IMG/VR virus record: IMGVR_UViG_3300036985_003956
Coordinates: 1-41,230 of that record
Reading direction: 5' to 3' (one strand)
From: a virus
DNA: 41,230 bases
Made by a program: the position numbers and the translations under genes
The notes under the pieces: generated by a model
Databases searched by the model: none
Seen by the model: the letters and a program-made list of their open reading frames with translations, nothing else
What the model was told of the DNA's origin: nothing
In this document: positions 1-41,230 of the stretch, in pieces
Layout of the letters: each line of letters starts with the position of its first letter
How positions within the stretch are numbered: position 1 is the first letter of the stretch

Positions 1-176
1 CGTGTTGGAGGCGGCTGAGTAATCGCCCGTGTTGGAGGCGGCTGACCGATCGCCCGTGTTGGAGGCGGCTGAGTAATAGCCCGTGTTGGAGGCGGCTGAG
101 TAATAGCCCGTGTTGGAGGCGGCTGACCGATAGCCCGTGTTGGAGGCGGCTGAGTAATTGCCCGTGTTAGAGGCGA
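1..176 (-). repeat. 27-bp tandem repeat, left block (9-residue coding repeat)
   Basis: About six and a half copies of a 27-bp unit coding S-A-A-S-N-T-G-x-x on the minus strand. Seven of nine codons are identical even at silent sites. Variation is almost confined to two adjacent codons: (T/G/A)AT, giving Y/D/N, followed by TAC, CGG or CAG, giving Y/R/Q. Confidence 0.95.
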
Positions 177-549
177 AACTTTTTTCTTCTGTTCTATTGG
201 CTTTTTTACTTTTAGTTTTTTTAACATTCCTAAAAATAAAATTAACTCCTGCGTCAATAAGACTATGCAAATTTATTTCTGCGCCGATATTTATTTCTGT
301 ACAAGAAAACTTGTTATCTTCATCGTGGTTTACTATTTTTCCGCTTCCCTCCACTTCGCTAAATTTACTATCTGAAGGGGAATAATAACTAAATAAATCA
401 AGGGGATTCTCGCAAAAATGAAACCCTTTTTGGCAGATAATAGCGTCGTCAGTTTTGTATGATTTTCCTGTTTCATATTGGAATCCCCGACACGTCATAT
501 CTTTGTTGTAGGCTTTATATCCTTTTACGGTTTTCTGTTTTGACATCAT
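1..549 (-). CDS. DUF7666-type repeat protein, N-terminal part (continues at the right end of the window)
   Basis: Starts at ATG 549 (or 546) after AGGAGG and runs off the left edge in frame. The first ~125 residues form the globular head seen in phage DUF7666 proteins (KGYKAYNKDMTCRGFQYE, then KGFHFCENPLDL). Then come 9-residue repeats of the form SAASNTGxx. The matching C-terminal part is at 40714-41230, so one gene spans the window edge. The family is common in phages and has no known molecular role. The start overlaps the stop of the upstream membrane microprotein (ATGA). Family assignment is from recognised motifs. Confidence 0.85.
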   Translation of the reverse strand, partial: MMSKQKTVKGYKAYNKDMTCRGFQYETGKSYKTDDAIICQKGFHFCENPLDLFSYYSPSDSKFSEVEGSGKIVNHDEDNKFSCTEINIGAEINLHSLIDAGVNFIFRNVKKTKSKKANRTEEKSFASNTGNYSAASNTGYRSAASNTGYYSAASNTGYYSAASNTGDRSAASNTGDYSAASNT

Positions 550-680
550 CTACCTCCTATTGATAAAATCATCCCCACAATCGCCACAACAAAAACGGTG
601 AGGAAAAATGCTATGACCATGATTCCCACAACGCTTGTTGTACTTTTATAGGTATGTTTTTCTTGGGTTAGGTTTGGCAT
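546..680 (-). CDS. single-pass membrane microprotein (44 aa)
   Basis: Short protein with a polar N-terminus (MPNLTQEKH) and one strong transmembrane segment at about residues 17-40. Its ATG overlaps the stop of the upstream gene (TAATG) and its TGA overlaps the start of the DUF7666 gene, so the three are probably translationally coupled. Function unknown. Confidence 0.7.
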   Translation of the reverse strand: MPNLTQEKHTYKSTTSVVGIMVIAFFLTVFVVAIVGMILSIGGR

Positions 681-907
681 TAGCGTATTAATCCACAGTG
701 AGAAAAATCTATTGTTTTATATATCCCAACTTTACTAGATAATACACCAGGTGTTGTACAATATCCCTGAGTAGTTTTCGATATCCATAATGCACATAAT
801 TCCCTTTTACACTCAATCTCAAACAATTCATAATGGAATTTAGTTTGAGTTTCTCCCCTGGATAATTCATCTGTCATTAGTTGCTTACTCATCATCGGAC
901 AAATCAT
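680..907 (-). CDS. hypothetical phage protein (75 aa)
   Basis: Begins at ATG 907 behind a GGGGGG-type ribosome site and overlaps the stop of the CHAP gene by four bases. It is cysteine-containing (residues 3, 33, 37, 49 and 71) with no recognised domain. Tight coupling on both sides supports expression. Confidence 0.65.
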   Translation of the reverse strand: MICPMMSKQLMTDELSRGETQTKFHYELFEIECKRELCALWISKTTQGYCTTPGVLSSKVGIYKTIDFSHCGLIR

Positions 908-1527
908 GGTTTCCCCCCGGTTAGTCTCACATACACCATCAAATTCTTAGGCGTACCCTGATATACAATCCGTTTTACTTTTGACGGCGCTTTTCCCGTA
1001 TTTCCTTCAATAGTGATTATTCTGTTTGGTTCTACTCGTTCCACTATGCCGACGTGTCCCCCGGTATCACGGGAAAATACCGCTATGTCTCCCGGCTGAG
1101 GATTTTTGACATGTTTACCATACTGCAAAAAATTTGTTGAGCGCAAAGTATAGGGAATAGATAATCCTGATTTACTGGCACAGTACGACACAAAACCTGC
1201 GCACCACGGTAATCCCTGCCGTCCTTGCATATACTTGGCAACGTCCGGTCCGTAATTGTCAAAGATAAACTCTCCCTTTCCTATTTCCTGCCGGGCAACT
1301 GAGACAATATCCGCATGGGAATATTTAACCGTAACAAAGATGATAACCAAAATAACCGCAATAGCACCCACCGCACACCAAAAGTTGTTTCTTTTTCTCC
1401 GCGCTTCTTCCTCCAGATGGGCGAGTAGCATTTTCTTTGTCCCCTCTGTAATTTTTGCTTCAACTTCCTTTTGTTTCTCCGCCATATCGTTATGATATGA
1501 CCTCTCTGCCGATGGTGATGAATTCAT
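904..1527 (-). CDS. membrane-anchored CHAP-type peptidoglycan hydrolase (endolysin candidate)
   Basis: From start 1527 (207 aa; GGGGGTG upstream): a coiled, charged N-terminus, one transmembrane/signal-anchor segment at about residues 48-69, then a CHAP/NlpC-like domain. The catalytic Cys sits in GLPWCAGFVSYC and the His in GHVGIVERV; PQPGDIAVFSR is the usual CHAP connector. Such enzymes cut the peptide part of murein. The anchor suggests a signal-arrest-release or membrane-tethered lysin. The frame stays open upstream to 1713, so starts at 1665 or 1713 are possible. It lies in the leftward arm, away from the holin and spanins. Confidence 0.8.
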   Translation of the reverse strand: MNSSPSAERSYHNDMAEKQKEVEAKITEGTKKMLLAHLEEEARRKRNNFWCAVGAIAVILVIIFVTVKYSHADIVSVARQEIGKGEFIFDNYGPDVAKYMQGRQGLPWCAGFVSYCASKSGLSIPYTLRSTNFLQYGKHVKNPQPGDIAVFSRDTGGHVGIVERVEPNRIITIEGNTGKAPSKVKRIVYQGTPKNLMVYVRLTGGKP

Positions 1528-1639
1528 GTTACACCCCCGAAATAGTAAATCCTCCTGCATACTGACGGCGAAGTCATGCAGGTAGCCACGGTTGGCTCTT
1601 AGGAAACCGAGTGTCTGCGGTGAACAGTATGCAAGAGGA

Positions 1640-1813
1640 TTAAATTTGTTTTTTAGTTTTCCCATTTGACTTCGCCGTTTTTGTAAATCCTGAATCTTCC
1701 AAAAAATTTCCAAGAGCCATAAGTATTTGACACCTCAAAGACATTCCTGAATGATTTTTAATCTCATCCATTTTCTTGCGCTTATCGTCTGGAATATCAA
1801 TCAGTGTTTTCAT
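1640..1813 (-). CDS. ribbon-helix-helix-like small regulator (57 aa)
   Basis: Predicted strand KTLIDIP followed by two helices, the second LRCQILMALGNFLED, matches the layout of MetJ/Arc-type DNA-binding proteins. Start 1813 is chosen because the -10 box ends only six bases upstream, implying a leaderless transcript. A perfect palindrome covers its promoter, which suggests it represses itself. The family call rests on pattern only. Confidence 0.6.
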   Translation of the reverse strand: MKTLIDIPDDKRKKMDEIKNHSGMSLRCQILMALGNFLEDSGFTKTAKSNGKTKKQI

Positions 1814-1819
1814 ACTTAG

Positions 1820-1848
1820 AGTATATAACATTATATACAAAAAAGCAA
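1820..1848 (-). promoter_or_regulatory. promoter with palindromic operator for the RHH-like gene
   Basis: -35 TTGCTT (1843-1848), 17-bp spacer, -10 TATACT (1820-1825). The -10 and spacer are covered by an 18-bp perfect inverted repeat at 1821-1838 (GTATATAA-TG-TTATATAC), a likely operator. The ATG follows after six bases. Confidence 0.65.
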
Positions 1849-1862
1849 GCTTTATTTTTAAG

Positions 1863-2348
1863 TTATTTTCCGCGCCCCCAATACAATCTTTTAAATTCAG
1901 TTTCCATGACCCGATAATATAAAAATCTCCAAGCAAGTGCTTCTCTTTTTTGAAAATTCTTAGGTCTCCTTTCCCATTGATGGCTACCATTTCTACTAAC
2001 CCAAAGCAAACCGAATGGTTTATTTATTTCTTCTTTTTTTATTAATCCCCACGGGCAGACGATTGAAAGCGAAGAACAAAACGAAGAATAGTTTTCCCAT
2101 TTATCGTCATTAATAAAATCTGAACGTGAAACTTTTACTTCAAATCCTCTTATCCACTTATGGTCTGTATCTATAATGATTGCGTCAATTCTTAAATCGC
2201 CATAAGTGTATTCAGGAACATAAATATTAGCCCAGCGCTCCATTTTGCTTAATTGGTTCTGAACATCCTGCGCGTTCATCCCAACCGCTTGAGATATATT
2301 TTCTTGTTCGATTTGTTCAGGAGTTTTTCTTTCCCATATATTGCCCAT
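1863..2348 (-). CDS. MmcB-like PD-(D/E)XK nuclease family protein
   Basis: 161 aa. The core DLRIDAIIID then GFEVKVSRSDF is a PD-(D/E)XK signature (D of RIDA, E-x-K of EVK). KWENYSSFCSSL and the following IVCPWGLI match the MmcB/DNA-repair subfamily. The N-terminal third contains a helix with EQIEQENISQAV. Start ATG 2348 follows GAGGGGGAAATA and overlaps the preceding stop (TAATG). Probable role: a nuclease acting on phage or host DNA. Substrate unknown. Confidence 0.75.
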   Translation of the reverse strand: MGNIWERKTPEQIEQENISQAVGMNAQDVQNQLSKMERWANIYVPEYTYGDLRIDAIIIDTDHKWIRGFEVKVSRSDFINDDKWENYSSFCSSLSIVCPWGLIKKEEINKPFGLLWVSRNGSHQWERRPKNFQKREALAWRFLYYRVMETEFKRLYWGRGK

Positions 2349-2497
2349 TATTTCCCCCTCTCCGGCACTTCCACCAATTCCACCTCGTCTACCGAGACGA
2401 CATTAATCCCGTTCCACTTTCCAAGCACTTCCATCAACACTTTTTTTATGTCCGGCTGCGGGTCTGTTATGGTCAATATGTAATGTTTGGTTTTCAT
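2348..2497 (-). CDS. hypothetical microprotein (49 aa)
   Basis: Short acidic protein beginning MKTKHYILTITDPQPDIKK. Its stop overlaps the MmcB-like start, so the two are coupled. No recognised domain. Confidence 0.6.
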   Translation of the reverse strand: MKTKHYILTITDPQPDIKKVLMEVLGKWNGINVVSVDEVELVEVPERGK

Positions 2498-2562
2498 CTC
2501 AGAACATACTCTCCGTTGTTTGGGTTACTCCGCCAGCAACAATTTAATAAGATGCGTGGAGG

Positions 2563-2745
2563 TCATGTTTTTTGTAAATGTTTTATACAACACTCATCCG
2601 AACAAAGATGGTATTCTTTCCGTATTCCATAACCGATAAAGTTATTAGCATATAATGTTTGCCAGTTATCTATTCCCCCAAAATATGTCTGCATCAAATC
2701 TTTTTCATTTCCACAAACATCACAGACTAATTTATGTATTTCCAT
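2563..2745 (-). CDS. zinc-binding microprotein (60 aa)
   Basis: Start 2745 is chosen because AGGGGAGGA precedes it; the frame is open further upstream to 2805. Cysteine pairs C-D-V-C near the N-terminus and C-S-D-E-C-C near the C-terminus (LCSDECCIKH) form a likely zinc site. Function unknown. Confidence 0.6.
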   Translation of the reverse strand: MEIHKLVCDVCGNEKDLMQTYFGGIDNWQTLYANNFIGYGIRKEYHLCSDECCIKHLQKT

Positions 2746-2887
2746 TCCTCCCCTCCCCTTCCCCCTTTTTAGCCCTACGAGCCTTTTTAAACCACTCAAG
2801 GTCATAATCTACGCCTTGATGGGTAATCTTCGATTCCTTACGGTACAAACCCCTTGTTTTGGGTCATAATTTTTTGGTATGTTACCC

Positions 2888-3064
2888 CTATTCCAGCTTT
2901 TTAATCACATAATCAACAAACTTAATATCACACAAAAACCGGTGTATCCCGCTTTCGGGATGGTTTATCAGCCGGTGCTTGCAATACTGCAAACATCCCA
3001 TAAGCTTGACTTTCTCATCCGCGTCCAGGACAATCGCTTCACGCTCAATCTTGATTTTTTCCAT
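2888..3064 (-). CDS. hypothetical microprotein (58 aa)
   Basis: Starts MEKIKIEREAIVLDADEK at ATG 3064, behind a weak GAGGT, nine bases downstream of the preceding stop. It has three cysteines and basic helices. No recognised domain; support is its place in the operon and a plausible start. Confidence 0.55.
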   Translation of the reverse strand: MEKIKIEREAIVLDADEKVKLMGCLQYCKHRLINHPESGIHRFLCDIKFVDYVIKKLE

Positions 3065-3072
3065 TGTATACC

Positions 3073-3261
3073 TCAGTAAGTAATCGGGTTGACTAACGTC
3101 CTATGCCCACACATACAGCAGACGTAATGATTCCTGCCGTTGACTGTTGCTTGTCCGCAGAAACAATGCTGGCATGACGTAACTGGTCTGCTTAATTGTT
3201 TCATCAACATCCGCTGGTAATCATTATCCTCTACCGGTTCACCGGTTTGCTTGTTTTCCAT
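3073..3261 (-). CDS. zinc-ribbon microprotein (62 aa)
   Basis: Two cysteine knuckles (C-Q-H-C-F-C and C-C-M-C-G-H) indicate a zinc ribbon. GGGAGGGAAGA precedes ATG 3261. Possibly a nucleic-acid-binding accessory of the replication cluster; no function known. Confidence 0.65.
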   Translation of the reverse strand: MENKQTGEPVEDNDYQRMLMKQLSRPVTSCQHCFCGQATVNGRNHYVCCMCGHRTLVNPITY

Positions 3262-3304
3262 TCTTCCCTCCCTCCCCGGATGGGGTTAACTCTCGCTTTG
3301 GTTT

Positions 3305-3664
3305 CTAAAGTGGTAATTTTTTTATCCCTAATTTTTCCAGTTCTGCCCTACATTCTTCTGGCATGGGGACTGCTTCTGCTTTCCACCGTTCAATTCTCTG
3401 TTTTTCTGTCTCAGATTCCAAAGCCAAGTTCCTTTTTGACCTACAATCAACAGCTATGTTCTCAACTTTTTCCCGGATTATTGCGATAATATTTGAGCCG
3501 GGGTACAGTTCCTTAGTTGTTTTTATAATTTCAATAATCGCCATAAGGAAATATTGCCCGTCAAGATCGTTAAGTGTTTGCCACAACAAAGACGCGTTAA
3601 ACTTTGTTCCCGGAAACGCCGCGGTCAATGCCACATACCCCTGTTGGAATGATTCGTTTGTCAT
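3305..3664 (-). CDS. helicase-loader-like replication protein (G39P-like, tentative)
   Basis: 119 aa. The N-terminal half (YVALTAAFPGTKF, then LLWQTLNDLDGQYFLMAI, then YPGSNIIAIIRE) has the length, helix pattern and conserved Trp of the phage helicase loader/inhibitor G39P family. The C-terminus is charged and basic. GGAGG precedes ATG 3664. The gene starts 68 bases inside the replication initiator, in another frame. Position next to the initiator supports a role in loading the replicative helicase. Similarity is weak. Confidence 0.5.
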   Translation of the reverse strand: MTNESFQQGYVALTAAFPGTKFNASLLWQTLNDLDGQYFLMAIIEIIKTTKELYPGSNIIAIIREKVENIAVDCRSKRNLALESETEKQRIERWKAEAVPMPEECRAELEKLGIKKLPL

Positions 3665-4340
3665 TTTTTAAATCCTCCGTAAGTTTTTTAAGTCCTCTTA
3701 AATTACTTTTTTGGGCTTTAGTTAAATTATCTTCAACTTCTACGTTTTCTTTTCTTGACCAAGCTAAAATCGTGTGATAGTGGCTTCCGTATTCTTTAAA
3801 TTTTTTAGGTTTCTGGTGAGCGTATTCATTAAGCCTTGATATTCTATCATCAGCACCTTCTTGCCCAAACTGTGATATTAACTTAGTATATTCTTCGGGA
3901 GTTAATAAAACAAATTCATGGTGGAGATGCTTATCTTCTTTTATATTATCTTTACTTATATTATCTTTACTTATATTAGGCGGGAGTACTCCAAGAGTAT
4001 TCGCCGATGATTCGTCGAATGATGGAACGGGAGGTAGTTTTGATTTTGTAGGTTTGTCTATCCTTTGATATTTTAAGAAGTTACGTATAAAACCATATTG
4101 TGATCCATCTACTTCATACCATTGAATTTTATGGTTAAGTTCTTTTTTTAACTTGCTTATATCAATTTTTATGTCATAGGGGAAGATTTGAGCTTTTAAA
4201 AGTTGATTCGCGGATTTAAATTTACCCTCATCATCAGCAAAATTCCATAGTCCTATATAAAAGAGACGTGCCGCAAAGCTCCATTGTCCTATTTCCTCGT
4301 CACTCCAAAATTCAGGGTCTATGATTCGCTTACGTGCCAT
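3597..4340 (-). CDS. phage replication initiation protein
   Basis: 247 aa from ATG 4340. The N-terminal winged-helix-like region ARKRIIDPEFWSDEE..., IGLWNFADDEGKF, and FLKYQRIDKPTKSK is the signature of phage replisome organisers. The middle contains a duplicated ISKDNISKDN linker, and the C-terminus is a helix-rich region with HYHTILAW. It would bind the origin and recruit helicase with the next gene. Start 4340 overlaps the HNH gene by 11 bases; an in-frame ATG at 4379 is less likely. Confidence 0.8.
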   Translation of the reverse strand: MARKRIIDPEFWSDEEIGQWSFAARLFYIGLWNFADDEGKFKSANQLLKAQIFPYDIKIDISKLKKELNHKIQWYEVDGSQYGFIRNFLKYQRIDKPTKSKLPPVPSFDESSANTLGVLPPNISKDNISKDNIKEDKHLHHEFVLLTPEEYTKLISQFGQEGADDRISRLNEYAHQKPKKFKEYGSHYHTILAWSRKENVEVEDNLTKAQKSNLRGLKKLTEDLKNDKRIIPTGVCGIDRGVSGNKV

Positions 4341-4575
4341 TTTTCCATCCTTTTCTGTGTTGATTTTTATGACAATCATCGCAAAGCGTTATTCCATTAT
4401 TTATATCTAATCTTAATTCTGGATACTGATGGTATGATTTTTTATGATGAGCGCTTATGGGTATTTGATGATGATTTTTCCTGCATATCTGACAGGTAAA
4501 TAAATCTCTTTCGTAAACTCTTCTTTGCCAATCAATATAAGTTTTTGGTTTATCTGGTCTTTTTATCGGAGACAT
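4330..4575 (-). CDS. HNH endonuclease (81 aa)
   Basis: Compact HNH protein: CQIC zinc knuckle, ISAHHKKSYH, NNGITLCDDCHKNQH with the second knuckle. WQRRVYERDLFTC is the usual N-terminal helix. It cuts DNA; free-standing HNH genes in phages are often homing enzymes. A structured terminator-like element lies directly upstream (4598-4643). Confidence 0.9.
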   Translation of the reverse strand: MSPIKRPDKPKTYIDWQRRVYERDLFTCQICRKNHHQIPISAHHKKSYHQYPELRLDINNGITLCDDCHKNQHRKGWKNGT

Positions 4576-4597
4576 TATTTCCCAAAAATAAAAACTC

Positions 4598-4643
4598 CCC
4601 AGGCAAGGAATTAACCTTATTGTTTGCGGCGAGCAAACCTGGG
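4598..4643 (-). terminator. branched hairpin with U-rich tail in the leader of the HNH gene
   Basis: Outer stem CCCAGG/CCTGGG encloses two hairpins: GTTTGC/GCAAAC (4622-4638) and AAGG/CCTT (4605-4618). Leftward it is followed by GAGTTTTTATTTTT and then the HNH start. T's also follow on the plus strand, so it may terminate both ways. Confidence 0.55.
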
Positions 4644-4646
4644 TTT

Positions 4647-5225
4647 TTAAAGATTGAATTTATCATGTTTAATAAATTCCACTTGTTCTGGTTGATAATA
4701 TGGTCTATTCTTACAATATTTCTTAAACTTTTCCTCTCTTTTTTGTCTATGCTTAAACTCTAAGAATTTAAAACGAATTTGCAAATAACATTTAAATTTA
4801 TCTATTTTAAATCCCGGTATTGTTAAATAAGATTTTACTCTATTTACTTTTTTCAATATAGTTAAATATCTTCTTTTTTTTAAGTCTGGAAAAGTTAATA
4901 ATTGTCTTTCTAAAAAATCTTTAATTGGCTCTTTATTCCCGGAAAGTTTATATCTTATTATTATAAATCCAAAAGAAGATAAGTACTCATCTCTATATTC
5001 ATCTCTAATTTGAGTAGGTTTTTTATTATGTACTGCTCCATCAATTTCAATAATAATTCCTTTTTTAGGAATAGCTATATCGGCGATATACGGGGGGATA
5101 GCATATTGGGGATTAAACTCTATCCCCCAAGACGATAGTATGCTATAAAATTTCTGTTCATATAAATTATTCTTTTTAAATTGTTGTTTTCTATACATCA
5201 TTGTTCTTTCGGTCGTATTCATCAT
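4647..5225 (-). CDS. DUF559 / Vsr-like PD-(D/E)XK endonuclease
   Basis: 192 aa. IPPYIADIAIPKKGIIIEIDGAVHN carries the D...E-x-D core of DUF559/Vsr-like enzymes, followed by RDEYRDEYLSSFGFIIIRY. The C-terminal half is lysine-rich and probably binds DNA. Phage members are thought to be homing or nicking enzymes. No clear ribosome site precedes the ATG; expression may be coupled to the leader ORF ending 13 bases upstream. Confidence 0.8.
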   Translation of the reverse strand: MMNTTERTMMYRKQQFKKNNLYEQKFYSILSSWGIEFNPQYAIPPYIADIAIPKKGIIIEIDGAVHNKKPTQIRDEYRDEYLSSFGFIIIRYKLSGNKEPIKDFLERQLLTFPDLKKRRYLTILKKVNRVKSYLTIPGFKIDKFKCYLQIRFKFLEFKHRQKREEKFKKYCKNRPYYQPEQVEFIKHDKFNL

Positions 5226-5237
5226 AAATTTATTATA

Positions 5238-5399
5238 TTACAAAATAAATAATCCACCGGCAAGCAGGACAAACTTACCTCCGTGGGGGAGGCTGCCGAC
5301 CGGTGGATTACACAAAATAAAATCCGGCGCGAATAAATTCATATTCCTCGTCGGATTCTGGTTTTTGTTTGATTTTTCATAGTTTGTCATTTTTCTCAT
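5238..5399 (-). CDS. leader ORF A overlapping an attenuator-like hairpin (53 aa)
   Basis: Starts at ATG 5399 behind GTGGGGATGAAA and ends just beyond the hairpin at 5251-5309. Its C-terminus (FILCNPPVGSLP..., AGGLFIL) is simply the translation of the hairpin and T-run. A closely similar arrangement is at 39189-39320. It probably acts as a leader peptide rather than a working protein. Frame openings continue to 5423. Confidence 0.45.
   Translation of the reverse strand: MRKMTNYEKSNKNQNPTRNMNLFAPDFILCNPPVGSLPHGGKFVLLAGGLFIL
5251..5309 (-). terminator. attenuator-like hairpin in the DUF559 leader
   Basis: Perfect 10-bp outer stem AATCCACCGG/CCGGTGGATT (5251-5260 with 5300-5309) and inner stem CCTCC/GGAGG (5278-5282 with 5288-5292). 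Read leftward it is followed by ATTTATTTTG, a weak U-tract, then the DUF559 start. The outer stem is a palindrome in either direction. Confidence 0.65.
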
Positions 5400-5428
5400 T
5401 TTCATCCCCACGATGAACAGCAAATAAA

Positions 5429-5456
5429 ATTATAATACGATTTTCGGAAATGTCAA
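5429..5456 (-). promoter_or_regulatory. strong sigma-70-type promoter for the DUF559 leader
   Basis: -35 TTGACA (5451-5456), 16-bp spacer, -10 TATAAT (5429-5434), both matching consensus. The leader ORF starts about 30 bases downstream. Confidence 0.8.
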
Positions 5457-5485
5457 GCTTTTTTTATAACTTAAAATATAACTAT

Positions 5486-5614
5486 TTATAACTTGATTTT
5501 CTTAGATTCTCTCCGCGCGTGTCGCTCCCTCTGTCTCTGCAAATCCTCCAGTGCATACGCGTACATCAACTCTGCGTGCCGGCGGGATAGTTTTATGAGT
5601 TTGGTTAGGCGCAT
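5486..5614 (-). CDS. basic microprotein (42 aa)
   Basis: Arginine/lysine-rich helix (MRLTKLIKLSRRHAE...RQRERHARRES), likely nucleic-acid-binding. It starts one base after the stop codon of the coiled-coil microprotein. Function unknown. Confidence 0.5.
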   Translation of the reverse strand: MRLTKLIKLSRRHAELMYAYALEDLQRQRERHARRESKKIKL

Positions 5615-5617
5615 GAT

Positions 5618-5764
5618 TTACCCCTCTTTATAATGTTCAATCGCTTGTTTTAGGATGTATATTTCTTCCCCCCGTTTTTTTAGTTCCTCTTGCAGATATT
5701 TTATCATTTTATCACGGGATGCTATTTTGTTTTCAAGTTCGTTGATTCGTTCCAATGGTTTCAT
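5618..5764 (-). CDS. coiled-coil microprotein (48 aa)
   Basis: Heptad-like pattern through most of the length (ERINELENKIASRDKMI, YLQEELKKRGEEI). GGAGGGAATAAAA precedes ATG 5764. Probably a dimerising accessory protein. Function unknown. Confidence 0.65.
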   Translation of the reverse strand: MKPLERINELENKIASRDKMIKYLQEELKKRGEEIYILKQAIEHYKEG

Positions 5765-5816
5765 TTTTATTCCCTCCAATTTAAGCCGGGGACGCGGTCG
5801 CCCGGGTGGGTTAATA

Positions 5817-6140
5817 TTAATTAAAATACGGGGTTTTGTTTTTCATCTTATTTTCAAATTTCTGATGACGTTCATCAGCTATTTTTTCGGCTATTGTCCG
5901 GGCGGTTAAATAATCCGGGTGATTTTCAAAGATGTCAACGTAATCTGATTCCACATAGTCGCTTACATATTCAGATTTATTTATTACATTATCTATTACC
6001 GGAGATAATTTATCCAGACAGGTTTTTGCCCATAGCGTGACGCATCTTCGTTTGTCAGCCCTGTTATCTACGCTATAATACACCCGGCATTTTGTTTTTG
6101 TAACTGTGTTTTCTACTGAATGTTTTTTGTATTTAATCAT
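5817..6140 (-). CDS. hypothetical phage protein (107 aa)
   Basis: AGAGGTGACAAA precedes ATG 6140. Basic N-terminal half with two cysteines and an RADKRRCVTLW segment, then an acidic region (YVESDYVDIFENHPDY) and a charged helix. No recognised family. Confidence 0.65.
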   Translation of the reverse strand: MIKYKKHSVENTVTKTKCRVYYSVDNRADKRRCVTLWAKTCLDKLSPVIDNVINKSEYVSDYVESDYVDIFENHPDYLTARTIAEKIADERHQKFENKMKNKTPYFN

Positions 6141-6173
6141 TTTGTCACCTCTCGCAGTTATGGAGTTTATAAA

Positions 6174-6389
6174 TTAATCAAAAATTCCTAAGTCAAATTC
6201 ATATCGTAATTGTGCTTTGTAAGCTCGACCAAGAGTGCTATTCTCCAATACCATTTTTACCGCGGATACCTTGTCAATACCTTCAGCAATGTAGGTTTTT
6301 ACGGTTTCGATTTGTTCTTTATAGATTCTTTCTGCCCATTCGGTTATTGATAGTTTGTCCTGGGTGCAATATTCTTTTGTTGTTTTCAT
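6174..6389 (-). CDS. hypothetical early protein (71 aa)
   Basis: Start 6389 is chosen for the preceding GGGGGGAACAAA. Helical protein with SITEWAERIYKEQIETVKTYI. It has its own strong promoter at 6449-6477, which carries the 11-base operator-like motif. No recognised domain. Confidence 0.65.
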   Translation of the reverse strand: MKTTKEYCTQDKLSITEWAERIYKEQIETVKTYIAEGIDKVSAVKMVLENSTLGRAYKAQLRYEFDLGIFD

Positions 6390-6448
6390 TTTGTTCCCCC
6401 CTTGCTCCTGGCATTTTGTGGGCGACCTCGTGTCCCCCATCTAATACA

Positions 6449-6477
6449 ATAATACCACAGCCGGTTGGGTTTGTCAA
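6449..6477 (-). promoter_or_regulatory. early promoter 2 with operator motif in the spacer
   Basis: -35 TTGACA (6472-6477), 17-bp spacer, -10 TATTAT (6449-6454). The spacer half next to the -10 is ACCGGCTGTGG (plus strand CCACAGCCGGT, 6455-6465), identical to the site in early promoter 1. Confidence 0.75.
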
Positions 6478-6650
6478 GGAAAATCTTTTAATGTTTCCTC
6501 GTCGGTGTTAGCAATTATTTTTGTATCATCAATTAATTGTTTCGGACGCCCCCCACGTTTCCCATTCTTCCGGGCCGCCGCTCTCTGCGCCTCTGTAGCC
6601 CTACTGCCTCCGATTTTACCGATCATTGCCATGTATTTTTTATGATCCAT
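6474..6650 (-). CDS. small KGG/AT-hook-like protein (58 aa)
   Basis: Start 6650 follows AAGGAGGTGATTAAC, a near-ideal ribosome site. IGKIGGSRATEAQRAAARKNGKRGGRPK resembles the short glycine/arginine repeats of phage KGG-type proteins, and GGRPK is AT-hook-like. It is the first gene of the leftward arm, so it may be an early regulator or DNA-binding protein. Its end overlaps early promoter 2. Confidence 0.7.
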   Translation of the reverse strand: MDHKKYMAMIGKIGGSRATEAQRAAARKNGKRGGRPKQLIDDTKIIANTDEETLKDFP

Positions 6651-6673
6651 GTTAATCACCTCCTTATATAGAG

Positions 6674-6702
6674 AGTATACCACAGCCGGTGCAGATATGC
6701 AA
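6674..6702 (-). promoter_or_regulatory. early promoter 1 with operator motif in the spacer
   Basis: -35 TTGCAT (6697-6702), 17-bp spacer, -10 TATACT (6674-6679). The bases abutting the -10 are the same ACCGGCTGTGG as in early promoter 2 (plus strand 6680-6690), placed at exactly the same offset. Confidence 0.75.
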
Positions 6703-6728
6703 GGATTATTTTACCGTCGCTGATGATT

Positions 6729-6739
6729 CCTCAGCCGGT
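6729..6739. promoter_or_regulatory. third copy of the operator-like motif
   Basis: CCTCAGCCGGT differs by one base from the CCACAGCCGGT copies at 6455-6465 and 6680-6690. It lies upstream of early promoter 1 and no clear promoter overlaps it. Confidence 0.45.
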
Positions 6740-6944
6740 AGGGTATTTGTACGCATACACCGGAGATCGTCTATCCTGGAGCCTCCTGGGGGGTAAAAGA
6801 TATTAACAGCTTTATTAACAGGCTATGGATAACTTGAGTTATTAACAACTTATCCCCAAAATACACGATTCTGCCCTATACCTTATCATTTAGCTGCCAG
6901 CGTAGCGGAGCAGTCAACGCGCGATTCCGTGCGCCATGGTATTT
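6740..6944. other. non-coding control region with DnaA-box-like sites (possible origin)
   Basis: Part of the 406-base gap between the divergent arms (6651-7056). It holds two inverted DnaA-box-like 9-mers, each one base from TTATCCACA: TTATCCATA (minus, 6824-6832) and TTATCCCCA (plus, 6850-6858), in AT-rich sequence. No ORF is supported here. Origin function is inferred. Confidence 0.35.
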
Positions 6945-6959
6945 TATACATACTGTATA
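6945..6959. promoter_or_regulatory. inverted repeat upstream of the late promoter
   Basis: TATACA-TAC-TGTATA, a perfect 6-bp inverted repeat about 35 bases upstream of the -35 box of the rightward promoter. A plausible site for an activator or repressor. Confidence 0.45.
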
Positions 6960-6994
6960 ATATCGTTTACTTTTAAAAATAATTAAGATATTGC

Positions 6995-7022
6995 TTGACT
7001 TTTTTGCAAAAGTGCATATATT
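6995..7022 (+). promoter_or_regulatory. rightward (late arm) promoter
   Basis: -35 TTGACT (6995-7000), 16-bp spacer, -10 TATATT (7017-7022), followed by the small terminase ribosome site AAAGGAG. It is the only clear promoter seen ahead of the packaging and head genes. Confidence 0.65.
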
Positions 7023-7056
7023 AATGCGCATAAAGACACATTCTAAAAGGAGTTAT

Positions 7057-7539
7057 ATGCCGCGATATACCGAAAGAACACAACGCATTAAAGCTGAACA
7101 CCTGCTAAAGCCGATAATTCGCAATGGTTTCAATCAGACAAAAGCCGCTCGTGAATTAGGATTAACTCCTCAAACGGTAAATGAACAATTCCGGCGTAAG
7201 CCCGTCCAAGATATTCTCCAGAAATTTCTTAACAGTTCAAAACTCAAGAAAACCTTAATCGATGTTGCGAAAGAAGGATTACACGCAAATAAGGTTATAT
7301 CATGTAATGTTATTTCATCCGACGGCGAAGGGATGAAAGATGCAAATTCAATGACGAAAGATTTTGTTGATGTTCCGGATCATCAATCCCGGCATAAATT
7401 TTGGCACGATTTAATGATCGGGTCAGGTGCAATAAAAACAGACGGGTCAAAAGGAGTTACGATTGTCAACGTCGTCCTCGGTTATCGATCTACTAATAGC
7501 GCCTTACGGCAAGAAGTCGGGGCAAGCGAACCGACCTAA
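7057..7539 (+). CDS. terminase small subunit
   Basis: 160 aa from ATG 7057 behind AAAAGGAG. The N-terminal helix-turn-helix (FNQTKAARELGLTPQTVNEQFRRKP) is typical of small terminases, which recognise the packaging site and feed DNA to the large subunit. The 3' end overlaps the large subunit gene by 77 bases. Assignment rests on the HTH plus position. Confidence 0.8.
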   Translation: MPRYTERTQRIKAEHLLKPIIRNGFNQTKAARELGLTPQTVNEQFRRKPVQDILQKFLNSSKLKKTLIDVAKEGLHANKVISCNVISSDGEGMKDANSMTKDFVDVPDHQSRHKFWHDLMIGSGAIKTDGSKGVTIVNVVLGYRSTNSALRQEVGASEPT

Positions 7540-8872
7540 TCCTACTCAACAGCGAGTGTTGGACTGGGTTGATAATATTCGCGCCACGCCTGCCGATAAA
7601 CAGGATCATATTCACGTCTTGTATTTACAAGGCGGTGTTGGTTCTGGGAAAACCCGTGCGATGATGGCTCCGTCGATAGAAATATTGACGCAGATACCGG
7701 GAATACGTATTTTGTGGGGCCGCCTAGATTTTAAAGATTTGAAACTCTCAATCATGGATAAGTTTTTTGAGATTCTTCCGACGGAGTTGATTAAAAATAA
7801 ATCGGAGCAGTATCACTGGTACGATATTTACCAGCCGGAAGAACAGACAGGAAGAATATATTTTAACGGGCTTAAAGATTTAAGCGGTCTTGGCTCGCAA
7901 GAGTTTGGGGTTATCATCGTCAATGAAGTGCATGAAATATCAGAGATGATGTATCGTGCATTGAAACGCCGTTGCCGTCAGGAAGGAGTTATCAATATCA
8001 TTATGATGGAGGGTGAGCCGCCGAATGAGGATCATTGGCTGGCGAAACTTACCGACCCAGGAAATGAAAATTACGATCCGGACATAGAAGCGTGGAAAGT
8101 TTCAACTTATGAGAATTGGAATAACTTACCTCGATCATATACCGGATCGTTAGAAACTATGCCGCAGGCGTGGAAAACAAAATACCTCGATGGTAATTAT
8201 GGTTTTCGTCCTGATGGTACTCCGTATTATACCGGATACCGGGAAGCGATTCATGCGGCAGAATTGGAATGGATGCCGGACAAAGAATTGATTTGTGGAT
8301 GGGATTTTGGATTTAGGCATCCGGCGTGTCTGATAACTCAAGTTGATCATCAAGACCGGTGGTGCTGGCTCAGAGAGATTATCGGTACTGACATCACAAT
8401 TCAGAAATTTGCTGACCATGTTAAAGAGCAGATAAATTTGTATTATCCGAACGCGCGGTGTATTCATTATGGCGATCCGGCATCGAAGCAACACAATGAC
8501 AAGAGCGAGCAGACATCGTGGGATATTTTATTGGCAAAGGGGATTTATCTAAAATATCGTCAGTCAGAATATCGACTGCGGAAAGAAATCATTGAACACA
8601 AGTTATCAACACTCAACGCCGGTCGTCCTCAATTACTGGTGGACAAAAGATTTTGCCGAACTGCTAATGATGGTTTTCTTGGAGGGTATCATTATCCGGA
8701 ACGGAAAGAAGGACAGCCGTTTATAATGAAATTTGAACAGCCTGTGCGCGACGGGTACTATGAGCACGTAATGAATTCTGGCGAATACATCGCCGTCAAT
8801 ATGTTCTCCCCAATAACGCAGAAGAAGTCTTATCGCCGACCGGAACCGGTGATGGTAATGTCAAATATTTGA
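7463..8872 (+). CDS. terminase large subunit
   Basis: 469 aa; starts at TTG 7463 with AAAAGGAG placed inside the small-subunit gene. Walker A is GGVGSGKT. The Walker B-like strand is VIIVNEVHE, with Asn where Asp is usual. The nuclease domain begins ICGWDFGFRHPA, with a second acidic motif HYGDPASKQ and a third around DGFLGG. It is the ATP-driven packaging motor and headful or site-specific nuclease. The length is normal for the family. Confidence 0.92.
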   Translation: MSTSSSVIDLLIAPYGKKSGQANRPNPTQQRVLDWVDNIRATPADKQDHIHVLYLQGGVGSGKTRAMMAPSIEILTQIPGIRILWGRLDFKDLKLSIMDKFFEILPTELIKNKSEQYHWYDIYQPEEQTGRIYFNGLKDLSGLGSQEFGVIIVNEVHEISEMMYRALKRRCRQEGVINIIMMEGEPPNEDHWLAKLTDPGNENYDPDIEAWKVSTYENWNNLPRSYTGSLETMPQAWKTKYLDGNYGFRPDGTPYYTGYREAIHAAELEWMPDKELICGWDFGFRHPACLITQVDHQDRWCWLREIIGTDITIQKFADHVKEQINLYYPNARCIHYGDPASKQHNDKSEQTSWDILLAKGIYLKYRQSEYRLRKEIIEHKLSTLNAGRPQLLVDKRFCRTANDGFLGGYHYPERKEGQPFIMKFEQPVRDGYYEHVMNSGEYIAVNMFSPITQKKSYRRPEPVMVMSNI

Positions 8873-8883
8873 GGTGCATAAAA

Positions 8884-10884
8884 ATGAATGACCCACGAAT
8901 AAAAGTTGAACAAGGGCAAAGAAAACAGATCGCCACTATTGTATGTACAGAGATTAAAAATTCTCTGGGAGGGAACGCCAAGATATACGATAAGGCCCGC
9001 CGGTGTGAAAACCAGTATAATCAGGTTACCAAGTGGATGGAGTTGGGAAAAGTTTGTGGAACTCCCTGGCCGGGGGCGGCTGATTACTTTGTCGCTTTGT
9101 CTGAGTGGATTGTTGACGCTATCTATGCGCGATTGATGTCAATACTATTTTCACAAGAACCGTATATGAAAGCGTCTGGTGCTGATTCTGCCTCTGTTGA
9201 CAATCAGGATAACGCTACCGATTTTGTTGACCAAGTATTCCGCGATAAAGTAATGTTGTACGAAAACACGAATTTCTTTTTTAAGCAGATGATTAAATTA
9301 CCGATGGCGATTCTCAAATATGATTGGGTTGAGAATTACGATGGGAAGATTTCAAGAGCGCAGGCAAATACGTTTGTGGGCCCGAATGGGGAACAAGAAC
9401 AAATGTTGCCGGATGATCCGGAAGGGATTTCTCGAACTGCTCAGTTGATTGCTAACGGATATCAGCAGGGAGAACCGCAGGAAGTTTGGACGTATGAAGA
9501 CGTGGAAATATACTCCGGGCCTAAAGCGCAGTATATTGATATCAAAGATTATGTCTGGACACCGGGAACGAAGCGCGGAGAAAAACCGTATTGGGAAGGT
9601 GATCGGTGTTGGTTTACGATAAATGATATGCTTTTAAAAGTCCGGCAGGAAAAGTTTGACGCTGATGCAGTTTCTAAAATCCAAGAGTCTGTAGGCACAG
9701 GATTATCGGGGAATAATCTCATCATCAAACAGCGCGAAACTCCGATTGAGTGTTTCCATTGGTACGGGAGATTGCCTTTTAATACTAACGGAGAAATTGA
9801 TTTAAGCGGTGCGGATACTATCGAGCAAGAGGTTTACTGTTTGGTTTCGCTTAAAGAAGAAGAGCTGCTCGATATTATGACATGGCCGTATGAAAGATTC
9901 CCGGCAGAAGATAGAGTTTATATCCGGGGAGAATTTGAAGAGACAACTGAGTTTGAAGGCCGGTCAATGATTGAGAAGCTTTATAAAACACAGCAGGAAT
10001 TAAATGATTTGCATAACACTATCCAGAATAACGCCTGGATTGCTATGCAGAAAATATTTGTTAAGCGTAAGGGATTGGCCGGCGATGATTATGAGAAGCC
10101 AAAAGTATTCCCTGGTGCAATGTGGGAAGAAGATACTCCCGGAGATATTCGCGTATTGGAAATGGGCGATGTAAAGGCAGTTGGATTTGAACTTGAGCAA
10201 ACATTGCTTTCGTTCGCAGAAAGAATCTCCAATATTTCTAACTGGAATTTAGGTACACAGAAACAACAGGGTAAGGCTACCGCTACAGAGTTTATGGGAG
10301 TTATGCAAGAGGGAAATATCGGGCGCGAGCCGTTACTTCAACGGTGTTATAAAATCCTTTCTAAGTTGTGCGACTGGACGATTGATTATTACCGTGGGCG
10401 TATTAATCCCGGAATGGAAAGGACGCTGAGTAATGGAATGGGAGGAAGAATATTACCTTCTCAAAAAAATATCGGATTATATCAGCAAAGAGGAATTAAT
10501 CCAGAATGGAGCGATGAGCTTGTATCCGGTAATTTTCATTGGGATTGGCAAGGAACGACTTTAAATTCTGATAAGCAATGGAACCTGATGGTTGACAATG
10601 ATCTGATGCAACAGTATATGCCGCATCCGATGATTAGTGGTAATTTGCTTGCGGTGTGGACGATCATGAAAAAAGGGTTGATTGACCGGGGAGTTAAAAA
10701 CTGGGAAGAAATAATCCCCAAAAAAGAAGCTATAATCATGGAGATGCAGAGGATGGAACAGGAAGCGCAGATGAAACGCGCTATGCCGGGCGCGAGTTTA
10801 GGCAGGCCCGTTCCTCCGCGCCCTGATAATGTGCAAGCGGTACAACAGCAGATAGGCGGTGGAAACAATGTTCCCGTTCAGTAA
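8884..10884 (+). CDS. portal protein (P22-like)
   Basis: 666 aa from ATG 8884, behind GAGGTG and seven bases of spacing. The large size, early region (WMELGKVCGTPWPGAADYF), long central stem/wing region and Gln/Pro-rich C-terminus fit podovirus portals of the P22 type. TQQELNDLHNTIQNNAWIAM matches the conserved helix of this family. It forms the dodecameric ring through which DNA enters and leaves. Confidence 0.88.
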   Translation: MNDPRIKVEQGQRKQIATIVCTEIKNSLGGNAKIYDKARRCENQYNQVTKWMELGKVCGTPWPGAADYFVALSEWIVDAIYARLMSILFSQEPYMKASGADSASVDNQDNATDFVDQVFRDKVMLYENTNFFFKQMIKLPMAILKYDWVENYDGKISRAQANTFVGPNGEQEQMLPDDPEGISRTAQLIANGYQQGEPQEVWTYEDVEIYSGPKAQYIDIKDYVWTPGTKRGEKPYWEGDRCWFTINDMLLKVRQEKFDADAVSKIQESVGTGLSGNNLIIKQRETPIECFHWYGRLPFNTNGEIDLSGADTIEQEVYCLVSLKEEELLDIMTWPYERFPAEDRVYIRGEFEETTEFEGRSMIEKLYKTQQELNDLHNTIQNNAWIAMQKIFVKRKGLAGDDYEKPKVFPGAMWEEDTPGDIRVLEMGDVKAVGFELEQTLLSFAERISNISNWNLGTQKQQGKATATEFMGVMQEGNIGREPLLQRCYKILSKLCDWTIDYYRGRINPGMERTLSNGMGGRILPSQKNIGLYQQRGINPEWSDELVSGNFHWDWQGTTLNSDKQWNLMVDNDLMQQYMPHPMISGNLLAVWTIMKKGLIDRGVKNWEEIIPKKEAIIMEMQRMEQEAQMKRAMPGASLGRPVPPRPDNVQAVQQQIGGGNNVPVQ

Positions 10885-11206
10885 AAAGAAACCGTTAAAG
10901 ACTGATGAAGAAATAGCAAAAGAACGCGAGGACAATCTTGAGCGAATGTTTCAAGATTCACTCAAGCTGATGAAACTGGTTTCGATCAAGGGGAACGGAT
11001 GGGAAGAATTTGTCTCATTGCTCGATGATTACATTAAGAAAGCGCAGGATAGGAAATTAAAGACGCGGCTTGACCTGGCTGATGAAAAGACGATTGAGCA
11101 GTTGAAACTTTTAGACCATGAGATTTATATTTTGACGTGGGTCAAGAATATGCCGGGGCAGTTTATTAATATGGTGGAAGAAGGAAGAAAATCAAAGAAT
11201 GAATAA
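10868..11206 (+). CDS. hypothetical head-region protein (112 aa)
   Basis: Overlaps the portal end; ATG 10868 follows GGTGGAAAC (a GTG at 10859 is also possible). Highly charged helical protein (TDEEIAKEREDNLERMF; KKAQDRKLKTRLDLADEKT). Perhaps a portal- or scaffold-associated factor; no family recognised. Confidence 0.65.
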   Translation: MFPFSKKKPLKTDEEIAKEREDNLERMFQDSLKLMKLVSIKGNGWEEFVSLLDDYIKKAQDRKLKTRLDLADEKTIEQLKLLDHEIYILTWVKNMPGQFINMVEEGRKSKNE

Positions 11207-11237
11207 AGTATCAGATAAATAATAAATGAGGTTAGAT

Positions 11238-11420
11238 ATGCCGCTTACAAAGACTGGAAAAGAAGTTCTGGGAAATATGACAAAAGAATACGGAACGGAA
11301 AAAGGCAAAGAAGTCTTTTACGCTTCAATCAACAAAGGGAAATCCGGTTCCGAAGATTGGCATGGAGATGGTACGGTTTTAGGAAAGCGAAAAAAACGTA
11401 AATATTATCCGGTGGTTTGA
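11238..11420 (+). CDS. small basic head-region protein with KKRKYYPVV tail (60 aa)
   Basis: MPLTKTGKEVLGNMTKEYG...KGKEVFYASINKGKSG is a common small phage protein found near portal genes, function unknown. The C-terminus KKRKYYPVV almost repeats the end of the 23-residue peptide at 19676-19747. Confidence 0.7.
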   Translation: MPLTKTGKEVLGNMTKEYGTEKGKEVFYASINKGKSGSEDWHGDGTVLGKRKKRKYYPVV

Positions 11421-11421
11421 T

Positions 11422-11796
11422 ATGAATAATTATATTCTATTTTTTTTATTGTTGTTTATCGCGTACTCAGACTTTGAAAGAAAAATCATTCCTAACTGGA
11501 TTGTAATTCCGGGGATTGTTGCAGGGTTAATTGTCGGACAGCATTATTTTTGGTGTGCGATCATGTTTGGGATTGTGGCTATAGAGTACGGACTAGGATT
11601 GATGGCAGGTGGAGACGTTAAATTGTTTTCAATGATTGGGGCTTTCTTAGGAATCAAGGCGTTATTTGTTTTTTTGCTGACATTATTATTGATGCGGTGG
11701 TGTGTATCTATAAATCGCAAATTTAGAATCGCAGATTTCGCTAAAATACCGGTGGCTCCGTTTGCATTGGTATCAAGTTTGTTTTGTATGAGGTAA
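11422..11796 (+). CDS. prepilin-peptidase-like membrane protease (A24/CpaA-TadV type)
   Basis: 124 aa, about four transmembrane helices. Both catalytic-aspartate motifs are present: YSDFERKIIPNWI near residue 17 and GGDVKLFSMIGAF near residue 72. The latter matches the G-x-G/GGD-x-K signature of A24 prepilin peptidases. The short length without an N-methylase domain is typical of CpaA/TadV. These enzymes cut prepilin leaders at the inner membrane. It lies between head genes, one base after the previous stop, so it is part of the late operon. Pili are common phage receptors; a role in altering or using them is inference. Confidence 0.8.
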   Translation: MNNYILFFLLLFIAYSDFERKIIPNWIVIPGIVAGLIVGQHYFWCAIMFGIVAIEYGLGLMAGGDVKLFSMIGAFLGIKALFVFLLTLLLMRWCVSINRKFRIADFAKIPVAPFALVSSLFCMR

Positions 11797-11862
11797 ACCA
11801 GGCGATTACCTGTTCGCCGGGATTACCCGGACGATAGGCCGCCATAATAAAAGGGGTGTGAA

Positions 11863-12861
11863 ATGAATAAGTGGTTAAAATTCTTAGCTAATATCTACCG
11901 AGACGTTAGAGGTGAGGGAGAAGGCGATCCCGGTGGTGCAGGTTCAAACGGACAAGGCGATGCTTCCGGTGATCCCGGAGCGGGCGCGCCCCCGAATGGA
12001 ATAGATGGTGCAGGAGGGAATCAGGGAACAGGAGACGGTGGACAAGGTGGAGACATCCCCATTAATCCTAAGTACGGTGATTTCGGAGATTCTCCCAAAA
12101 CGATTGAGGAAGCACAGGCGTTGCTTGATAAGCTGTACGGTGAACATTCAAAAATCAAGCCGGAGTTTGAAAATTTGCGGGGAAAAACTCAGGCAACTGA
12201 GCGGAACCTTGCAAATCTTCGCAAAACTCTAAACGCTCATGGGATTCAGGCTTTAACCGATGAAGAAGGGAATTTGCGCCTTGAGGTTGTTAAACAACAG
12301 ACTGCTCAGCAAAAACGGTTTACGGATGCGCACAAAAATGAGCTTTATCGTTTTTTTGCTACTCCAGAAGCCGGGGAGAAGTTTGTTAATATCCTTACCG
12401 CTATGGTGCAGGATCATTTTGATGAATCCTATAACGGCAGGCAAAAACAATATCAGGAACAAATGACCCAACAGTCCGTATTTAGGCAAGCGCAGACTCA
12501 TTCCAATAATTTAATGCTTTCTTACTTCCCGCAGTTGGATGTTGCGAAGAAGGAAGGGTTTGATGAGAGTTTTTATTCCCGCGCTACAGAAATATGGCAG
12601 GAGAAATTTTCAAAAGAACCCCGCGGAGAATTATTGGCGGCGCTTGAAGCGGCTAAAGAACTGAATATCATTCCTCAAGCGGTAAGTGCGGCAAAAAAAG
12701 AAGGGTTCAAACAAGGACAGGCAGGTAAAAAGATTATCGGGCCTGTTGGCGGTGGAAAAATGGGAGGAAGCGGGACAGGAGGGAAATTAACTTCTGAGCA
12801 ATATTCTCAGCTTACTCCAGAGAAACAAGTTGAATACGACAAAAAAACATTGGGTTTATAA
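11863..12861 (+). CDS. scaffolding-type head assembly protein
   Basis: 332 aa, between portal and coat genes. The Gly-rich, low-complexity region at residues ~18-60 is followed by a charged coiled-coil core (EEAQALLDKLYGEHSKIKPEFENLRGK) and a basic, Gly-rich C-terminus with KKEGFKQGQAGKK. This composition and position are usual for phage scaffolds, which template procapsid assembly. AGGGGTG precedes the ATG. No sequence-level family call. Confidence 0.75.
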   Translation: MNKWLKFLANIYRDVRGEGEGDPGGAGSNGQGDASGDPGAGAPPNGIDGAGGNQGTGDGGQGGDIPINPKYGDFGDSPKTIEEAQALLDKLYGEHSKIKPEFENLRGKTQATERNLANLRKTLNAHGIQALTDEEGNLRLEVVKQQTAQQKRFTDAHKNELYRFFATPEAGEKFVNILTAMVQDHFDESYNGRQKQYQEQMTQQSVFRQAQTHSNNLMLSYFPQLDVAKKEGFDESFYSRATEIWQEKFSKEPRGELLAALEAAKELNIIPQAVSAAKKEGFKQGQAGKKIIGPVGGGKMGGSGTGGKLTSEQYSQLTPEKQVEYDKKTLGL

Positions 12862-12872
12862 TGGGAGGCACT

Positions 12873-14192
12873 ATGTTTGCTTGGTTAAGAGGAGTATATG
12901 CGATACTGAAAGACCAGGCCGGATGGACTACAGAAATGTCAGTTACCGGAATTGCTGAGGTTGATGCGGCAATCCCGGAATACTGGGCGACTTCTATTTT
13001 TAAAGATGGAAACCGCGAAAGTTTCTGGGGTTCTTTGTCCGGTGGGGAAGGTACGTTTATGCCCGTAATTGATAAAACAGGTCAGCTCAAAAACAATGGC
13101 GATCTGCTTCATATCAATATCATCGAACATTTAATGGGTTCGGGCGTAACGGGTGAAAGTGTTTTGAAGGGGAACGAAGAAAAAATGGGAATCGGTCAGA
13201 TGACAATCACTGCCGACATCGTACGCCACGCGGTTTCTATATCCCGCAAGGCTACGAAACAGGCTAATTTCGATACTATCCAGCAGATTAAACCTTTGAT
13301 TAAAGACTGGATGGCACGGAGATTAGATTCTGATGGATTTTCTGCGTTTATTGACGCTTCCGGGATTGACACGGTTTACGCTAACTCGAAAACTTCTGTT
13401 GGTACGCTTAATGCTACCGATGGAGATAGATTCGGGCCTAACGAAATCGGATTAATTTCTCTGGCGTTGAAACGGTTAGGAGCATTACCGCTTAAAACCG
13501 GGAAAGTCAATGGCCGCACCATTCCTGTTTACGGATGTGTTTTCGGAGAAGTCGAGGATTACTGGCTTAACCAGAATACGTCGTTTGTAAACCAGATCAG
13601 GGATTCGTGGGAACGGTTCAAGGGAGATAATGGAGAACATCCGCTTTTCCGGGGAGCAGTAGGGATTTACAAGAACGTGCTTTTGTATCCTTACTACGGA
13701 AACCTGGATTTACCGCAGGGTACTCCGTTACGTCCTGAGACAACGCTTTCTGCGACTCTGGTTACTGCAGGAACAACGGCGTATGTTGGAGTGGCGGCTG
13801 ATGCTAACACCAAAGCTGATTACACCGCGTTTTTCGCTTCTGCTGGTTCGTTACAGATAGAAGATGAGATAATCTCTTATTCTGGAAAAACTGTTTCTAC
13901 GTTTACCGGATTAACGAGAGGTGTATCAAGTACAACTGGCGCACAGCATACAGCCGGTGCTTTGGTTACTCAGCGTAATGTTTCAACTGTAATCGGGTTT
14001 GGCGCACAGGCTCTTGTCCGGGCAATGCCGGAAGAAGCTGAGCCGATTGGCGAGAAAGACGATTACGGCGAACAGATCGGGTTGGGAGTAAGGGCGTACT
14101 ATGGTTACAAGGTACGCTATTCAAAACGGCGCGCGAAGCCGGCAGCGGCAGTATTGCTGAAATGTATTTCCGATAACCCTGGAACAGTATAA
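12873..14192 (+). CDS. major capsid protein (N4-gp56 / DUF4043-like)
   Basis: 439 aa from ATG 12873 behind GGGAGG. GSGVTGESVLKGNEEKM and ADIVRHAVSISRK are the conserved core of N4 gp56/DUF4043 coat proteins. A segment at about residues 290-370 (SLQIEDEIISYSGKTVSTF..., HTAGALVTQRN) looks like an inserted beta-rich surface domain. An in-frame ATG at 12861 lacks a ribosome site. It forms the HK97-fold icosahedral shell. Confidence 0.85.
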   Translation: MFAWLRGVYAILKDQAGWTTEMSVTGIAEVDAAIPEYWATSIFKDGNRESFWGSLSGGEGTFMPVIDKTGQLKNNGDLLHINIIEHLMGSGVTGESVLKGNEEKMGIGQMTITADIVRHAVSISRKATKQANFDTIQQIKPLIKDWMARRLDSDGFSAFIDASGIDTVYANSKTSVGTLNATDGDRFGPNEIGLISLALKRLGALPLKTGKVNGRTIPVYGCVFGEVEDYWLNQNTSFVNQIRDSWERFKGDNGEHPLFRGAVGIYKNVLLYPYYGNLDLPQGTPLRPETTLSATLVTAGTTAYVGVAADANTKADYTAFFASAGSLQIEDEIISYSGKTVSTFTGLTRGVSSTTGAQHTAGALVTQRNVSTVIGFGAQALVRAMPEEAEPIGEKDDYGEQIGLGVRAYYGYKVRYSKRRAKPAAAVLLKCISDNPGTV

Positions 14193-14205
14193 CATGGAGG
14201 ATAAA

Positions 14206-14664
14206 ATGAAAAAGTTTTCGTTCGTTTTAAGCCTCTTGATGGTGTTTTTACTGTCAACGGGTGCGTTTGCGGCTACAAAGGCAAGTCGTGCCGTTGTAAG
14301 TTCGGGGGTTGAACAGGTGGTAGGACTGGGAGATTTATCTTCTGGAGATACTGCCGAAGTCAATTCCGTGGGCGGAGTTGCTACCACGAGGAAAGCGGTT
14401 GCGGTTACATCGCAAATGGGAGATGCTTTGGTTTATACCGGAGCTTGCTATATTCAGGGGATACAGATATCAGGTGCTACGGCAGGGGATTCTTTAGCAG
14501 TATATGATGCAGTATCTGCTACGGGAACTCCGAAATATGATCCCCGGATAGCGGCTAATACGTCATCGGTAACAGTTGATGGTTTCGGTGCTCCGTTTAC
14601 GACTGGGATATACGTTGACGCATCTGCTGCAACTATGTTTTCTACAGTGATATACGACTATTAA
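14206..14664 (+). CDS. secreted protein of unknown function (152 aa)
   Basis: Start 14206 is fixed by GGAGG five bases upstream. Clear Sec signal peptide (KKFSFVLSLLMVFLLSTGAFAA) with likely cleavage after AFA. The mature part is Gly/Ser/Thr/Val-rich and probably beta. It sits where podoviruses often carry head-decoration genes, but the signal peptide argues for export. Ends just before a terminator. Confidence 0.75.
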   Translation: MKKFSFVLSLLMVFLLSTGAFAATKASRAVVSSGVEQVVGLGDLSSGDTAEVNSVGGVATTRKAVAVTSQMGDALVYTGACYIQGIQISGATAGDSLAVYDAVSATGTPKYDPRIAANTSSVTVDGFGAPFTTGIYVDASAATMFSTVIYDY

Positions 14665-14676
14665 CAAACAGTGAGG

Positions 14677-14709
14677 CCGGGAGCGGGGGCAATCCGCTTC
14701 CGGTTTTTT
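14677..14709 (+). terminator. rho-independent terminator
   Basis: Stem CCGGGAGCGG / CCGCTTCCGG (10 bp with one G-U), 7-base loop, then six T's at 14704-14709. It separates the head block from the membrane and surface block. Confidence 0.8.
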
Positions 14710-14712
14710 AAA

Positions 14713-15741
14713 ATGTTTGATTTAGCATTAAAAGTGATTCTCTTTCTCTCTCCGATATGTTACCCCATCGGCAGCCCCTTGGAGACGTTTGATATGCTGT
14801 TCTTCAGGATTGCCTCCGTGGTTTTGTTCATAGCGTATCTCATAGACCGAGATATCGTCCGAGAAATATCCATAAGTACTCGATATCTTATCGCGGCGTT
14901 GATGGGCATTGGTGTGTTCAATGTTTTCGTAAATACATTTCATCCCGTAACCTTGTCATCATTATTCAATCTTCAACTTGCTTGCCTGGACTTATTCCTC
15001 ATCATAACGAAATGCAAAAATCATAAATCGATATTCAAGTGGATAGTTTACGCGGGGATTGTCAATATTGTAATATTTATTCTACAGCGCGTAGGATATG
15101 ATTTTATATTTGATAACGTCAAACAAGAAGTGGGAGATAAACAGCAAAGCGGGATGTTGGGGAATCTTCCGCGATTCACGACGTACTTAGCGTTGATTGT
15201 TCCTTTTGCAATATCAACAAGTTGGATAGGGGCTATACTATTTTTTCTTGTCTCGATATGGGCAATGCAGTTTCCAGTTATTGCGTGTATGTTTGTTGTG
15301 TTATTCATGCTTGCTAATGATAACAGGAAAAAGATTTTTATGGTTTCTTTGCTTGGAATATTCTGCGTGGTGTTCTTTCGCCATATCTTAACATCGTTTG
15401 ATGTTCGATGGAATCAGAATGGTAAATTTGTATTAGATAAATTGTTCAATCGTCCACTATTGGGATACGGGATGGGTTCGAATCCCATAAAAGATAATGC
15501 TGAAGTTATCGGTAACAGTTTTTTACAGTTTATTGTTCAAGTTGGATTTATCGGGCTGGCATGGATTATTTATGCCATGAAGAAAATACGGGTTACGCGA
15601 GATATTGAAACCGTGGCATTGTACTCGATGTTCGCGTTAATGATGATAGAGTACCCACTTGCCATTCAGAAACTTTGGTTAACAATGATTGCGATAGTGG
15701 CGTTTGCCATTATAAAACAGGAGGAGTTATCATGCTTGTAG
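14713..15741 (+). CDS. O-antigen polymerase/ligase-like membrane protein (Wzy/WaaL superfamily)
   Basis: 342 aa from ATG 14713; about ten hydrophobic segments. The most telling motif is near residue 250: FNRPLLGYGMGSNPI then NSFLQFIVQVGFIGL, matching the H/R-x-L-G-x-G...N-x-x-L core of the Wzy_C family. Such proteins polymerise or ligate lipopolysaccharide O-antigen at the inner membrane. In a phage this suggests serotype change that blocks superinfection. The start lies four bases after a terminator and has no good ribosome site. Confidence 0.65.
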   Translation: MFDLALKVILFLSPICYPIGSPLETFDMLFFRIASVVLFIAYLIDRDIVREISISTRYLIAALMGIGVFNVFVNTFHPVTLSSLFNLQLACLDLFLIITKCKNHKSIFKWIVYAGIVNIVIFILQRVGYDFIFDNVKQEVGDKQQSGMLGNLPRFTTYLALIVPFAISTSWIGAILFFLVSIWAMQFPVIACMFVVLFMLANDNRKKIFMVSLLGIFCVVFFRHILTSFDVRWNQNGKFVLDKLFNRPLLGYGMGSNPIKDNAEVIGNSFLQFIVQVGFIGLAWIIYAMKKIRVTRDIETVALYSMFALMMIEYPLAIQKLWLTMIAIVAFAIIKQEELSCL

Positions 15742-16019
15742 CCTACAAGGGGAAAAGTAAGTGTTTGATGACGGATTATAACGGGAAAAGGATTTGTTTC
15801 AATAAGGGACAGCCGGTAGAAATATCAAAAGCGGTTTACGATTCAATGTTGCAGAGTAGACACGTTGAGGTGAATGATTTAGTCCCGGTAACTGCGAGCG
15901 ACGATACGGGTCATCCACATACAGTTTTAGGTATTATCGATAGTAAAAAAGAAGAAGATAAAAAAGAGAATAACAATTCCGACCATCGGGGGCCAGGAAG
16001 ACCTAAATTGAGAAAATAA
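15732..16019 (+). CDS. small protein with AT-hook-like tail (95 aa)
   Basis: AGGAGGAGTTATC precedes ATG 15732; overlaps the previous gene by 10 bases. The N-terminal domain MLVAYKGKSKCLMTDYNGKR, PVEISKAVYDSM is small and probably beta. The tail is acidic/basic and ends RGPGRPKLRK, an AT-hook-like motif. Function unknown. Confidence 0.65.
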   Translation: MLVAYKGKSKCLMTDYNGKRICFNKGQPVEISKAVYDSMLQSRHVEVNDLVPVTASDDTGHPHTVLGIIDSKKEEDKKENNNSDHRGPGRPKLRK

Positions 16020-16038
16020 CTTTAAGACGGAGGAAGAA

Positions 16039-16581
16039 ATGAAAATTAAGTCAGCAATAATCTTAACCTTAGCGGCAATGTTGATTTTTTCTAATGCGTA
16101 TGCGTGGAATGATTCAACAGGAACGAGAAGCAAGAAGGAATCAACGAGCGTTGATGCTAATTCAGTTGTTATTTATGGGAAATATGGAACATCTATTAGA
16201 CCTATGACTGTTGATGCCAACGGATCAAGCGCAGTTGTCGCCACCCCATCTACTGGAACCCGCGTTACTCACCGCGCCACGATAACCGACACTAATGACA
16301 CCTATACCTACGGTTCGGGGGATACAGAGAGAATATCTCTTGCCGGATATAAATATGCAATTGTCGAAATAAAAATAAGCGGGGCAAATGCTAGTTGGGA
16401 TATTACCCCAGAATTTGGAGATGCAACAGCGTCAACGTATTTTAAGTCGACAACTAGGACAGTTACGAGAAATGAGCGTTTTGTGATTGAAGTAGACGGG
16501 GAAACGCTGTTTATGATTAGGTGCGACAATAAACAAGGGACAACTCCGACAATAACCGTATATGTTACGCCGTTTAACTAA
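16039..16581 (+). CDS. secreted beta-rich protein (180 aa)
   Basis: Sec signal peptide (MKIKSAIILTLAAMLIFSNAYA, cleavage after AYA), then a Thr/Ser-rich beta-type body (GSGDTERISLAGYKYAIV...). GGAGGAAGAA precedes the ATG. It lies immediately upstream of the receptor-binding fibre. Role unknown; could be a periplasmic or surface factor. Confidence 0.7.
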   Translation: MKIKSAIILTLAAMLIFSNAYAWNDSTGTRSKKESTSVDANSVVIYGKYGTSIRPMTVDANGSSAVVATPSTGTRVTHRATITDTNDTYTYGSGDTERISLAGYKYAIVEIKISGANASWDITPEFGDATASTYFKSTTRTVTRNERFVIEVDGETLFMIRCDNKQGTTPTITVYVTPFN

Positions 16582-16595
16582 AAGAGGAGGATGGA

Positions 16596-18095
16596 ATGCG
16601 CGATTTAATTGAACCAGATGACGATATAATTATATATAGTTTATATTCCAGAGATGTGAAATGGGGTTTAAAAACTCCTTACGCAACGGCTGGAAACAGG
16701 ATGATTTTAGTTTCCCCTAATTTTTTATCTCTTGAAAATAGCGGAGTTGTTAATGTTTTGAAATTACCGTTAGAGATAGATGTTTCTAACGCAATAAACT
16801 GGGACACAATAACTCCGACGGATTACACAGCTGCATCTGCTCGCGCAGGAAAAGATTTTTATATTTACGCATTAAAATCTTCACATGGTGCTGCCCCTAG
16901 ATTTATTCTTTCCGCAGCCTCAACTTATCCCAGTGGATACACCGCGCTCAATAGCCGCAAGATCGGTGGGTTTCACTGTTTGTGTGTGAGTGTGGGCACG
17001 ATCGCAAGCCATGATTTGACCGATTTTGTGGCGGGTGATGTTTTGCCGGCATCGATCTGGGATTTGAATCATAAACCAAAAGTGGCGAATCCGGAGGGGA
17101 TGGTTTACTCACTGAAGGCGAATATCTGGGTAGGGATATATCTGCCATCCGGAACCGGCGCGTCAACCGCTTCCGTCAACGGCGGGACAATTTCGGATTC
17201 GCGCGATTGGATGGATTTTACCGATGATGGCGCCGCGGTGAATAAGCGTATGCTGCGGGACCGGGAATTCCAAGTTATCGCCGCAGGGTGTAATGAAGGC
17301 ACCAATATTGCTGGAGACTCTGACCCGGTGACAACCGGCGGCCATGTGGACACAGCCGGCAGGCGCATGATCTCTAATATCGGATGCGAGGATTGCGCGG
17401 GCGTCATGCATCAGTGGCTAGATGAGCAAAGTTTCCGTTGTGACCCTGACGGATCAGTTACTGCGGCAGGATTAACGTCTACGATTACCCATGATGACAC
17501 ACCCGGGGGGAACCCTGTATACCTGAGGCAGGCGTCAAGCGGACTGTATTATCTGGCCTCCAATATGGCCGCAGCCGCGGTTGATAAATACATCGGCCCG
17601 GCAAACTATAAGATCCCGGTTAAGCATGAGGCGGGGGCCGCCACAGGCGCAATCGGCCAGGTGTATTTTGACGATGACGCGGCAAACGCGTACGAGAAAT
17701 TACTCTGCAATATCTCGACGATCGCTAAGAATATATTCATCCCGACGAATAACCCGACGTATTTCCTGGAAATTAAACATGACGCAAGCGCGGCCACTAA
17801 CGGCACAGCGGTTAATTTTGACGATGGCGCGGATAACCGCCTGGAATCAAATAATGCCGGCGGCGCAAACGCTACGTTTGATATTTCGCTAAATAGCCAG
17901 ACATTAGCGGATTATACACTCCCCGGGTCTAAGGGAAAACTTTATAGACAAGGGACGTATGGAGACGTAAAGCTAATTGGCGGCCGTGCTTGGTTTGCTG
18001 GCTCGTCTTGCGGCTCCCGCGGGCGTCTTGCGAATACCTGGCGCTGGAATACGAATTCGATTCTCGGCTGCCAGTTCTGCGCGGAAAGTATATAA
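16596..18095 (+). CDS. receptor-binding tail fibre with DGR-type variable C-terminal lectin domain
   Basis: 499 aa. Residues ~1-110 are an AT-rich, probably particle-anchoring part. From about residue 115 (KIGGFHCLCVSVGT..., NHKPKVANPEGM, RDWMDFTDDGAAVNKRML, SNIGCEDCAGVMHQWL) it matches the C-type-lectin-fold targets of diversity-generating retroelements. The end, VKLIGGRAWFAGSSCGSRGR then W-NTNS-LGCQFCAES, is the typical variable region: fixed GG, CGSR, RW and G-x-x-F-A-E-like residues with variable residues between. Base composition becomes GC-rich from about 16940, suggesting domain transfer. No DGR reverse transcriptase or template is in the window. Confidence 0.8.
   Translation: MRDLIEPDDDIIIYSLYSRDVKWGLKTPYATAGNRMILVSPNFLSLENSGVVNVLKLPLEIDVSNAINWDTITPTDYTAASARAGKDFYIYALKSSHGAAPRFILSAASTYPSGYTALNSRKIGGFHCLCVSVGTIASHDLTDFVAGDVLPASIWDLNHKPKVANPEGMVYSLKANIWVGIYLPSGTGASTASVNGGTISDSRDWMDFTDDGAAVNKRMLRDREFQVIAAGCNEGTNIAGDSDPVTTGGHVDTAGRRMISNIGCEDCAGVMHQWLDEQSFRCDPDGSVTAAGLTSTITHDDTPGGNPVYLRQASSGLYYLASNMAAAAVDKYIGPANYKIPVKHEAGAATGAIGQVYFDDDAANAYEKLLCNISTIAKNIFIPTNNPTYFLEIKHDASAATNGTAVNFDDGADNRLESNNAGGANATFDISLNSQTLADYTLPGSKGKLYRQGTYGDVKLIGGRAWFAGSSCGSRGRLANTWRWNTNSILGCQFCAESI
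17978..18092 (+). other. DGR-type variable region
   Basis: Last ~38 codons of the fibre gene. Several variable-looking sites carry GCT, TTT, TCG, TCT, TGC, CTT, ACC, TGG, ATT or CTC where related proteins differ, between conserved CGSRGR and W-NTNS motifs. No second copy (template repeat) was found by eye on either strand. Confidence 0.6.
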
Positions 18096-18116
18096 TAGTC
18101 TTTGTGTGTACCTGAC

Positions 18117-18369
18117 ATGGGAAAATCGCTCTACGGACAAGGTACGACGAAAATAAAATAATCGTTGAAGGAGAGAGGGCAAGGATTGTTCTTTGCGACA
18201 ATGATGGTAAATCGTTAAAGCAACAGGCAAGTGGGCGGCAGCGGTAAGAGCAATGAATAAGAGGCACTGGGTAGGTCTTTACGATACGAAGGCAGAAGCA
18301 GCATTCGCTTACGACAAGGTGGCAAACAAGCTTCATGGGGAGTTTGCTGTTCTTAATAAGGATATCTAA
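18117..18369 (+). pseudogene. decayed HNH-AP2 homing endonuclease remnant
   Basis: Fragments in different frames. First, from ATG 18117, a short start, then RYDENKIIVEGERARIVLCD, the usual N-terminal domain of HNH-AP2 enzymes. After a deletion that removes the HNH core, an AP2 DNA-binding domain (GKWAAAVRAMNKRHWVGLYD, then AEAAFAYDKVANKLHGEFA) ends at TAA 18367-18369. At least one frameshift separates the parts. It lies 22 bases after the fibre gene's stop. Confidence 0.75.
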
Positions 18370-18383
18370 TTACAGGAGGTCTT

Positions 18384-18746
18384 ATGAGAGGGTTTCCGAC
18401 GTATTTTAATACTAAGCAGGATGTGTTAAATGTTATCGCGGTGTATCCGGTGGAGACGAAGGCTTTTTTGAAGCGGTGCCTTGATGAGCGGTTTAGCTGG
18501 CTGCCTTCAAAAACCAAAAAGCAGGAGTTTTTGGTCGCGGGGAAGAAGGCAAGTTTTAGCTCTGCCCAAAAGATGGCTAAGGGTGAAAAATCTGTTATTG
18601 ATGCTACGCACCGGGTGGTGGAGATTAAGGATGAGGCTACGAAGGAAGTTACCGAGCGGTATCAGGAGGAGTATCGGGAAGATCCGAATTGTCAGTTGTT
18701 TCGGCTGGGGTTTACGGTGGATGAGGTGGAGAAGCTGTTGGATTAA
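18384..18746 (+). CDS. hypothetical protein of DGR-fibre neighbourhoods (120 aa)
   Basis: ACAGGAGGTCTT precedes the ATG. MRGFPTYFNTKQDVLNVI, then HRVVEIKD and FRLGFTVDEVEKLL at the C-terminus, is a phage protein that, from memory, follows variable fibre genes in other phages. Possibly a fibre chaperone or assembly factor; this is inference. Confidence 0.65.
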   Translation: MRGFPTYFNTKQDVLNVIAVYPVETKAFLKRCLDERFSWLPSKTKKQEFLVAGKKASFSSAQKMAKGEKSVIDATHRVVEIKDEATKEVTERYQEEYREDPNCQLFRLGFTVDEVEKLLD

Positions 18747-18763
18747 CTATTAGAAAAATAAAA

Positions 18764-19660
18764 GTGAAGAAAATAATACTGCCTCTTATTTTTATATTTT
18801 TATACACCATTGCTTTTTCGCAAAGTTTAAGAAGCACTTGGAAAGATGTCGATGATTTAAGAGATACCGTAACCGATAAAATACCAACTATTAGTGAAAC
18901 GTATTCTCTCGGAACATCAACGTCAAAATGGAAAGATTTATATTTAGGGGGAATTTTAAATGGAGATGATTTTGTTGGAAACTCTTTGACACTCACCGGA
19001 ACTACTACCGACGGTTCAACCTATATCTACACCGGAAAGGACAGCTCTGGATCAACGGTAATACAGCACAACACTAACGGAAATGTAAAATGGGCTTCTC
19101 CTAATTTACGCACACTTAACCTCAGACCGGGGCTTGTAGAAAAATCAAGTAAAAGCAGTGGTACGCCAACACAGGTTTATCGTGGATGTAATACGGGGTA
19201 CTCTATTCCTGTTTGGTCGACCCCTGTAAATGCGGACGAAGAATTATACTGGCGCATGAGAATACCTGTTCGATGGGATGGTACTACTGACCCTCAATTC
19301 GGGGTGTGCGTTACTTTGGCTGCAGGGGAAGATGTGGGGGATAAATTCAAGCTTCAACTTGAATGGCAAACGTCGGCTAAAGGTAACGTCATGGGTACGA
19401 CAACGTCAAGCGTTGTATCTGAACAGACAATACTTACCGGACGTAATGACGCATACGACACTTACTTCGTGTTTTTTACGTTCGATGCCGACAATGTTAC
19501 TAACCCGATAATCGCAGGAGAGATGCTACAAGGCAGAGTTCGCAGGATAGCGGCTTCTTCCCTTGAGGTTACAGGAGAGGTTATTGTTTGGGATTGGTCA
19601 GCTATCTGGCCCGTGGATAAAGTTTATGGCGATTGGTCAGTGAGTGCTAACGATTCATAA
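18764..19660 (+). CDS. secreted/tail-associated protein with signal peptide (298 aa)
   Basis: Starts at GTG 18764. N-terminal hydrophobic signal (KKIILPLIFIFLYTIAFSQS), then SETYSLGTSTSKWKDLYLGG, a motif common near the N-terminus of tail-fibre/tailspike modules, followed by a beta-rich domain with a predicted carbohydrate-binding-like pattern (WTPVNADEELYWRMRIPV region). A signal peptide on a fibre-like protein is odd. It may instead be exported from the infected cell. Confidence 0.6.
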   Translation: MKKIILPLIFIFLYTIAFSQSLRSTWKDVDDLRDTVTDKIPTISETYSLGTSTSKWKDLYLGGILNGDDFVGNSLTLTGTTTDGSTYIYTGKDSSGSTVIQHNTNGNVKWASPNLRTLNLRPGLVEKSSKSSGTPTQVYRGCNTGYSIPVWSTPVNADEELYWRMRIPVRWDGTTDPQFGVCVTLAAGEDVGDKFKLQLEWQTSAKGNVMGTTTSSVVSEQTILTGRNDAYDTYFVFFTFDADNVTNPIIAGEMLQGRVRRIAASSLEVTGEVIVWDWSAIWPVDKVYGDWSVSANDS

Positions 19661-19675
19661 GGGGAGGTGATTCAG

Positions 19676-19747
19676 GTGGCGAAAGCAAAGAAGGTGGCAA
19701 AGAAAGTGGCGCAGAAGAAGAAACGGAAGTATAACCCGGTGGTATAG
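19676..19747 (+). CDS. 23-residue basic peptide with KKRKYNPVV tail
   Basis: GTG start behind GGGGAGGTG with good spacing. The sequence is almost all Lys/Ala/Val and ends KKRKYNPVV, nearly the same as the end of the protein at 11238-11420. It resembles a stand-alone copy of a C-terminal tag. Function unknown. Confidence 0.5.
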   Translation: MAKAKKVAKKVAQKKKRKYNPVV

Positions 19748-19810
19748 TTTTTAGGGCGGCCGGCATTAGCTTTCCGCCAATTTAATCTATCATCTATGGA
19801 CTAACTAAAA

Positions 19811-20203
19811 ATGGTAAAATCCGAAGTTAAAGACGATTTCCACAGTAATCTTGTAAAGGAACTTCGCTGGACGATAGCGATAATTACCACTATCAGCGCG
19901 GGGTTAAATTGGATTCAAAGCCCGGTTAATGTATTGGAGAAACAAAATATTGCCATTCAGACAAGACTGGACTACCTTGAAAACAATCATTTACGGCATA
20001 TGGAAATTGACATTGCAAGGCTGTTTGAAACCCAAGCTGAAGCACAGACGCAGATGCAAAAGCAGTTTGATATGAGTGCGGACAATAATAAACTTCTTCG
20101 TGTTTTATTAAAAGAAAAGGTTTCACAGAGCGATTTGCAGTCAAAGAATTATGCGGATAAAGTAAGCGAAATTACGAGCGACAAGGACTACGATTTAAAT
20201 TGA
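19811..20203 (+). CDS. membrane-anchored coiled-coil protein (130 aa)
   Basis: One weak transmembrane segment at residues ~20-40 (WTIAIITTISAGLNWI), then a long coiled coil (LEKQNIAIQTRLDYLENNHL...). The layout resembles XhlA-type lysis accessory proteins, and it begins the lysis cassette. No strong ribosome site before ATG 19811. Confidence 0.6.
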   Translation: MVKSEVKDDFHSNLVKELRWTIAIITTISAGLNWIQSPVNVLEKQNIAIQTRLDYLENNHLRHMEIDIARLFETQAEAQTQMQKQFDMSADNNKLLRVLLKEKVSQSDLQSKNYADKVSEITSDKDYDLN

Positions 20204-20204
20204 C

Positions 20205-20354
20205 ATGGCAGAAACTTGCGTCATATGCGGCTGGAATGTCTTGACGATAGAGCAGGCACGCACCAACAAGACCTGCGACAAGTGCGCGAAGGAACACGCG
20301 GAGATGTTTCATAGGCTCTACGATATTAAAGAAAACGCAACGAAGGAGGGTTGA
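20205..20354 (+). CDS. zinc-finger microprotein (49 aa)
   Basis: Two C-x-x-C knuckles (CVIC at residues 5-8, CDKC at 24-27) and a helical tail. Starts one base after the upstream stop; ends one base before the holin start. Function unknown. Confidence 0.65.
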   Translation: MAETCVICGWNVLTIEQARTNKTCDKCAKEHAEMFHRLYDIKENATKEG

Positions 20355-20355
20355 G

Positions 20356-20556
20356 ATGGCTACAGATACAAAAGCTTGGTATAAATCGAAGGGGATATGG
20401 ACGGGGATAATTACCGTGGCAGTTGGTGCAGGAACAGCTATATGCCAGTTGTTTGGATATGACCTTAACGCCAATGCAGTATTCGGGCTGGTTATCTCTG
20501 TTTTGGGGGCCTTGGGGCTGTACAGCAGAGCAACGGCTGACACGAAGATAAAGTAA
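20356..20556 (+). CDS. holin (two-helix)
   Basis: 66 aa. TKAWYKSKGIWTGIITVAVGA begins the first helix; the second is AVFGLVISVLGALGLYSR. The opening W-Y-x-S-K-x-x-W and RATADTKIK end match a widespread small phage holin family. It would form the membrane lesion timing lysis. GGAGGG precedes it, and spanin genes follow. Confidence 0.8.
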   Translation: MATDTKAWYKSKGIWTGIITVAVGAGTAICQLFGYDLNANAVFGLVISVLGALGLYSRATADTKIK

Positions 20557-20738
20557 TGGCAAACGCAATCCTGGGAATAATCGGATCGGTGTTACTCATC
20601 ATCATAGGGCTGTGGAAGTGGAACGGCCGCCGGGCCGCGTACAGGCGCGAACAGGCTGAACAGGCACGAAAGGACATGGACAATGCTTCGAAAACTGGCA
20701 ATCCTTCTGATTTTCTCGATTCTTTCGGGCGGCTGTAG
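20556..20738 (+). CDS. i-spanin (Rz-like)
   Basis: 60 aa: N-terminal transmembrane helix (ILGIIGSVLLIIIGLW) and a charged periplasmic helix (RRAAYRREQAEQARKDMD). The o-spanin gene starts inside it in another frame, the classic Rz/Rz1 nested arrangement. Shorter than lambda Rz. Joins inner to outer membrane at the last lysis step. Confidence 0.75.
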   Translation: MANAILGIIGSVLLIIIGLWKWNGRRAAYRREQAEQARKDMDNASKTGNPSDFLDSFGRL

Positions 20739-20889
20739 CACCACGTCGGTATATGTACTTGACCAAGCCGAGCTTGTGCAGGTTAAGACCGGGCAGACTG
20801 TAACCGCTAAATATGATGGGTGGTTTCTTTCTCAGCGCGCAGTTGACCGGGTTATGAACGCGAAGATTAAGGCGGTAAATCTAAAATGA
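20683..20889 (+). CDS. o-spanin lipoprotein (Rz1-like)
   Basis: 68 aa. Lipobox ILSGGC with Cys 18 follows a short hydrophobic signal (LRKLAILLIFSILSGG). It starts 56 bases before the i-spanin stop in another frame. The nested pair shows that the host has an outer membrane. Confidence 0.78.
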   Translation: MLRKLAILLIFSILSGGCSTTSVYVLDQAELVQVKTGQTVTAKYDGWFLSQRAVDRVMNAKIKAVNLK

Positions 20890-21020
20890 CCCAACCATAT
20901 CCCCGGAAACTCAAAAAGATAGAAAGCCTTATGTGGACGTGGCTTTATTTGATTAGGGAACATCTTGGCGCGATCTGTTTGATTGTGCTGGCGTACATCC
21001 TGGGAAGGTGGGGGAGATGA
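20886..21020 (+). CDS. single-pass membrane microprotein (44 aa)
   Basis: Basic N-terminus (MTQPYPRKLKKIESL) and one transmembrane helix (AICLIVLAYILG). Overlaps the o-spanin stop by four bases. One of three tiny membrane genes in a row after the spanins. Confidence 0.65.
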   Translation: MTQPYPRKLKKIESLMWTWLYLIREHLGAICLIVLAYILGRWGR

Positions 21021-21154
21021 CCAATATGCCCTTTTGGCTTAGGCTTATGCTTGTGATACTGACTATCCCACTGATGATGCTTTGTATTGCGGTTGGGGCT
21101 TTGGTTGATGGATGTGCTTTTTTAATAGAGCTGTGGAATGAGGTGTTTAACTGA
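21017..21154 (+). CDS. single-pass membrane microprotein (45 aa)
   Basis: Almost entirely hydrophobic (RLMLVILTIPLMMLCIAVGA). Overlaps its neighbour by four bases (ATGA). Possibly an antiholin or lysis modulator; no direct evidence. Confidence 0.6.
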   Translation: MTNMPFWLRLMLVILTIPLMMLCIAVGALVDGCAFLIELWNEVFN

Positions 21155-21161
21155 GGTGATG

Positions 21162-21281
21162 ATGATTTCAAAACTCTGGATAATCTTAAAGGCTCCGTTC
21201 ATCCTACTCTGGGCAATGGTAATTGTCGGGGGAATGTTTTGGGTTGAGTGGTTTCGGCAGGAATGGGAGGAAGCGATATGA
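21162..21281 (+). CDS. single-pass membrane microprotein (39 aa)
   Basis: Start 21162 is chosen for GAGG five bases upstream; an ATG three bases earlier is also possible. One transmembrane helix (APFILLWAMVIVGGMF) followed by a Trp/Glu-rich tail. Stop overlaps the next start. Confidence 0.55.
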   Translation: MISKLWIILKAPFILLWAMVIVGGMFWVEWFRQEWEEAI

Positions 21282-21730
21282 TATTATGGATAGTGGTGTT
21301 ATCGATTCTAGCCGGCATTTTTGGCAGGATGGGGGGCATTGGCAAGCCGTTTAAAAGTTGGATGAGAGATTGGATTATCCCATTATTTTTTTCAATCGCG
21401 GTATGGAGATGTGGTTTTAGCTTGGGTTATTGGTGGGTATTGGTTATCAATTATATTCCTCTAGGGGGTTCGCTTACAACCTACCTAGACAGCATCTTTG
21501 GATATGACAATTTCTTTGCAGCAGGGTTTATGGTTGGGGTTTCGTCATTCCTGATTCCATTATTTACCGGGCATTGGTGGCTATTTGCGATCCGGGCGAT
21601 ACTCCTTGCGGTAATATGGGGTAGCCTTAACCGGTGGCTCCCGGAACGCATACTTTTCTGGCATAGGGATACAGTAGAGGAGTTTTGTCGGTACGCGGCG
21701 GTTATTGGAACAGCGCCGATGTTAATATAA
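21278..21730 (+). CDS. multi-pass membrane protein (150 aa)
   Basis: Start 21278 follows GGGAGGAAGCGAT. About four hydrophobic segments, with FKSWMRDWIIPLFFSI and TGHWWLFAIRAILLAVIWG. Similar proteins of unknown role occur next to phage lysis or tail genes. Not a recognised holin class. Confidence 0.6.
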   Translation: MILWIVVLSILAGIFGRMGGIGKPFKSWMRDWIIPLFFSIAVWRCGFSLGYWWVLVINYIPLGGSLTTYLDSIFGYDNFFAAGFMVGVSSFLIPLFTGHWWLFAIRAILLAVIWGSLNRWLPERILFWHRDTVEEFCRYAAVIGTAPMLI

Positions 21731-21740
21731 GGGGGTAAAT

Positions 21741-22481
21741 ATGGGATTGGGTCTGATACGCGGTAGCATTTGTACGGCGATAAGTGATAACACGGGTGAT
21801 GACAGTATTGACGCACGGGTGAAGATACGGCGGATAATCAACCGGCGCGGACAATCTTTCTGCGATATTACTAATTTTCCCTTTCTCCGCAGTGATATTT
21901 CTTTATCAATAACCGTTCTGGCGCATACATATTCCGGGGCAAGTTATCTTCCTACTACGTTTAAGCGCGTTGTGGCGGCGTATCTCTTGGATGGTTCTGA
22001 TCGGACACCATTAAAAGAGGTTGGAATCGGGGAATGTTACCAGTGGGGAAACCCGAACGATAATCAAGGTAAGCCGGATGAATTTTGTATAAGCCGGATT
22101 GAAGATGGGTACTGGGAAATAAAGTTTAATCGGCTGCCGGACGCTTCTTATACGGTTTATTTTGAGATAGAATTGCATTGGGTTGATGTTGATGAAAGTT
22201 CATCCGGGGATAGCACTGAATTGTTGATAACGAAAGACTACTACGATTATTTTACTCATTATTGCTGTATTGAACGGTTTGCACAGCAGGGAGATACGGA
22301 GAATTATCAAATATACGATGATAAATGGTTTAATCCTACAAAGCCGCAAACAAGTTTGCTGACGAAGATGTTAAATAAATTATCTTCTCCGGTTAAACAG
22401 CGCGCGGTACAGGTGGATATGGAAATGTGCGGGAGAGTATTTGACACTACCATAAGTGATTATACTACGGAGAAAGCATGA
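21741..22481 (+). CDS. head-tail adaptor-like protein (246 aa)
   Basis: Directly upstream of the nozzle-like gene, where podoviruses encode the adaptor/tail-tube A protein. ARVKIRRIINRRGQSFCDIT and YYDYFTHYCCIERFA fit the helical core of such adaptors. GGGGGTAAAT precedes the ATG. It would dock on the portal. The call is from context plus weak motifs. Confidence 0.6.
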   Translation: MGLGLIRGSICTAISDNTGDDSIDARVKIRRIINRRGQSFCDITNFPFLRSDISLSITVLAHTYSGASYLPTTFKRVVAAYLLDGSDRTPLKEVGIGECYQWGNPNDNQGKPDEFCISRIEDGYWEIKFNRLPDASYTVYFEIELHWVDVDESSSGDSTELLITKDYYDYFTHYCCIERFAQQGDTENYQIYDDKWFNPTKPQTSLLTKMLNKLSSPVKQRAVQVDMEMCGRVFDTTISDYTTEKA

Positions 22482-24025
22482 TAAGCCGGTCATTTTTACC
22501 TGCTATATTTGCAAAGAATTTTAAAGGGGTAAACTGCAAGGATTCTCCCGAAAATATTGACGATGCTGAATGGTCGGAAGATTCTATAAATGTTTACTCT
22601 GATCCGCAGGGAGCTTTAGGTTCGCGGCCTGGATTCTCTGCGCTGACTACAGCGTCAATCGGTTCGGCAACGGCATGGTGTGGATTCTATCAATTCGACA
22701 AACACGCCGGGGGATCAACAACTCCATATTATATTGGTGGTGGTTCAGATGGAAAGCTATATCATTACACATCAAACTCATTTGTTAATATATACACCGG
22801 ACTTTCTACAACCGATGGTATAAATGCGCGGTATTCATTTTTTGCACTTGATAACACGGTTATAATTTCTCATGCAGGAAACGCGGCTATTGCATGGACA
22901 GGATCGGGTTCAGCGGCAACATTTGCAACGTCAATTACTGCTGATTGGGGGTTAGAATGGCAAAGATACGGGTGGCTTCATTCAACCGTTGATCCCCGGC
23001 TTTTATACTACTGTACCACGTTAGGTGATCCCGATTCAGCTTATACCTCATTTATGAATTTTGATGATGACGGAGAAAAGGTAACCGGAGCTTGCAAACA
23101 GGGTGATGATTTGTTGGTAGGAAAACAGAACAGTTTGTACCGTTTACAGTACAGGGGAACAACCCCTTTATTCAAAAAATATAAAGTGCCATCAAAGACG
23201 GGCCCGGTATCTCATTTCACAATGAAAGAGACTCCAGATGGAAGGGTAATATTTCTTGCCCCGGATTGTAATTTCTATATGGCAAATGGGGATGATGTTT
23301 CTCCGTGTGGGGATAACATTCAGAAGTATGTTCAAAAAGGAGTTTTTGCGCGGCTTCAATACGCAGTTTCTGGGATGAATTATAATCGTTCACAGTATTG
23401 GTGTTCATTCAGTTATACTTCCGGTGCAACACAGAATGACCGTACTCTTGTTATGGACTGGTCAAGACCGTATGCCGACAAATGGGGAAAGATTCAGTAT
23501 CCGTGGTTTATCTATTCAATCGGGGCTAACTGTTTTGCTGAGGTTACGGTATCCGGTCAATCGTGGCTATATCATGGTGGATATACAGGGAAAATGTATA
23601 AGAACGATACTGGAACGAACGATAATAGCGTAGCGTTTGCTTCAACTTATAAATCAAGGATAAATTCTTTTGGAGATCCGACATTGGAAAAGAAGTTTGA
23701 GAACATTTCTTTGTCTTATGTCCGTAAAGGAGATTGGGATTTAAACGTACAACTTGTATGCGACGGTAACGCGAATACCGAAAAAAGTATTTCTCAAAGT
23801 ATGCTTGGTGGTTTAGGATACCAGACATTATTTGACGTGGCAAAATTTGATGAAGATTATTTTTCTTCTGAAAGTGATATTGATACTACAAGAGAGATAT
23901 GTCGGCAGGGAAGAAGTATTCAAGTTTCAATGGGAACAACCGGACTTGATGAAAGTTGGCTGGTGTATATGTATGGGATAAACGCTAAGGGGTTGAGACG
24001 GGGAATACGAACGAGGGAAAGCTAA
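22478..24025 (+). CDS. tail nozzle / tubular protein B-like (515 aa)
   Basis: N-terminus FKGVNCKDSPENIDDAEW...NVYSDPQGALGSRPGF is typical of phage nozzle proteins (P22 gp10-like, T7 gp12-like). The rest has repeated beta-blade-like segments (GSDGKLYHYTSN; GKQNSLYRLQYRG; GGYTGKMYKND), consistent with a beta-propeller. Overlaps the adaptor gene by four bases. Confidence 0.78.
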   Translation: MISRSFLPAIFAKNFKGVNCKDSPENIDDAEWSEDSINVYSDPQGALGSRPGFSALTTASIGSATAWCGFYQFDKHAGGSTTPYYIGGGSDGKLYHYTSNSFVNIYTGLSTTDGINARYSFFALDNTVIISHAGNAAIAWTGSGSAATFATSITADWGLEWQRYGWLHSTVDPRLLYYCTTLGDPDSAYTSFMNFDDDGEKVTGACKQGDDLLVGKQNSLYRLQYRGTTPLFKKYKVPSKTGPVSHFTMKETPDGRVIFLAPDCNFYMANGDDVSPCGDNIQKYVQKGVFARLQYAVSGMNYNRSQYWCSFSYTSGATQNDRTLVMDWSRPYADKWGKIQYPWFIYSIGANCFAEVTVSGQSWLYHGGYTGKMYKNDTGTNDNSVAFASTYKSRINSFGDPTLEKKFENISLSYVRKGDWDLNVQLVCDGNANTEKSISQSMLGGLGYQTLFDVAKFDEDYFSSESDIDTTREICRQGRSIQVSMGTTGLDESWLVYMYGINAKGLRRGIRTRES

Positions 24026-24333
24026 TGTTAAAAATATTGCCGTTAGTCCAGGGGAATTGCCCGATATGTAATAAGAAGATAATGAACGAGACAAAGACTG
24101 CGTTTATCAATGGAGGATTCGAGTTCTTTGTTAAATTCCAAGACGATACAAAGGCGCAGTTTTCTATTTGCGAAGATTGTTATTCCAAGATAACACAGGA
24201 ACAGCTTGACGGGATATTGAGAAGCCAGATTATGAATTGGGGAATGGAAGTGGAAGCTCAGTTGCGGTGGTATTATACGCAAGCAGTGCATTTAAAAATA
24301 GTCAAACACGCGAGGGATAAAAATGGAATATAG
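24025..24333 (+). CDS. zinc-ribbon tail-region protein (102 aa)
   Basis: CPICNKKI and CEDCYSKI form a two-knuckle zinc site around a beta segment (GFEFFVKFQDD). The C-terminal helix is aromatic-rich (NWGMEVEAQLRWYY). It sits between nozzle and fibre genes; role unknown. Confidence 0.6.
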   Translation: MLKILPLVQGNCPICNKKIMNETKTAFINGGFEFFVKFQDDTKAQFSICEDCYSKITQEQLDGILRSQIMNWGMEVEAQLRWYYTQAVHLKIVKHARDKNGI

Positions 24334-24487
24334 ACTTAATATCCGCGATTTATCAAATCCTAAAGACATAGCTAAACTTATTTCAGCAATAGCTGAAATA
24401 GCTTCACAATTATCTGTAATTGAAAATAGGACTTCTGACCCAAGCACTCCGGCAACGGGACAGATTTGGTACAGAACGGATTTATAG
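24323..24487 (+). CDS. tail-associated microprotein (54 aa)
   Basis: Overlaps the previous gene by 11 bases. A helical body ends in SDPSTPATGQIWYRTD, a phrase common in phage tail and fibre-base proteins. Ends two bases before the next start. Confidence 0.6.
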   Translation: MEYRLNIRDLSNPKDIAKLISAIAEIASQLSVIENRTSDPSTPATGQIWYRTDL

Positions 24488-24488
24488 T

Positions 24489-25361
24489 ATGCCGACGCCA
24501 ACGTGGGATTTAACTAATCAGGATTGCGATGCTTTAGATGGAGGATGGTCGAGCGCTGTAACAGGTTCGGGGACGGTAAGCCTTGTTATCGAAGATGGGC
24601 GCTCTTGTTATAAAATGTACTGTCCTGGGTCTGCTACAAGTGAAGCAAGAGTAACAAATCCAAGTATTTCATGGACAACAGCATTAACTTATGAAATTGT
24701 TTATAAGCTTGCTGACGTTAATCATATGGGATTTGTTTCTGGTTTAGAATTTTGGGGAGCAAATAATAGCGATTATTTTTTTAGTAGCTGGCGAGAGTTT
24801 AACACTGCCATAAATCCTTATCCAGTAGTTAAAATAAATAAATATGGTGGCACTGAAATATCGGGATATTATGACGGTTCAAGTAGTTCGTGGCATACGG
24901 CTCGTATTGTATGGAATAATGGATATGTTACGATATGGATAGATGGATTTCTTATCCATGATAGATACAATGTGGGTACAACTACGGCGTATTCCACTCC
25001 ACACCAATTAGGGATTTATTTGATATGTTTAACCGGTCATGCAGATGCAAATATAACGGTGTATATTGATAACATTAAAGCTTCATCAACTGCGGCGGAG
25101 CCGGATGTGGTCACACCCATAAAAATTCAAGGACAAAATATTGTTTCACGAATAGCGCAAAAAGGCGGGGCAGGATGGGTCGCTCAATCTCCGTTACGGT
25201 ATCAAAAAACAAACTGTAAATTTTCTAATAATTTAATATACGAAATCCCATTAGTTGACGGAGGAGATGCGGATGGAGTTGGAGCAGACTCATTAGCAAG
25301 CTATGTAAGAATATATGACGGGACAGACGTTAAGGCTTTGATGAAATTACCGACATTTTAA
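24489..25361 (+). CDS. fibre-like protein with concanavalin/LamG-type fold (290 aa)
   Basis: From ATG 24489. The N-terminal ~200 residues show the beta-sandwich pattern of glycan-binding concanavalin-like domains (SYKMYCPGS; LTYEIVYKLAD; WHTARIVWNNGYVTIWIDG; ITVYIDNIKAS). The C-terminus (SPLRYQKTNCKFSNNLIY) resembles a beta-rich attachment part. Probably binds surface sugar. The start has only a weak CGGA site. Confidence 0.65.
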   Translation: MPTPTWDLTNQDCDALDGGWSSAVTGSGTVSLVIEDGRSCYKMYCPGSATSEARVTNPSISWTTALTYEIVYKLADVNHMGFVSGLEFWGANNSDYFFSSWREFNTAINPYPVVKINKYGGTEISGYYDGSSSSWHTARIVWNNGYVTIWIDGFLIHDRYNVGTTTAYSTPHQLGIYLICLTGHADANITVYIDNIKASSTAAEPDVVTPIKIQGQNIVSRIAQKGGAGWVAQSPLRYQKTNCKFSNNLIYEIPLVDGGDADGVGADSLASYVRIYDGTDVKALMKLPTF

Positions 25362-25371
25362 AGGAGGAATT

Positions 25372-26034
25372 ATGGCCGCATTAAGTATGACAAGAAAAAC
25401 GGCGAACACACTCATTACAGCTACCGGATTCAATTCAAATTGGGATGAAATTGAGGCTGTAATAAATGCGCTTACCGTAGATAATTTTGCGGATGATTGT
25501 ATTACCGCCGTTAAGTTAAATTCCGACGTGGTGCGGACGAATTATGGGCTTGCTCAACATACCGACGGGAGTTTATACGTCGATGTTTATGGCGTAATGG
25601 TAAACGCTGGGACTAACGGCGTGGAATGGGGACGAGCAGGAGATATGCTTTTATCATCTTCAGCAGTTACGCCGGATGGATTCAGTGATGTATCCGCGAC
25701 TTATGAAGGTAAATTCATACGCATATCCGCAACGGCGTTGACGGCTGGCGGAGCGGATACGCATACTCACGCGGTAGGGAGCTTTGCGGCAGATAGCCAT
25801 ACGCTGAGCGTTGCGGAAATGCCAGCGCATACCCATTATATGTCAGCAGGTTCAGGAGGTGTTAATAACGGAAGCTATAACTATGCGTCCTCAAATGATA
25901 CATTGGTTAGTACAACCATAATATCACAATCAACCGGTGGCGGTGGGGGACATACTCACACAATTTCAGGAACATCGGCAAGTGGAAGCAACGTTCCGGT
26001 TTATGTTTCATTAAAGGCATATCAAAAATCATGA
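25372..26034 (+). CDS. tail collar / short tail fibre-like protein (220 aa)
   Basis: AAAGGAGGAATT precedes the ATG. The C-terminal half carries histidine pairs (THTHAVGS, GHTHTISG, MPAHTHYM) and ends VPVYVSLKAYQKS, the hallmark of phage collar/short-fibre tips where histidines bind metal in a trimer. The N-terminus is an attachment region. Confidence 0.78.
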   Translation: MAALSMTRKTANTLITATGFNSNWDEIEAVINALTVDNFADDCITAVKLNSDVVRTNYGLAQHTDGSLYVDVYGVMVNAGTNGVEWGRAGDMLLSSSAVTPDGFSDVSATYEGKFIRISATALTAGGADTHTHAVGSFAADSHTLSVAEMPAHTHYMSAGSGGVNNGSYNYASSNDTLVSTTIISQSTGGGGGHTHTISGTSASGSNVPVYVSLKAYQKS

Positions 26035-26357
26035 ACCCCTTAACCCTATTCCAGCCGAAACACAAACGTAACCAGGACTTGAAAGAGCGCGTCCTCAAGA
26101 ATAAGGAGGCGGTGCTTGATGTGATGGCGAGCAATATTCAGGGTGCGAAGCAATGCGAAGCACTCATGGGCGCTAAGTGCCTGGGGCAATTCTGCGAAAA
26201 GTTTTTAGAATTTAAAACTAAGAATGATGCGACAGGGCAGGAGACAAGTTACTGGCGATGTGCGCATATTCAAACACCCTTGTTAATTATTGAACTTATA
26301 CAGAACGTCCGCGAGACAAACATATTATTAACTGAACTTATAAAAAAGGGGGGATGA
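26031..26357 (+). CDS. hypothetical tail-region protein (108 aa)
   Basis: Overlaps both neighbours by four bases. Four cysteines (C-E-A...C-L-G-Q-F-C, W-R-C) suggest a metal site, followed by a hydrophobic helix. No family recognised. Confidence 0.55.
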   Translation: MNPLTLFQPKHKRNQDLKERVLKNKEAVLDVMASNIQGAKQCEALMGAKCLGQFCEKFLEFKTKNDATGQETSYWRCAHIQTPLLIIELIQNVRETNILLTELIKKGG

Positions 26358-27154
26358 TGAGACGAGGATTTAGGTTATTATGGAATATTTTAAAAGACGA
26401 ATCTGGGCTGTGGAATTTTGGAAGTACGATATTCTCTGGGTTGGCTGATAAAAAAGCTCAAGAAGAACGCGGGGATATTCCACAAATACAAAACTGGCAA
26501 AATACTGACCAGATAAAAACAGCATTATCAGGACAGATTCTGGGTGCATTGAACGGGAAAAGTAACTATAAATATAATCCCGCGTTTGAAACTGCTCAAC
26601 CGGAAGTTGAAGCGGCGGCGCAGAAGAATATTTTAGGATACTTAAATAATCCTACATCAAACGTAGGAGACTATGGAGAAGCAACAAAGAAATATTCCGA
26701 CGCTATGAAAGCAAGCATGGCTGAGACATATGCGAAAGAAATGGATGATACAAAAAATATGTATAATCGGTTAGGTCTTGTATCATCTACGCCGGGACTT
26801 ACCGCTCAGGGAGACGTAAGCCGAAAACAGGCAACCGAATCAAATCTTTTTGATTCTCAGTTGATGTATCAGAATCTTGACAGACAGTTACAGGCACAAG
26901 GGATGGACGTTAACCAGATGAATGATTACCTTAACCAAGCTCAGGTATTAGGGCAGAATCAACGCGGATATCAACAGAACGCAATTAACCTTTCGTTGGC
27001 TGATCAGCAACAGGTTGAAAATCTTGCTATGCAGTATTTACAAGCTGGAGCGGCTTCTCCTGCAGAAGCGTACCAAGCGGCATTAGAAGAATGGGCGCAA
27101 CCGAACAAATACGATAGAATCAGCGCAATGTGGAACGCGCAATCAGGATTTTAA
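26354..27154 (+). CDS. virion ejection-type protein 1 (266 aa)
   Basis: Located after the tail genes where podoviruses encode injected proteins. Gln/Asn/Ala-rich and helical throughout (NLDRQLQAQGMDVNQMNDYL, SLADQQQVENLAMQY). A short hydrophobic/amphipathic start could insert in membranes. Assignment is by position and composition only. Confidence 0.55.
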   Translation: MMRRGFRLLWNILKDESGLWNFGSTIFSGLADKKAQEERGDIPQIQNWQNTDQIKTALSGQILGALNGKSNYKYNPAFETAQPEVEAAAQKNILGYLNNPTSNVGDYGEATKKYSDAMKASMAETYAKEMDDTKNMYNRLGLVSSTPGLTAQGDVSRKQATESNLFDSQLMYQNLDRQLQAQGMDVNQMNDYLNQAQVLGQNQRGYQQNAINLSLADQQQVENLAMQYLQAGAASPAEAYQAALEEWAQPNKYDRISAMWNAQSGF

Positions 27155-27171
27155 CTAAAACGGGAGGGTTT

Positions 27172-27474
27172 ATGTGGTGGCTTGGAAGTATATTAGGAAA
27201 TAGCAAAGATCGGGGTAATGAGGTTAGGACTGGATATGCTGGTACTCAGAATGTTCTTGGAGGAAGGAATCCGGGGACACAGATAACCGGGCAAGCCAAT
27301 GAAGAACAAAACCAGAGTGGCGGAGGTAACGGGTTAATGGATATGATTATGGGTATGCTTGGCAACAAAGGCGGAGCTATCCAGGGTGGAGCAGGGGGAA
27401 CGAATACCGGAACACAGACACAGAACATTTTAGGAAGAAACAGAACTTTCGGAACGTGGTCGCCATACAAATAA
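27172..27474 (+). CDS. glycine-rich virion-region protein (100 aa)
   Basis: Start 27172 follows GGGAGGGTTT. Low-complexity Gly/Asn/Gln sequence with a repeated TQNVLGGRN / TQNILGRN phrase and a methionine-rich amphipathic stretch (LMDMIMGML). Probably an ejection or particle component. Confidence 0.55.
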   Translation: MWWLGSILGNSKDRGNEVRTGYAGTQNVLGGRNPGTQITGQANEEQNQSGGGNGLMDMIMGMLGNKGGAIQGGAGGTNTGTQTQNILGRNRTFGTWSPYK

Positions 27475-27486
27475 TCAGGAGGGATT

Positions 27487-28356
27487 ATGGTTCGTGATCC
27501 TAATTGGGGATGGATAGACAACGCCAGGGCAGAAAAATCTAATTTAGGGGAAAATGTGCTGAGCGCGATTATACAGAACAAAATGAAGCAGGGGCAAGCC
27601 CGGGCAACGAATGCTGATGAGTTGCAGAATGCGATTGCGTTGGCGAAGGCTAAAATATCGCTTGAGCAGGAAGCAAGGCAGAATAACATCAAGAATTTGC
27701 AAGGAGTTTTGGGGGGTGGCGCTGATAATTTGGGAGTTAATGCCGGCGGGATGAGCGATTATACCGTTGACCCAAATTATGCTTTTACGGGAGAGGGTAA
27801 ACCGTTGATGTTGAGACCAGACGTAGAAAGACAAAGGAAAGTAGCTGATGCTCGTGCGTTAGAAGAAGGGAAACCATTATCTGCCGAATCAGCGGGTAAA
27901 CTTGCTATGGTTACTCAAGCAGAAAGCGACTTAAATGAAGCGGAAAATTTACTTTTTCCAGGAGGTAAATTTTCTCCAGGAATGGCGTTTCAAACAAATT
28001 TCCCGGGTGGAGGAGTTCCCAGAACAGAAGGACGACAGGCATTTTCTAAGGTTCTCAATGCTGTTAATGCAAAGTTGCGGATAGAAACCGGAGCGCAGGC
28101 TAACCCAAGTGAAGTAAGAAATATCTTAGAAAGATTTCTTCCTACGGTTAGAGATTCAGAAGAAACTGCAAAAGATAAATTCAGAAGATTAAAAGAGTTT
28201 ATGGCTACCACAAAATCAATCATTGATCCAAGAGGAAGATTCAATCAAGACGGGTTAAACAATAATCAACCCGCTTTCACCGGTGGACGATCAGCGCAAC
28301 CGGCGTTTACGGGAGGCGGAGATAACACAAACGATGATCCATTAGGACTGAGGTGA
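27487..28356 (+). CDS. virion ejection-type protein 2 (289 aa)
   Basis: Helical, polar protein; NAKLRIETGAQANPSEVRNIL then AKDKFRRLKEFM is, from memory, seen in podovirus ejection proteins. C-terminus carries two QPAFTGG motifs. AGGAGGGATT precedes the ATG. Confidence 0.6.
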   Translation: MVRDPNWGWIDNARAEKSNLGENVLSAIIQNKMKQGQARATNADELQNAIALAKAKISLEQEARQNNIKNLQGVLGGGADNLGVNAGGMSDYTVDPNYAFTGEGKPLMLRPDVERQRKVADARALEEGKPLSAESAGKLAMVTQAESDLNEAENLLFPGGKFSPGMAFQTNFPGGGVPRTEGRQAFSKVLNAVNAKLRIETGAQANPSEVRNILERFLPTVRDSEETAKDKFRRLKEFMATTKSIIDPRGRFNQDGLNNNQPAFTGGRSAQPAFTGGGDNTNDDPLGLR

Positions 28357-28360
28357 TAAA

Positions 28361-29893
28361 ATGCCAGTGATTGAATTACAGAATCTTAGAAATAAGTATC
28401 CTCAATACAAGGATATTGATGATATGACGTTAGCCACAAAGTTAGCGTCTAAGTATCCGCAGTATGCCGACTTGGTGGACAAAGTTAAAGGGGAATCACT
28501 ACAAAAAGTGAAACCGGATATGCTTGATATTTTGGCTGGGAAAACACCGGAACAGCTAAAACAAGAAGGAATTGACCTTTATCGGGGTGGGAGTAAGACT
28601 AAAGGAGATATTGCCCTTGCAGAATCCGCTCTTTTGAGTACCGCTAAAGAAGCGGCCGGATTTCCTCTTGAGATGGCTAATTTGGCAGGTTTTGGGCTTC
28701 CCAGGGCCGCTTTAAAGGCTTCCGGTACTGATTTCCCAGAACAAACCAGTATTCCAGGGAAGATCGGACGTGGTGTGGGTGGTTTTCTTGGATTTATGAA
28801 AGGCCCCGGAGCTTTAAATCTTAAAACCGCTTCTGCTGTATCAAAAATACTTCCTGCGGCAACAAAACCAATATTTAATAAGATCGTATCTCAAGGAGTT
28901 GCAGGAGCAGTTACCGGAGCGGCCATAACTCCCGAAGGTGAAGATATTGTTAATTTACCAGAACGGGGGAAACAAGCAGCTATCAGCGGAATTATTCAAG
29001 GAGCTTTACCAGTTGCGGGTAAAGTAATTAAGAAAGGAATGGAAGGGGTAAGAAAAGGTGGTGCTTTTCTGAGTGGGATAGAACAAGATACTTTAAATGA
29101 GGTTTCTCAGAAAGGTTTTCGTAAAGTTTTACAGCAGAAATATTATAACAAAAAAATGCCGGAAGTTATACAATTACGGATTGAAAATAACTTGTCTAAT
29201 CTTGAAGATGCAGCAGGAAAAAAATACGATCAGTTGACCGCTCCACTTCGTCAAACACCGTTTGATATGGCGCAGTTAAGGGGTGAAGTTGCCAAACTTG
29301 CAACTAAAGCTAAGATAAATCCTTTTAATCCCGAAGGTATGCCAAAAATAGATCAAGAAATAATTGATGGTATTGTGAATAAAGCCCAAGTAAAAAATCT
29401 TGGCGATGCTTTGGATTTAAGACGTTTTCTTGATGACAAGATATACTCTCCGCGCGGAGAACTAGAAACTTCATTTGGAAAAAAAATAAGAGACGTTCTT
29501 AATAAAGAACTTCACAAGAATAAAATGCTTGAGCAGACTGATAAAGACTGGGCTGGATTAAAAAGTTCATTGAAGGAAGGTAAAAAGGTTATCGGAGAAA
29601 CGGGGGAAAAGTTTCTTGCACGATTTTCAACTTTAACATCAAAACAAAAAGATTTACTTGTTAGACTTGAAAAAGAGATAGGCGGAGAACCATTTATGGA
29701 AGATTTGACGAATTGGTCTTTAGCAAAACAGTTTACATCTAAGGCCAGTCCATCAGGTTCGATAGGAGGATTGATCTCTAAAGTATCAAAGCCAATGTTC
29801 CGAGGATATTTGCGGACAGGGGAAACTATAAAAGAAAATGCACAACCATTATTTACCGGGGGAAAACAAGCGTTGATTAAATTAACGAGGTAG
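28361..29893 (+). CDS. virion ejection-type protein 3 (510 aa)
   Basis: N-terminus has a doubled KYPQY phrase (NKYPQYKDIDDMTLATKLASKYPQYADLV style), followed by Ala/Gly-rich amphipathic stretches at about residues 90-200 and a long charged helical region. The C-terminus ends in NAQPLFTGG, echoing protein 2. This fits the last large internal protein of podoviruses. No lytic transglycosylase motif was found. Confidence 0.55.
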   Translation: MPVIELQNLRNKYPQYKDIDDMTLATKLASKYPQYADLVDKVKGESLQKVKPDMLDILAGKTPEQLKQEGIDLYRGGSKTKGDIALAESALLSTAKEAAGFPLEMANLAGFGLPRAALKASGTDFPEQTSIPGKIGRGVGGFLGFMKGPGALNLKTASAVSKILPAATKPIFNKIVSQGVAGAVTGAAITPEGEDIVNLPERGKQAAISGIIQGALPVAGKVIKKGMEGVRKGGAFLSGIEQDTLNEVSQKGFRKVLQQKYYNKKMPEVIQLRIENNLSNLEDAAGKKYDQLTAPLRQTPFDMAQLRGEVAKLATKAKINPFNPEGMPKIDQEIIDGIVNKAQVKNLGDALDLRRFLDDKIYSPRGELETSFGKKIRDVLNKELHKNKMLEQTDKDWAGLKSSLKEGKKVIGETGEKFLARFSTLTSKQKDLLVRLEKEIGGEPFMEDLTNWSLAKQFTSKASPSGSIGGLISKVSKPMFRGYLRTGETIKENAQPLFTGGKQALIKLTR

Positions 29894-30031
29894 TCCGGTT
29901 ACTGAATGGAATAGATTGAAACCCAAGAAAACAAGCACTATTATTAAAATAAAACCAACTAAGAGAAAAAATATTCCTTGAGTAAGAAACCATATTCCTT
30001 TAAAAAAAGAATAACTTGTGTTATTTTCCAT
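29882..30031 (-). CDS. single-pass membrane microprotein, leaderless (49 aa)
   Basis: One long transmembrane helix (FLLVGFILIIVLVFLGF). The gene's end overlaps, antisense, the last 12 bases of the late arm. A consensus-like promoter ends six bases before the ATG, so the mRNA probably has no leader. Independently expressed small membrane proteins at operon ends are often superinfection-exclusion or toxin-like factors; that is inference. Confidence 0.65.
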   Translation of the reverse strand: MENNTSYSFFKGIWFLTQGIFFLLVGFILIIVLVFLGFNLFHSVTGLPR

Positions 30032-30037
30032 AATTAA

Positions 30038-30066
30038 ATTATAACATATTCTTGATTAGATTTCAA
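30038..30066 (-). promoter_or_regulatory. promoter of the leaderless membrane microprotein
   Basis: -35 TTGAAA (30061-30066), exactly 17-bp spacer, -10 TATAAT (30038-30043). Expected start of transcription falls on the ATG at 30031. Confidence 0.75.
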
Positions 30067-30070
30067 GAGT

Positions 30071-30316
30071 TCATCCCCTTTTAAGTTCCCCCGTCTCAAA
30101 ATCAATAAACATCTTTTCATCTTCGTTGATGAGATATTTATTCGCTATGTCATGCCAAAAATCCATTAATTCCATTTCTGGCTTAGCATGGTCTTTTATC
30201 AACTGGTTAATTGTGGAATGATAAATATTTCTTACAGCGTGGAGATACTTGCACCGGTATATTTCTTCCGGGGTAACTTTTGATATTACTTCACCGTGTT
30301 TAAGGTTTTCGGGCAT
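30071..30316 (-). CDS. hypothetical protein (81 aa)
   Basis: Acidic helical protein (TPEEIYRCKYLHAVRNIYHS; FWHDIANKYLINEDEK). Starts 17 bases inside the upstream gene's end, with a weak GGATGA site. No family recognised. Confidence 0.55.
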   Translation of the reverse strand: MPENLKHGEVISKVTPEEIYRCKYLHAVRNIYHSTINQLIKDHAKPEMELMDFWHDIANKYLINEDEKMFIDFETGELKRG

Positions 30317-30602
30317 TTTTCATCCGGTATATGTAAGAATCAATTATCGGGGTAGTCAAAGTAGCACAAGAACAAGAATTCTGTATTTCCCATATACTTC
30401 CAGGTTTTATTATTTCAATATTAGCATAACGAGAAGATGCTTTCTTTTTATTCCAAACAAAAACAGGGAATAAAAAAGGAAAGAGTTTTACCCAGAATGT
30501 TTTAGGTTCCCGATACTCAATATGATTAGCGGGTATTTCTTCTGTTGTCTTGAGACGATAAATCTTGTTTGTTTCTATGCTTTTTATTATTATATACCTC
30601 AT
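30300..30602 (-). CDS. hypothetical protein with hydrophobic segment (100 aa)
   Basis: AAAGGAG upstream, overlapping the split glycosyltransferase's stop. The middle has an aromatic hydrophobic stretch (FWVKLFPFLFPVFVW) that could lie in the membrane. Basic and cysteine-containing C-terminal half. Function unknown. Confidence 0.5.
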   Translation of the reverse strand: MRYIIIKSIETNKIYRLKTTEEIPANHIEYREPKTFWVKLFPFLFPVFVWNKKKASSRYANIEIIKPGSIWEIQNSCSCATLTTPIIDSYIYRMKNARKP

Positions 30603-31786
30603 TTCTTTTTACTCCTTTCAATATTTTCTATCATCTCCAGATTATGTTTTGCTTCCGGTTGGTCTGGCTTCAACCGCAAACATTCCTTTAAAAATAACTT
30701 AGCCGTAACAAAGCATTTCTTGTCAATCTCGTATGCTCCCAGGTTGCCGAATCCTATATGATAGCCGGGAAATTGATTTACCGCACCACGGGTAATAAAC
30801 GCCGCTTCATCCTGCCGGCCGGTATTCCTCAATATTTGACACAGCCGGTCAATAACCATCAAGTTCTGTCTGATTGATAGATACTCCCTAAAATGCTGTT
30901 CCGCTTTCTGGACATATTCCGGTTTTCCCGTTTCCATCATCGCTTTCTGATAGTACGCCTCTCCCATCTTCTGCAACATCATGCACTCAGCCTGTACAAC
31001 GTCCATCGGGATATTGGAAAGTTTAAACTCTTTGAGGTCATAAATTGGTTTTAATACATCCAATACCTTGTCATAGTCTTTCTCTCGCATTAACAGTTCA
31101 GCGAGATTAACCGCCGCTTCCGGGTGTTTCCACTCATCATACGCCTTTAAAAACGATTGCTTGGCCGCCGCGTCCTGTTTTGCGTCCATACAAGCCACGC
31201 CGCGCAGGACCCACATCTTAGGTAAGAGCGGATCATCATTCTTGAGAGGAAACTTTTCAAAGCACTCATCAACGTATTTCACCGCCTTGAGCATATTTTC
31301 ATATCCGCCGATTATCAGCAGACAGTTGACAATATGGTAATACGTCAATGAATGAGCGCTATCCTGTAAATCTTGGAGCAAGAATTTGTAATTCCGCAGA
31401 TTCTTTTCTTTCCACGTTTTTAGGTTTAAATATCCCATGTGCTGTATGGTGATATTCGTTGTGGTAAGTTTTGACCCGGCTTCGTTCATGGAAGGCAAAA
31501 TATCCTCATGGACACGACCCCGGAAACGATATTCTTTTTTATTCTTGAATAGATTTGTATGGAAAATCATTTCTTCCGTCCCTATCTCGGTACGAGAGCG
31601 AAGCTGGAAACGGAATACGTCAATATCGGGATTAAATAGAATGATGTCTCTTGCCCCCATCATATGCAACACAACATCATCTACATCACACCACAACACA
31701 TAATCTTCTTCATTCATATCTAACGAACGATTACGCATCTCTGAAAAATTAATAAATTTACAATATTCCCATTTTATCTTTAGCAT
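30599..31786 (-). CDS. glycosyltransferase, C-terminal piece of a split gene, with TPR tail
   Basis: 395 aa. Begins in the middle of a GT2 (GT-A) domain: NFSEMRNRSLD then YVLWCDVDDVV supplies the acidic D-x-D metal site. The enzyme's N-terminal strands are in the ORF at 32447-33400. After the catalytic half come TPR-like helical repeats (residues ~150-390; AKQSFLKAYDEW, AEQHFREYLSIRQ, AKLFLKECLRLKPDQPEA). AAGGATAAAG precedes ATG 31786, so it could be translated alone, but the fold would be incomplete. Confidence 0.75.
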   Translation of the reverse strand: MLKIKWEYCKFINFSEMRNRSLDMNEEDYVLWCDVDDVVLHMMGARDIILFNPDIDVFRFQLRSRTEIGTEEMIFHTNLFKNKKEYRFRGRVHEDILPSMNEAGSKLTTTNITIQHMGYLNLKTWKEKNLRNYKFLLQDLQDSAHSLTYYHIVNCLLIIGGYENMLKAVKYVDECFEKFPLKNDDPLLPKMWVLRGVACMDAKQDAAAKQSFLKAYDEWKHPEAAVNLAELLMREKDYDKVLDVLKPIYDLKEFKLSNIPMDVVQAECMMLQKMGEAYYQKAMMETGKPEYVQKAEQHFREYLSIRQNLMVIDRLCQILRNTGRQDEAAFITRGAVNQFPGYHIGFGNLGAYEIDKKCFVTAKLFLKECLRLKPDQPEAKHNLEMIENIERSKKK

Positions 31787-31788
31787 CT

Positions 31789-32388
31789 TTATCCTTTCTT
31801 TGCGTTTTTATGAAATTTTAAATGTTCAGAACGGCTTGAAAATAATCTTAAATTTTCTAATCGGTTATCGCTCTTAATTTCATTAAGATGATGTATTTCT
31901 TCTTTGGGTTTTAAAAAACGACTTAAAAACTTCTCCATTACTAATCTATGTTCATAAACATTACCATCACAATCAGTAAAAGGATGATAGGGAGAATACA
32001 TCCTAACATAGCCATTACTTATATGAGACTTAAGACGTTTTGCCGTTCCATAACATTTACGGCTACAATATTGAGCTTTATATTTAATTCGTAAACGAAT
32101 AGCCTTAATATAAAATTTTTTATGGCATATTTTACATTCTATATAGACCTTTTTTGAAATCCGATATTTTCTTTCGCAATCTTTACCACAAAAAGTCTTT
32201 TTATATATCTGAGAAAACGCTCTATAAAATTCATTTCCACAATAAAAACATCTTACTCCCTTACTTCTGTATCTTCTTACAACCGAATATCTACATTGAT
32301 TACTACAATATAAAGCTCCTCCTTTTTTTATTCGGCTCAAATAAACCTCAAAAGATTTTCCACACTGCTCGCAAATTCTTTTTACCAT
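31789..32388 (-). CDS. HNH homing endonuclease inserted in a glycosyltransferase gene
   Basis: 199 aa from ATG 32388 behind AAAAGGAGG. Three or four cysteine zinc knuckles (CEQCGKSF, CSNQC, CFYCGNEF, CKICHKKF) precede an HNH core (YEHRLVMEKFL, then KEEIHHLNEIKSDNRLENL). It has its own promoter and flanks of only ~60 bases, so it is a free-standing mobile gene rather than an intron ORF. Confidence 0.88.
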   Translation of the reverse strand: MVKRICEQCGKSFEVYLSRIKKGGALYCSNQCRYSVVRRYRSKGVRCFYCGNEFYRAFSQIYKKTFCGKDCERKYRISKKVYIECKICHKKFYIKAIRLRIKYKAQYCSRKCYGTAKRLKSHISNGYVRMYSPYHPFTDCDGNVYEHRLVMEKFLSRFLKPKEEIHHLNEIKSDNRLENLRLFSSRSEHLKFHKNAKKG

Positions 32389-32414
32389 ATTATACCTCCT
32401 TTTAAGACTAAGAA

Positions 32415-32443
32415 AGTATAACATATCAAAATTACATTGTCAA
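32415..32443 (-). promoter_or_regulatory. promoter of the inserted HNH gene
   Basis: -35 TTGACA (32438-32443), 17-bp spacer, -10 TATACT (32415-32420), just downstream of the truncated glycosyltransferase stop. Confidence 0.75.
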
Positions 32444-32446
32444 TAA

Positions 32447-33400
32447 TCATGATTTAGTATTATCGAAGTGTATATTCTCAAATTCTTTAACCACCGCTAA
32501 TAGTTTTTTAATCCTCCACGGTTTAGGGTAATCCTTATAATTGAATACTATATTTATACTATCAACAACAGGAGCAATACTTTTTAAACATCTTCGCAAA
32601 ACTTCAGGTTTCTCGCTATCGGCACATATCATTGATAACCCAACCGTTTTATATTTACAAATTCGGTTTAAAAACAATTTCTGATTATGCGCTAAAAGTT
32701 TTTTGTAAAACTCATCTTTTTTAGGTTTATCCGGTGAAAATGTTTTTGAAATATAATGGTGGACAAAACAATTACCTGCGACCTTCATTTTATAACCCTT
32801 TTCAATTACTTTGTAACAAAGTTCATTATCCTCGAAGCATCCCACTCCGTATCCACTCCATAATCCCCCTATTTCATCCCACTCCGATCGCTTAATTAAT
32901 GCGCAGAAGAACACAAGGAAATTAACGTATTTATCTTCTTGAGAAAACCGCTCCGCAAACTTCTGCAATTCAATCGGATTATTGTAATTGCAGGGTATTG
33001 GTGATGCGTTATTACCGGATGACGCATTACAGTATGGCCCCACAATCGCAACCGATGAATCAGACTTGATACAGCGCAACATTTTTTCAAGCCAGCCTGC
33101 GGTTACGATAGTGTCATTATTAAGCAGGCATAAATACTCACCTTGCGCTATCTCAGCGGATTGGTTATTCCCTTTTGGGAAACCTACGTTTTCTGCATTG
33201 TAGATCGCGCGGATCATCCCCGACTTCTCAAGTCCCTGCAAATATTCCTTAGTTCCGTCGGTAGATGCGTTATCAACCACGATTACTTCAAATGGAGATT
33301 TTGCCTGTGATGTGTATAGGAAAACGCTATCAAGGCACTGCCGGGTATATTCGATATTATTGTACGCAAGAATGATAATTGATACCATGTTATTTTTCAA
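32447..33400 (-). CDS. glycosyltransferase (GT2), N-terminal piece of a split gene
   Basis: 317 aa. A complete first GT2 domain: VSIIILAYNNIEYTRQCLDS, FEVIVVDNASTDGTKEY, then NNDTIVTAGWLEKM and FEDNELCYKV. A second GT2 domain begins near residue 250 (GLSMICADSEKPEVLRRCLK) but stops at FENIHFDNTKS. The missing remainder is at 30599-31786. Intact, the protein would be a GT2-GT2-TPR enzyme adding sugars to surface polysaccharide or virion protein. Confidence 0.82.
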   Translation of the reverse strand: MKNNMVSIIILAYNNIEYTRQCLDSVFLYTSQAKSPFEVIVVDNASTDGTKEYLQGLEKSGMIRAIYNAENVGFPKGNNQSAEIAQGEYLCLLNNDTIVTAGWLEKMLRCIKSDSSVAIVGPYCNASSGNNASPIPCNYNNPIELQKFAERFSQEDKYVNFLVFFCALIKRSEWDEIGGLWSGYGVGCFEDNELCYKVIEKGYKMKVAGNCFVHHYISKTFSPDKPKKDEFYKKLLAHNQKLFLNRICKYKTVGLSMICADSEKPEVLRRCLKSIAPVVDSINIVFNYKDYPKPWRIKKLLAVVKEFENIHFDNTKS

Positions 33401-33420
33401 GTTTCCTCCGTTTGTGTTGG

Positions 33421-33624
33421 TTACTTGTTTGCTAAAATATGCGCCTGATTCTCCAGTCTAACGATAGACAACGATTTTAACCCTCTTGTTTCCCTGTAAA
33501 AAACTTCTTTTTGTTGCGGCATCAACCTATTTGGACATAACCCCCACTGATAAATGTTTTCTTGGCTGTCGATGTGAAATGTCTTACCGAACATCCTTTG
33601 TCTTTTGAGGTTTTTTATTGTCAT
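33421..33624 (-). CDS. hypothetical protein (67 aa)
   Basis: GGAGGGGGGAGCGA precedes ATG 33624. Basic N-terminus and a hydrophilic body (GKTFHIDSQENIYQWGLCPN). Precedes the glycosyltransferase pieces. No family. Confidence 0.6.
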   Translation of the reverse strand: MTIKNLKRQRMFGKTFHIDSQENIYQWGLCPNRLMPQQKEVFYRETRGLKSLSIVRLENQAHILANK

Positions 33625-33646
33625 TCGCTCCCCCCTCCTGGATTAG

Positions 33647-33820
33647 CTACCGACCGTTTAAAAAAATATCATCACTGCTTTTCTGCATCCTTTCTATATT
33701 GTATTTTTGTTCTATGCTGCTGATTAGCCCGAGAATAACATAAGAATTGTCCTGTTTTTTTTCTTTGCAAGAACAACAACCACAAAGGAATAGGCAAGCA
33801 AGAATTATAAATTGTCTCAT
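33647..33820 (-). CDS. small lipoprotein (57 aa)
   Basis: Signal peptide with a lipobox (LACLFLCGC) and several cysteines (C-G-C-C-S-C), then a short helical tail. Start overlaps the stop of the upstream membrane protein (ATGA). It could be an outer-membrane partner of that protein. Confidence 0.65.
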   Translation of the reverse strand: MRQFIILACLFLCGCCSCKEKKQDNSYVILGLISSIEQKYNIERMQKSSDDIFLNGR

Positions 33821-33957
33821 TTTTTGTCCTTGATTTTGTCATTGTTTTCTATATGTCTAACTTCGACATAAATAGTTATAGCGCAAATGATAGCCCCGAT
33901 AAACAATAACACGAATCCCCAGAAATTGTTTTTGATTATGTCAATGATTTTGTCCAT
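33817..33957 (-). CDS. single-pass membrane microprotein (46 aa)
   Basis: Start 33957 follows GAGGGATTG. Helix WGFVLLFIGAIICAITIYV, then a charged tail (EVRHIENNDKIKDKK). The order membrane protein then lipoprotein resembles a spanin pair, but the tails are very short and a proper spanin pair exists at 20556-20889. Confidence 0.6.
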   Translation of the reverse strand: MDKIIDIIKNNFWGFVLLFIGAIICAITIYVEVRHIENNDKIKDKK

Positions 33958-34070
33958 CAATCCCTCGTATCCCAACTCTCCGGTGTTTTGTCCTCGTCCT
34001 TGTCTGGAAACCAACAATCCCATATTAGCAGTGATGGGGCGATCATGGCGATGATGATTTTACGAAGCAT
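33957..34070 (-). CDS. microprotein with hydrophobic N-terminus (37 aa)
   Basis: MLRKIIIAMIAPSLLIW then an acidic tail (DKDEDKTPESWDTRD). Its stop overlaps the following start (TGATG). Support is coupling only. Confidence 0.45.
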   Translation of the reverse strand: MLRKIIIAMIAPSLLIWDCWFPDKDEDKTPESWDTRD

Positions 34071-34169
34071 TTGACGCCACCTTCTTATTTCCTGTTTTTG
34101 GGGCTACGGATACACCTGTACAATGCGTTTCTTGCCCGTATTTGATGATAAAAACCTATGCTGTAGGAA

Positions 34170-34382
34170 TTATTTGCCCTTTATCCGGAAAGGACTATAG
34201 GGCAACAACGGGCAAGTATCAATTTCGCACACATTACTTTCACCCATTCCGTTGCAATCATAGCACTTAGCTTTAACCGATTGTGAACGAGTTATTTTTT
34301 CGCCTTTTAAAAACTTTACAAGTTCCTTTTTACCTTGTCTTTTTGGTCCTTTTTCTGCGCTTCTGAGCATATCATTTTTCAT
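34170..34382 (-). CDS. zinc-finger small protein (70 aa)
   Basis: AAAGGAGAAAT precedes ATG 34382. Lys-rich N-terminus, then CYDCNGMG and CEIDTCPLLPYSPFR, a cysteine arrangement seen in small phage zinc proteins. Probably nucleic-acid-binding. Confidence 0.7.
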   Translation of the reverse strand: MKNDMLRSAEKGPKRQGKKELVKFLKGEKITRSQSVKAKCYDCNGMGESNVCEIDTCPLLPYSPFRIKGK

Positions 34383-34410
34383 ATTTCTCCTTTAGCGGAT
34401 ATTTTAGCCA

Positions 34411-34779
34411 TTACGCCACCTCCAGAACCACAATAACACGCGGATTAACTTTGTCAATTCCACCATACAAGTGCTTGACCTTAATCTGCCGGTCGTTGGG
34501 GATTATCTCGTTTTTCTCCATGAGATCGCATAGCAACTCATCGGATAGGTCGCTCAGCGGATTCCGATAATAAATCCATGCGGTAAGTGCAATCGCCTGT
34601 TTTTTGTCAAACTTCCCCTTTGGCACGCCCTTCGTCTGCATAGCAAAACTGCGTTCATAATCCAAAGCATCAGCACTTTTTACTATAATCGGCCGGTTAG
34701 TCTTTCTGTTTGTGAATATCCTTCGGGAATTACTTTTCCTCGGCAAGTTACCCAAAACTACAAACTCAACTTTGGTCAT
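34411..34779 (-). CDS. rusA: RusA-like Holliday junction resolvase (122 aa)
   Basis: N-terminus VEFVVLGNLPRKSNSRRI and C-terminal region DLSDELLCDLMEKNEIIPNDRQI, KHLYGGIDKVNPRVIVVLE match the RusA fold: an acidic helix, the D-D/N-R-x-I turn, then a final strand. RusA dimers cut four-way junctions during phage recombination or before packaging. The usual Asp pair is replaced in part (NDRQI), so activity should be confirmed. Confidence 0.75.
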   Translation of the reverse strand: MTKVEFVVLGNLPRKSNSRRIFTNRKTNRPIIVKSADALDYERSFAMQTKGVPKGKFDKKQAIALTAWIYYRNPLSDLSDELLCDLMEKNEIIPNDRQIKVKHLYGGIDKVNPRVIVVLEVA

Positions 34780-35582
34780 TTCTCCCCCTTCTTCAAATAG
34801 TCCACTATGGCGGTGGCTAAATACTTAAATGCAAAGTTACCAGTTATAAGTAGGCTGGTGGTATGATTCCATACAAAAACAAAATCCTGTATTACTTTTT
34901 CAATTTCCTCCACCTCCGGCACTTTCCTCTCCTCCAGTTTACATTTTTCTGCTGGCGCATAGCATACTGGACATTGTTTCCCTATTTTTTTCCAATGGAT
35001 TCCACAGTCAGAACACGTTTCTACATTTTCATTCCACTTTTCTTTATCCTCCAGTTTACGTTTGAGGTCGGAGATTTCCTCTTGTGTTGATTTAATGGTT
35101 GATTCTAAATATCTACATTGTTCTGGAGTAAACTGATAGAAAAACTTAAAAGTTGATACTTCTTTTTCTAATGTCTTTTTTTCTTCTGCTAGTTTATTGT
35201 ATTCACTTTCTAATTTGGTATACGCTTCGACTTTTGCTGTATATTCTGAATCTTCACCCTTAACCAATTTCATTAACAAATCTCTAATCTCCTCATCTTT
35301 CTTCGCCATGAGTGAGAGATAAGCCGTATATCCTTTTGCTATTGCATTGTTATATTCAGCTATGCCACAATCACATCGATAATTATCATCCTCCATTTTC
35401 CAACAATCGGAATGATGTTCTTCTGCTTTCGGAAACTCCGCCCCCGCATCGAGGAGGGATTGAGCAAGAGAAACCAAGACTTTAAACCATTTGGTAACTG
35501 TCATATCATCGTCTATGTTGTCACCATAATAACTTTCCATACCTACAATTGCCGCTCTCACTTCATCCGTTGATGGGGTCAT
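34776..35582 (-). CDS. coiled-coil zinc protein (268 aa)
   Basis: N-terminal helical domain with a Cys/His cluster (HHSDCWKMEDDNYRCDCG), a central coiled coil (residues ~110-185), a zinc ribbon (CSDCGIHWKKIGKQCPVC) and a hydrophobic C-terminal helix. Overlaps RusA by four bases. Function unknown. Confidence 0.6.
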   Translation of the reverse strand: MTPSTDEVRAAIVGMESYYGDNIDDDMTVTKWFKVLVSLAQSLLDAGAEFPKAEEHHSDCWKMEDDNYRCDCGIAEYNNAIAKGYTAYLSLMAKKDEEIRDLLMKLVKGEDSEYTAKVEAYTKLESEYNKLAEEKKTLEKEVSTFKFFYQFTPEQCRYLESTIKSTQEEISDLKRKLEDKEKWNENVETCSDCGIHWKKIGKQCPVCYAPAEKCKLEERKVPEVEEIEKVIQDFVFVWNHTTSLLITGNFAFKYLATAIVDYLKKGEK

Positions 35583-35585
35583 GGT

Positions 35586-35732
35586 TTATTTTCCCTTTCC
35601 TTTGCAGTCAGGACATTCTACTTCTTCCGGGCCATCTTCACATTCACAAGCCCCTAAACTTTCTCCGCAAACATTACATTGTCTCCCTGAGCCATTACAC
35701 CGAAAACATCTTGGTGATATTCTTTTATTCAT
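35586..35732 (-). CDS. DnaJ-type zinc-finger microprotein (48 aa)
   Basis: Two C-x-x-C-x-G-x-G-like knuckles (CFRCNGSGRQC and CPDCKGKGK) with CNVCG and CEC between them, like an isolated DnaJ central domain. Start follows GAGGATTGAGAG. Possibly a chaperone-like or nucleic-acid-binding factor. Confidence 0.65.
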   Translation of the reverse strand: MNKRISPRCFRCNGSGRQCNVCGESLGACECEDGPEEVECPDCKGKGK

Positions 35733-35735
35733 CTC

Positions 35736-35948
35736 TCAATCCTCAAAAATTTCTTTTATGCCACGGACAAAATCTGCTCCCGATATACATTTCAATGTTT
35801 CTTTTAATATCTCATCCCGGATGGCGAGTTTAACTTCGTTTTTTATCTCGATACCTCTGGATGAATTAAACACGCCCTTTGGTGTTTCACTCCATAACAT
35901 ACTTGCTTCCCCGATTGCTTGTCCGACTATTTCGTCAATCTTCCCCAT
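35736..35948 (-). CDS. hypothetical protein (70 aa)
   Basis: Helical acidic protein (MGKIDEIVGQAIGEASMLW; AIRDEILKETLKCI). GGAGCCGTAAAG precedes it. No family. Confidence 0.6.
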   Translation of the reverse strand: MGKIDEIVGQAIGEASMLWSETPKGVFNSSRGIEIKNEVKLAIRDEILKETLKCISGADFVRGIKEIFED

Positions 35949-35950
35949 CT

Positions 35951-36070
35951 TTACGGCTCCTTGATTAGCGGAACGTCAATCCATCCCATATTGTCACCGT
36001 TAATCCATGTGTACATCTGTAATATTTTCTTCCCATCACGTTCAATGAATCTTAGTCCTCTTATGTCCAT
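35951..36070 (-). CDS. microprotein (39 aa)
   Basis: Short beta-type sequence (MDIRGLRFIERDGKKILQMY). GGAGGAGTG precedes ATG 36070, which overlaps the upstream stop. Function unknown. Confidence 0.55.
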   Translation of the reverse strand: MDIRGLRFIERDGKKILQMYTWINGDNMGWIDVPLIKEP

Positions 36071-36252
36071 CACTCCTCCAATCCCGCCCGGAGATAGCAG
36101 GCAGTGGCTTTTCCGTAATAACACCATTTAAAAGCGTCATCTCCCATATCAATCCAAATCTGTCTCTGCGTCTTAGGCATAGATTCCTGAGCATTTATCA
36201 TCGTAACCCCGAACAACACCGCTAATACTGTGGATACAAATAGTAGTCTCAT
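36070..36252 (-). CDS. secreted small protein (60 aa)
   Basis: Sec signal peptide (MRLLFVSTVLAVLFGVTMINA, cleavage after INA) and a short mature part with two cysteines (WCYYGKATACYL). GGGAGGAAT precedes the ATG. Role unknown. Confidence 0.65.
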   Translation of the reverse strand: MRLLFVSTVLAVLFGVTMINAQESMPKTQRQIWIDMGDDAFKWCYYGKATACYLRAGLEE

Positions 36253-36285
36253 ATTCCTCCCGGGTTAAATTGTCAAAACATCAAA

Positions 36286-36678
36286 TCACTGGCTGGAACG
36301 AACGGGCCACACATAATTGTAGTTGCCCTCGACATCGAGGCCCACGCCACCGATGCTGAAGCCCACGTACCACGCGGAGCCCACAGAGAAGGCGCACGGG
36401 GTTCTGGTCCAATACCAGGAGCTGTGTGCATTAGTAAATATTTGGTCAATCGCTGGAGAGTATCTTGTAAGATCAACGATGGTCAATAATTCCTCGCGTG
36501 TAGGTAATCGCCAATCCTTGTGCCCCGCAAAATCCAGCTCTTCACACGCCTTAACAGCGTCTTTCCATACCAGCTCGTTTTTAAATCCCGGGATAGACGT
36601 TGGATCTTTTATCCACGTCAAACCTGTTTTAGTGTCTGTCACCGTGTTATCACCGTTGTCTTTATATCTATCTTCCAT
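36286..36678 (-). CDS. DUF1566 (Lcl-type) protein with DGR-like variable end (130 aa)
   Basis: DNGDNTVTDTKTGLTWIKD, WKDAVKACEELDFAGHKDWR, LPTREELLTIVD and the ending Y-V-W-P-V-R-S are the DUF1566 pattern, a C-type-lectin-like fold. From SSWYWTRTP to VWPVR the DNA is much richer in GC and codons end mostly in C or G, unlike the gene's first half. DUF1566 proteins are frequent DGR targets and end like this. AGGAGG precedes ATG 36681/36678. Confidence 0.75.
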   Translation of the reverse strand: MEDRYKDNGDNTVTDTKTGLTWIKDPTSIPGFKNELVWKDAVKACEELDFAGHKDWRLPTREELLTIVDLTRYSPAIDQIFTNAHSSWYWTRTPCAFSVGSAWYVGFSIGGVGLDVEGNYNYVWPVRSSQ

Positions 36679-36790
36679 CATTCCTCCTTTTTATTTCGCG
36701 AATCTTGTTTTCAATTTCTAATATAAGCATAAATTCAGATCCCACCACGTGACAAACTCTTTTCAGCTCCGGGAGTCGCTCATTACGCAC
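36668..36790 (-). CDS. basic microprotein (40 aa, GTG start)
   Basis: Open frame from GTG 36790 (RNERLPELKRVCHVVGSEF) running into the DUF1566 start. It fills the gap between two genes and overlaps both, but no ribosome site is clear. Confidence 0.35.
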   Translation of the reverse strand: MRNERLPELKRVCHVVGSEFMLILEIENKIREIKRRNDGR

Positions 36791-37019
36791 CACCTTGACG
36801 TAATCCAGCGATTTTATAAACCGAGTGAAAATGTTTCGTCCTGGGATTCTGCACTCGTTCCGTAACGACGTTAATTCCTTCTTTCCTGAGGTCCCGAATT
36901 TTCTCCCGAATAGAAATGCAACCGTTGAATTTTCTTACTGCTTCGTGAAACGTCAAACTATTACCGGTCATAAGATATTGGAGGATTCTTGATTTATCGC
37001 TCAGTTTCTTCATCATCAC
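36783..37019 (-). CDS. winged-helix-like small DNA-binding protein (78 aa)
   Basis: SDKSRILQYLMTGNSLTFHEAVRKFNG...IRDLRKEGINVVTE is the small helix-turn-helix protein common in phages. AGGTG precedes the ATG. Likely a regulator. The structured element at 37030-37198 lies directly upstream in its leader. Confidence 0.75.
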   Translation of the reverse strand: MMMKKLSDKSRILQYLMTGNSLTFHEAVRKFNGCISIREKIRDLRKEGINVVTERVQNPRTKHFHSVYKIAGLRQGGA

Positions 37020-37029
37020 CTCTTGTTGT

Positions 37030-37198
37030 GGATGGGGAGGCAGGATTTTTACCTGCTAGGCCGATTCAAAGGGTCTGCCCAGTTCAGATACCATTTCTGG
37101 TCGAGAGTCCTGGATGAGTATCCACCGTCTATCGGTTATTGCGGAGTCAAACCGCTCTCTCTCGTTGTTCCGCGTGTTCATCACGCCACTCCCCACCC
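37030..37198 (-). ncRNA. candidate structured RNA with tRNA-like ends
   Basis: Minus strand: ends GGGTGGGGAG and CTCCCCATCC pair over 10 bp with one G-U (the plus strand would have an A-C mismatch). Inside: GCGT/ACGC with a 7-base loop, a GCGG/CCGC hairpin with a 7-base loop, CGAGAG/CTCTCG, GGAT/ATCC, ACCA/TGGT closing a GAAA tetraloop, and a T-arm-like GCAGG/CCTGC with a 7-base loop (37040-37056). The 3' end can be read as acceptor CTCCCCA, T, CCA. A 41-residue ORF (stop 37056) also reads through it. Confidence 0.5.
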
Positions 37199-37206
37199 AG
37201 CAATCA

Positions 37207-37395
37207 TTATTGTCCCTTAGTTTCTGATTCAGGGTTCTCACCGGTTACTTCTTTATCAGTAAAAGTTATCGTCGTACCATGCGAGTAAGAAAACGATACG
37301 TCAATCTCTTTGTCCGGGAACATCGGAGAGTATTTATCTGACAATATCTGCTTAGTTTCTTTTTCTGTCAACTTGATTTCTATTATCATCATCAA
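37207..37395 (-). CDS. hypothetical protein (62 aa)
   Basis: MIIEIKLTEKETKQILSDKY then a beta-type part. Precedes the candidate RNA and follows the SSB-like gene. No family. Confidence 0.6.
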   Translation of the reverse strand: MMMIIEIKLTEKETKQILSDKYSPMFPDKEIDVSFSYSHGTTITFTDKEVTGENPESETKGQ

Positions 37396-37420
37396 TCCTT
37401 TCTTTGGTTATAGTTGGTGG

Positions 37421-37849
37421 TTACGCTGTTAAATTCCTAAAACTAACAATCTTTGCCTTTACATCATCATGGACAACATTGTTCCGGTCAGTCCATTTGT
37501 TAGGCTCATGAACAACTTTAGCCGAAACTGTGCGTCCTTCGATGTCTTCAACTTCCCAGTCATAAACCTTTTTCTCTTTCTGGGTAAATTCTTCAATCTC
37601 GATTCTTGACTCAATTCCTACCGCTTCAATCAGCTGGCGGAGTAGCCATCTTTTTCCGGGGATATTTGTTAAATCAATCTGCATACCCTCGCCGGCATCA
37701 AGCGCGGAAACAACATCAATGGTATATTTCGGATTGTTTGACTTGCTTGTTCCTGCTACCATTTTAACAATTTCAATATCAACCCATCCCTCCGGCGGTG
37801 TCCATCTGTTTGTACCAACATCATCACTAAAATCATCTCCTATTGGCAT
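37421..37849 (-). CDS. ssDNA-binding protein, DUF669-like (142 aa)
   Basis: TPPEGWVDIEIVKMVAGTSKSNNPKY, then KRWLLRQLIEAVGI and GRTVSAKVVHEPN matches the OB-fold-like DUF669 family of phage recombination modules. Placed next to the exonuclease and ERF annealing protein, it would protect single strands. Start two bases after the exonuclease stop. Confidence 0.72.
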   Translation of the reverse strand: MPIGDDFSDDVGTNRWTPPEGWVDIEIVKMVAGTSKSNNPKYTIDVVSALDAGEGMQIDLTNIPGKRWLLRQLIEAVGIESRIEIEEFTQKEKKVYDWEVEDIEGRTVSAKVVHEPNKWTDRNNVVHDDVKAKIVSFRNLTA

Positions 37850-37851
37850 TT

Positions 37852-38454
37852 TTAGCCTCCTATTTTTTTAACTACTTCGGTTAAATCAGAACAGAAATTT
37901 TGAAGCTCAACAGCAAGTATGCTCTGAAATTGTTTGTTCGGTTCAACGCGGATGATAAACGGTTTTATTCCCGGATAGTATGAACAGAAATCCACATATG
38001 CTCGTCCAGTAACAAATAATTGACCGTTTACTTGCAAAAAATATTCCGTAGGTAACTTGTTTTCCATTAAGTACGATACATGGGTTTCCGGTTTCGGACA
38101 TTTAATTTCCAGTAATCCATCGTCATCAATCAACCCATCCGGGCTGGCTCCAACGATAAAATCTCCTTCGGTTACGCAGAATCCTACCTGCACTATTGAC
38201 TTACCGGAAATAACCTCATACAACTGCCGGGCTTCCGATTCTGTTTCTACACCTTTCAGCATCGCCGCACTCTGATACGTTTCTTCTGTCCTACCCGCAA
38301 TTCTTTCAGCCGATAATTGATACATATACTTTTCACGAGAAGCAGAACGCTTTCCGGTAGTGGTAATTATTTTGTCAAAACATGATGATGTGGGAATCCC
38401 AAGTCTTGCTAAATACCATGAAGTTTCACCTTGTACGCAATCAATAACTCTCAT
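37852..38454 (-). CDS. YqaJ-type viral recombinase exonuclease (200 aa)
   Basis: YqaJ/lambda-exonuclease fold: WYLARLGIPTSS at the N-terminus; catalytic GASPDGLIDDDGLLEIKCPK with D, E-x-K; YFLQVNGQLFVTG (Q in the motif-III helix) and FCSYYPG. It degrades one strand of double-stranded ends so that ERF can anneal. Overlaps ERF by four bases. Confidence 0.9.
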   Translation of the reverse strand: MRVIDCVQGETSWYLARLGIPTSSCFDKIITTTGKRSASREKYMYQLSAERIAGRTEETYQSAAMLKGVETESEARQLYEVISGKSIVQVGFCVTEGDFIVGASPDGLIDDDGLLEIKCPKPETHVSYLMENKLPTEYFLQVNGQLFVTGRAYVDFCSYYPGIKPFIIRVEPNKQFQSILAVELQNFCSDLTEVVKKIGG

Positions 38455-39176
38455 TTCGCCACCTTATTTTTCTTCTTATTCTGCAAGGCAATCATGGCTT
38501 TCTGGTAATCTTCTTTCGGGAGTTCTTCGAGTTTTTCCACTTTGAGATATTTAAAAAATACCTCATTTTCTTTGGCTGATAAATTAAGTTCAGCCAGCAG
38601 GTCAAGGATTGCGTTACCTTGCTCTTTGGTGATATACTCAACCGCTTTTTGACCTGATGCTCTACCGTCATCATCCATATCCTCGGTAGCAAGTCCGGTC
38701 AAAGCAAGCAAAGTATAGCGTTCAAGATAGGTAATTGTTGACCCTATAGCCTGTATGGAGTTTTTAGATCCGCTGGAATCAGCCGCCGCCGAAAGAGTGG
38801 TTTCTTCGCTATGCCCTTGCATATGAGTTATCCGGCAAGTAACCATAATAACCTCGTTTTGTTTGGTAGTCCACGACGCAGAAAGACCATGCTTGCTAAG
38901 CTCCGCACCGATTTTCTTTGTTACATTTCCCAGGGAAGCATGATTATAATGTGTGTTCCCATAAGAAACTTTTTTGTCCTTATCAATCTCCGGCGGGTTA
39001 GCTTTAAAATTAGCCATCGCCTTATGGTATGACTTCCGTGCTTCGTTTGCATCAAACCTCTCTTTTATCTCAAGCAGTTTTTCCAACTTAGAAAGGTCAA
39101 CCCCTTTGTCAATCGCCATTTCAATTAAACTGCTTGGCGACTTTCCCACCTCAATTATTTCTTTTTTGTCTTCCAT
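38451..39176 (-). CDS. erf: ERF-family single-strand annealing protein
   Basis: 241 aa. MANFKANPPEIDKDKKVSYG, then YNHASLGNVTKKIGAELSKHGLSASW and IGSTITYLERYTLLALTGLATEDMDDDG are ERF signatures. C-terminal helical domain. It anneals strands made by the exonuclease, usual for phage recombination and concatemer formation. GGGGAGG precedes ATG 39176, right after leader B. Confidence 0.92.
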   Translation of the reverse strand: MEDKKEIIEVGKSPSSLIEMAIDKGVDLSKLEKLLEIKERFDANEARKSYHKAMANFKANPPEIDKDKKVSYGNTHYNHASLGNVTKKIGAELSKHGLSASWTTKQNEVIMVTCRITHMQGHSEETTLSAAADSSGSKNSIQAIGSTITYLERYTLLALTGLATEDMDDDGRASGQKAVEYITKEQGNAILDLLAELNLSAKENEVFFKYLKVEKLEELPKEDYQKAMIALQNKKKNKVAK

Positions 39177-39188
39177 CCTCTACCTCCC

Positions 39189-39320
39189 CTAAAATAAAAA
39201 TGCCTCAGCCGGGACAATAAAGATTGCTCTGCCAGAAGCTCCCGGACTGAGGCGATTAGACAAAAAAATACCGGCGAGGTTTTCTTTCTCGTCGGTTAGA
39301 TTGTCGGTGTAATTTCTCAT
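39189..39320 (-). CDS. leader ORF B overlapping an attenuator-like hairpin (43 aa)
   Basis: AAGGGATAAAAA precedes ATG 39320. The C-terminal half (GIFLSNRLSPGASGRAIF...) is read through the hairpin at 39202-39253 and ends in the T-run. It has the same plan and partly alignable ending as leader ORF A at 5238-5399. Probably a regulatory leader peptide for the recombination operon. Confidence 0.5.
   Translation of the reverse strand: MRNYTDNLTDEKENLAGIFLSNRLSPGASGRAIFIVPAEAFLF
39202..39253 (-). terminator. attenuator-like branched hairpin ahead of the ERF operon
   Basis: Stem GCCTCAG/CTGAGGC (7 bp) stacked on CCGGGA/TCCCGG (6 bp) with one bulged base; inside are CAAT/ATTG and a GCT..AGC hairpin. 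Leftward it is followed by ATTTTTATTTT, then the ERF ribosome site. Strong enough to end or pause transcription. Confidence 0.7.
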
Positions 39321-39345
39321 TTTTTATCCCTTCTGGCAATGGTTA

Positions 39346-39374
39346 AATATAACATGGAATTTATGGTTTGTCAA
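39346..39374 (-). promoter_or_regulatory. promoter of the recombination operon
   Basis: -35 TTGACA (39369-39374), 17-bp spacer, -10 TATATT (39346-39351). The -35 lies in the end of the upstream gene. Leader ORF B starts 26 bases downstream. Confidence 0.8.
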
Positions 39375-39576
39375 GAAATTTTATCAAATCCACAGGAACA
39401 TTTTTAACGGTTCCATCATCCATTTCGACGATTGCAGTTGAGAAGTTTCCTGCACCTGATTCAAACTCTTGATAGTCGGAACCATACCGAATAAAGATTC
39501 CTTCCGAAATTCTCATTTTATCGAATGTGTTTTGTCCTGCGACCTTCTCCCATTTATAAATCTCAACCCTTCTCAT
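39361..39576 (-). CDS. hypothetical protein (71 aa)
   Basis: Beta-rich small protein (SEGIFIRYGSDYQEFESGAG; AIVEMDDGTVKNVPVDLIKF). GGAGGACAG precedes ATG 39576. The last strand pattern is common in phage proteins of unknown role. Confidence 0.65.
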   Translation of the reverse strand: MRRVEIYKWEKVAGQNTFDKMRISEGIFIRYGSDYQEFESGAGNFSTAIVEMDDGTVKNVPVDLIKFLDKP

Positions 39577-39606
39577 CTGTCCTCCTTATTTTGTCTTTCC
39601 CCATTG

Positions 39607-40065
39607 TTAATTTTTGTCAAGCAAATGTTTATGCTCGTGTATGTTTCCGATGACTTCACCGCTATTGGGAAGTTTGGCTCTATCATTAACAAATTCTCCC
39701 AATTCATAGCTCCTCCCTTTTTCACTAATTATTGTTCCCACCCATTTTGTTCTACACCATTCGACTTTAATCAATATTGTCCCATCATCCCTTTTGTAGT
39801 CTCTTAAAAATACTGTCCATTCATTACTTTTTACAATATCACCTTCAAAAATCTCAGTGCCTTTTAAATCATATAGTCCGGTGAATTCTTCCCATCCGTC
39901 AATATTGGCAAAAGAAATACCTGATAAATCTCCATAATGGTCTCTAACTGGTTTTTGCATGGAATATTGAGGAGACATCCAATTTATTGTATTAGGAAGA
40001 ATATTTAAGTATCCGAATTTTTTTATTTCTTTGTCCCATGCCCTCAGTCTAATATTTCTCATCAT
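39607..40065 (-). CDS. YopX family protein (152 aa)
   Basis: RNIRLRAWDKEIKKFGY at the N-terminus, FTGLYDLKGTEIFEGDIVKSN in the middle and SGEVIGNIHEHKHLL at the end are the YopX family signature. Members are frequent in phages; function unknown. Start at either of two adjacent ATGs. Confidence 0.88.
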   Translation of the reverse strand: MMRNIRLRAWDKEIKKFGYLNILPNTINWMSPQYSMQKPVRDHYGDLSGISFANIDGWEEFTGLYDLKGTEIFEGDIVKSNEWTVFLRDYKRDDGTILIKVEWCRTKWVGTIISEKGRSYELGEFVNDRAKLPNSGEVIGNIHEHKHLLDKN

Positions 40066-40171
40066 TCATCCTTTCCACCCCATGCAACGCCCTGTACGCC
40101 GCTTCCGGGTGTATGATTATTGCTGTTAAAAAATTCATCATATCGATATTAACTAAGTCTACGTTTAGCAT
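40049..40171 (-). CDS. hypothetical microprotein (40 aa)
   Basis: Start 40171 reduces overlap with the upstream gene; the frame is open to 40243. MNFLTAIIIHPEAAYRALHGV is hydrophobic. Ends 17 bases inside the YopX gene. Confidence 0.45.
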   Translation of the reverse strand: MLNVDLVNIDMMNFLTAIIIHPEAAYRALHGVERMNDEKY

Positions 40172-40355
40172 TTTCGTAATATTGGTTATCAAATCTTTGT
40201 TTGATTTCCCTAAAAATACCATACACTTTTTTACTATCAACATAATTAATCACTTTCATTATTGCGTCATGGTATGCCTGTTCTTTATCAGGGCTTCTTC
40301 TAAGCTGGTCTAAATCAATAACTAATTGTTTTATGGTAATTCTCTTCATCACCAT
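40149..40355 (-). CDS. hypothetical protein (68 aa)
   Basis: Basic helical protein (KRITIKQLVIDLDQLRRSPDK; GIFREIKQRFDNQYYENAKR). GGGATGGTG precedes an internal ATG at 40349. Overlaps the upstream gene's stop. No family. Confidence 0.6.
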   Translation of the reverse strand: MVMKRITIKQLVIDLDQLRRSPDKEQAYHDAIMKVINYVDSKKVYGIFREIKQRFDNQYYENAKRRLS

Positions 40356-40714
40356 CCCACTTTCATTTTTCTTATTTTATATCCGGGATAGAAATTTTTA
40401 ATATCCTTTTCCGCTTCCTCTTTTGTGAATAATTCAATAGTGTCTCTTTCGGTAATTATGTTTCTAGCTACAAAAAAATACCCCAGCTTATTTACGATTG
40501 CGTATTCTTTTTTATTGCTCATATTAACTTCTCCTGTTTTAGGTAAATCCACCTCACATTCCCCACACAACCCCGACTGCGTAGGTTCATCAATCTTCGT
40601 CCGGCACTCGTTACACCGGTACACATCGGGTTTCTCTGGTGGCCCCAACAAACTACCTATTCCCCTGTAAAACTCCTCTGGTGATTGGCTGTAGTGTCCG
40701 TCTGATAGTGGCAT
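40349..40714 (-). CDS. zinc-ribbon protein, possibly two fused genes (121 aa)
   Basis: The N-terminal half has CNEC and CGEC knuckles (YRCNECRTKID; GLCGECEVDL). The C-terminal half (MSNKKEYAIVNKLGYFFVA..., EAEKDIKNFYPGYKIRKM) is a separate small domain, and AGGAGAAGTTAAT lies just before its Met at about 40522. It may be made as two products. Confidence 0.6.
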   Translation of the reverse strand: MPLSDGHYSQSPEEFYRGIGSLLGPPEKPDVYRCNECRTKIDEPTQSGLCGECEVDLPKTGEVNMSNKKEYAIVNKLGYFFVARNIITERDTIELFTKEEAEKDIKNFYPGYKIRKMKVGW

Positions 40715-41230
40715 TATTTAACCTCCACAAAATTTCCGTTCTTGAGTTTATACCAAACATCTTCTTTTATTTTTACCCCGTCAACCAAAACAGATTTAAC
40801 TTCTTTTATGACCCACTCATTATTTTCTTGTTTCCACTCAGCTAAAACTAACCAGCAGGTTTTTTTACCTTTGGCTTTGTTTTCTATGCCTAACCCACAA
40901 GCAATAGATTGTTTCCCTTCAACGGAGGCGGCTGAGTAATAGCCCGTGTTGGAGGCGGCTGACCGATCGCCCGTGTTGGAGGCGGCTGAGTAATTGCCCG
41001 TGTTGGAGGCGGATGAGTAATCGCCCGTGTTGGAGGCGGCTGACCGATTGCCCGTGTTGGAGGCGGCTGACCGATCGCCCGTGTTGGAGGCGGCTGACCG
41101 ATTGCCCGTGTTGGAGGCGGCTGACTGATTGCCCGTGTTGGAGGCGGCTGAGTAATCGCCCGTGTTGGAGGCGGCTGACTGATTGCCCGTGTTGGAGGCG
41201 GCTGAGTAATAGCCCGTGTTGGAGGCGGCT
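40714..41230 (-). CDS. DUF7666-type repeat protein, C-terminal part (continues from the left end of the window)
   Basis: Enters from the right edge in the 9-residue repeat frame, with eleven repeats. It leaves the repeats at VEGKQSIACGLGIENKAKG and ends in a small domain (CWLVLAEW, then VDGVKIKEDVWYKLKNG) typical of the C-terminus of DUF7666 proteins. The TAA stop overlaps the ATG of the next gene (TAATG). It is the continuation of the gene at 1-549. The repeat number across the junction is uncertain because assembly ended inside the repeats. Confidence 0.85.
   Translation of the reverse strand, partial: AASNTGYYSAASNTGNQSAASNTGDYSAASNTGNQSAASNTGNRSAASNTGDRSAASNTGNRSAASNTGDYSSASNTGNYSAASNTGDRSAASNTGYYSAASVEGKQSIACGLGIENKAKGKKTCWLVLAEWKQENNEWVIKEVKSVLVDGVKIKEDVWYKLKNGNFVEVK
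40924..41230 (-). repeat. 27-bp tandem repeat, right block
   Basis: Eleven copies of the same 27-bp unit as at the left edge. Read N to C the variable pairs are YY, NQ, DY, NQ, NR, DR, NR, DY, NY, DR, YY. One unit carries an extra change (SSAS instead of SAAS). The last 16 bases equal the first 16 of the window. Confidence 0.95.

Follow-up and report, generated by a model that had tools for sequence, protein, structure and literature searches.

How expression of a phage nuclease gene might depend on the leader in front of it is the question raised by a short segment of a virus record. The window, the whole stretch of DNA analysed, is 41,230 bases long; its terminase, portal and capsid genes lie on the plus strand and its replication and recombination genes on the minus strand. 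Also on the minus strand is a gene for a DUF559 nuclease (4647-5225; Pfam DUF559, 5e-12). An earlier note, made from the sequence alone, had described a consensus promoter, a short ORF, a hairpin and a T-rich run in front of this gene, had read them as a transcription attenuator controlled by leader translation, and had pointed to a repetition of the plan at 39189-39374. All the features of the two leaders given below, and the genes that they precede, are on the minus strand.

Architecture of the two leaders

Leader 1 begins with a sigma-70-type promoter, TTGACA-16-TATAAT (5429-5456), which agrees with the consensus at 12 of 12 positions and is the only such match in the window. The ORF that follows (MRKMTNYEKSNKNQNPTRNMNLFAPDFILCNPPVGSLPHGGKFVLLAGGLFIL; 5238-5399) runs for 53 codons from an ATG at 5399 to a TAA at 5240-5238 and spans two hairpins; the probability of its remaining open through the second of these, the terminator-like hairpin T, was 0.07 in shuffled sequences. 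The first hairpin, T1 (AATCCGACGAG..CGCCGGATT), lies within the ORF together with a U-tract located upstream of T (TTTTATTTTG; 5313-5357, with the U-tract at 5322-5313). Hairpin T occupies positions 5241-5310. The perfect stem of 10 bp claimed earlier was found to extend to 11 bp, still perfect (TAATCCACCGG, T5', 5310-5300; CCGGTGGATTA, T3', 5260-5250); inner stems and the tail TTTATTTTG (U-run 5249-5241) accompany it. Overlapping palindromes aside, every other near-perfect inverted repeat of the window is shorter than this stem, and no hairpin there has a stronger predicted energy than this one (-33.9 kcal/mol); the fold of the entire leader reached z = -4.6 (0/200 shuffles). The nuclease gene starts at an ATG at 5225, 13 nt past the leader stop codon, and, as had been said of it, bears no ribosome site of its own (no Shine-Dalgarno match, SD score 0). 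Homologues of the DUF559 protein were sought in viral contigs and none was found.

Leader 2 precedes a gene for an Erf ssDNA-annealing protein (38451-39176; PHROG 155, 3e-39). Its promoter, TTGACA-17-TATATT (39346-39374), agrees with the consensus at 11 of 12 positions and has an extended -10 TG. The ORF (MRNYTDNLTDEKENLAGIFLSNRLSPGASGRAIFIVPAEAFLF; 39189-39320, ATG at 39320, TAG at 39191-39189) has 43 codons before the TAG, and its chance of being open through T was 0.19 in shuffles. As in leader 1, T1 (ACCGACGAG..CTCGCCGGT) and the U-tract ATTTTTTTG upstream of T (39269-39261) are within the ORF (39261-39296). T and its U-run lie at 39191-39253, with T5' at 39253-39241 and T3' at 39213-39202; its energy is -27.3 kcal/mol, and only one other minus-strand hairpin of the window is stronger. 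The repetition of the plan is confirmed, with promoter, ORF and T all present. It does not extend to the strength of the entire fold, which is not exceptional (z = -1.65) and is weaker than that of leader 1, nor to the downstream gene, since erf has its own Shine-Dalgarno sequence (AGGGGAGG).

Both leaders thus present, in this order, a promoter, an ATG start codon with an SD-like site, an ORF, an in-frame U-tract, a strong terminator-like hairpin T, a stop codon that begins 10-13 nt 3' of T and ends 13-14 nt past it, and the next gene. The T1 hairpins have CCGACGAG...CGCCGG in common. Two features had been overlooked in the first reading: T1, a second terminator-like hairpin, with its U-tract in each ORF, and the antisense character of the T loop, which in both cases complements the region in which translation of that leader starts. 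In leader 1, arm A5'a (CGTGGGG, 5406-5412), containing the purine-rich ribosome site before the ATG, has an exact complement in the T loop (A3'a, CCCCACG, 5288-5282), and A5'b (GACAAACT, 5381-5388, codons 4-7) has an exact complement of 8 nt, AGTTTGTC, at 5275-5268 (A3'b), a match attained by 35 of 5000 shuffled loops. In leader 2, A5' (TTGCCAGAAG, 39330-39339) overlaps the ribosome site AGAAGGG and is complementary to CTTCTGGCAG in the T loop (A3', 39238-39229); the complement of 9 nt was matched in 43 of 5000 shuffled loops. Because the antisense arm is enclosed by T while its partner lies upstream, the two helices would cross as a pseudoknot, and this antisense of the leader's ribosome site, carried by the terminator loop, alters the mechanism first envisaged. 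Neither leader peptide contains a run of regulatory codons of the trp or his type. A classical antiterminator helix sharing an arm of T is also absent, the long-range helix using the T loop and leaving the T arms free.

Leaders of the same plan in other phages

When known phages were searched by blastn with leader 1, three other leaders (L003, L005, L047) and two leaders of the class b described below, only one partial match of 49 nt was obtained; an exact-pattern search for the shared leader motif gave five chance matches, and a tighter pattern gave none. As homologues were reached neither by blastn nor by exact patterns, phages related by their Erf protein were fetched and scanners for the plan were written, the sample comprising these phages and further DNA from 50 of those records. 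A scan for a promoter, an SD, an ORF of 33-66 codons and a terminator inside the ORF found eight leaders, versus 2, 2 and 1 in null sets. An ORF-free scan, based on a promoter, a terminator hairpin and a complement of the start region in the T loop, found eight leaders with a frame stop 3-30 nt past T, whereas ten null sets generated with order-2 Markov models averaged 0.3. About ten further leaders of the same plan were found in other, unrelated environmental phages. The frame stops past T in L213/L003, L216/L005, L047, L235 (at 10184), L223 and L244, continues into the next gene in L210 and L016, and ends within the T loop in L226. A set chosen separately, by HNH, contributed two more members, L321 and L325 (at 11963). 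No leader with all of the features sought was present in ∼1.1 Mb of other phage contigs (L090-L209) plus 0.3 Mb of other loci (L290-L311), and YqaJ and bacterial-genome loci contained no members. Part of the set referred to below as class a was selected by use of the complementarity.

The leader peptides are not conserved among members. Three other interpretations were considered and rejected: programmed -1 frameshifting at the U-tract (only some members have the heptamer in the frame required), an ArfA-like non-stop mRNA (no peptide similarity was seen) and a SAM riboswitch, which the L005 loop resembles in appearance (Rfam gave no match). A search for a U-run with ATGYCTAAA was dropped as a diagnostic, as it returned mostly ordinary terminators; in L097, L107, L113, L127, L140, L160 and others a terminator U-run is followed by ATGYCTAAA, which is the search pattern itself.

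Covariation and self-pairing of the crossing helices

The leaders at position 13908 of L235 and in L321 could be aligned, and a profile search then yielded further copies, several per phage. This sister class, class b, comprises nine distinct alignable members built in the order promoter, first helix with a purine-rich sequence resembling a ribosome site, U-tract GAUUUUUUAUUG with YCUAAAA, T5', CUUAACCG and the returning strand of the first helix, followed by CYGAA, T3', the U-run and the beginning of the next gene. A lack of covariation in homologues had been named earlier as something that would refute the reading; class b gave the contrary result, with strong covariation in both crossing helices: 85.4% of the cells are paired, 18 of the 20 pairs have changed on both sides, and 42 cells are compensatory. 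None of 500 shuffles reached any of these measures, and slid controls gave 42-53%. As judged from the alignment, the two helices have therefore co-evolved. The window leaders share with class b the promoter, the pseudoknot between the start-region helix and T, the U-tract and the adjacent next gene. A covariance model of class b (R1) recovered class b copies and not the window leaders, at E values up to 5, and so the pair was placed in the looser class a, which is defined by a shared plan and not by alignment.

Open frames cross T in seven of the nine class b members, so that translation through T is not universal. Six of the nine frames stop 16-25 nt past T (two of them use AUU or GUG starts), and three have no stop just past it. 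The T helix of class b is short (5-8 bp) with a loop of >40 nt, and alone would be a weak terminator. Most class b RNAs (e.g. L329:9548-9659) also have an RGUA/GAAA internal loop, resembling the loop E (sarcin-ricin) motif, between T and an upper helix of 3-4 bp. The gene downstream is of HNH type in eight of the nine, as assigned by Pfam or by sequence pattern, and codes for a phage replication-type protein in L317; because several members came from an HNH search, this link is partly one of ascertainment. L210, L016 and L235, which originated from the Erf search, likewise precede HNH-type genes. The HNH genes of class b have their own SD outside the pseudoknot. In L325 (4520-12100), four leaders, three of class b and one of class a, are clustered within 8 kb, and at least three of the four precede HNH-type genes.

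The unpaired stretches conserved in class b (GAUUUUUUAUUG, CUUAACCG and CYGAA), together with the internal loop, would suit an RNA switch bound by a protein or a ligand (a riboswitch or an antitermination site), and the ORF would then be incidental. These stretches are absent from the window leaders, however, ORFs crossing T have been kept in most members, and no Rfam family matches: with the Rfam 15 covariance models, nothing reached the gathering score in the window or in five class b loci, and only sub-threshold eukaryotic or chance families appeared at E values up to 5. Such a switch appears rather unlikely.

Pairing was also compared among leaders by swapping loops. Among 21 elements of both classes, 17 had a start-region arm that paired better with the own T loop than with any of the 20 loops from the other elements, and none of 100000 permutations matched the total pairing. 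The own loops of the window leaders ranked only 4th and 7th, so the support that each receives individually is modest. For six class a leaders picked without the complementarity, both window leaders included, the own pairing was the best of 720 permutations. These results bear on a further alternative, a small expressed protein gene with incidental hairpins, or hairpins arising by chance near promoters. The good ribosome sites, the ATG starts and the F- and L-rich endings of the peptides would suit a protein gene, yet the peptides are not conserved, both covariation and swap tests require pairing of the RNA, and the null scans gave 0.3 matches. We regard this alternative as very improbable.

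The swap test also touches the possibility that a small RNA is at work: the terminated leader might, through its T loop, silence other copies of the leader in trans, in the manner of the P4 CI or P1 c4 RNA, and so provide immunity-like or copy-dependent control. Promoter and terminator delimit an RNA of about 150-180 nt with a loop antisense to a ribosome site, and in Gifsy-1 a terminated leader RNA, IsrK, acts on its own read-through mRNA (PMC4825925). The best pairing is nevertheless with self, even where a phage has several leaders, and pairing in cis explains the data equally well; action in trans as the leaders' function seems unlikely, if a shade less so than the RNA switch.

Candidate mechanism and relation to known systems

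Ribosome-controlled attenuation is textbook knowledge for amino-acid and pyrimidine operons; to our knowledge, it has been little described in phages. A ribosome that follows closely behind RNA polymerase suppresses a terminator located inside or beside an ORF, the model case being pyrBI (PMC5021804, PMC4824070). On balance, each of the leaders is probably a cis-acting, ribosome-licensed transcription attenuator that masks itself. Termination at T, its opening by a ribosome, masking in the cell and the direction of control are what we infer from the arrangement. With transcription beginning from the leader promoter, the ribosome site would be the first part to emerge. A ribosome loaded before the T loop is synthesised would trail the polymerase through the ORF and hold T open, allowing the polymerase to enter the downstream gene; the ORF ends 10-25 nt beyond T, and in the case of DUF559, which has no ribosome site, the ribosome may move on to the next start codon, at a distance of 13 nt. 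Should a ribosome fail to arrive in time, the antisense in the T loop would pair with the leader start region and T would close beside the U-run, releasing the polymerase and leaving a short RNA shut to translation. The U-tract before T probably slows the polymerase, and the outcome would depend on which comes first, the loading of a ribosome or the synthesis of the T loop. Attenuation by leader translation, as originally suggested, is accordingly retained as the best reading, and the plan recurs beyond chance; a regulatory codon run and a classical antiterminator hairpin are missing from it.

The same parts might work with the opposite sign: the start-region helix would form first and block T, acting as an antiterminator, so that translation of the leader would promote termination and poor translation would turn the gene on. 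The antisense arm is indeed made before T3', and the first helix of class b measures 15-17 bp with a connector to T3' of only about 7 nt, which would make for a strained pseudoknot. However, with the antisense placed in the T loop, both arms of T are free, unlike in classical antiterminators, and frames that continue through T to a stop codon shortly beyond it fit better with opening driven by a ribosome. Reversed control is thus unlikely, although the foremost of the alternatives considered.

Of the devices already known, the E. coli pyrBI attenuator (pyrL leader) comes closest; its leader length and U-rich pausing are established features. It likewise has a short leader ORF running through an intrinsic terminator, a U-rich tract upstream, a stop just after and the target gene next, and it has in common with the mechanism favoured here that the coupled ribosome opens the terminator (PMC5021804, PMC4824070). 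It differs in serving a host pyrimidine operon, and its terminator loop is not known to contain an antisense of the leader ribosome site; its sensing of UTP cannot be assumed for the phage leaders. Antisense to a ribosome site within the same leader transcript, coupled to premature termination as proposed here, is found in the P4 CI RNA and the P1/P7 c4 RNA. Those RNAs act in trans and terminate through Rho, whereas the terminator of the present leaders looks intrinsic. IsrK/orf45 of Gifsy-1 is also a prophage leader with a promoter, a terminator, a read-through form, a short ORF and alternative RNA structures that switch a ribosome site, but it terminates before orf45 and its short RNA activates in trans (PMC4825925). 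The hairpins of the T4-type genes I-TevI, segB and mobE resemble the leaders in that RNA structure over a ribosome site restrains phage endonuclease genes; there, the endonuclease's own site is hidden in a local hairpin (PMC2988022), while in the phage leaders it is the site of the leader ORF that is predicted to be masked, by the terminator pseudoknot, and the gene itself has either an unobstructed site or none. In the literature, pyrBI, IsrK and the T4 endonuclease hairpins were found as related systems and the present device was not, which is weak evidence because only open papers were covered. The leaders are filed here as a variant of ribosome-controlled attenuation outside any named family.

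We tentatively suggest that they may belong to a widespread, uncatalogued kind of phage leader RNA, in which the terminator carries an antisense of the leader's own ribosome site and one pseudoknot decides both translation and transcription. Such an RNA could be a portable switch responding to ribosome availability, often accompanying homing endonuclease genes and possibly acting in trans on sister transcripts. A recurring, covarying leader without an Rfam match, with masking of a ribosome site tied to a terminator, offers a concrete switch that is easy to test; it is relevant to how phages restrain nucleases and recombination genes, and to the control that mobile endonuclease genes carry with them.

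Other elements of the window were noted in passing. At 32443-31792 on the minus strand, a TTGACA-17-TATACT promoter lies immediately 5' of an HNH_3 endonuclease gene, with no leader element. Two minus-strand promoters (6449-6477 and ∼6678-6691) have ACCGGCTGTGGTAT in common between -35 and -10, and a third such sequence, CAGCCGGTAGGGTAT, is close by at 6733, the repeats being operator-like and located in a control region. Finally, two GC-rich segments ∼640 bp apart, GGGGACGCGGTCGCCC (5786-5805) and GGGCGACCTCGTGTCCCC (6424-6440), are nearly complementary.

Follow-up and report, generated by a model that had tools for sequence, protein, structure and literature searches.

The phage analyzed here appears to encode its own prepilin peptidase for use on its own particle. 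The gene at positions 11422-11796 of the window (the whole stretch of 41,230 nucleotides) encodes, on the evidence of its sequence and a structural model, a genuine A24 (type IV prepilin) peptidase with predicted activity on Gly-ended leaders. Short leaders of this kind are found on the scaffold, the capsid and other virion proteins of the phage and its relatives. We consider it probable that these virion proteins are the substrates of the phage-owned peptidase, which would cleave them at the membrane and thereby release membrane-assembled particles. The family and fold of the enzyme, its conserved catalytic residues, the leaders and the set of proteins that carry them, the link between leaders and peptidase, and the boundary marked by the leader Gly were observed directly.

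The peptidase gene and its setting in the late region

The late region of the window runs from the terminase gene (7463) through an SU10-like portal gene (8869), two small genes, the peptidase gene, a scaffold-like gene (11863) and the capsid gene (12861) to tail and fiber genes. The first-pass annotation had located the peptidase gene inside the late operon among capsid genes, and it does lie between the portal gene (8869-10884) and the genes for the scaffold and major capsid proteins. The features considered below are as follows.

7463-8872 (+), terminase large subunit, no leader (PF04466, phrog_979)
8869-10884 (+), portal protein, no leader, used as query for relatives (PF23899, SU10_portal)
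11422-11796 (+), A24 prepilin peptidase consisting of the peptidase domain alone, with Asp17 and Asp65 as catalytic residues (PF01478, model, FlaK match, invariant residues)
11863-12861 (+), scaffold-like protein, leader MNKWLKFLANIYRDVRG then EGEG... (location between the A24 and capsid genes, composition)
12873-14192 (+), major capsid protein, leader MFAWLRGVYAILKDQAG then WTTEM... (Phage_capsid_3, E 1e-16; phrog_334)
21741-22481 (+), putative neck/adaptor-like late protein by position, no leader in the window
25372-26034 (+), tail fiber-like protein, no leader in the window (phrog_2097, tail fiber)
26354-27154 (+), late protein, putatively internal or ejection-like, leader MMRRGFRLLWNILKDESG then LWNFG... 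(leader scan)

The window is probably near complete (41,230 bases, with four relatives of 41.3-42.3 kb). Several other late genes drew attention. Just behind the capsid gene, 14671-15741 (+) encodes a polytopic membrane protein (about 340 residues) that is conserved, looks like an O-antigen polymerase or ligase and has no Pfam match; its counterparts are found at L001:7520, L004:16954, L011:7702, L012:7743 and L057:5584. The products of 14194-14664, 16039-16581 and 18764-19660 (+), one of them directly behind the capsid gene, have N-termini that resemble ordinary Sec-type signal peptides and are conserved in relatives, so some virion or fiber-like proteins may be exported. The gene at 16596-18095 (+) carries the second domain of Mtd (PF21916) and encodes a receptor-binding protein like the major tropism determinant.

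The peptidase gene starts with ATG and encodes 124 amino acids. Residues 5-90 match Pfam Peptidase_A24 (PF01478) with 50.3 bits (E 3.7e-13; curated cut-off, 26.5 bits), and the same family is matched by 23/23 phage homologues, which are 25-41% identical to the window protein. The first Asp motif reads ...IAYSD17FERKIIPN... and the second, of the GxGD type, reads ...GGD65VKLF; variants of the latter include A-G-G-D-V-K in the window and G-E-G-D-S-K in L011. D17, G64, D65 and K67 (G64-D65-x-K67) are invariant in the alignment of the 23 homologues. An A24 peptidase with both Asp motifs intact had been claimed for this gene, and the family match and the constancy of these residues bear out that claim.

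An AlphaFold2 model built with the 23 phage homologues has a mean pLDDT of 94.4. When it was compared with known structures by VIA-align 2, the top match was the GxGD protease FlaK (crystal structure 3s0x_B; Z 11.6, rmsd 2.6 Å, 121/124 residues aligned), and the runner-up in the same list had a Z of 4.8. The model thus has the polytopic membrane fold of FlaK. Foldseek gave no good match for the model in the PDB, FlaK being absent from its list, and among viral models it returned two unnamed proteins with TM scores of 0.75 and 0.65. PHROGs holds no family for the peptidase. The methylase-associated domain of PilD-type enzymes (A24_N_bact, PF06750) was not matched in the six frames of the window, which places the peptidase with the TadV/CpaA/FlaK type, in keeping with the earlier description of a membrane protein of CpaA/TadV size. 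Synonymous and non-synonymous codon changes in three close pairs of peptidase genes were 33/20, 29/34 and 30/29; given that non-synonymous sites outnumber synonymous ones by more than two to one, these counts point to constraint.

Relatives were gathered by IMG/VR scans with portal, capsid and peptidase queries. The peptidase is carried by 26 contigs (two near-identical pairs included) of an uncultured phage lineage from about 18 metagenomes. It lies between the portal and capsid genes in 18 contigs having both, whereas the more distant L026 and L057 have it about 5 kb past the capsid gene. The remaining peptidase contigs end ahead of the capsid gene (five) or begin past the portal gene (one), and four portal-only contigs stop too early to show whether they carry it. 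The first-pass annotation had raised misassembly as a concern, but the independent contig L001 encodes a peptidase 98% identical to that of the window, and this identity, together with the synteny in 18 contigs, indicates that the window peptidase is not chimeric. Neither the portal nor the peptidase has a relative in 50,697 phage records, so the lineage is one without cultured members. Bacterial and archaeal genomes scanned with capsid and portal profiles gave no matches, and thus neither host nor prophage. Weak A24 matches in MT837871 and MT835812 were dropped because these appear to be bacterial contigs, as was a further match, L128, an element with topoisomerase genes in which no virion operon was seen.

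Gly-ended leaders on virion proteins

Pilins and pseudopilins (Flp_Fap, N_methyl and TadE profiles) and the pilus traffic ATPase (PF00437) gave no match in the window. The missing ATPase argues that the system is not of the type IV filament or Tad secretion kind. To this extent, the earlier statement that no pilin-like substrate gene is obvious holds, but Gly-ended leaders are present on the scaffold, the capsid and other virion proteins.

The scaffold-like protein, whose leader would be cut after codon 17 (after base 11913), has an acidic, Gly/Pro-rich N-terminal region and no Pfam match in the window. Its name rests on position and composition, and a counterpart in a second phage type, L054, matches a PHROG head scaffolding protein. 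A leader was found in every scaffold homologue that was read. The capsid reading frame opens at 12861, and the true start is likely to be at 12873, shortly behind GGAGG, with a predicted cut after base 12923. A leader is present on the capsid protein in 21/21 peptidase-bearing contigs with a readable capsid N-terminus, and all contigs of the lineage with the peptidase and readable starts carry leaders on both scaffold and capsid. In L004, for example, the scaffold begins with MWWKLLWSIILDQRG followed by EEPG and the capsid with MLEHLKKFFLAILLDIRG followed by WDTEM. In L019 the capsid leader sits in the exon ahead of an insertion; this insertion, probably an intron, contains a LAGLIDADG-like reading frame and splits the capsid gene (L019:3660-4420) a short way past the leader. 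The capsid protein of the window also has a beta-rich insertion at residues ~290-371 (SLQIEDEIISY...FTGLTRG) that is common to tail proteins of many unrelated phages. The model of the capsid protein was poor (pLDDT 46.6) and was left unused.

The leaders are 12-21 residues long with the consensus L-x-D-[EQ]-[RS]-G, and Gly is present in 43/43. In the capsid alignment, this Gly is the sole invariant residue ahead of the capsid domain; to either side of it, both sequence and length vary. The ending D-E-S/R-G recalls that of Flp leaders. Prepilin leaders have 6-26 residues, end in an invariant Gly(-1) and are cut on the cytoplasmic side (PMC4471445), and the phage leaders agree with them in length and in the final Gly. 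They do not agree in what follows: the hydrophobic tract of about 21 residues expected behind Gly is lacking in the scaffold (hydrophilic) and the capsid (near neutral), so these proteins are not prepilins. Mean Kyte-Doolittle values are about +1 before Gly and, after it, -1.1 in the scaffold and +0.25 in the capsid. The leader is too short for spanning a membrane and only moderately amphipathic (mean moment z 1.3).

Other late proteins carry leaders in varying sets. The product of 26354-27154 is 50% identical to that of L042:4975-5778, which is likewise leader-bearing. The window neck protein (21741) has a leader-bearing orthologue at L042:364 (leader MFKLLWLIFIDEFG; 58% identity, the alignment beginning right behind the leader at GLG), and orthologues of the window fiber protein (25372) bear the leader MNLLLKILFDEEG (61% identity, the alignment again beginning behind the leader). 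Both window proteins start, after Met, at about the residue following the Gly of their relatives. In L059, the capsid protein (35% identity across the whole protein) starts at the same post-Gly boundary and the scaffold is leaderless; no A24 gene is present in the 20-kb L059 record, which is a fragment. At the place of the polytopic membrane protein of 14671-15741, no equivalent was seen in L059. Two cultured members of the wider family that have no A24 gene, Paracoccus phage KLEP18-1 and Acidovorax phage AP1, encode capsid proteins free of such a leader.

A second phage type with both elements is L054, an unrelated T7-like phage (portal phrog_145, E 1e-69; scaffold phrog_206) with an A24 gene placed elsewhere than in the window lineage. 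Its scaffold leader ends in NSFLSMIGNERG followed by EGDGG, and the PHROG match begins at residue 40, directly after Gly39; the next gene, for a probable capsid protein, begins with MKKRFMFMLLWALTNQNGAG followed by ETT. Directly behind the A24 gene of L054 (18390-18744, cut by the contig end) is a reading frame for a glycosyltransferase-looking protein without a Pfam match, which begins with the leader MKIFKFLILILNERG then EAEAE.

It is hardly credible that the leaders are a chance resemblance and the peptidase an accidental passenger. Hydrophobic N-termini are frequent, the motif is simple and the search expression catches a few chance N-termini. However, leader-like N-termini were found in 44/497 genes of peptidase-bearing contigs versus 3/599 genes in 64 contigs without the peptidase (Fisher p 1e-12), a descriptive figure, as the pattern was set after the first leaders had been seen, the genomes are related so that counts are not independent, and a few of the 44 are matches by chance. 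The single invariant Gly, the exact boundary between orthologues and the spread over about 18 metagenomes also speak against chance.

Candidate substrates and alternative readings

The reading that we favor is as follows. The scaffold, the major capsid protein and varying sets of internal, neck and fiber proteins would be made with a short N-terminal leader, a hydrophobic helix followed by D-[EQ]-[RS]-G. The leader would seat these proteins on the cytoplasmic membrane at its inner face, the side on which the active center of the peptidase is expected to lie, and particle assembly would thus be gathered there. The peptidase would cleave behind the leader Gly, and this would detach mature proteins, or a completed prohead, from the membrane. 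We infer the cleavage, the membrane tethering and the timing and order of these events.

Several lines of evidence point to virion proteins as the substrates. First, the leader Gly is invariant, like Gly(-1) in prepilins. Second, the peptidase gene has a conserved place between portal and scaffold, and the link between peptidase and leaders outlasts gene moves, as L026 and L057 with their displaced A24 genes keep their leaders. Third, leaders are far commoner in peptidase-bearing contigs. Fourth, leader-bearing and leaderless orthologues (adaptor, fiber and L059 capsid) align from behind Gly. Fifth, A24 and a leader-bearing scaffold occur together in the unrelated L054. Furthermore, A24 enzymes are membrane-bound and cut on the cytoplasmic side, so their substrates must reach the membrane, and a hydrophobic leader would bring them there; with a hydrophilic or near neutral chain behind Gly, a cut would set the proteins free, whereas pilins stay in the membrane. 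Some observations weigh against this reading. As the hydrophobic part precedes Gly in scaffold and capsid, the enzyme would have to use another mode of substrate binding. In addition, the leader is short for a membrane span and of moderate amphipathicity, and the lack of A24 in L059 was seen in a 20-kb fragment.

From the missing substrate gene, the first-pass annotation had suggested that host prepilins (type IV or Flp pili) might be the targets, with a receptor altered or release helped; in a fuller form of this explanation, which names type IV or Tad pili, a receptor could also be removed or superinfection stopped. In its favor, A24 peptidases show promiscuity towards different kinds of pilin (PMC4471445), and the window is without a pilin. 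Pili are, moreover, common phage receptors. This explanation nevertheless seems very unlikely, since it leaves unexplained both the Gly-ended leaders that accompany the peptidase on the phage's own virion proteins and the steady placement of its gene between portal and scaffold; a piliated host would also have a peptidase of its own already. Host pilins could still be acted on in addition to the virion proteins.

A second alternative is that the leader is a tag for prohead targeting or membrane docking that A24 does not cut, being removed by another protease or not at all, while A24 has another job in the membrane. The hydrophobic part ahead of Gly would suit such a tag, and the presence of leaders on scaffold, capsid and internal proteins resembles that of the N-terminal peptides cut by gp21 in T4 (PMC9958956). 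We regard this alternative as distinctly unlikely. The invariant Gly at the leader end fits the prepilin rule, A24 and leaders occur together in two unrelated phage types, and the catalytic Asp residues are conserved. Nor was another protease recognized among those virion genes that were tested, and none of the ten genes lying between 7463 and 16019 matched, in Pfam or PHROG, a prohead protease of the HK97 gp4 or T4 gp21 type.

A third alternative shares the cleavage step with the favored reading and differs in its purpose. Here the leader would be a hold-back peptide that blocks assembly of capsid and scaffold in the cytoplasm, and A24 cleavage at the membrane would start assembly, with no membrane-held prohead. 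The sequence evidence for it is identical, and N-terminal propeptides regulate assembly in other capsids. However, some relatives have leaders on fiber and neck proteins, for which the need for a switch of this kind is harder to see and on which, in the window, the leader is dispensable. We therefore consider this alternative unlikely, and prefer cleavage that releases virion proteins or proheads from the membrane.

Relation to known systems

The established role of A24 peptidases is the processing of pilins and pilin relatives. Compared to TadV/CpaA of Tad/Flp systems (MEROPS A24) and archaeal FlaK (3S0X), the window enzyme is likewise an A24 domain alone without a methylase domain, with two Asp motifs and the FlaK fold; it differs in being phage-encoded in a virion operon, with no pilins or pilus machinery and with virion proteins as candidate substrates. 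The class III signal peptides of type IV/Flp prepilins resemble the phage leaders in being short, N-terminal and Gly-ended (6-26 versus 12-21 residues), but their hydrophobic tract (21 residues) follows Gly, whereas that of the phage capsid and scaffold lies in the leader. The maturation proteases of HK97-type phages and herpesviruses are encoded beside portal and capsid genes, as is the peptidase here; they are of unrelated fold, act inside the prohead and remove a scaffold domain rather than a 17-residue tag. T4 proheads are assembled at the inner membrane and leave it once N-terminal peptides have been taken off capsid and internal proteins (PMC9958956), much as proposed for the phage here; gp21, however, acts inside the prohead and is not a membrane aspartyl protease, and membrane attachment in T4 is through the portal initiator.

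The peptidase itself is an ordinary member of A24, and any novelty would rest in the system, which is unlike known prohead proteases or pilus systems. Searches of an open-access library gave no account of a prepilin peptidase that acts on phage capsids; a thaumarchaeal case proved to be a conjugative element. Whether these tailed phages build particles on the inner membrane by means of prepilin-type leaders on capsid, scaffold, neck, internal and fiber proteins, released by a phage A24 peptidase, is in our judgment evenly balanced; it would be a new kind of maturation. If cleavage is confirmed, a membrane aspartyl protease would join the known capsid maturation proteases, and a virus would be seen to direct several particle components to a single membrane site by tagging them. 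The tag and its matching protease would be simple and portable, and the old question of why some proheads form on a membrane would become testable.

Follow-up and report, generated by a model that had tools for sequence, protein, structure and literature searches.

An Mtd-Type Tail Receptor-Binding Protein That Probably Outlived Its Diversity-Generating Retroelement

Target Gene and Its Product

The DNA analyzed here (the window) is the complete 41,230-nt stretch of the IMG/VR virus record IMGVR_UViG_3300036985_003956. It carries a tail protein gene whose 3' end resembles the targets of diversity-generating retroelements (DGRs). The gene and its parts are the following:

16596–18095, plus strand: gene of an Mtd-like tail receptor-binding protein of 499 amino acids, probably a former DGR target (Pfam, PHROG, PDB and Foldseek matches).
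16806–17063, plus strand: Mtd second domain, residues 71–156 (Pfam match to PF21916).
17445–17900, plus strand: beta-rich insert, about residues 284–435, with an internal duplication (alignment, predicted structure, DNA repeat at 17660/17810).
17979–18087, plus strand: variable region (VR) of the probable former DGR target (codon comparison with the template repeats, TRs, of relatives L001, L002, L014 and L003).

The open reading frame matches the Pfam family Mtd_2nd (PF21916, E = 9.2e-19) and the tail protein family phrog_11262 (E = 4e-48), and a profile search recovers the Mtd structure 1yu4 from the PDB at E = 2e-22. The predicted structure has a mean pLDDT of 70, with low values in the VR part; submitted to Foldseek, it returns variants of BPP-1 Mtd as its top five matches, Mtd at E = 7e-12. 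Judged from sequence and structural model, the gene is a real open reading frame for an Mtd-type tail receptor-binding protein, with a predicted role in host-cell recognition. The beta-rich insert, which separates the VR from the Mtd domain, is modeled with a pLDDT of mostly 72–94. According to the alignment, it is missing from two relatives (L006 and L007) and found in others.

Variable Region

The original prediction described the fixed skeleton of DGR targets in the last ~38 codons, and this skeleton is indeed shared with six relatives that possess a full DGR and whose loci run past the target. The closest template available for comparison is the TR of L001, the nearest relative. Compared with this TR, 12 of the 16 template-A codons (A as first or second base) are altered in the VR, against only 2 of the 21 other codons (Fisher p = 1.4e-4), a contrast which indicates that the resemblance of the skeleton is more than chance. 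The third base is unchanged in 10 of the 12 altered template-A codons, and the five further changes in the non-A codons are synonymous only. The differences from this TR outside A consist of synonymous changes, a TAC to TGG and a CGG to CAG; some of them are located near the 3' end of the VR.

This codon pattern is the mark that DGR retrohoming leaves; ordinary selection would hardly yield it. C-type lectin folds do occur outside DGRs, and the protein might in principle never have been a DGR target, its variation being due to ordinary positive selection. However, it is the template-A codons that carry the changes, mostly at an unaltered third base, and the nearest relatives of the window on the tree carry full DGRs, which makes this explanation highly improbable. 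A DGR-like VR is, by itself, no evidence of an active DGR. No hairpin was seen beside the VR end in the window, and many RT-carrying relatives are likewise without one by the same measure.

Absence of the Retroelement and Completeness of the Record

A search of the whole record with the Pfam reverse transcriptase (RT) profile RVT_1 gave no match. For divergent RTs, a hidden Markov model was built from the RTs of the target's relatives; it produced only noise in the window (best E = 0.92). In an ungapped search of the window for a TR, even the best 90-nt stretch shows 20 or more non-A mismatches. A short-word blastn search of the window for a TR found nothing either, while the same search on L001 recovered its own TR at E = 2e-32. 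The accessory protein of L001 also has no match in the window. The earlier description of a DGR-type variable receptor-binding protein without RT or template is correct.

The record is classified as linear in IMG/VR. Its ends show the following features:

1–549, minus strand: N-terminal part of a gene with 9-aa ASNTG-type repeats, running off the window (repeat and frame analysis).
40714–41229, minus strand: C-terminal part of the 9-aa ASNTG-type repeat gene (repeat and frame analysis).

Both ends are located inside one 27-nt tandem array belonging to a single minus-strand gene, whose reading frame would continue from one end into the other if the missing DNA amounted to 11 nt and a whole number of units. 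Because the two ends share this in-frame array, the record is probably a whole circular genome broken in the repeat; it is likely that the array broke the assembly. The window thus appears, from its sequence, to be an almost complete circular genome, which supports the original claim of a whole genome. Some DNA may be missing at the ends, though seemingly only repeat units.

Scar Downstream of the Target

The DNA that follows the target gene contains the following features:

18096–18383, plus strand: scar at the site of the relatives' TR, RT and accessory gene (synteny with L001; no remains of TR, RT or accessory gene recognized).
18143–18217, plus strand: putative HNH endonuclease N-terminus, read in a different frame (translation, recognized by eye only; no Pfam match).
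18217–18366, plus strand: fragment of an AP2 domain from a disrupted endonuclease of the HNH-AP2 type (PF00847 and endonuclease matches).
18384–18746, plus strand: gene X (58% identity to the post-cassette gene of L001).

The L001 locus runs from the target through TR, RT and accessory gene to gene X, whereas in the window the target is followed by a gap of 288 nt and then by gene X. Because gene X follows the cassette in L001 and only this gap in the window, the cassette is missing from a conserved position. In L002 and L014, too, TR, RT and a small accessory gene separate the target from gene X, so that gene X is retained beyond the cassette in all three. More generally, many relatives, whether or not they have an RT, carry gene X after either the target or the cassette. 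A single-sequence search with gene X and the next gene confirmed no close relatives.

Stops are present in all frames of 18096–18383. The AP2 fragment matches PF00847 with E = 2.9e-6 and 27.9 bits, which is below the curated cut-off of 33.3. It is 54% identical to a Vibrio phage endonuclease and resembles phage HNH and homing endonucleases. No HNH catalytic motif was seen in the translations of the gap, and a search for the source of the AP2 remains found only distant matches. From the position of this remnant we infer that the endonuclease took part in the loss of the cassette.

VR and TR are near-identical repeats able to confuse assemblers, and the missing cassette could accordingly be an assembly artefact. 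However, instead of a VR-TR fusion the gap holds an unrelated sequence, the AP2 fragment, and is flanked by the conserved gene X. The cassette is also absent from many independent records, and the complete genome of a cultured phage, P12026, has an Mtd-like gene without RT. We regard an artefact as very unlikely.

Cassette Presence and Loss Among Relatives

A first search of IMG/VR identified six relatives, to which the GenBank phages added one, vir525. All relatives of the first search that run past the target have a TR, with 0–4 mismatches outside A, and an RT just downstream. A profile search found 498 relatives, and 80 loci from among them were retained. This sample is biased: the profile was derived mainly from members that carry an RT, the retained loci are those closest to it, and some of the records are fragments. 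Among the 59 loci of the tree that could be scored, 42 have an RT and 17, the window included, have none (~29%). RVT_1 had no match in the 22 RT-less or unresolved records that were searched whole.

On a quick tree, the RT label requires 12 parsimony changes, at least five of which are forced by well-supported branches. Such counts alone cannot separate gain from loss, and it is the leftover pieces of the cassette at RT-less loci that indicate loss. The scars differ from locus to locus. Only the accessory gene is left in L056 and L057; L039 has retained its end. TR and accessory pieces remain in L034 and L088, TR plus RT and accessory pieces in L087, and TR plus an RT piece in L030, while the RT piece of L041 is inverted. 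In L053, L055, L064 and L082, the target runs directly into gene X. The downstream DNA of L053 and L056 is 90% identical, yet their scars and VRs differ. The A-codon signature is present in the VRs of all RT-less loci. As far as the sequences of these loci tell, the cassette has been lost several times among the relatives of the window's target gene.

A separate observation concerns the 75-kb record IMGVR_UViG_3300029286_003689, which contains two Mtd-like targets (L043 and L048). RT and TR are located beside only one of them in the stretch examined, and the other target is cut at the record end.

DGR Activity in the Target Family

Three pairs of RT-carrying strains (L036/L038, L032/L033 and L071/L072) are 99.6–100% identical upstream of the VR, and their VRs differ at 14–18 sites corresponding to TR adenines and at 0–1 other sites. 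Differences restricted almost completely to TR adenines show that the DGR is active in this family of Mtd-type targets. In the two RT-less pairs, 0 and 1 of 85 VR sites differ. This near-identity is consistent with freezing, but the comparison is weak: several RT-carrying pairs are likewise identical in the VR, and each identical RT-less pair may represent a single strain.

Origin of the RT-Less Target

The explanation that we favor, with a probability of about 0.85, is that loss of the cassette by deletion or replacement left a frozen former DGR target. In the ancestor, a standard DGR would have been at work, its error-prone RT copying the TR and thereby rewriting the VR at its adenine codons. 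Deletion or replacement would then have removed TR, RT and accessory gene from the window's virus, and the 288 nt with the remains of a broken HNH-AP2-like endonuclease would have stayed in their place. The VR would be the variant frozen at the time of loss, and the target a frozen lectin; in this virus the VR is probably now fixed in one form. Later changes of the target would have come from ordinary mutation and from recombination swapping its distal part. The original prediction had offered three options: diversification in trans by a host or helper DGR, a lost retroelement, or ordinary selection. The lost retroelement is the best supported of them, with the 288-nt scar occupying the site of TR, RT and accessory gene in the nearest relatives, and selection alone fails to account for the excess of changes at template-A codons.

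As for the option of diversification in trans, the target would be non-autonomous and varied by an RT and a TR that either the host or a co-infecting relative supplies. Relatives with complete and active DGRs are common, the VR skeleton is intact, and remote targets within one genome are known (PMC7517822, PMC4891356). No positive sign of such a partner was obtained, however: a TR pattern compatible with the VR had no match in the 2.9 million viral contigs of IMG/VR or in 84,980 GTDB genomes, with the restriction that the patterns fix many synonymous sites and would miss a more diverged template. Furthermore, the VR differs from the nearest TR outside A, in part near the 3' end, and the differing scars of the RT-less loci are as expected of loss. 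Diversification in trans is thus an unlikely explanation for the window. Its broader form, in which RT-less Mtd viruses make up a lasting class of non-autonomous targets varied by TR and RT of co-infecting relatives, like helper-dependent non-autonomous transposons, seems improbable to us.

Another feature bears on where the cassette was lost:

16965–16980, plus strand: recombination break relative to L005 (near-identical upstream, likeness at the protein level only downstream).

L005, a record of the same species, is near-identical to the window up to about 16970, and the base composition of the window shifts at this break. The distal part of the target gene has, by this comparison, been exchanged by recombination, a predicted DGR-free way of altering receptor binding. 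This sharp break and the change in composition raise the possibility that the distal half was acquired already free of a cassette, the loss having occurred in the donor virus. The L005 record, however, stops within the target gene and gives no view of its cassette site. We hold a loss in the donor to be possible, though only tentatively; it shifts the place of the loss and is a variant of cassette loss rather than its opposite.

Comparison with Known Systems

Mtd-like genes are also found in Bartonella genomes (L110, L112, L114–L117, L119, L120, L122–L124, L127 and L128), several per genome in some, and one genome has four identical VR ends. No RT was seen near these loci, and RVT_1 had no match in the five whole genomes searched. 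These genes may represent an Mtd family that is fixed and free of RT in this bacterial genus.

The closest known counterpart of the window's protein is Mtd, the DGR target of Bordetella phage BPP-1. The two share the Mtd second domain, a C-terminal VR with a fixed skeleton and a role as tail protein, and the best structure matches are to Mtd; the identity is 26% over the aligned part. In contrast to BPP-1, the window is without TR, RT and accessory gene, and its protein has a beta-rich insert of ~150 residues before the VR. The DGRs of Caudoviricetes sp. vir525 (a Methanosarcinales virus, BK063673), L001, L002 and L014 have a target of the same family as the window, and the last three share the neighboring gene X with it. 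Unlike the window, all four carry TR, RT and accessory gene between the target and the next gene. An Mtd-like protein has also been noted in the archaeal virus ANMV-1 (PMC5006420). Marinomonas phage P12026 (JQ867100), a complete genome of a cultured phage, is similar to the window in having an Mtd-domain tail protein and no RT, although the two proteins are distant (31% identity).

For Treponema denticola, targets left over after DGR loss have been described (PMC4891356), and for cyanobacteria they have been suggested (PMC7517822). As in the window, the VR-bearing target is kept there while RT and TR are gone. These cases concern bacterial genomes, whereas here the target is the receptor-binding protein of a virus, and the losses recur in a single family. 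No paper naming DGR loss in phages was found with the phrases tried. The most interesting side of this locus is that loss has recurred in a single viral family. It provides a natural comparison, within one family of receptor-binding proteins, of viruses retaining a machine for targeted hypermutation with others that lose it. This allows asking when hypermutation stops paying, for example, once a good variant has been attained or the host receptor no longer changes.

Follow-up and report, generated by a model that had tools for sequence, protein, structure and literature searches.

Here, we propose that an RNA encoded on the minus strand of an IMG/VR virus record of 41,230 bases (the window) is probably a phage-encoded tRNA mimic, a noncoding RNA that joins the upper half of a tRNA, as a chassis, to a phage-specific body and may act as a decoy or an adaptor. 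Sequence comparison places it in a widespread class of covarying phage RNAs. The class matches no known family at curated thresholds (Rfam, ARAGORN), and the window RNA has no Rfam or ARAGORN match, neither to tRNA (RF00005) nor to tmRNA (RF00023). No published description of the class was found in the literature searched, which was incomplete and included few subscription papers. RNAs that mimic tRNA are a known kind (YrlA, tmRNA, mascRNA, and the irregular tRNAs); a class with the two signatures described here is apparently uncatalogued. An earlier, sequence-only reading of this DNA had proposed a new structured RNA with tRNA-like termini, possibly a tRNA mimic or a processed RNA, a proposal supported by the large covarying family to which the RNA belongs.

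Fold and anatomy of the window RNA

Positions 37020-37208, folded as the minus strand, have a minimum free energy (MFE) of -69.5 kcal/mol (z -4.35), a value equalled by none of 200 shuffles. The same region of the plus strand folds more weakly (z -3.55), and the single G-U of the 10-bp closing stem (GGGUGGGGAG/CUCCCCAUCC on the minus strand) would become an A-C there, in agreement with the strand that the sequence-only reading favoured. Across the phage, only one of 434 tiles lay below the RNA locus in a shuffled fold scan (39141, plus strand, z -5.26), and in a composition-only fold scan the locus fell outside the top 40.

The closing stem consists of the 7-bp acceptor and three further pairs between the leader GGG and UCC (Table 1), a pairing that could hinder RNase P. 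The T-arm-like hairpin, the 7-nt acceptor strand CUCCCCA, the CCA, and the matching 5' strand (7/7 pairs) are all present as first described. Absent from that description was the D-arm equivalent at 37186-37172, the feature that identifies the family. In order and spacing, the elements of the window RNA match those of a tRNA: an acceptor of 7 bp, then bases 8-9 and the D arm, and a T arm without a spacer.

The D loop of the window RNA (AUGAA) lacks the GG seen in most relatives, its T loop (UAAAAAU) lacks the canonical UUC, and its base 8 is U, as against C8 in 47 of the 49 family members. Judged from these bases, the two loops cannot form the usual G18G19-Psi55C56 elbow, and the window copy reads as a divergent member, the canonical elbow bases having been lost from each of its loops.

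In the single MFE fold, the body is multibranched, with a 6-bp stem (37159-37164/37102-37107) around three hairpins, followed by ACCA-GAAA-UGGU, which contains the GAAA tetraloop noted before, and one more arm. No homologous body was found for the window RNA. Comparison backs the acceptor and the D and T elements; for the body, the six or more stems come from one predicted fold only. Of the architecture first described, at least six local stems within a 10-bp closing stem, the closing stem stands, its acceptor part covarying in relatives, and the body stems keep the status of a prediction.

Table 1. Features of the tRNA-like RNA and its neighbourhood, in window coordinates.
Feature	Position	Strand	Basis
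tRNA-like RNA, acceptor to acceptor, 163 nt	37033..37195	-	covariance model R1, window left out
Acceptor 5' strand UGGGGAG	37189..37195	-	7/7 pairs with 37033-37039; acceptor columns covary in relatives
Positions 8-9 UG, two-base joint of tRNA	37187..37188	-	pattern matches
D-like hairpin GCGUG-AUGAA-CACGC	37172..37186	-	predicted fold and family consensus
Body, 115 nt, in place of anticodon arm and variable loop	37057..37171	-	MFE prediction only
T-like arm GCAGG-UAAAAAU-CCUGC, 5 bp and 7-nt loop	37040..37056	-	fold; outer T-stem pairs covary in relatives
Acceptor 3' strand CUCCCCA	37033..37039	-	pairing; covariation in relatives
Discriminator U and encoded CCA	37029..37032	-	sequence
Leader GGG, pairs with UCC 37030-37032	37196..37198	-	predicted fold
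Winged-helix HTH_39 (PF14090) gene, downstream of the RNA	36783..37019	-	E=3.2e-7
Small ORF without family, upstream of the RNA	37207..37395	-	family search
YqaJ exonuclease and ERF annealing protein, upstream, same strand as the RNA	37852..39176	-	domain matches
Candidate early promoter TTGACA-17-TATATT, 11/12, ahead of ERF	39346..39374	-	consensus match only

Relatives and family consensus

DNA similarity to named phages gave only chance matches for the window RNA, and a search of IMG/VR for close protein relatives of two genes beside it found none. A first BLAST match, in G006, was rejected as a chance similarity within a gene. Relatives of YqaJ and ERF were used as a route to related records, and a descriptor scan of these brought out the same layout in three of them (L026, L006, and L036). 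The RNA does not track the YqaJ/ERF cassette: 4 of 46 relatives' records pass E 0.001, one of them with an ordinary tRNA-Leu. The L036 RNA (881-1064, plus strand; 184 nt) has the same layout with D loop GCGGUAA and T loop UGAAAAU. It goes undetected at E<1 by the covariance model described below (R1), and the class is thus broader than R1.

A search pattern consisting of the D stem and the inner T arm, drawn to include the window's own, was scanned in IMG/VR and in GTDB genomes, and gave 76 non-redundant matches in phage contigs and MAGs, the window included. At least six of the seven acceptor pairs form in 49 non-redundant RNAs (window included) and all seven in 37; when 5' and 3' strands are mismatched, 6.6% of pairings reach six or more. 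The remaining matches mostly make up a separate low-pairing group, as chance matches should, although a few of them (L105, L166, and L171) proved to be genuine members whose acceptor strands pair in another register or a shifted one. This bimodal distribution, obtained before any selection, is unbiased evidence for the family. Among 29 genomes around the MAG holding L135, that MAG alone had a match.

The family consensus reads acceptor, C8-G9, GCGUG-GUGGGAA-CACGC, a body of 57-115 nt, NNNGG-UUCRAAU-CCNNN, and acceptor, with CCA encoded in only 4 of the 49 members. The D-loop GG and the T-loop UUC co-occur (30/6/3/10; Fisher p=1.8e-4, kinship not corrected), being present or absent together more often than chance predicts, as an elbow contact would demand. 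One member of the L189 array has T loop UGAAAAU with a short D loop. A subgroup of bodies (L160, L165, L168, L173, L174, L171, and L156) has in common an internal loop GUAAAAC/GACAAAG and a hairpin containing UUGASAAGAC, which could be a binding site.

Covariation and the covariance model

The covariation alignment comprised 45 sequences, each selected as having 6/7 or more acceptor pairs, with the window left out. Ten pairs lie outside the search pattern, and these are formed in 97.1% of cases as against 58.7% when shuffled; the choice of sequences raises the acceptor percentage, and the three outer T-stem pairs (97.8%) were unselected. Double changes occur at all ten, with a covariation of 0.988 compared with 0.209 when shuffled and no more than 0.13 after sliding. 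The check for covariation in relatives that the sequence-only reading called for turned out in favour of a structured RNA. So did its other one, which set the stems against a 41-residue ORF as the object of conservation: the stems are kept in relatives, and the ORF (ATG inside 37056-37241, minus strand) has zero relatives in 3.08 Mb of fetched sequence.

Are these merely phage tRNA genes that have decayed and lost their function? The degenerate loops of the window copy and the position of some members within tRNA arrays would suit such an origin. Across the family, however, compensatory changes preserve both the acceptor and the T stem, and 97% pairing is not expected from decay, which we consider improbable as an account of the class. 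For the single window copy alone, decay is possible.

With R1, built without the window, the RNA of the window scores 41.4 bits (E=1.7e-7 over the window, filters off), the next-best match within the window having E=0.39. The pattern had been designed to cover the window as well, which leaves this score only partly independent. Matches to the pattern in which hardly any acceptor pairs form stay at or below about 28 bits. L006, absent from the training set and outside the pattern, has a score of 58.4 bits. Cleaner evidence than the window's own R1 score comes from the acceptor pairing and from L006.

In the suggested ARAGORN search, the window is uncalled (as it is by Rfam), and with introns allowed ARAGORN calls a tRNA in 25 of the 49 members, as if they were ordinary tRNAs from which the body is removed as an intron by splicing. 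Nevertheless, shuffled bodies still give 18-21 calls in 49, the anticodons and intron positions called are scattered, and the bodies would seem too short for known group I introns, which together make splicing highly unlikely.

Genomic settings

In the window, the RNA occupies the gap between the end of a small ORF at 37207 and the start of the HTH_39 gene at 37019. The gene is the winged-helix regulator that the RNA had been said to precede, and its start codon lies 13 nt beyond the end of the RNA, a spacing that would suit a cis-regulatory leader of this gene. Such a leader, also raised in the sequence-only reading, is disfavoured and in our view very improbable because relatives of the RNA precede unrelated genes, tRNAs, or tmRNA, and form arrays.

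Some members of the family stand alone and others form arrays of as many as five; some lie five bases from tRNA genes, and some beside tmRNA. Five stand in a row in L189 and several in L026. The L165 RNA (3983-4094) sits between tRNA-Gln (ending at 3977) and tRNA-Arg (starting at 4100), 5 nt from each, and in L160, L173, and L200 the RNA is about 5 nt from tmRNA. The recognised neighbour proteins have mostly early replication and recombination functions. Spurious ORFs are common, and 47% of the RNAs overlap by over half with a selected ORF of at least 80 aa, compared with 84% of random positions; the RNAs thus avoid coding sequence.

These arrays also bear on whether the RNA could be a relic of integration, an attP site with a piece of a host tRNA gene. 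Such sites often contain the 3' half of a tRNA. Here, both acceptor strands are present and covary, the arrays carry several different bodies, and a non-exhaustive look saw no integrase adjoining the window RNA; a relic of this kind is extremely unlikely.

Other structured elements were seen in the same sequences. The tmRNAs adjoining the RNA in phage contigs are full-length (L160:1431-1772, L200:5553-5894, and L173:1531-1871), and Pistol ribozymes also occur in L160 and L200. L107 carries a phage-borne tmRNA-like RNA (11319-11437, minus strand; 119 nt; Rfam tmRNA E=1.5e-23) with apparently no space for a tag domain and with other tRNA-like RNAs alongside. L015 has an 81-nt tRNA-like element (2619-2699, minus strand) with acceptor GGTCCCG, T loop TGCGAGC, and no recognised anticodon arm, adjoining a structured three-way element and lying about 0.5 kb from a tRNA-Met. 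In the window, the leader before ERF (39165-39365, minus strand) is structured (fold z -3.3; z -5.26 on the plus strand in the tiled scan) and comes with a strong promoter-like site at 39374-39346 and a 43-residue ORF; its hairpin GCCTCAG..CTGAGGC, followed by U-rich sequence, could be an attenuator. A long intergenic hairpin at 5195-5425 (minus strand; z -5.05) has no Rfam match.

A sister type in named phages

The D arm of the first RNA of L026 led, by matching, to SPP1, VEsP-1, KLEB27-1, Lenus, BtpYZU01, and WC29P3. This sister type is carried by SPP1 and by Enterococcus and Lactobacillus phages as an intergenic RNA, which in these named phages is unannotated and receives no ARAGORN or Rfam call. 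In SPP1, it falls between genes 9 and 11 and would be about 107 nt long. A pattern scan of IMG/VR gave at least 93 non-redundant matches, with a perfect acceptor in 79 of 93 among the matches listed. The two types have the acceptor, D-like arm, variable body, and T arm in common; the SPP1 type differs in its D arm (GGCGGAAUAGGUAGACGC), its T loop (UGCAAAU), and an extra junction pair, giving 13 bp. L026 combines an SPP1-type D arm and the window type within one array.

Proposed role

In light of the window RNA probably being a tRNA mimic, what might it do? No anticodon arm is backed by the relatives, and decoding is therefore unlikely. We infer that the RNA is transcribed from the minus strand together with the early recombination genes. 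RNase P would then cut its 5' end and the 3' end would be trimmed in the manner of a tRNA, leaving a stable RNA; the features seen that bear on such processing are the UCCA encoded at the window RNA and the 5-nt spacing to the tRNAs in L165. The tRNA-like upper half may dock on tRNA-binding host factors, and the variable body, diverging between phages, would carry a phage-specific activity. The most plausible activity would be that of a decoy or adaptor diverting a tRNA-acting host enzyme. YrlA offers a precedent for a role of this sort: its tRNA-like domain has been suggested to inhibit an anticodon nuclease by competition (PMC7790460).

More broadly, and with rather less than even confidence, we suggest that phages may widely carry modular RNAs of this design, in which a conserved chassis from the upper half of a tRNA bears a diversifying payload in place of the anticodon arm, with arrays made through the host tRNA pathway and the products acting as decoys or adaptors against tRNA-acting host enzymes or defences. 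Should the RNAs prove to be tRNA decoys or adaptors, they would form the RNA counterpart of the phage proteins that inhibit host defences, and would explain some of the unannotated intergenic gaps of phages. In any case, a phage RNA family supported by covariation has been missed by tRNA finders and by Rfam, and because SPP1 and other phages with the sister type can be cultivated, expression, processing, and function are directly testable.

Comparison with known RNAs

Might the window RNA instead be a bacterial Y RNA of the YrlA type, whose tRNA-like part tethers the Ro60 ring protein and PNPase? YrlA has a tRNA-like domain, and the existence of Y RNAs in phages has been put forward (PMC7790460, PMC12282133). 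In both cases, a tRNA-like module lies within a non-decoding RNA, known in bacteria and suggested in phages. Unlike Y RNAs, the window class stands in tRNA-style arrays, gives zero Rfam matches to a Y RNA, and is without a Ro60 gene: TROVE/Ro60 was found in 0 of 49 records including the window (at least 46 of which carry the RNA), with a positive control genome, several of the records being fragments and Ro60 being a protein that could come from the host. We therefore regard a Y RNA as quite unlikely, and retain the reading of a phage tRNA mimic.

The tmRNA (RF00023) likewise combines a tRNA acceptor and T arm with a large insert, and adjoins the class in three of the contigs described above. 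The window class differs in having a paired D-like stem, and the window itself in lacking a tmRNA match. A small tRNA-like RNA is also found in mascRNA-menRNA (RF01684), which is excised by RNase P and to which part of the L113 RNA is weakly similar (E=0.0011; 29 bits, with a cut-off of 42.5). In contrast to the window class, mascRNA-menRNA is eukaryotic and about 60 nt long, with a small arm where the class has its body of 57-115 nt.

Lastly, irregular tRNAs and allo-tRNA-like polycistrons form clusters of unusual tRNA-like genes in soil data, some of them not aminoacylated (PMC7609411, citing Mukai et al. 2017). The irregular tRNAs are described as 8/4 or five-stem cloverleaves with anticodons, and are set apart by this description from the window class, in which the anticodon arm is replaced.

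Follow-up and report, generated by a model that had tools for sequence, protein, structure and literature searches.

To our knowledge, most of what has been learned about how free-standing homing endonucleases are regulated comes from T4-like phages. The leader open reading frame (ORF) of the E. coli pyrBI operon (pyrL) has about 44 codons, and in ColIb-P9 repYZ leader peptide translation and long-range pairing control a replication gene. In pyrBI, the leader ORF runs into a terminator hairpin, and termination is prevented by a ribosome coupled to transcription across the leader peptide (PMC5021804). A terminator just 3' of a translated gene is almost completely repressed by the ribosomes of that gene (PMC4824070). 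In T4-like phages, homing endonucleases are kept low by RNA structures at the Shine-Dalgarno sequence (SD) (PMC2988022), so a switch on homing endonuclease genes is expected in kind; the build described here differs. The T4 gene 32 operator combines a pseudoknot with an A+U-rich ribosome site (PMC3014915).

The DNA studied here, hereafter the window, is the 41,230-base IMG/VR virus record IMGVR_UViG_3300036985_003956. Four of its genes are relevant to the analysis.

4647..5225, minus strand: DUF559 nuclease-like gene (Pfam PF04480, 5.1e-12)
37421-37849, minus strand: third ORF of the ERF operon, 142 aa
37852..38454, minus strand: YqaJ exonuclease gene (Pfam PF09588, 4.6e-23)
38451..39176, minus strand: ERF recombinase gene (Pfam PF04404, 6.6e-20), ATG at 39176

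The minus-strand order of the ERF operon is a leader (~170 nt), ERF, the YqaJ exonuclease, and the 142-aa protein. The original prediction had called the third gene SSB, an assignment that we could not confirm, as searches of Pfam, PHROG, and PDB gave the 37421-37849 product no noteworthy match. No homologues of the DUF559 gene were found in IMG/VR or cultured phages. A 27-bp tandem repeat, whose 27 bases would translate as 9-residue repeats, is present at both record ends (40837-41230 and 1-256), which makes it probable that the record is a circle and that the repeat lies across its junction. The window also carries an HNH_3 gene, listed as an ORF from 32424. That start falls within the gene's own promoter, TTGACA-17-TATACT (32443-32415), and translation probably begins instead at the ATG at 32388, which follows AGGAGG; the gene has this promoter but no structured leader (32443-32386).

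The ERF leader (minus strand, 39374-39177) has the following parts.

39346..39374, minus strand: putative ERF operon promoter TTGACA-17-TATATT (11/12 in a consensus scan, TG before the second hexamer)
39330..39339, minus strand: arm a, TTGCCAGAAG, near +1, overlapping the leader-ORF SD and pairing with a'
39189..39320, minus strand: leader ORF, 43 aa, MRNYTDNLTDEKENLAGIFLSNRLSPGASGRAIFIVPAEAFLF and stop, open through the rod, with its stop at the end of the U tail
39270..39296, minus strand: hairpin 1, ACCGACGAG..CTCGCCGGT
39255..39269, minus strand: conserved ATTTTTTTGTCTAAT, common to the DUF559 leader and contigs L016, L223, and L222
39202..39253, minus strand: rod (hairpin 2), predicted at -25.8 kcal/mol, with a' in its apical part
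39253-39245 and 39210-39202, minus strand: rod arms b and b', respectively
39229..39238, minus strand: a', CTTCTGGCAG, complementary to arm a
39189..39201, minus strand: U-rich tail ATTTTTATTTTAG, overlapping the leader ORF stop

The DUF559 leader (5456-5238) is built in the same way.

5429..5456, minus strand: putative promoter TTGACA-16-TATAAT (12/12 consensus match)
5406..5413, minus strand: arm a, TCGTGGGG, overlapping the leader SD
5238..5399, minus strand: leader ORF, 53 aa, open through the rod, with its stop at the end of the U tail
5323..5355, minus strand: hairpin 1, TCCGACG..CGCCGGA, then TTTTATTTTGTGTAAT
5249..5311, minus strand: rod, predicted at -33.7 kcal/mol, with a' (CCCCACGG) at 5288-5281

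Both promoters are consensus matches, from which +1 was deduced. The common order of parts is promoter, leader ORF with SD, hairpin, U-run with GUSUAAU, rod, and U-rich tail. The U-run between hairpin 1 and the rod reads AUUUUUUUGUCUAAU or AUUUUAUUUUGUGUAAU, and the U tails are interrupted (AUUUUUAUUUU). The ERF tail is followed by the SD GGGAGG and the ERF ATG.

Local DNA alignment of the two leaders gave a score of 59, compared with 22.4 +/- 3.5 (maximum, 44) for 1000 dinucleotide-shuffled sequences, none of which scored as high (0/1000). The leaders were each other's best off-site match within the 41-kb window, where nothing else aligned nearly as well to either, and they were mutually closest relatives (next best score, 49). 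The motif GATTANACAAAA had exactly two perfect matches in the window, GATTAGACAAAA (39254) and GATTACACAAAA (5306), both on the plus strand and followed by CCGGCG at 39271 and 5324, respectively. The alignment score, the mutual best match, and the unique GATTANACAAAA sites together confirm the likeness. The original prediction of two alignable leaders with the same part order thus holds far above chance, and the plus-strand motifs on which it was built, GATTA-ACAAAA with CCGGCG and AAATAA, are real. Its strand needs correction: the element is transcribed from the minus strand, where it starts with a promoter and holds a leader ORF, and where the GATTANACAAAA sites become the U-run UUUUxUGUSUAAUC, CCGGCG becomes the 3' arm of hairpin 1, and AAATAA becomes the U-rich tail after hairpin 2. 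The pairing of the 5' arm, the leader ORF, and the alternative fold had been missed.

Relatives were gathered from ERF homologues (80 loci), by a DNA pattern, and by a promoter-anchored scan. Leaders of the same build were found ahead of nine HNH nuclease genes (two of them broken), three replication genes, and a few others.

L016/L225, 8229: leader in frame with an HNH gene; 1965: before HNH_3
L222, 531 and 2472: before HNH_3
L223, 6741: before a broken HNH gene; 10260 and 12587: before HNH
L032, 8191: before HNH
L002, 3875: before an HNH remnant
L009, 2822, and L017, 3751: before replication initiation genes
L073, 11880: before a Lin1244-type gene
L005, 4580: before an HTH-like gene
L047, 1780: before a different gene

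The last two show that the element does not always precede nuclease or recombination genes, a point that the original prediction had proposed to check. The DNA pattern search brought in L222 and L223. The ERF leader aligned with L016p (score 49) and L223a (40), each with 0/300 shuffles as high, and the DUF559 leader aligned with L016p (34, 0/300); neither window leader aligned with most of the short-type leaders, in which arm a leads from about +1 directly to the U-run. In the promoter-anchored scan, 13/423 promoters scored at least 46, compared with 3/1594 control positions, 2 of these 3 being the same elements at an offset. At loci chosen only for their ERF gene, 7/119 good promoters scored at least 40, compared with 2/458 controls (Fisher p = 3e-4).

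Further searches were negative within their scope. A GCCGG-anchored pattern scan returned one chance terminator only, a broad promoter/U-run pattern gave no new true case among the matches listed, and five annotated phage regions held no instance. No real instance came from a pattern scan of genome contigs, from the pattern in 400 genomes of the phylum of an Anaerolineales genome, or from a covariance model in 149 genomes of the phylum of a Eubacteriales genome, results that do not demonstrate absence. Two side observations concern single contigs: L047 (1780-2160) has a tandem pair of leader-like elements, of which the second falls within the 5' portion of a longer frame, and L147 (12215-12817) has a leader-like element, possibly a chance match, before an endonuclease-like gene with weak PHROG endonuclease matches.

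Seven leaders had an upstream leader ORF, and in none of them did a stop codon interrupt it before the end of the rod (shuffle product, 6e-6); in six of the seven its stop lay 8-29 nt past the rod, i.e., at or soon after the U tail. Six leaders had ORFs of 40-53 aa, mostly with an SD, and in one the ORF was fused to the gene. The leader stop overlapped the nuclease start in L222a, L032, and L223a, as expected under coupled translation, and the ORF stopped inside the element in two of the five short-type leaders. As in pyrBI, the leader ORF runs into, and overlaps, a terminator-like hairpin with a U tail. The differences are that arm a, at the 5' end, can pair with a' in the rod to give a second, exclusive fold, and that the genes are those of phage DNA metabolism. 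ColIb-P9 repYZ likewise combines leader translation with long-range pairing, for a different gene set. ORFs of this length, mostly with an SD and all open through the rod, might instead encode functional small proteins, the resemblance of the RNAs being secondary. We consider this improbable: the two window peptides aligned no better than chance (score 17; shuffled, 19.6), the reading frame over the conserved UGUCUAA differs between L016p and ERF, and stem nucleotides covary. A conserved small protein was rejected as a candidate on the same ground, that leader peptides do not align.

In both window leaders, arm a, near the transcript start, shares bases with the leader-ORF SD, and its complement a' sits apically in the rod. 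The pairing spans just 8-10 bp, and we compared it with 2000 dinucleotide-shuffled loops for each leader. The ERF helix score of 23.5 was equaled in 18/2000 shuffled loops, and the pairings of DUF559 and L016p in 27/2000 and 33/2000, respectively. The first three pairings had been spotted by eye; L222a and L223a were found later by sequence pattern only, and they confirmed the a/a' prediction (0/2000 and 7/2000). In L223a, arm a follows the leader AUG and does not form an SD.

Covariation was assessed in alignment A1, which comprises the five short-type leaders aligned by MAFFT without structure. Most of these leaders came from searches requiring a/a' and b/b', which selects for those two helices, so the following figures are biased upward for P1 and P2: P1 (a/a', columns 1-17 with 64-80) had 94% of cells paired (slid controls, 37-53%) and both sides changed in 15/17 pairs, and the rod (P2, P2b, and P3) had 86.7% paired (slid controls, 39-51%) and both sides changed in 14/18 pairs. 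In P2b and P3, helices never used in finding the sequences, both sides changed in 9/11 pairs. Further support came from two conserved blocks that were no part of the search criteria, an AGUA/GAA internal loop and a UUAAYC hexaloop. Columns 67-73 of P3 lie inside a', so the full P1 and rod folds are mutually exclusive. The predicted stability of P1 exceeded that of the rod in L222a, L016m, and L002 and equaled or nearly equaled it in L032 and L223a. In the window leaders the rod was predicted to be the more stable (ERF, -42.5 vs -34.7 kcal/mol; DUF559, -57.7 vs -43.6 kcal/mol). Each window leader appears capable of two alternative folds around its tiny leader gene, one excluding the other.

These results bear on two further explanations. 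In one, the hairpins are ordinary intrinsic terminators in tandem, which insulate the operon and have come to resemble each other through convergence in AT-rich DNA. This would account for the U-rich run after each hairpin, and our loose patterns were matched by generic terminators in many contigs. Yet the elements come after the promoter of the operon itself and within an ORF, the shuffles exclude chance alignment, and insulation leaves the a/a' pairing and P1 covariation unexplained, which makes such terminators a very unlikely account.

The main rival is a translational operator, in which the P1 loop exposes b and b pairs with b', immediately 5' of the U-rich stretch and ribosome site. The resulting loop-tail pseudoknot would let either this pairing or a phage protein govern the access of ribosomes, much as the operator of T4 gene 32 does. 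RNAalifold of A1 places b in the apical loop of P1, and b' adjoins an A+U-rich stretch before the gene start; the AGUA/GAA loop and the UUAAYC hexaloop of the short-type leaders resemble recognition motifs. The geometry of A1 would therefore permit a pseudoknot beside an A+U-rich ribosome site at a phage DNA-metabolism gene, as in T4 (PMC3014915), but the rod covariation argues for exclusive folds: P3 shares a' with P1, and both cannot form together. The 8-9 nt linker is also short for a pseudoknot given a P1 of 15-17 bp. Unlike in T4, the two folds here would be alternatives, the third operon gene is no recognized SSB, and we know of no autoregulating protein for these leaders. The SD of the nuclease lies inside b' in two L223 relatives (10351 and 12609) and only there; in the window the nuclease's own SD is not paired, and the ERF SD GGGAGG is outside the rod. 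An operator of this kind seems to us unlikely, although less so than insulating terminators or small proteins. T4 I-TevI and SegB and Aeh1 MobE resemble the present case in that RNA structure limits the expression of a phage homing endonuclease (PMC2988022). In those genes read-through transcripts form a helix that masks the nuclease SD; in the window it is the leader-ORF SD that is paired, and the element has its own promoter.

A covariance model, R1, was built from the five short-type leaders only. It recovered its own members, and the next-ranked matches in 879 kb were L223a, L047, L223b, and L016p (E, 0.018-0.063), all four left out of model building; on inspection, L047 had a full leader with a 43-aa ORF. 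On the window, R1 ranked the ERF leader second at 14.5 bits (E = 0.4) and did not list the DUF559 leader. The window leaders are therefore tied to the covarying set not through the model but through the intermediates L016p and L223a, through the U-run, through the pairing of a with a', and through the way the ORF is laid out. No leader matched Rfam 15 at gathering score; the best matches were at chance level (FMN, 10.2 bits, at a leader, and SAM-III, 22.3 bits, elsewhere in L047). We found no description of such leaders in the literature covered, which takes in few subscription journals. The leaders look like an undescribed family of phage gene switches, a candidate RNA family of the leader-ORF attenuator type, a type that is already known.

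Several known elements were considered and rejected. For IscB/HEARO, the L016 HNH protein reached IscB over the HNH domain only (24.6 bits; cutoff, 175), with no HEARO match. HDV-like ribozymes and the group I intron core were similar in topological order alone, and their required motifs and Rfam matches were absent. Programmed frameshifting at U-UUU-UUA was dismissed, arm a being upstream of the slippery-looking run. Plain sequestration of the ribosome-binding site of either downstream gene, ERF or DUF559, was likewise dismissed, since the SD that pairs belongs to the leader ORF.

The comparisons support the anatomy of the leader: the resemblance between the two leaders, the arrangement of the ORF, the pairing of arm a with a', and, in relatives, covariation of both mutually exclusive folds. 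We infer its mode of action, including termination, ribosome coupling, the direction of control, and mobility. Our preferred reading, to which we would give somewhat less than an even chance, is a translation-coupled, alternative-fold attenuator that is pyrBI-like in principle. Transcription of the window leaders would begin at or close to arm a, the arm that overlaps the short leader ORF's SD, and the rod would act as a terminator-like hairpin with a U-rich tail within the ORF body, holding a' inside it. A ribosome on the nascent leader would trail the polymerase, hold the rod open, and reach the stop at the end of the U tail; the downstream gene would then be transcribed, and coupling would also have it translated wherever its start codon overlaps the leader stop. 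Should a ribosome fail to load in time, the rod would fold and transcription would stop, or, alternatively, a' would pair with arm a and hide the leader SD. Ribosome-dependent opening of the rod would thus limit expression to transcripts licensed by early translation. The attenuator reading predicts dependence on leader translation. Evidence against it includes the interrupted U tails, the short a/a' helix and more stable rod of the window leaders, and the ORF stops inside two short-type leaders. A generic terminator scan, moreover, listed neither the ERF rod nor the DUF559 rod, the scan covering the ERF rod allowing loops of 3-8 only.

Among IMG/VR ERF homologues with enough upstream sequence, 0/69 carried a leader directly upstream of ERF, a test in which the ERF of the window reached a score of 46. 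It is therefore probable that the leader is no ancestral part of the ERF operon. Near relatives L083 and L084 had leader regions that were not covered or were without a leader. Absence from homologous operons had been named in advance as evidence against the original prediction; to us it suggests instead that the ERF operon acquired its leader. A shared cassette is supported by this count, by the closest-relative leaders, and by the same build in unrelated contigs, and the putative joint regulation of nuclease and recombination genes is plausible. Mobile (homing-type) nucleases would be one set of partners of the cassette, and phage genes for replication and recombination the other; in the window one copy would drive DUF559, and the ERF operon would have acquired another. 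It is possible, though we hold it with less confidence than the attenuator itself, that an undescribed family of leader RNAs, each using a 5' arm to capture a portion of the terminator-like rod within its leader ORF, travels with homing-type nucleases and has been adopted by replication and recombination operons, so that one translation-dependent switch times both selfish nucleases and the recombination genes that repair cuts. If true, this would be a new cis-regulatory RNA family before HNH, DUF559, ERF, and replication genes in unrelated phages, and regulatory cassettes would be seen to move between selfish nucleases and core phage genes.

At L223 (6741-7100) and L002 (3875-4200), the leaders look intact and the HNH genes are broken or truncated, suggesting that leaders can outlive the nuclease. 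In L229 (MW202613.1, 11923-14319), a homing endonuclease gene is annotated between ERF and the exonuclease, which marks ERF operons as targets of homing endonuclease insertions.
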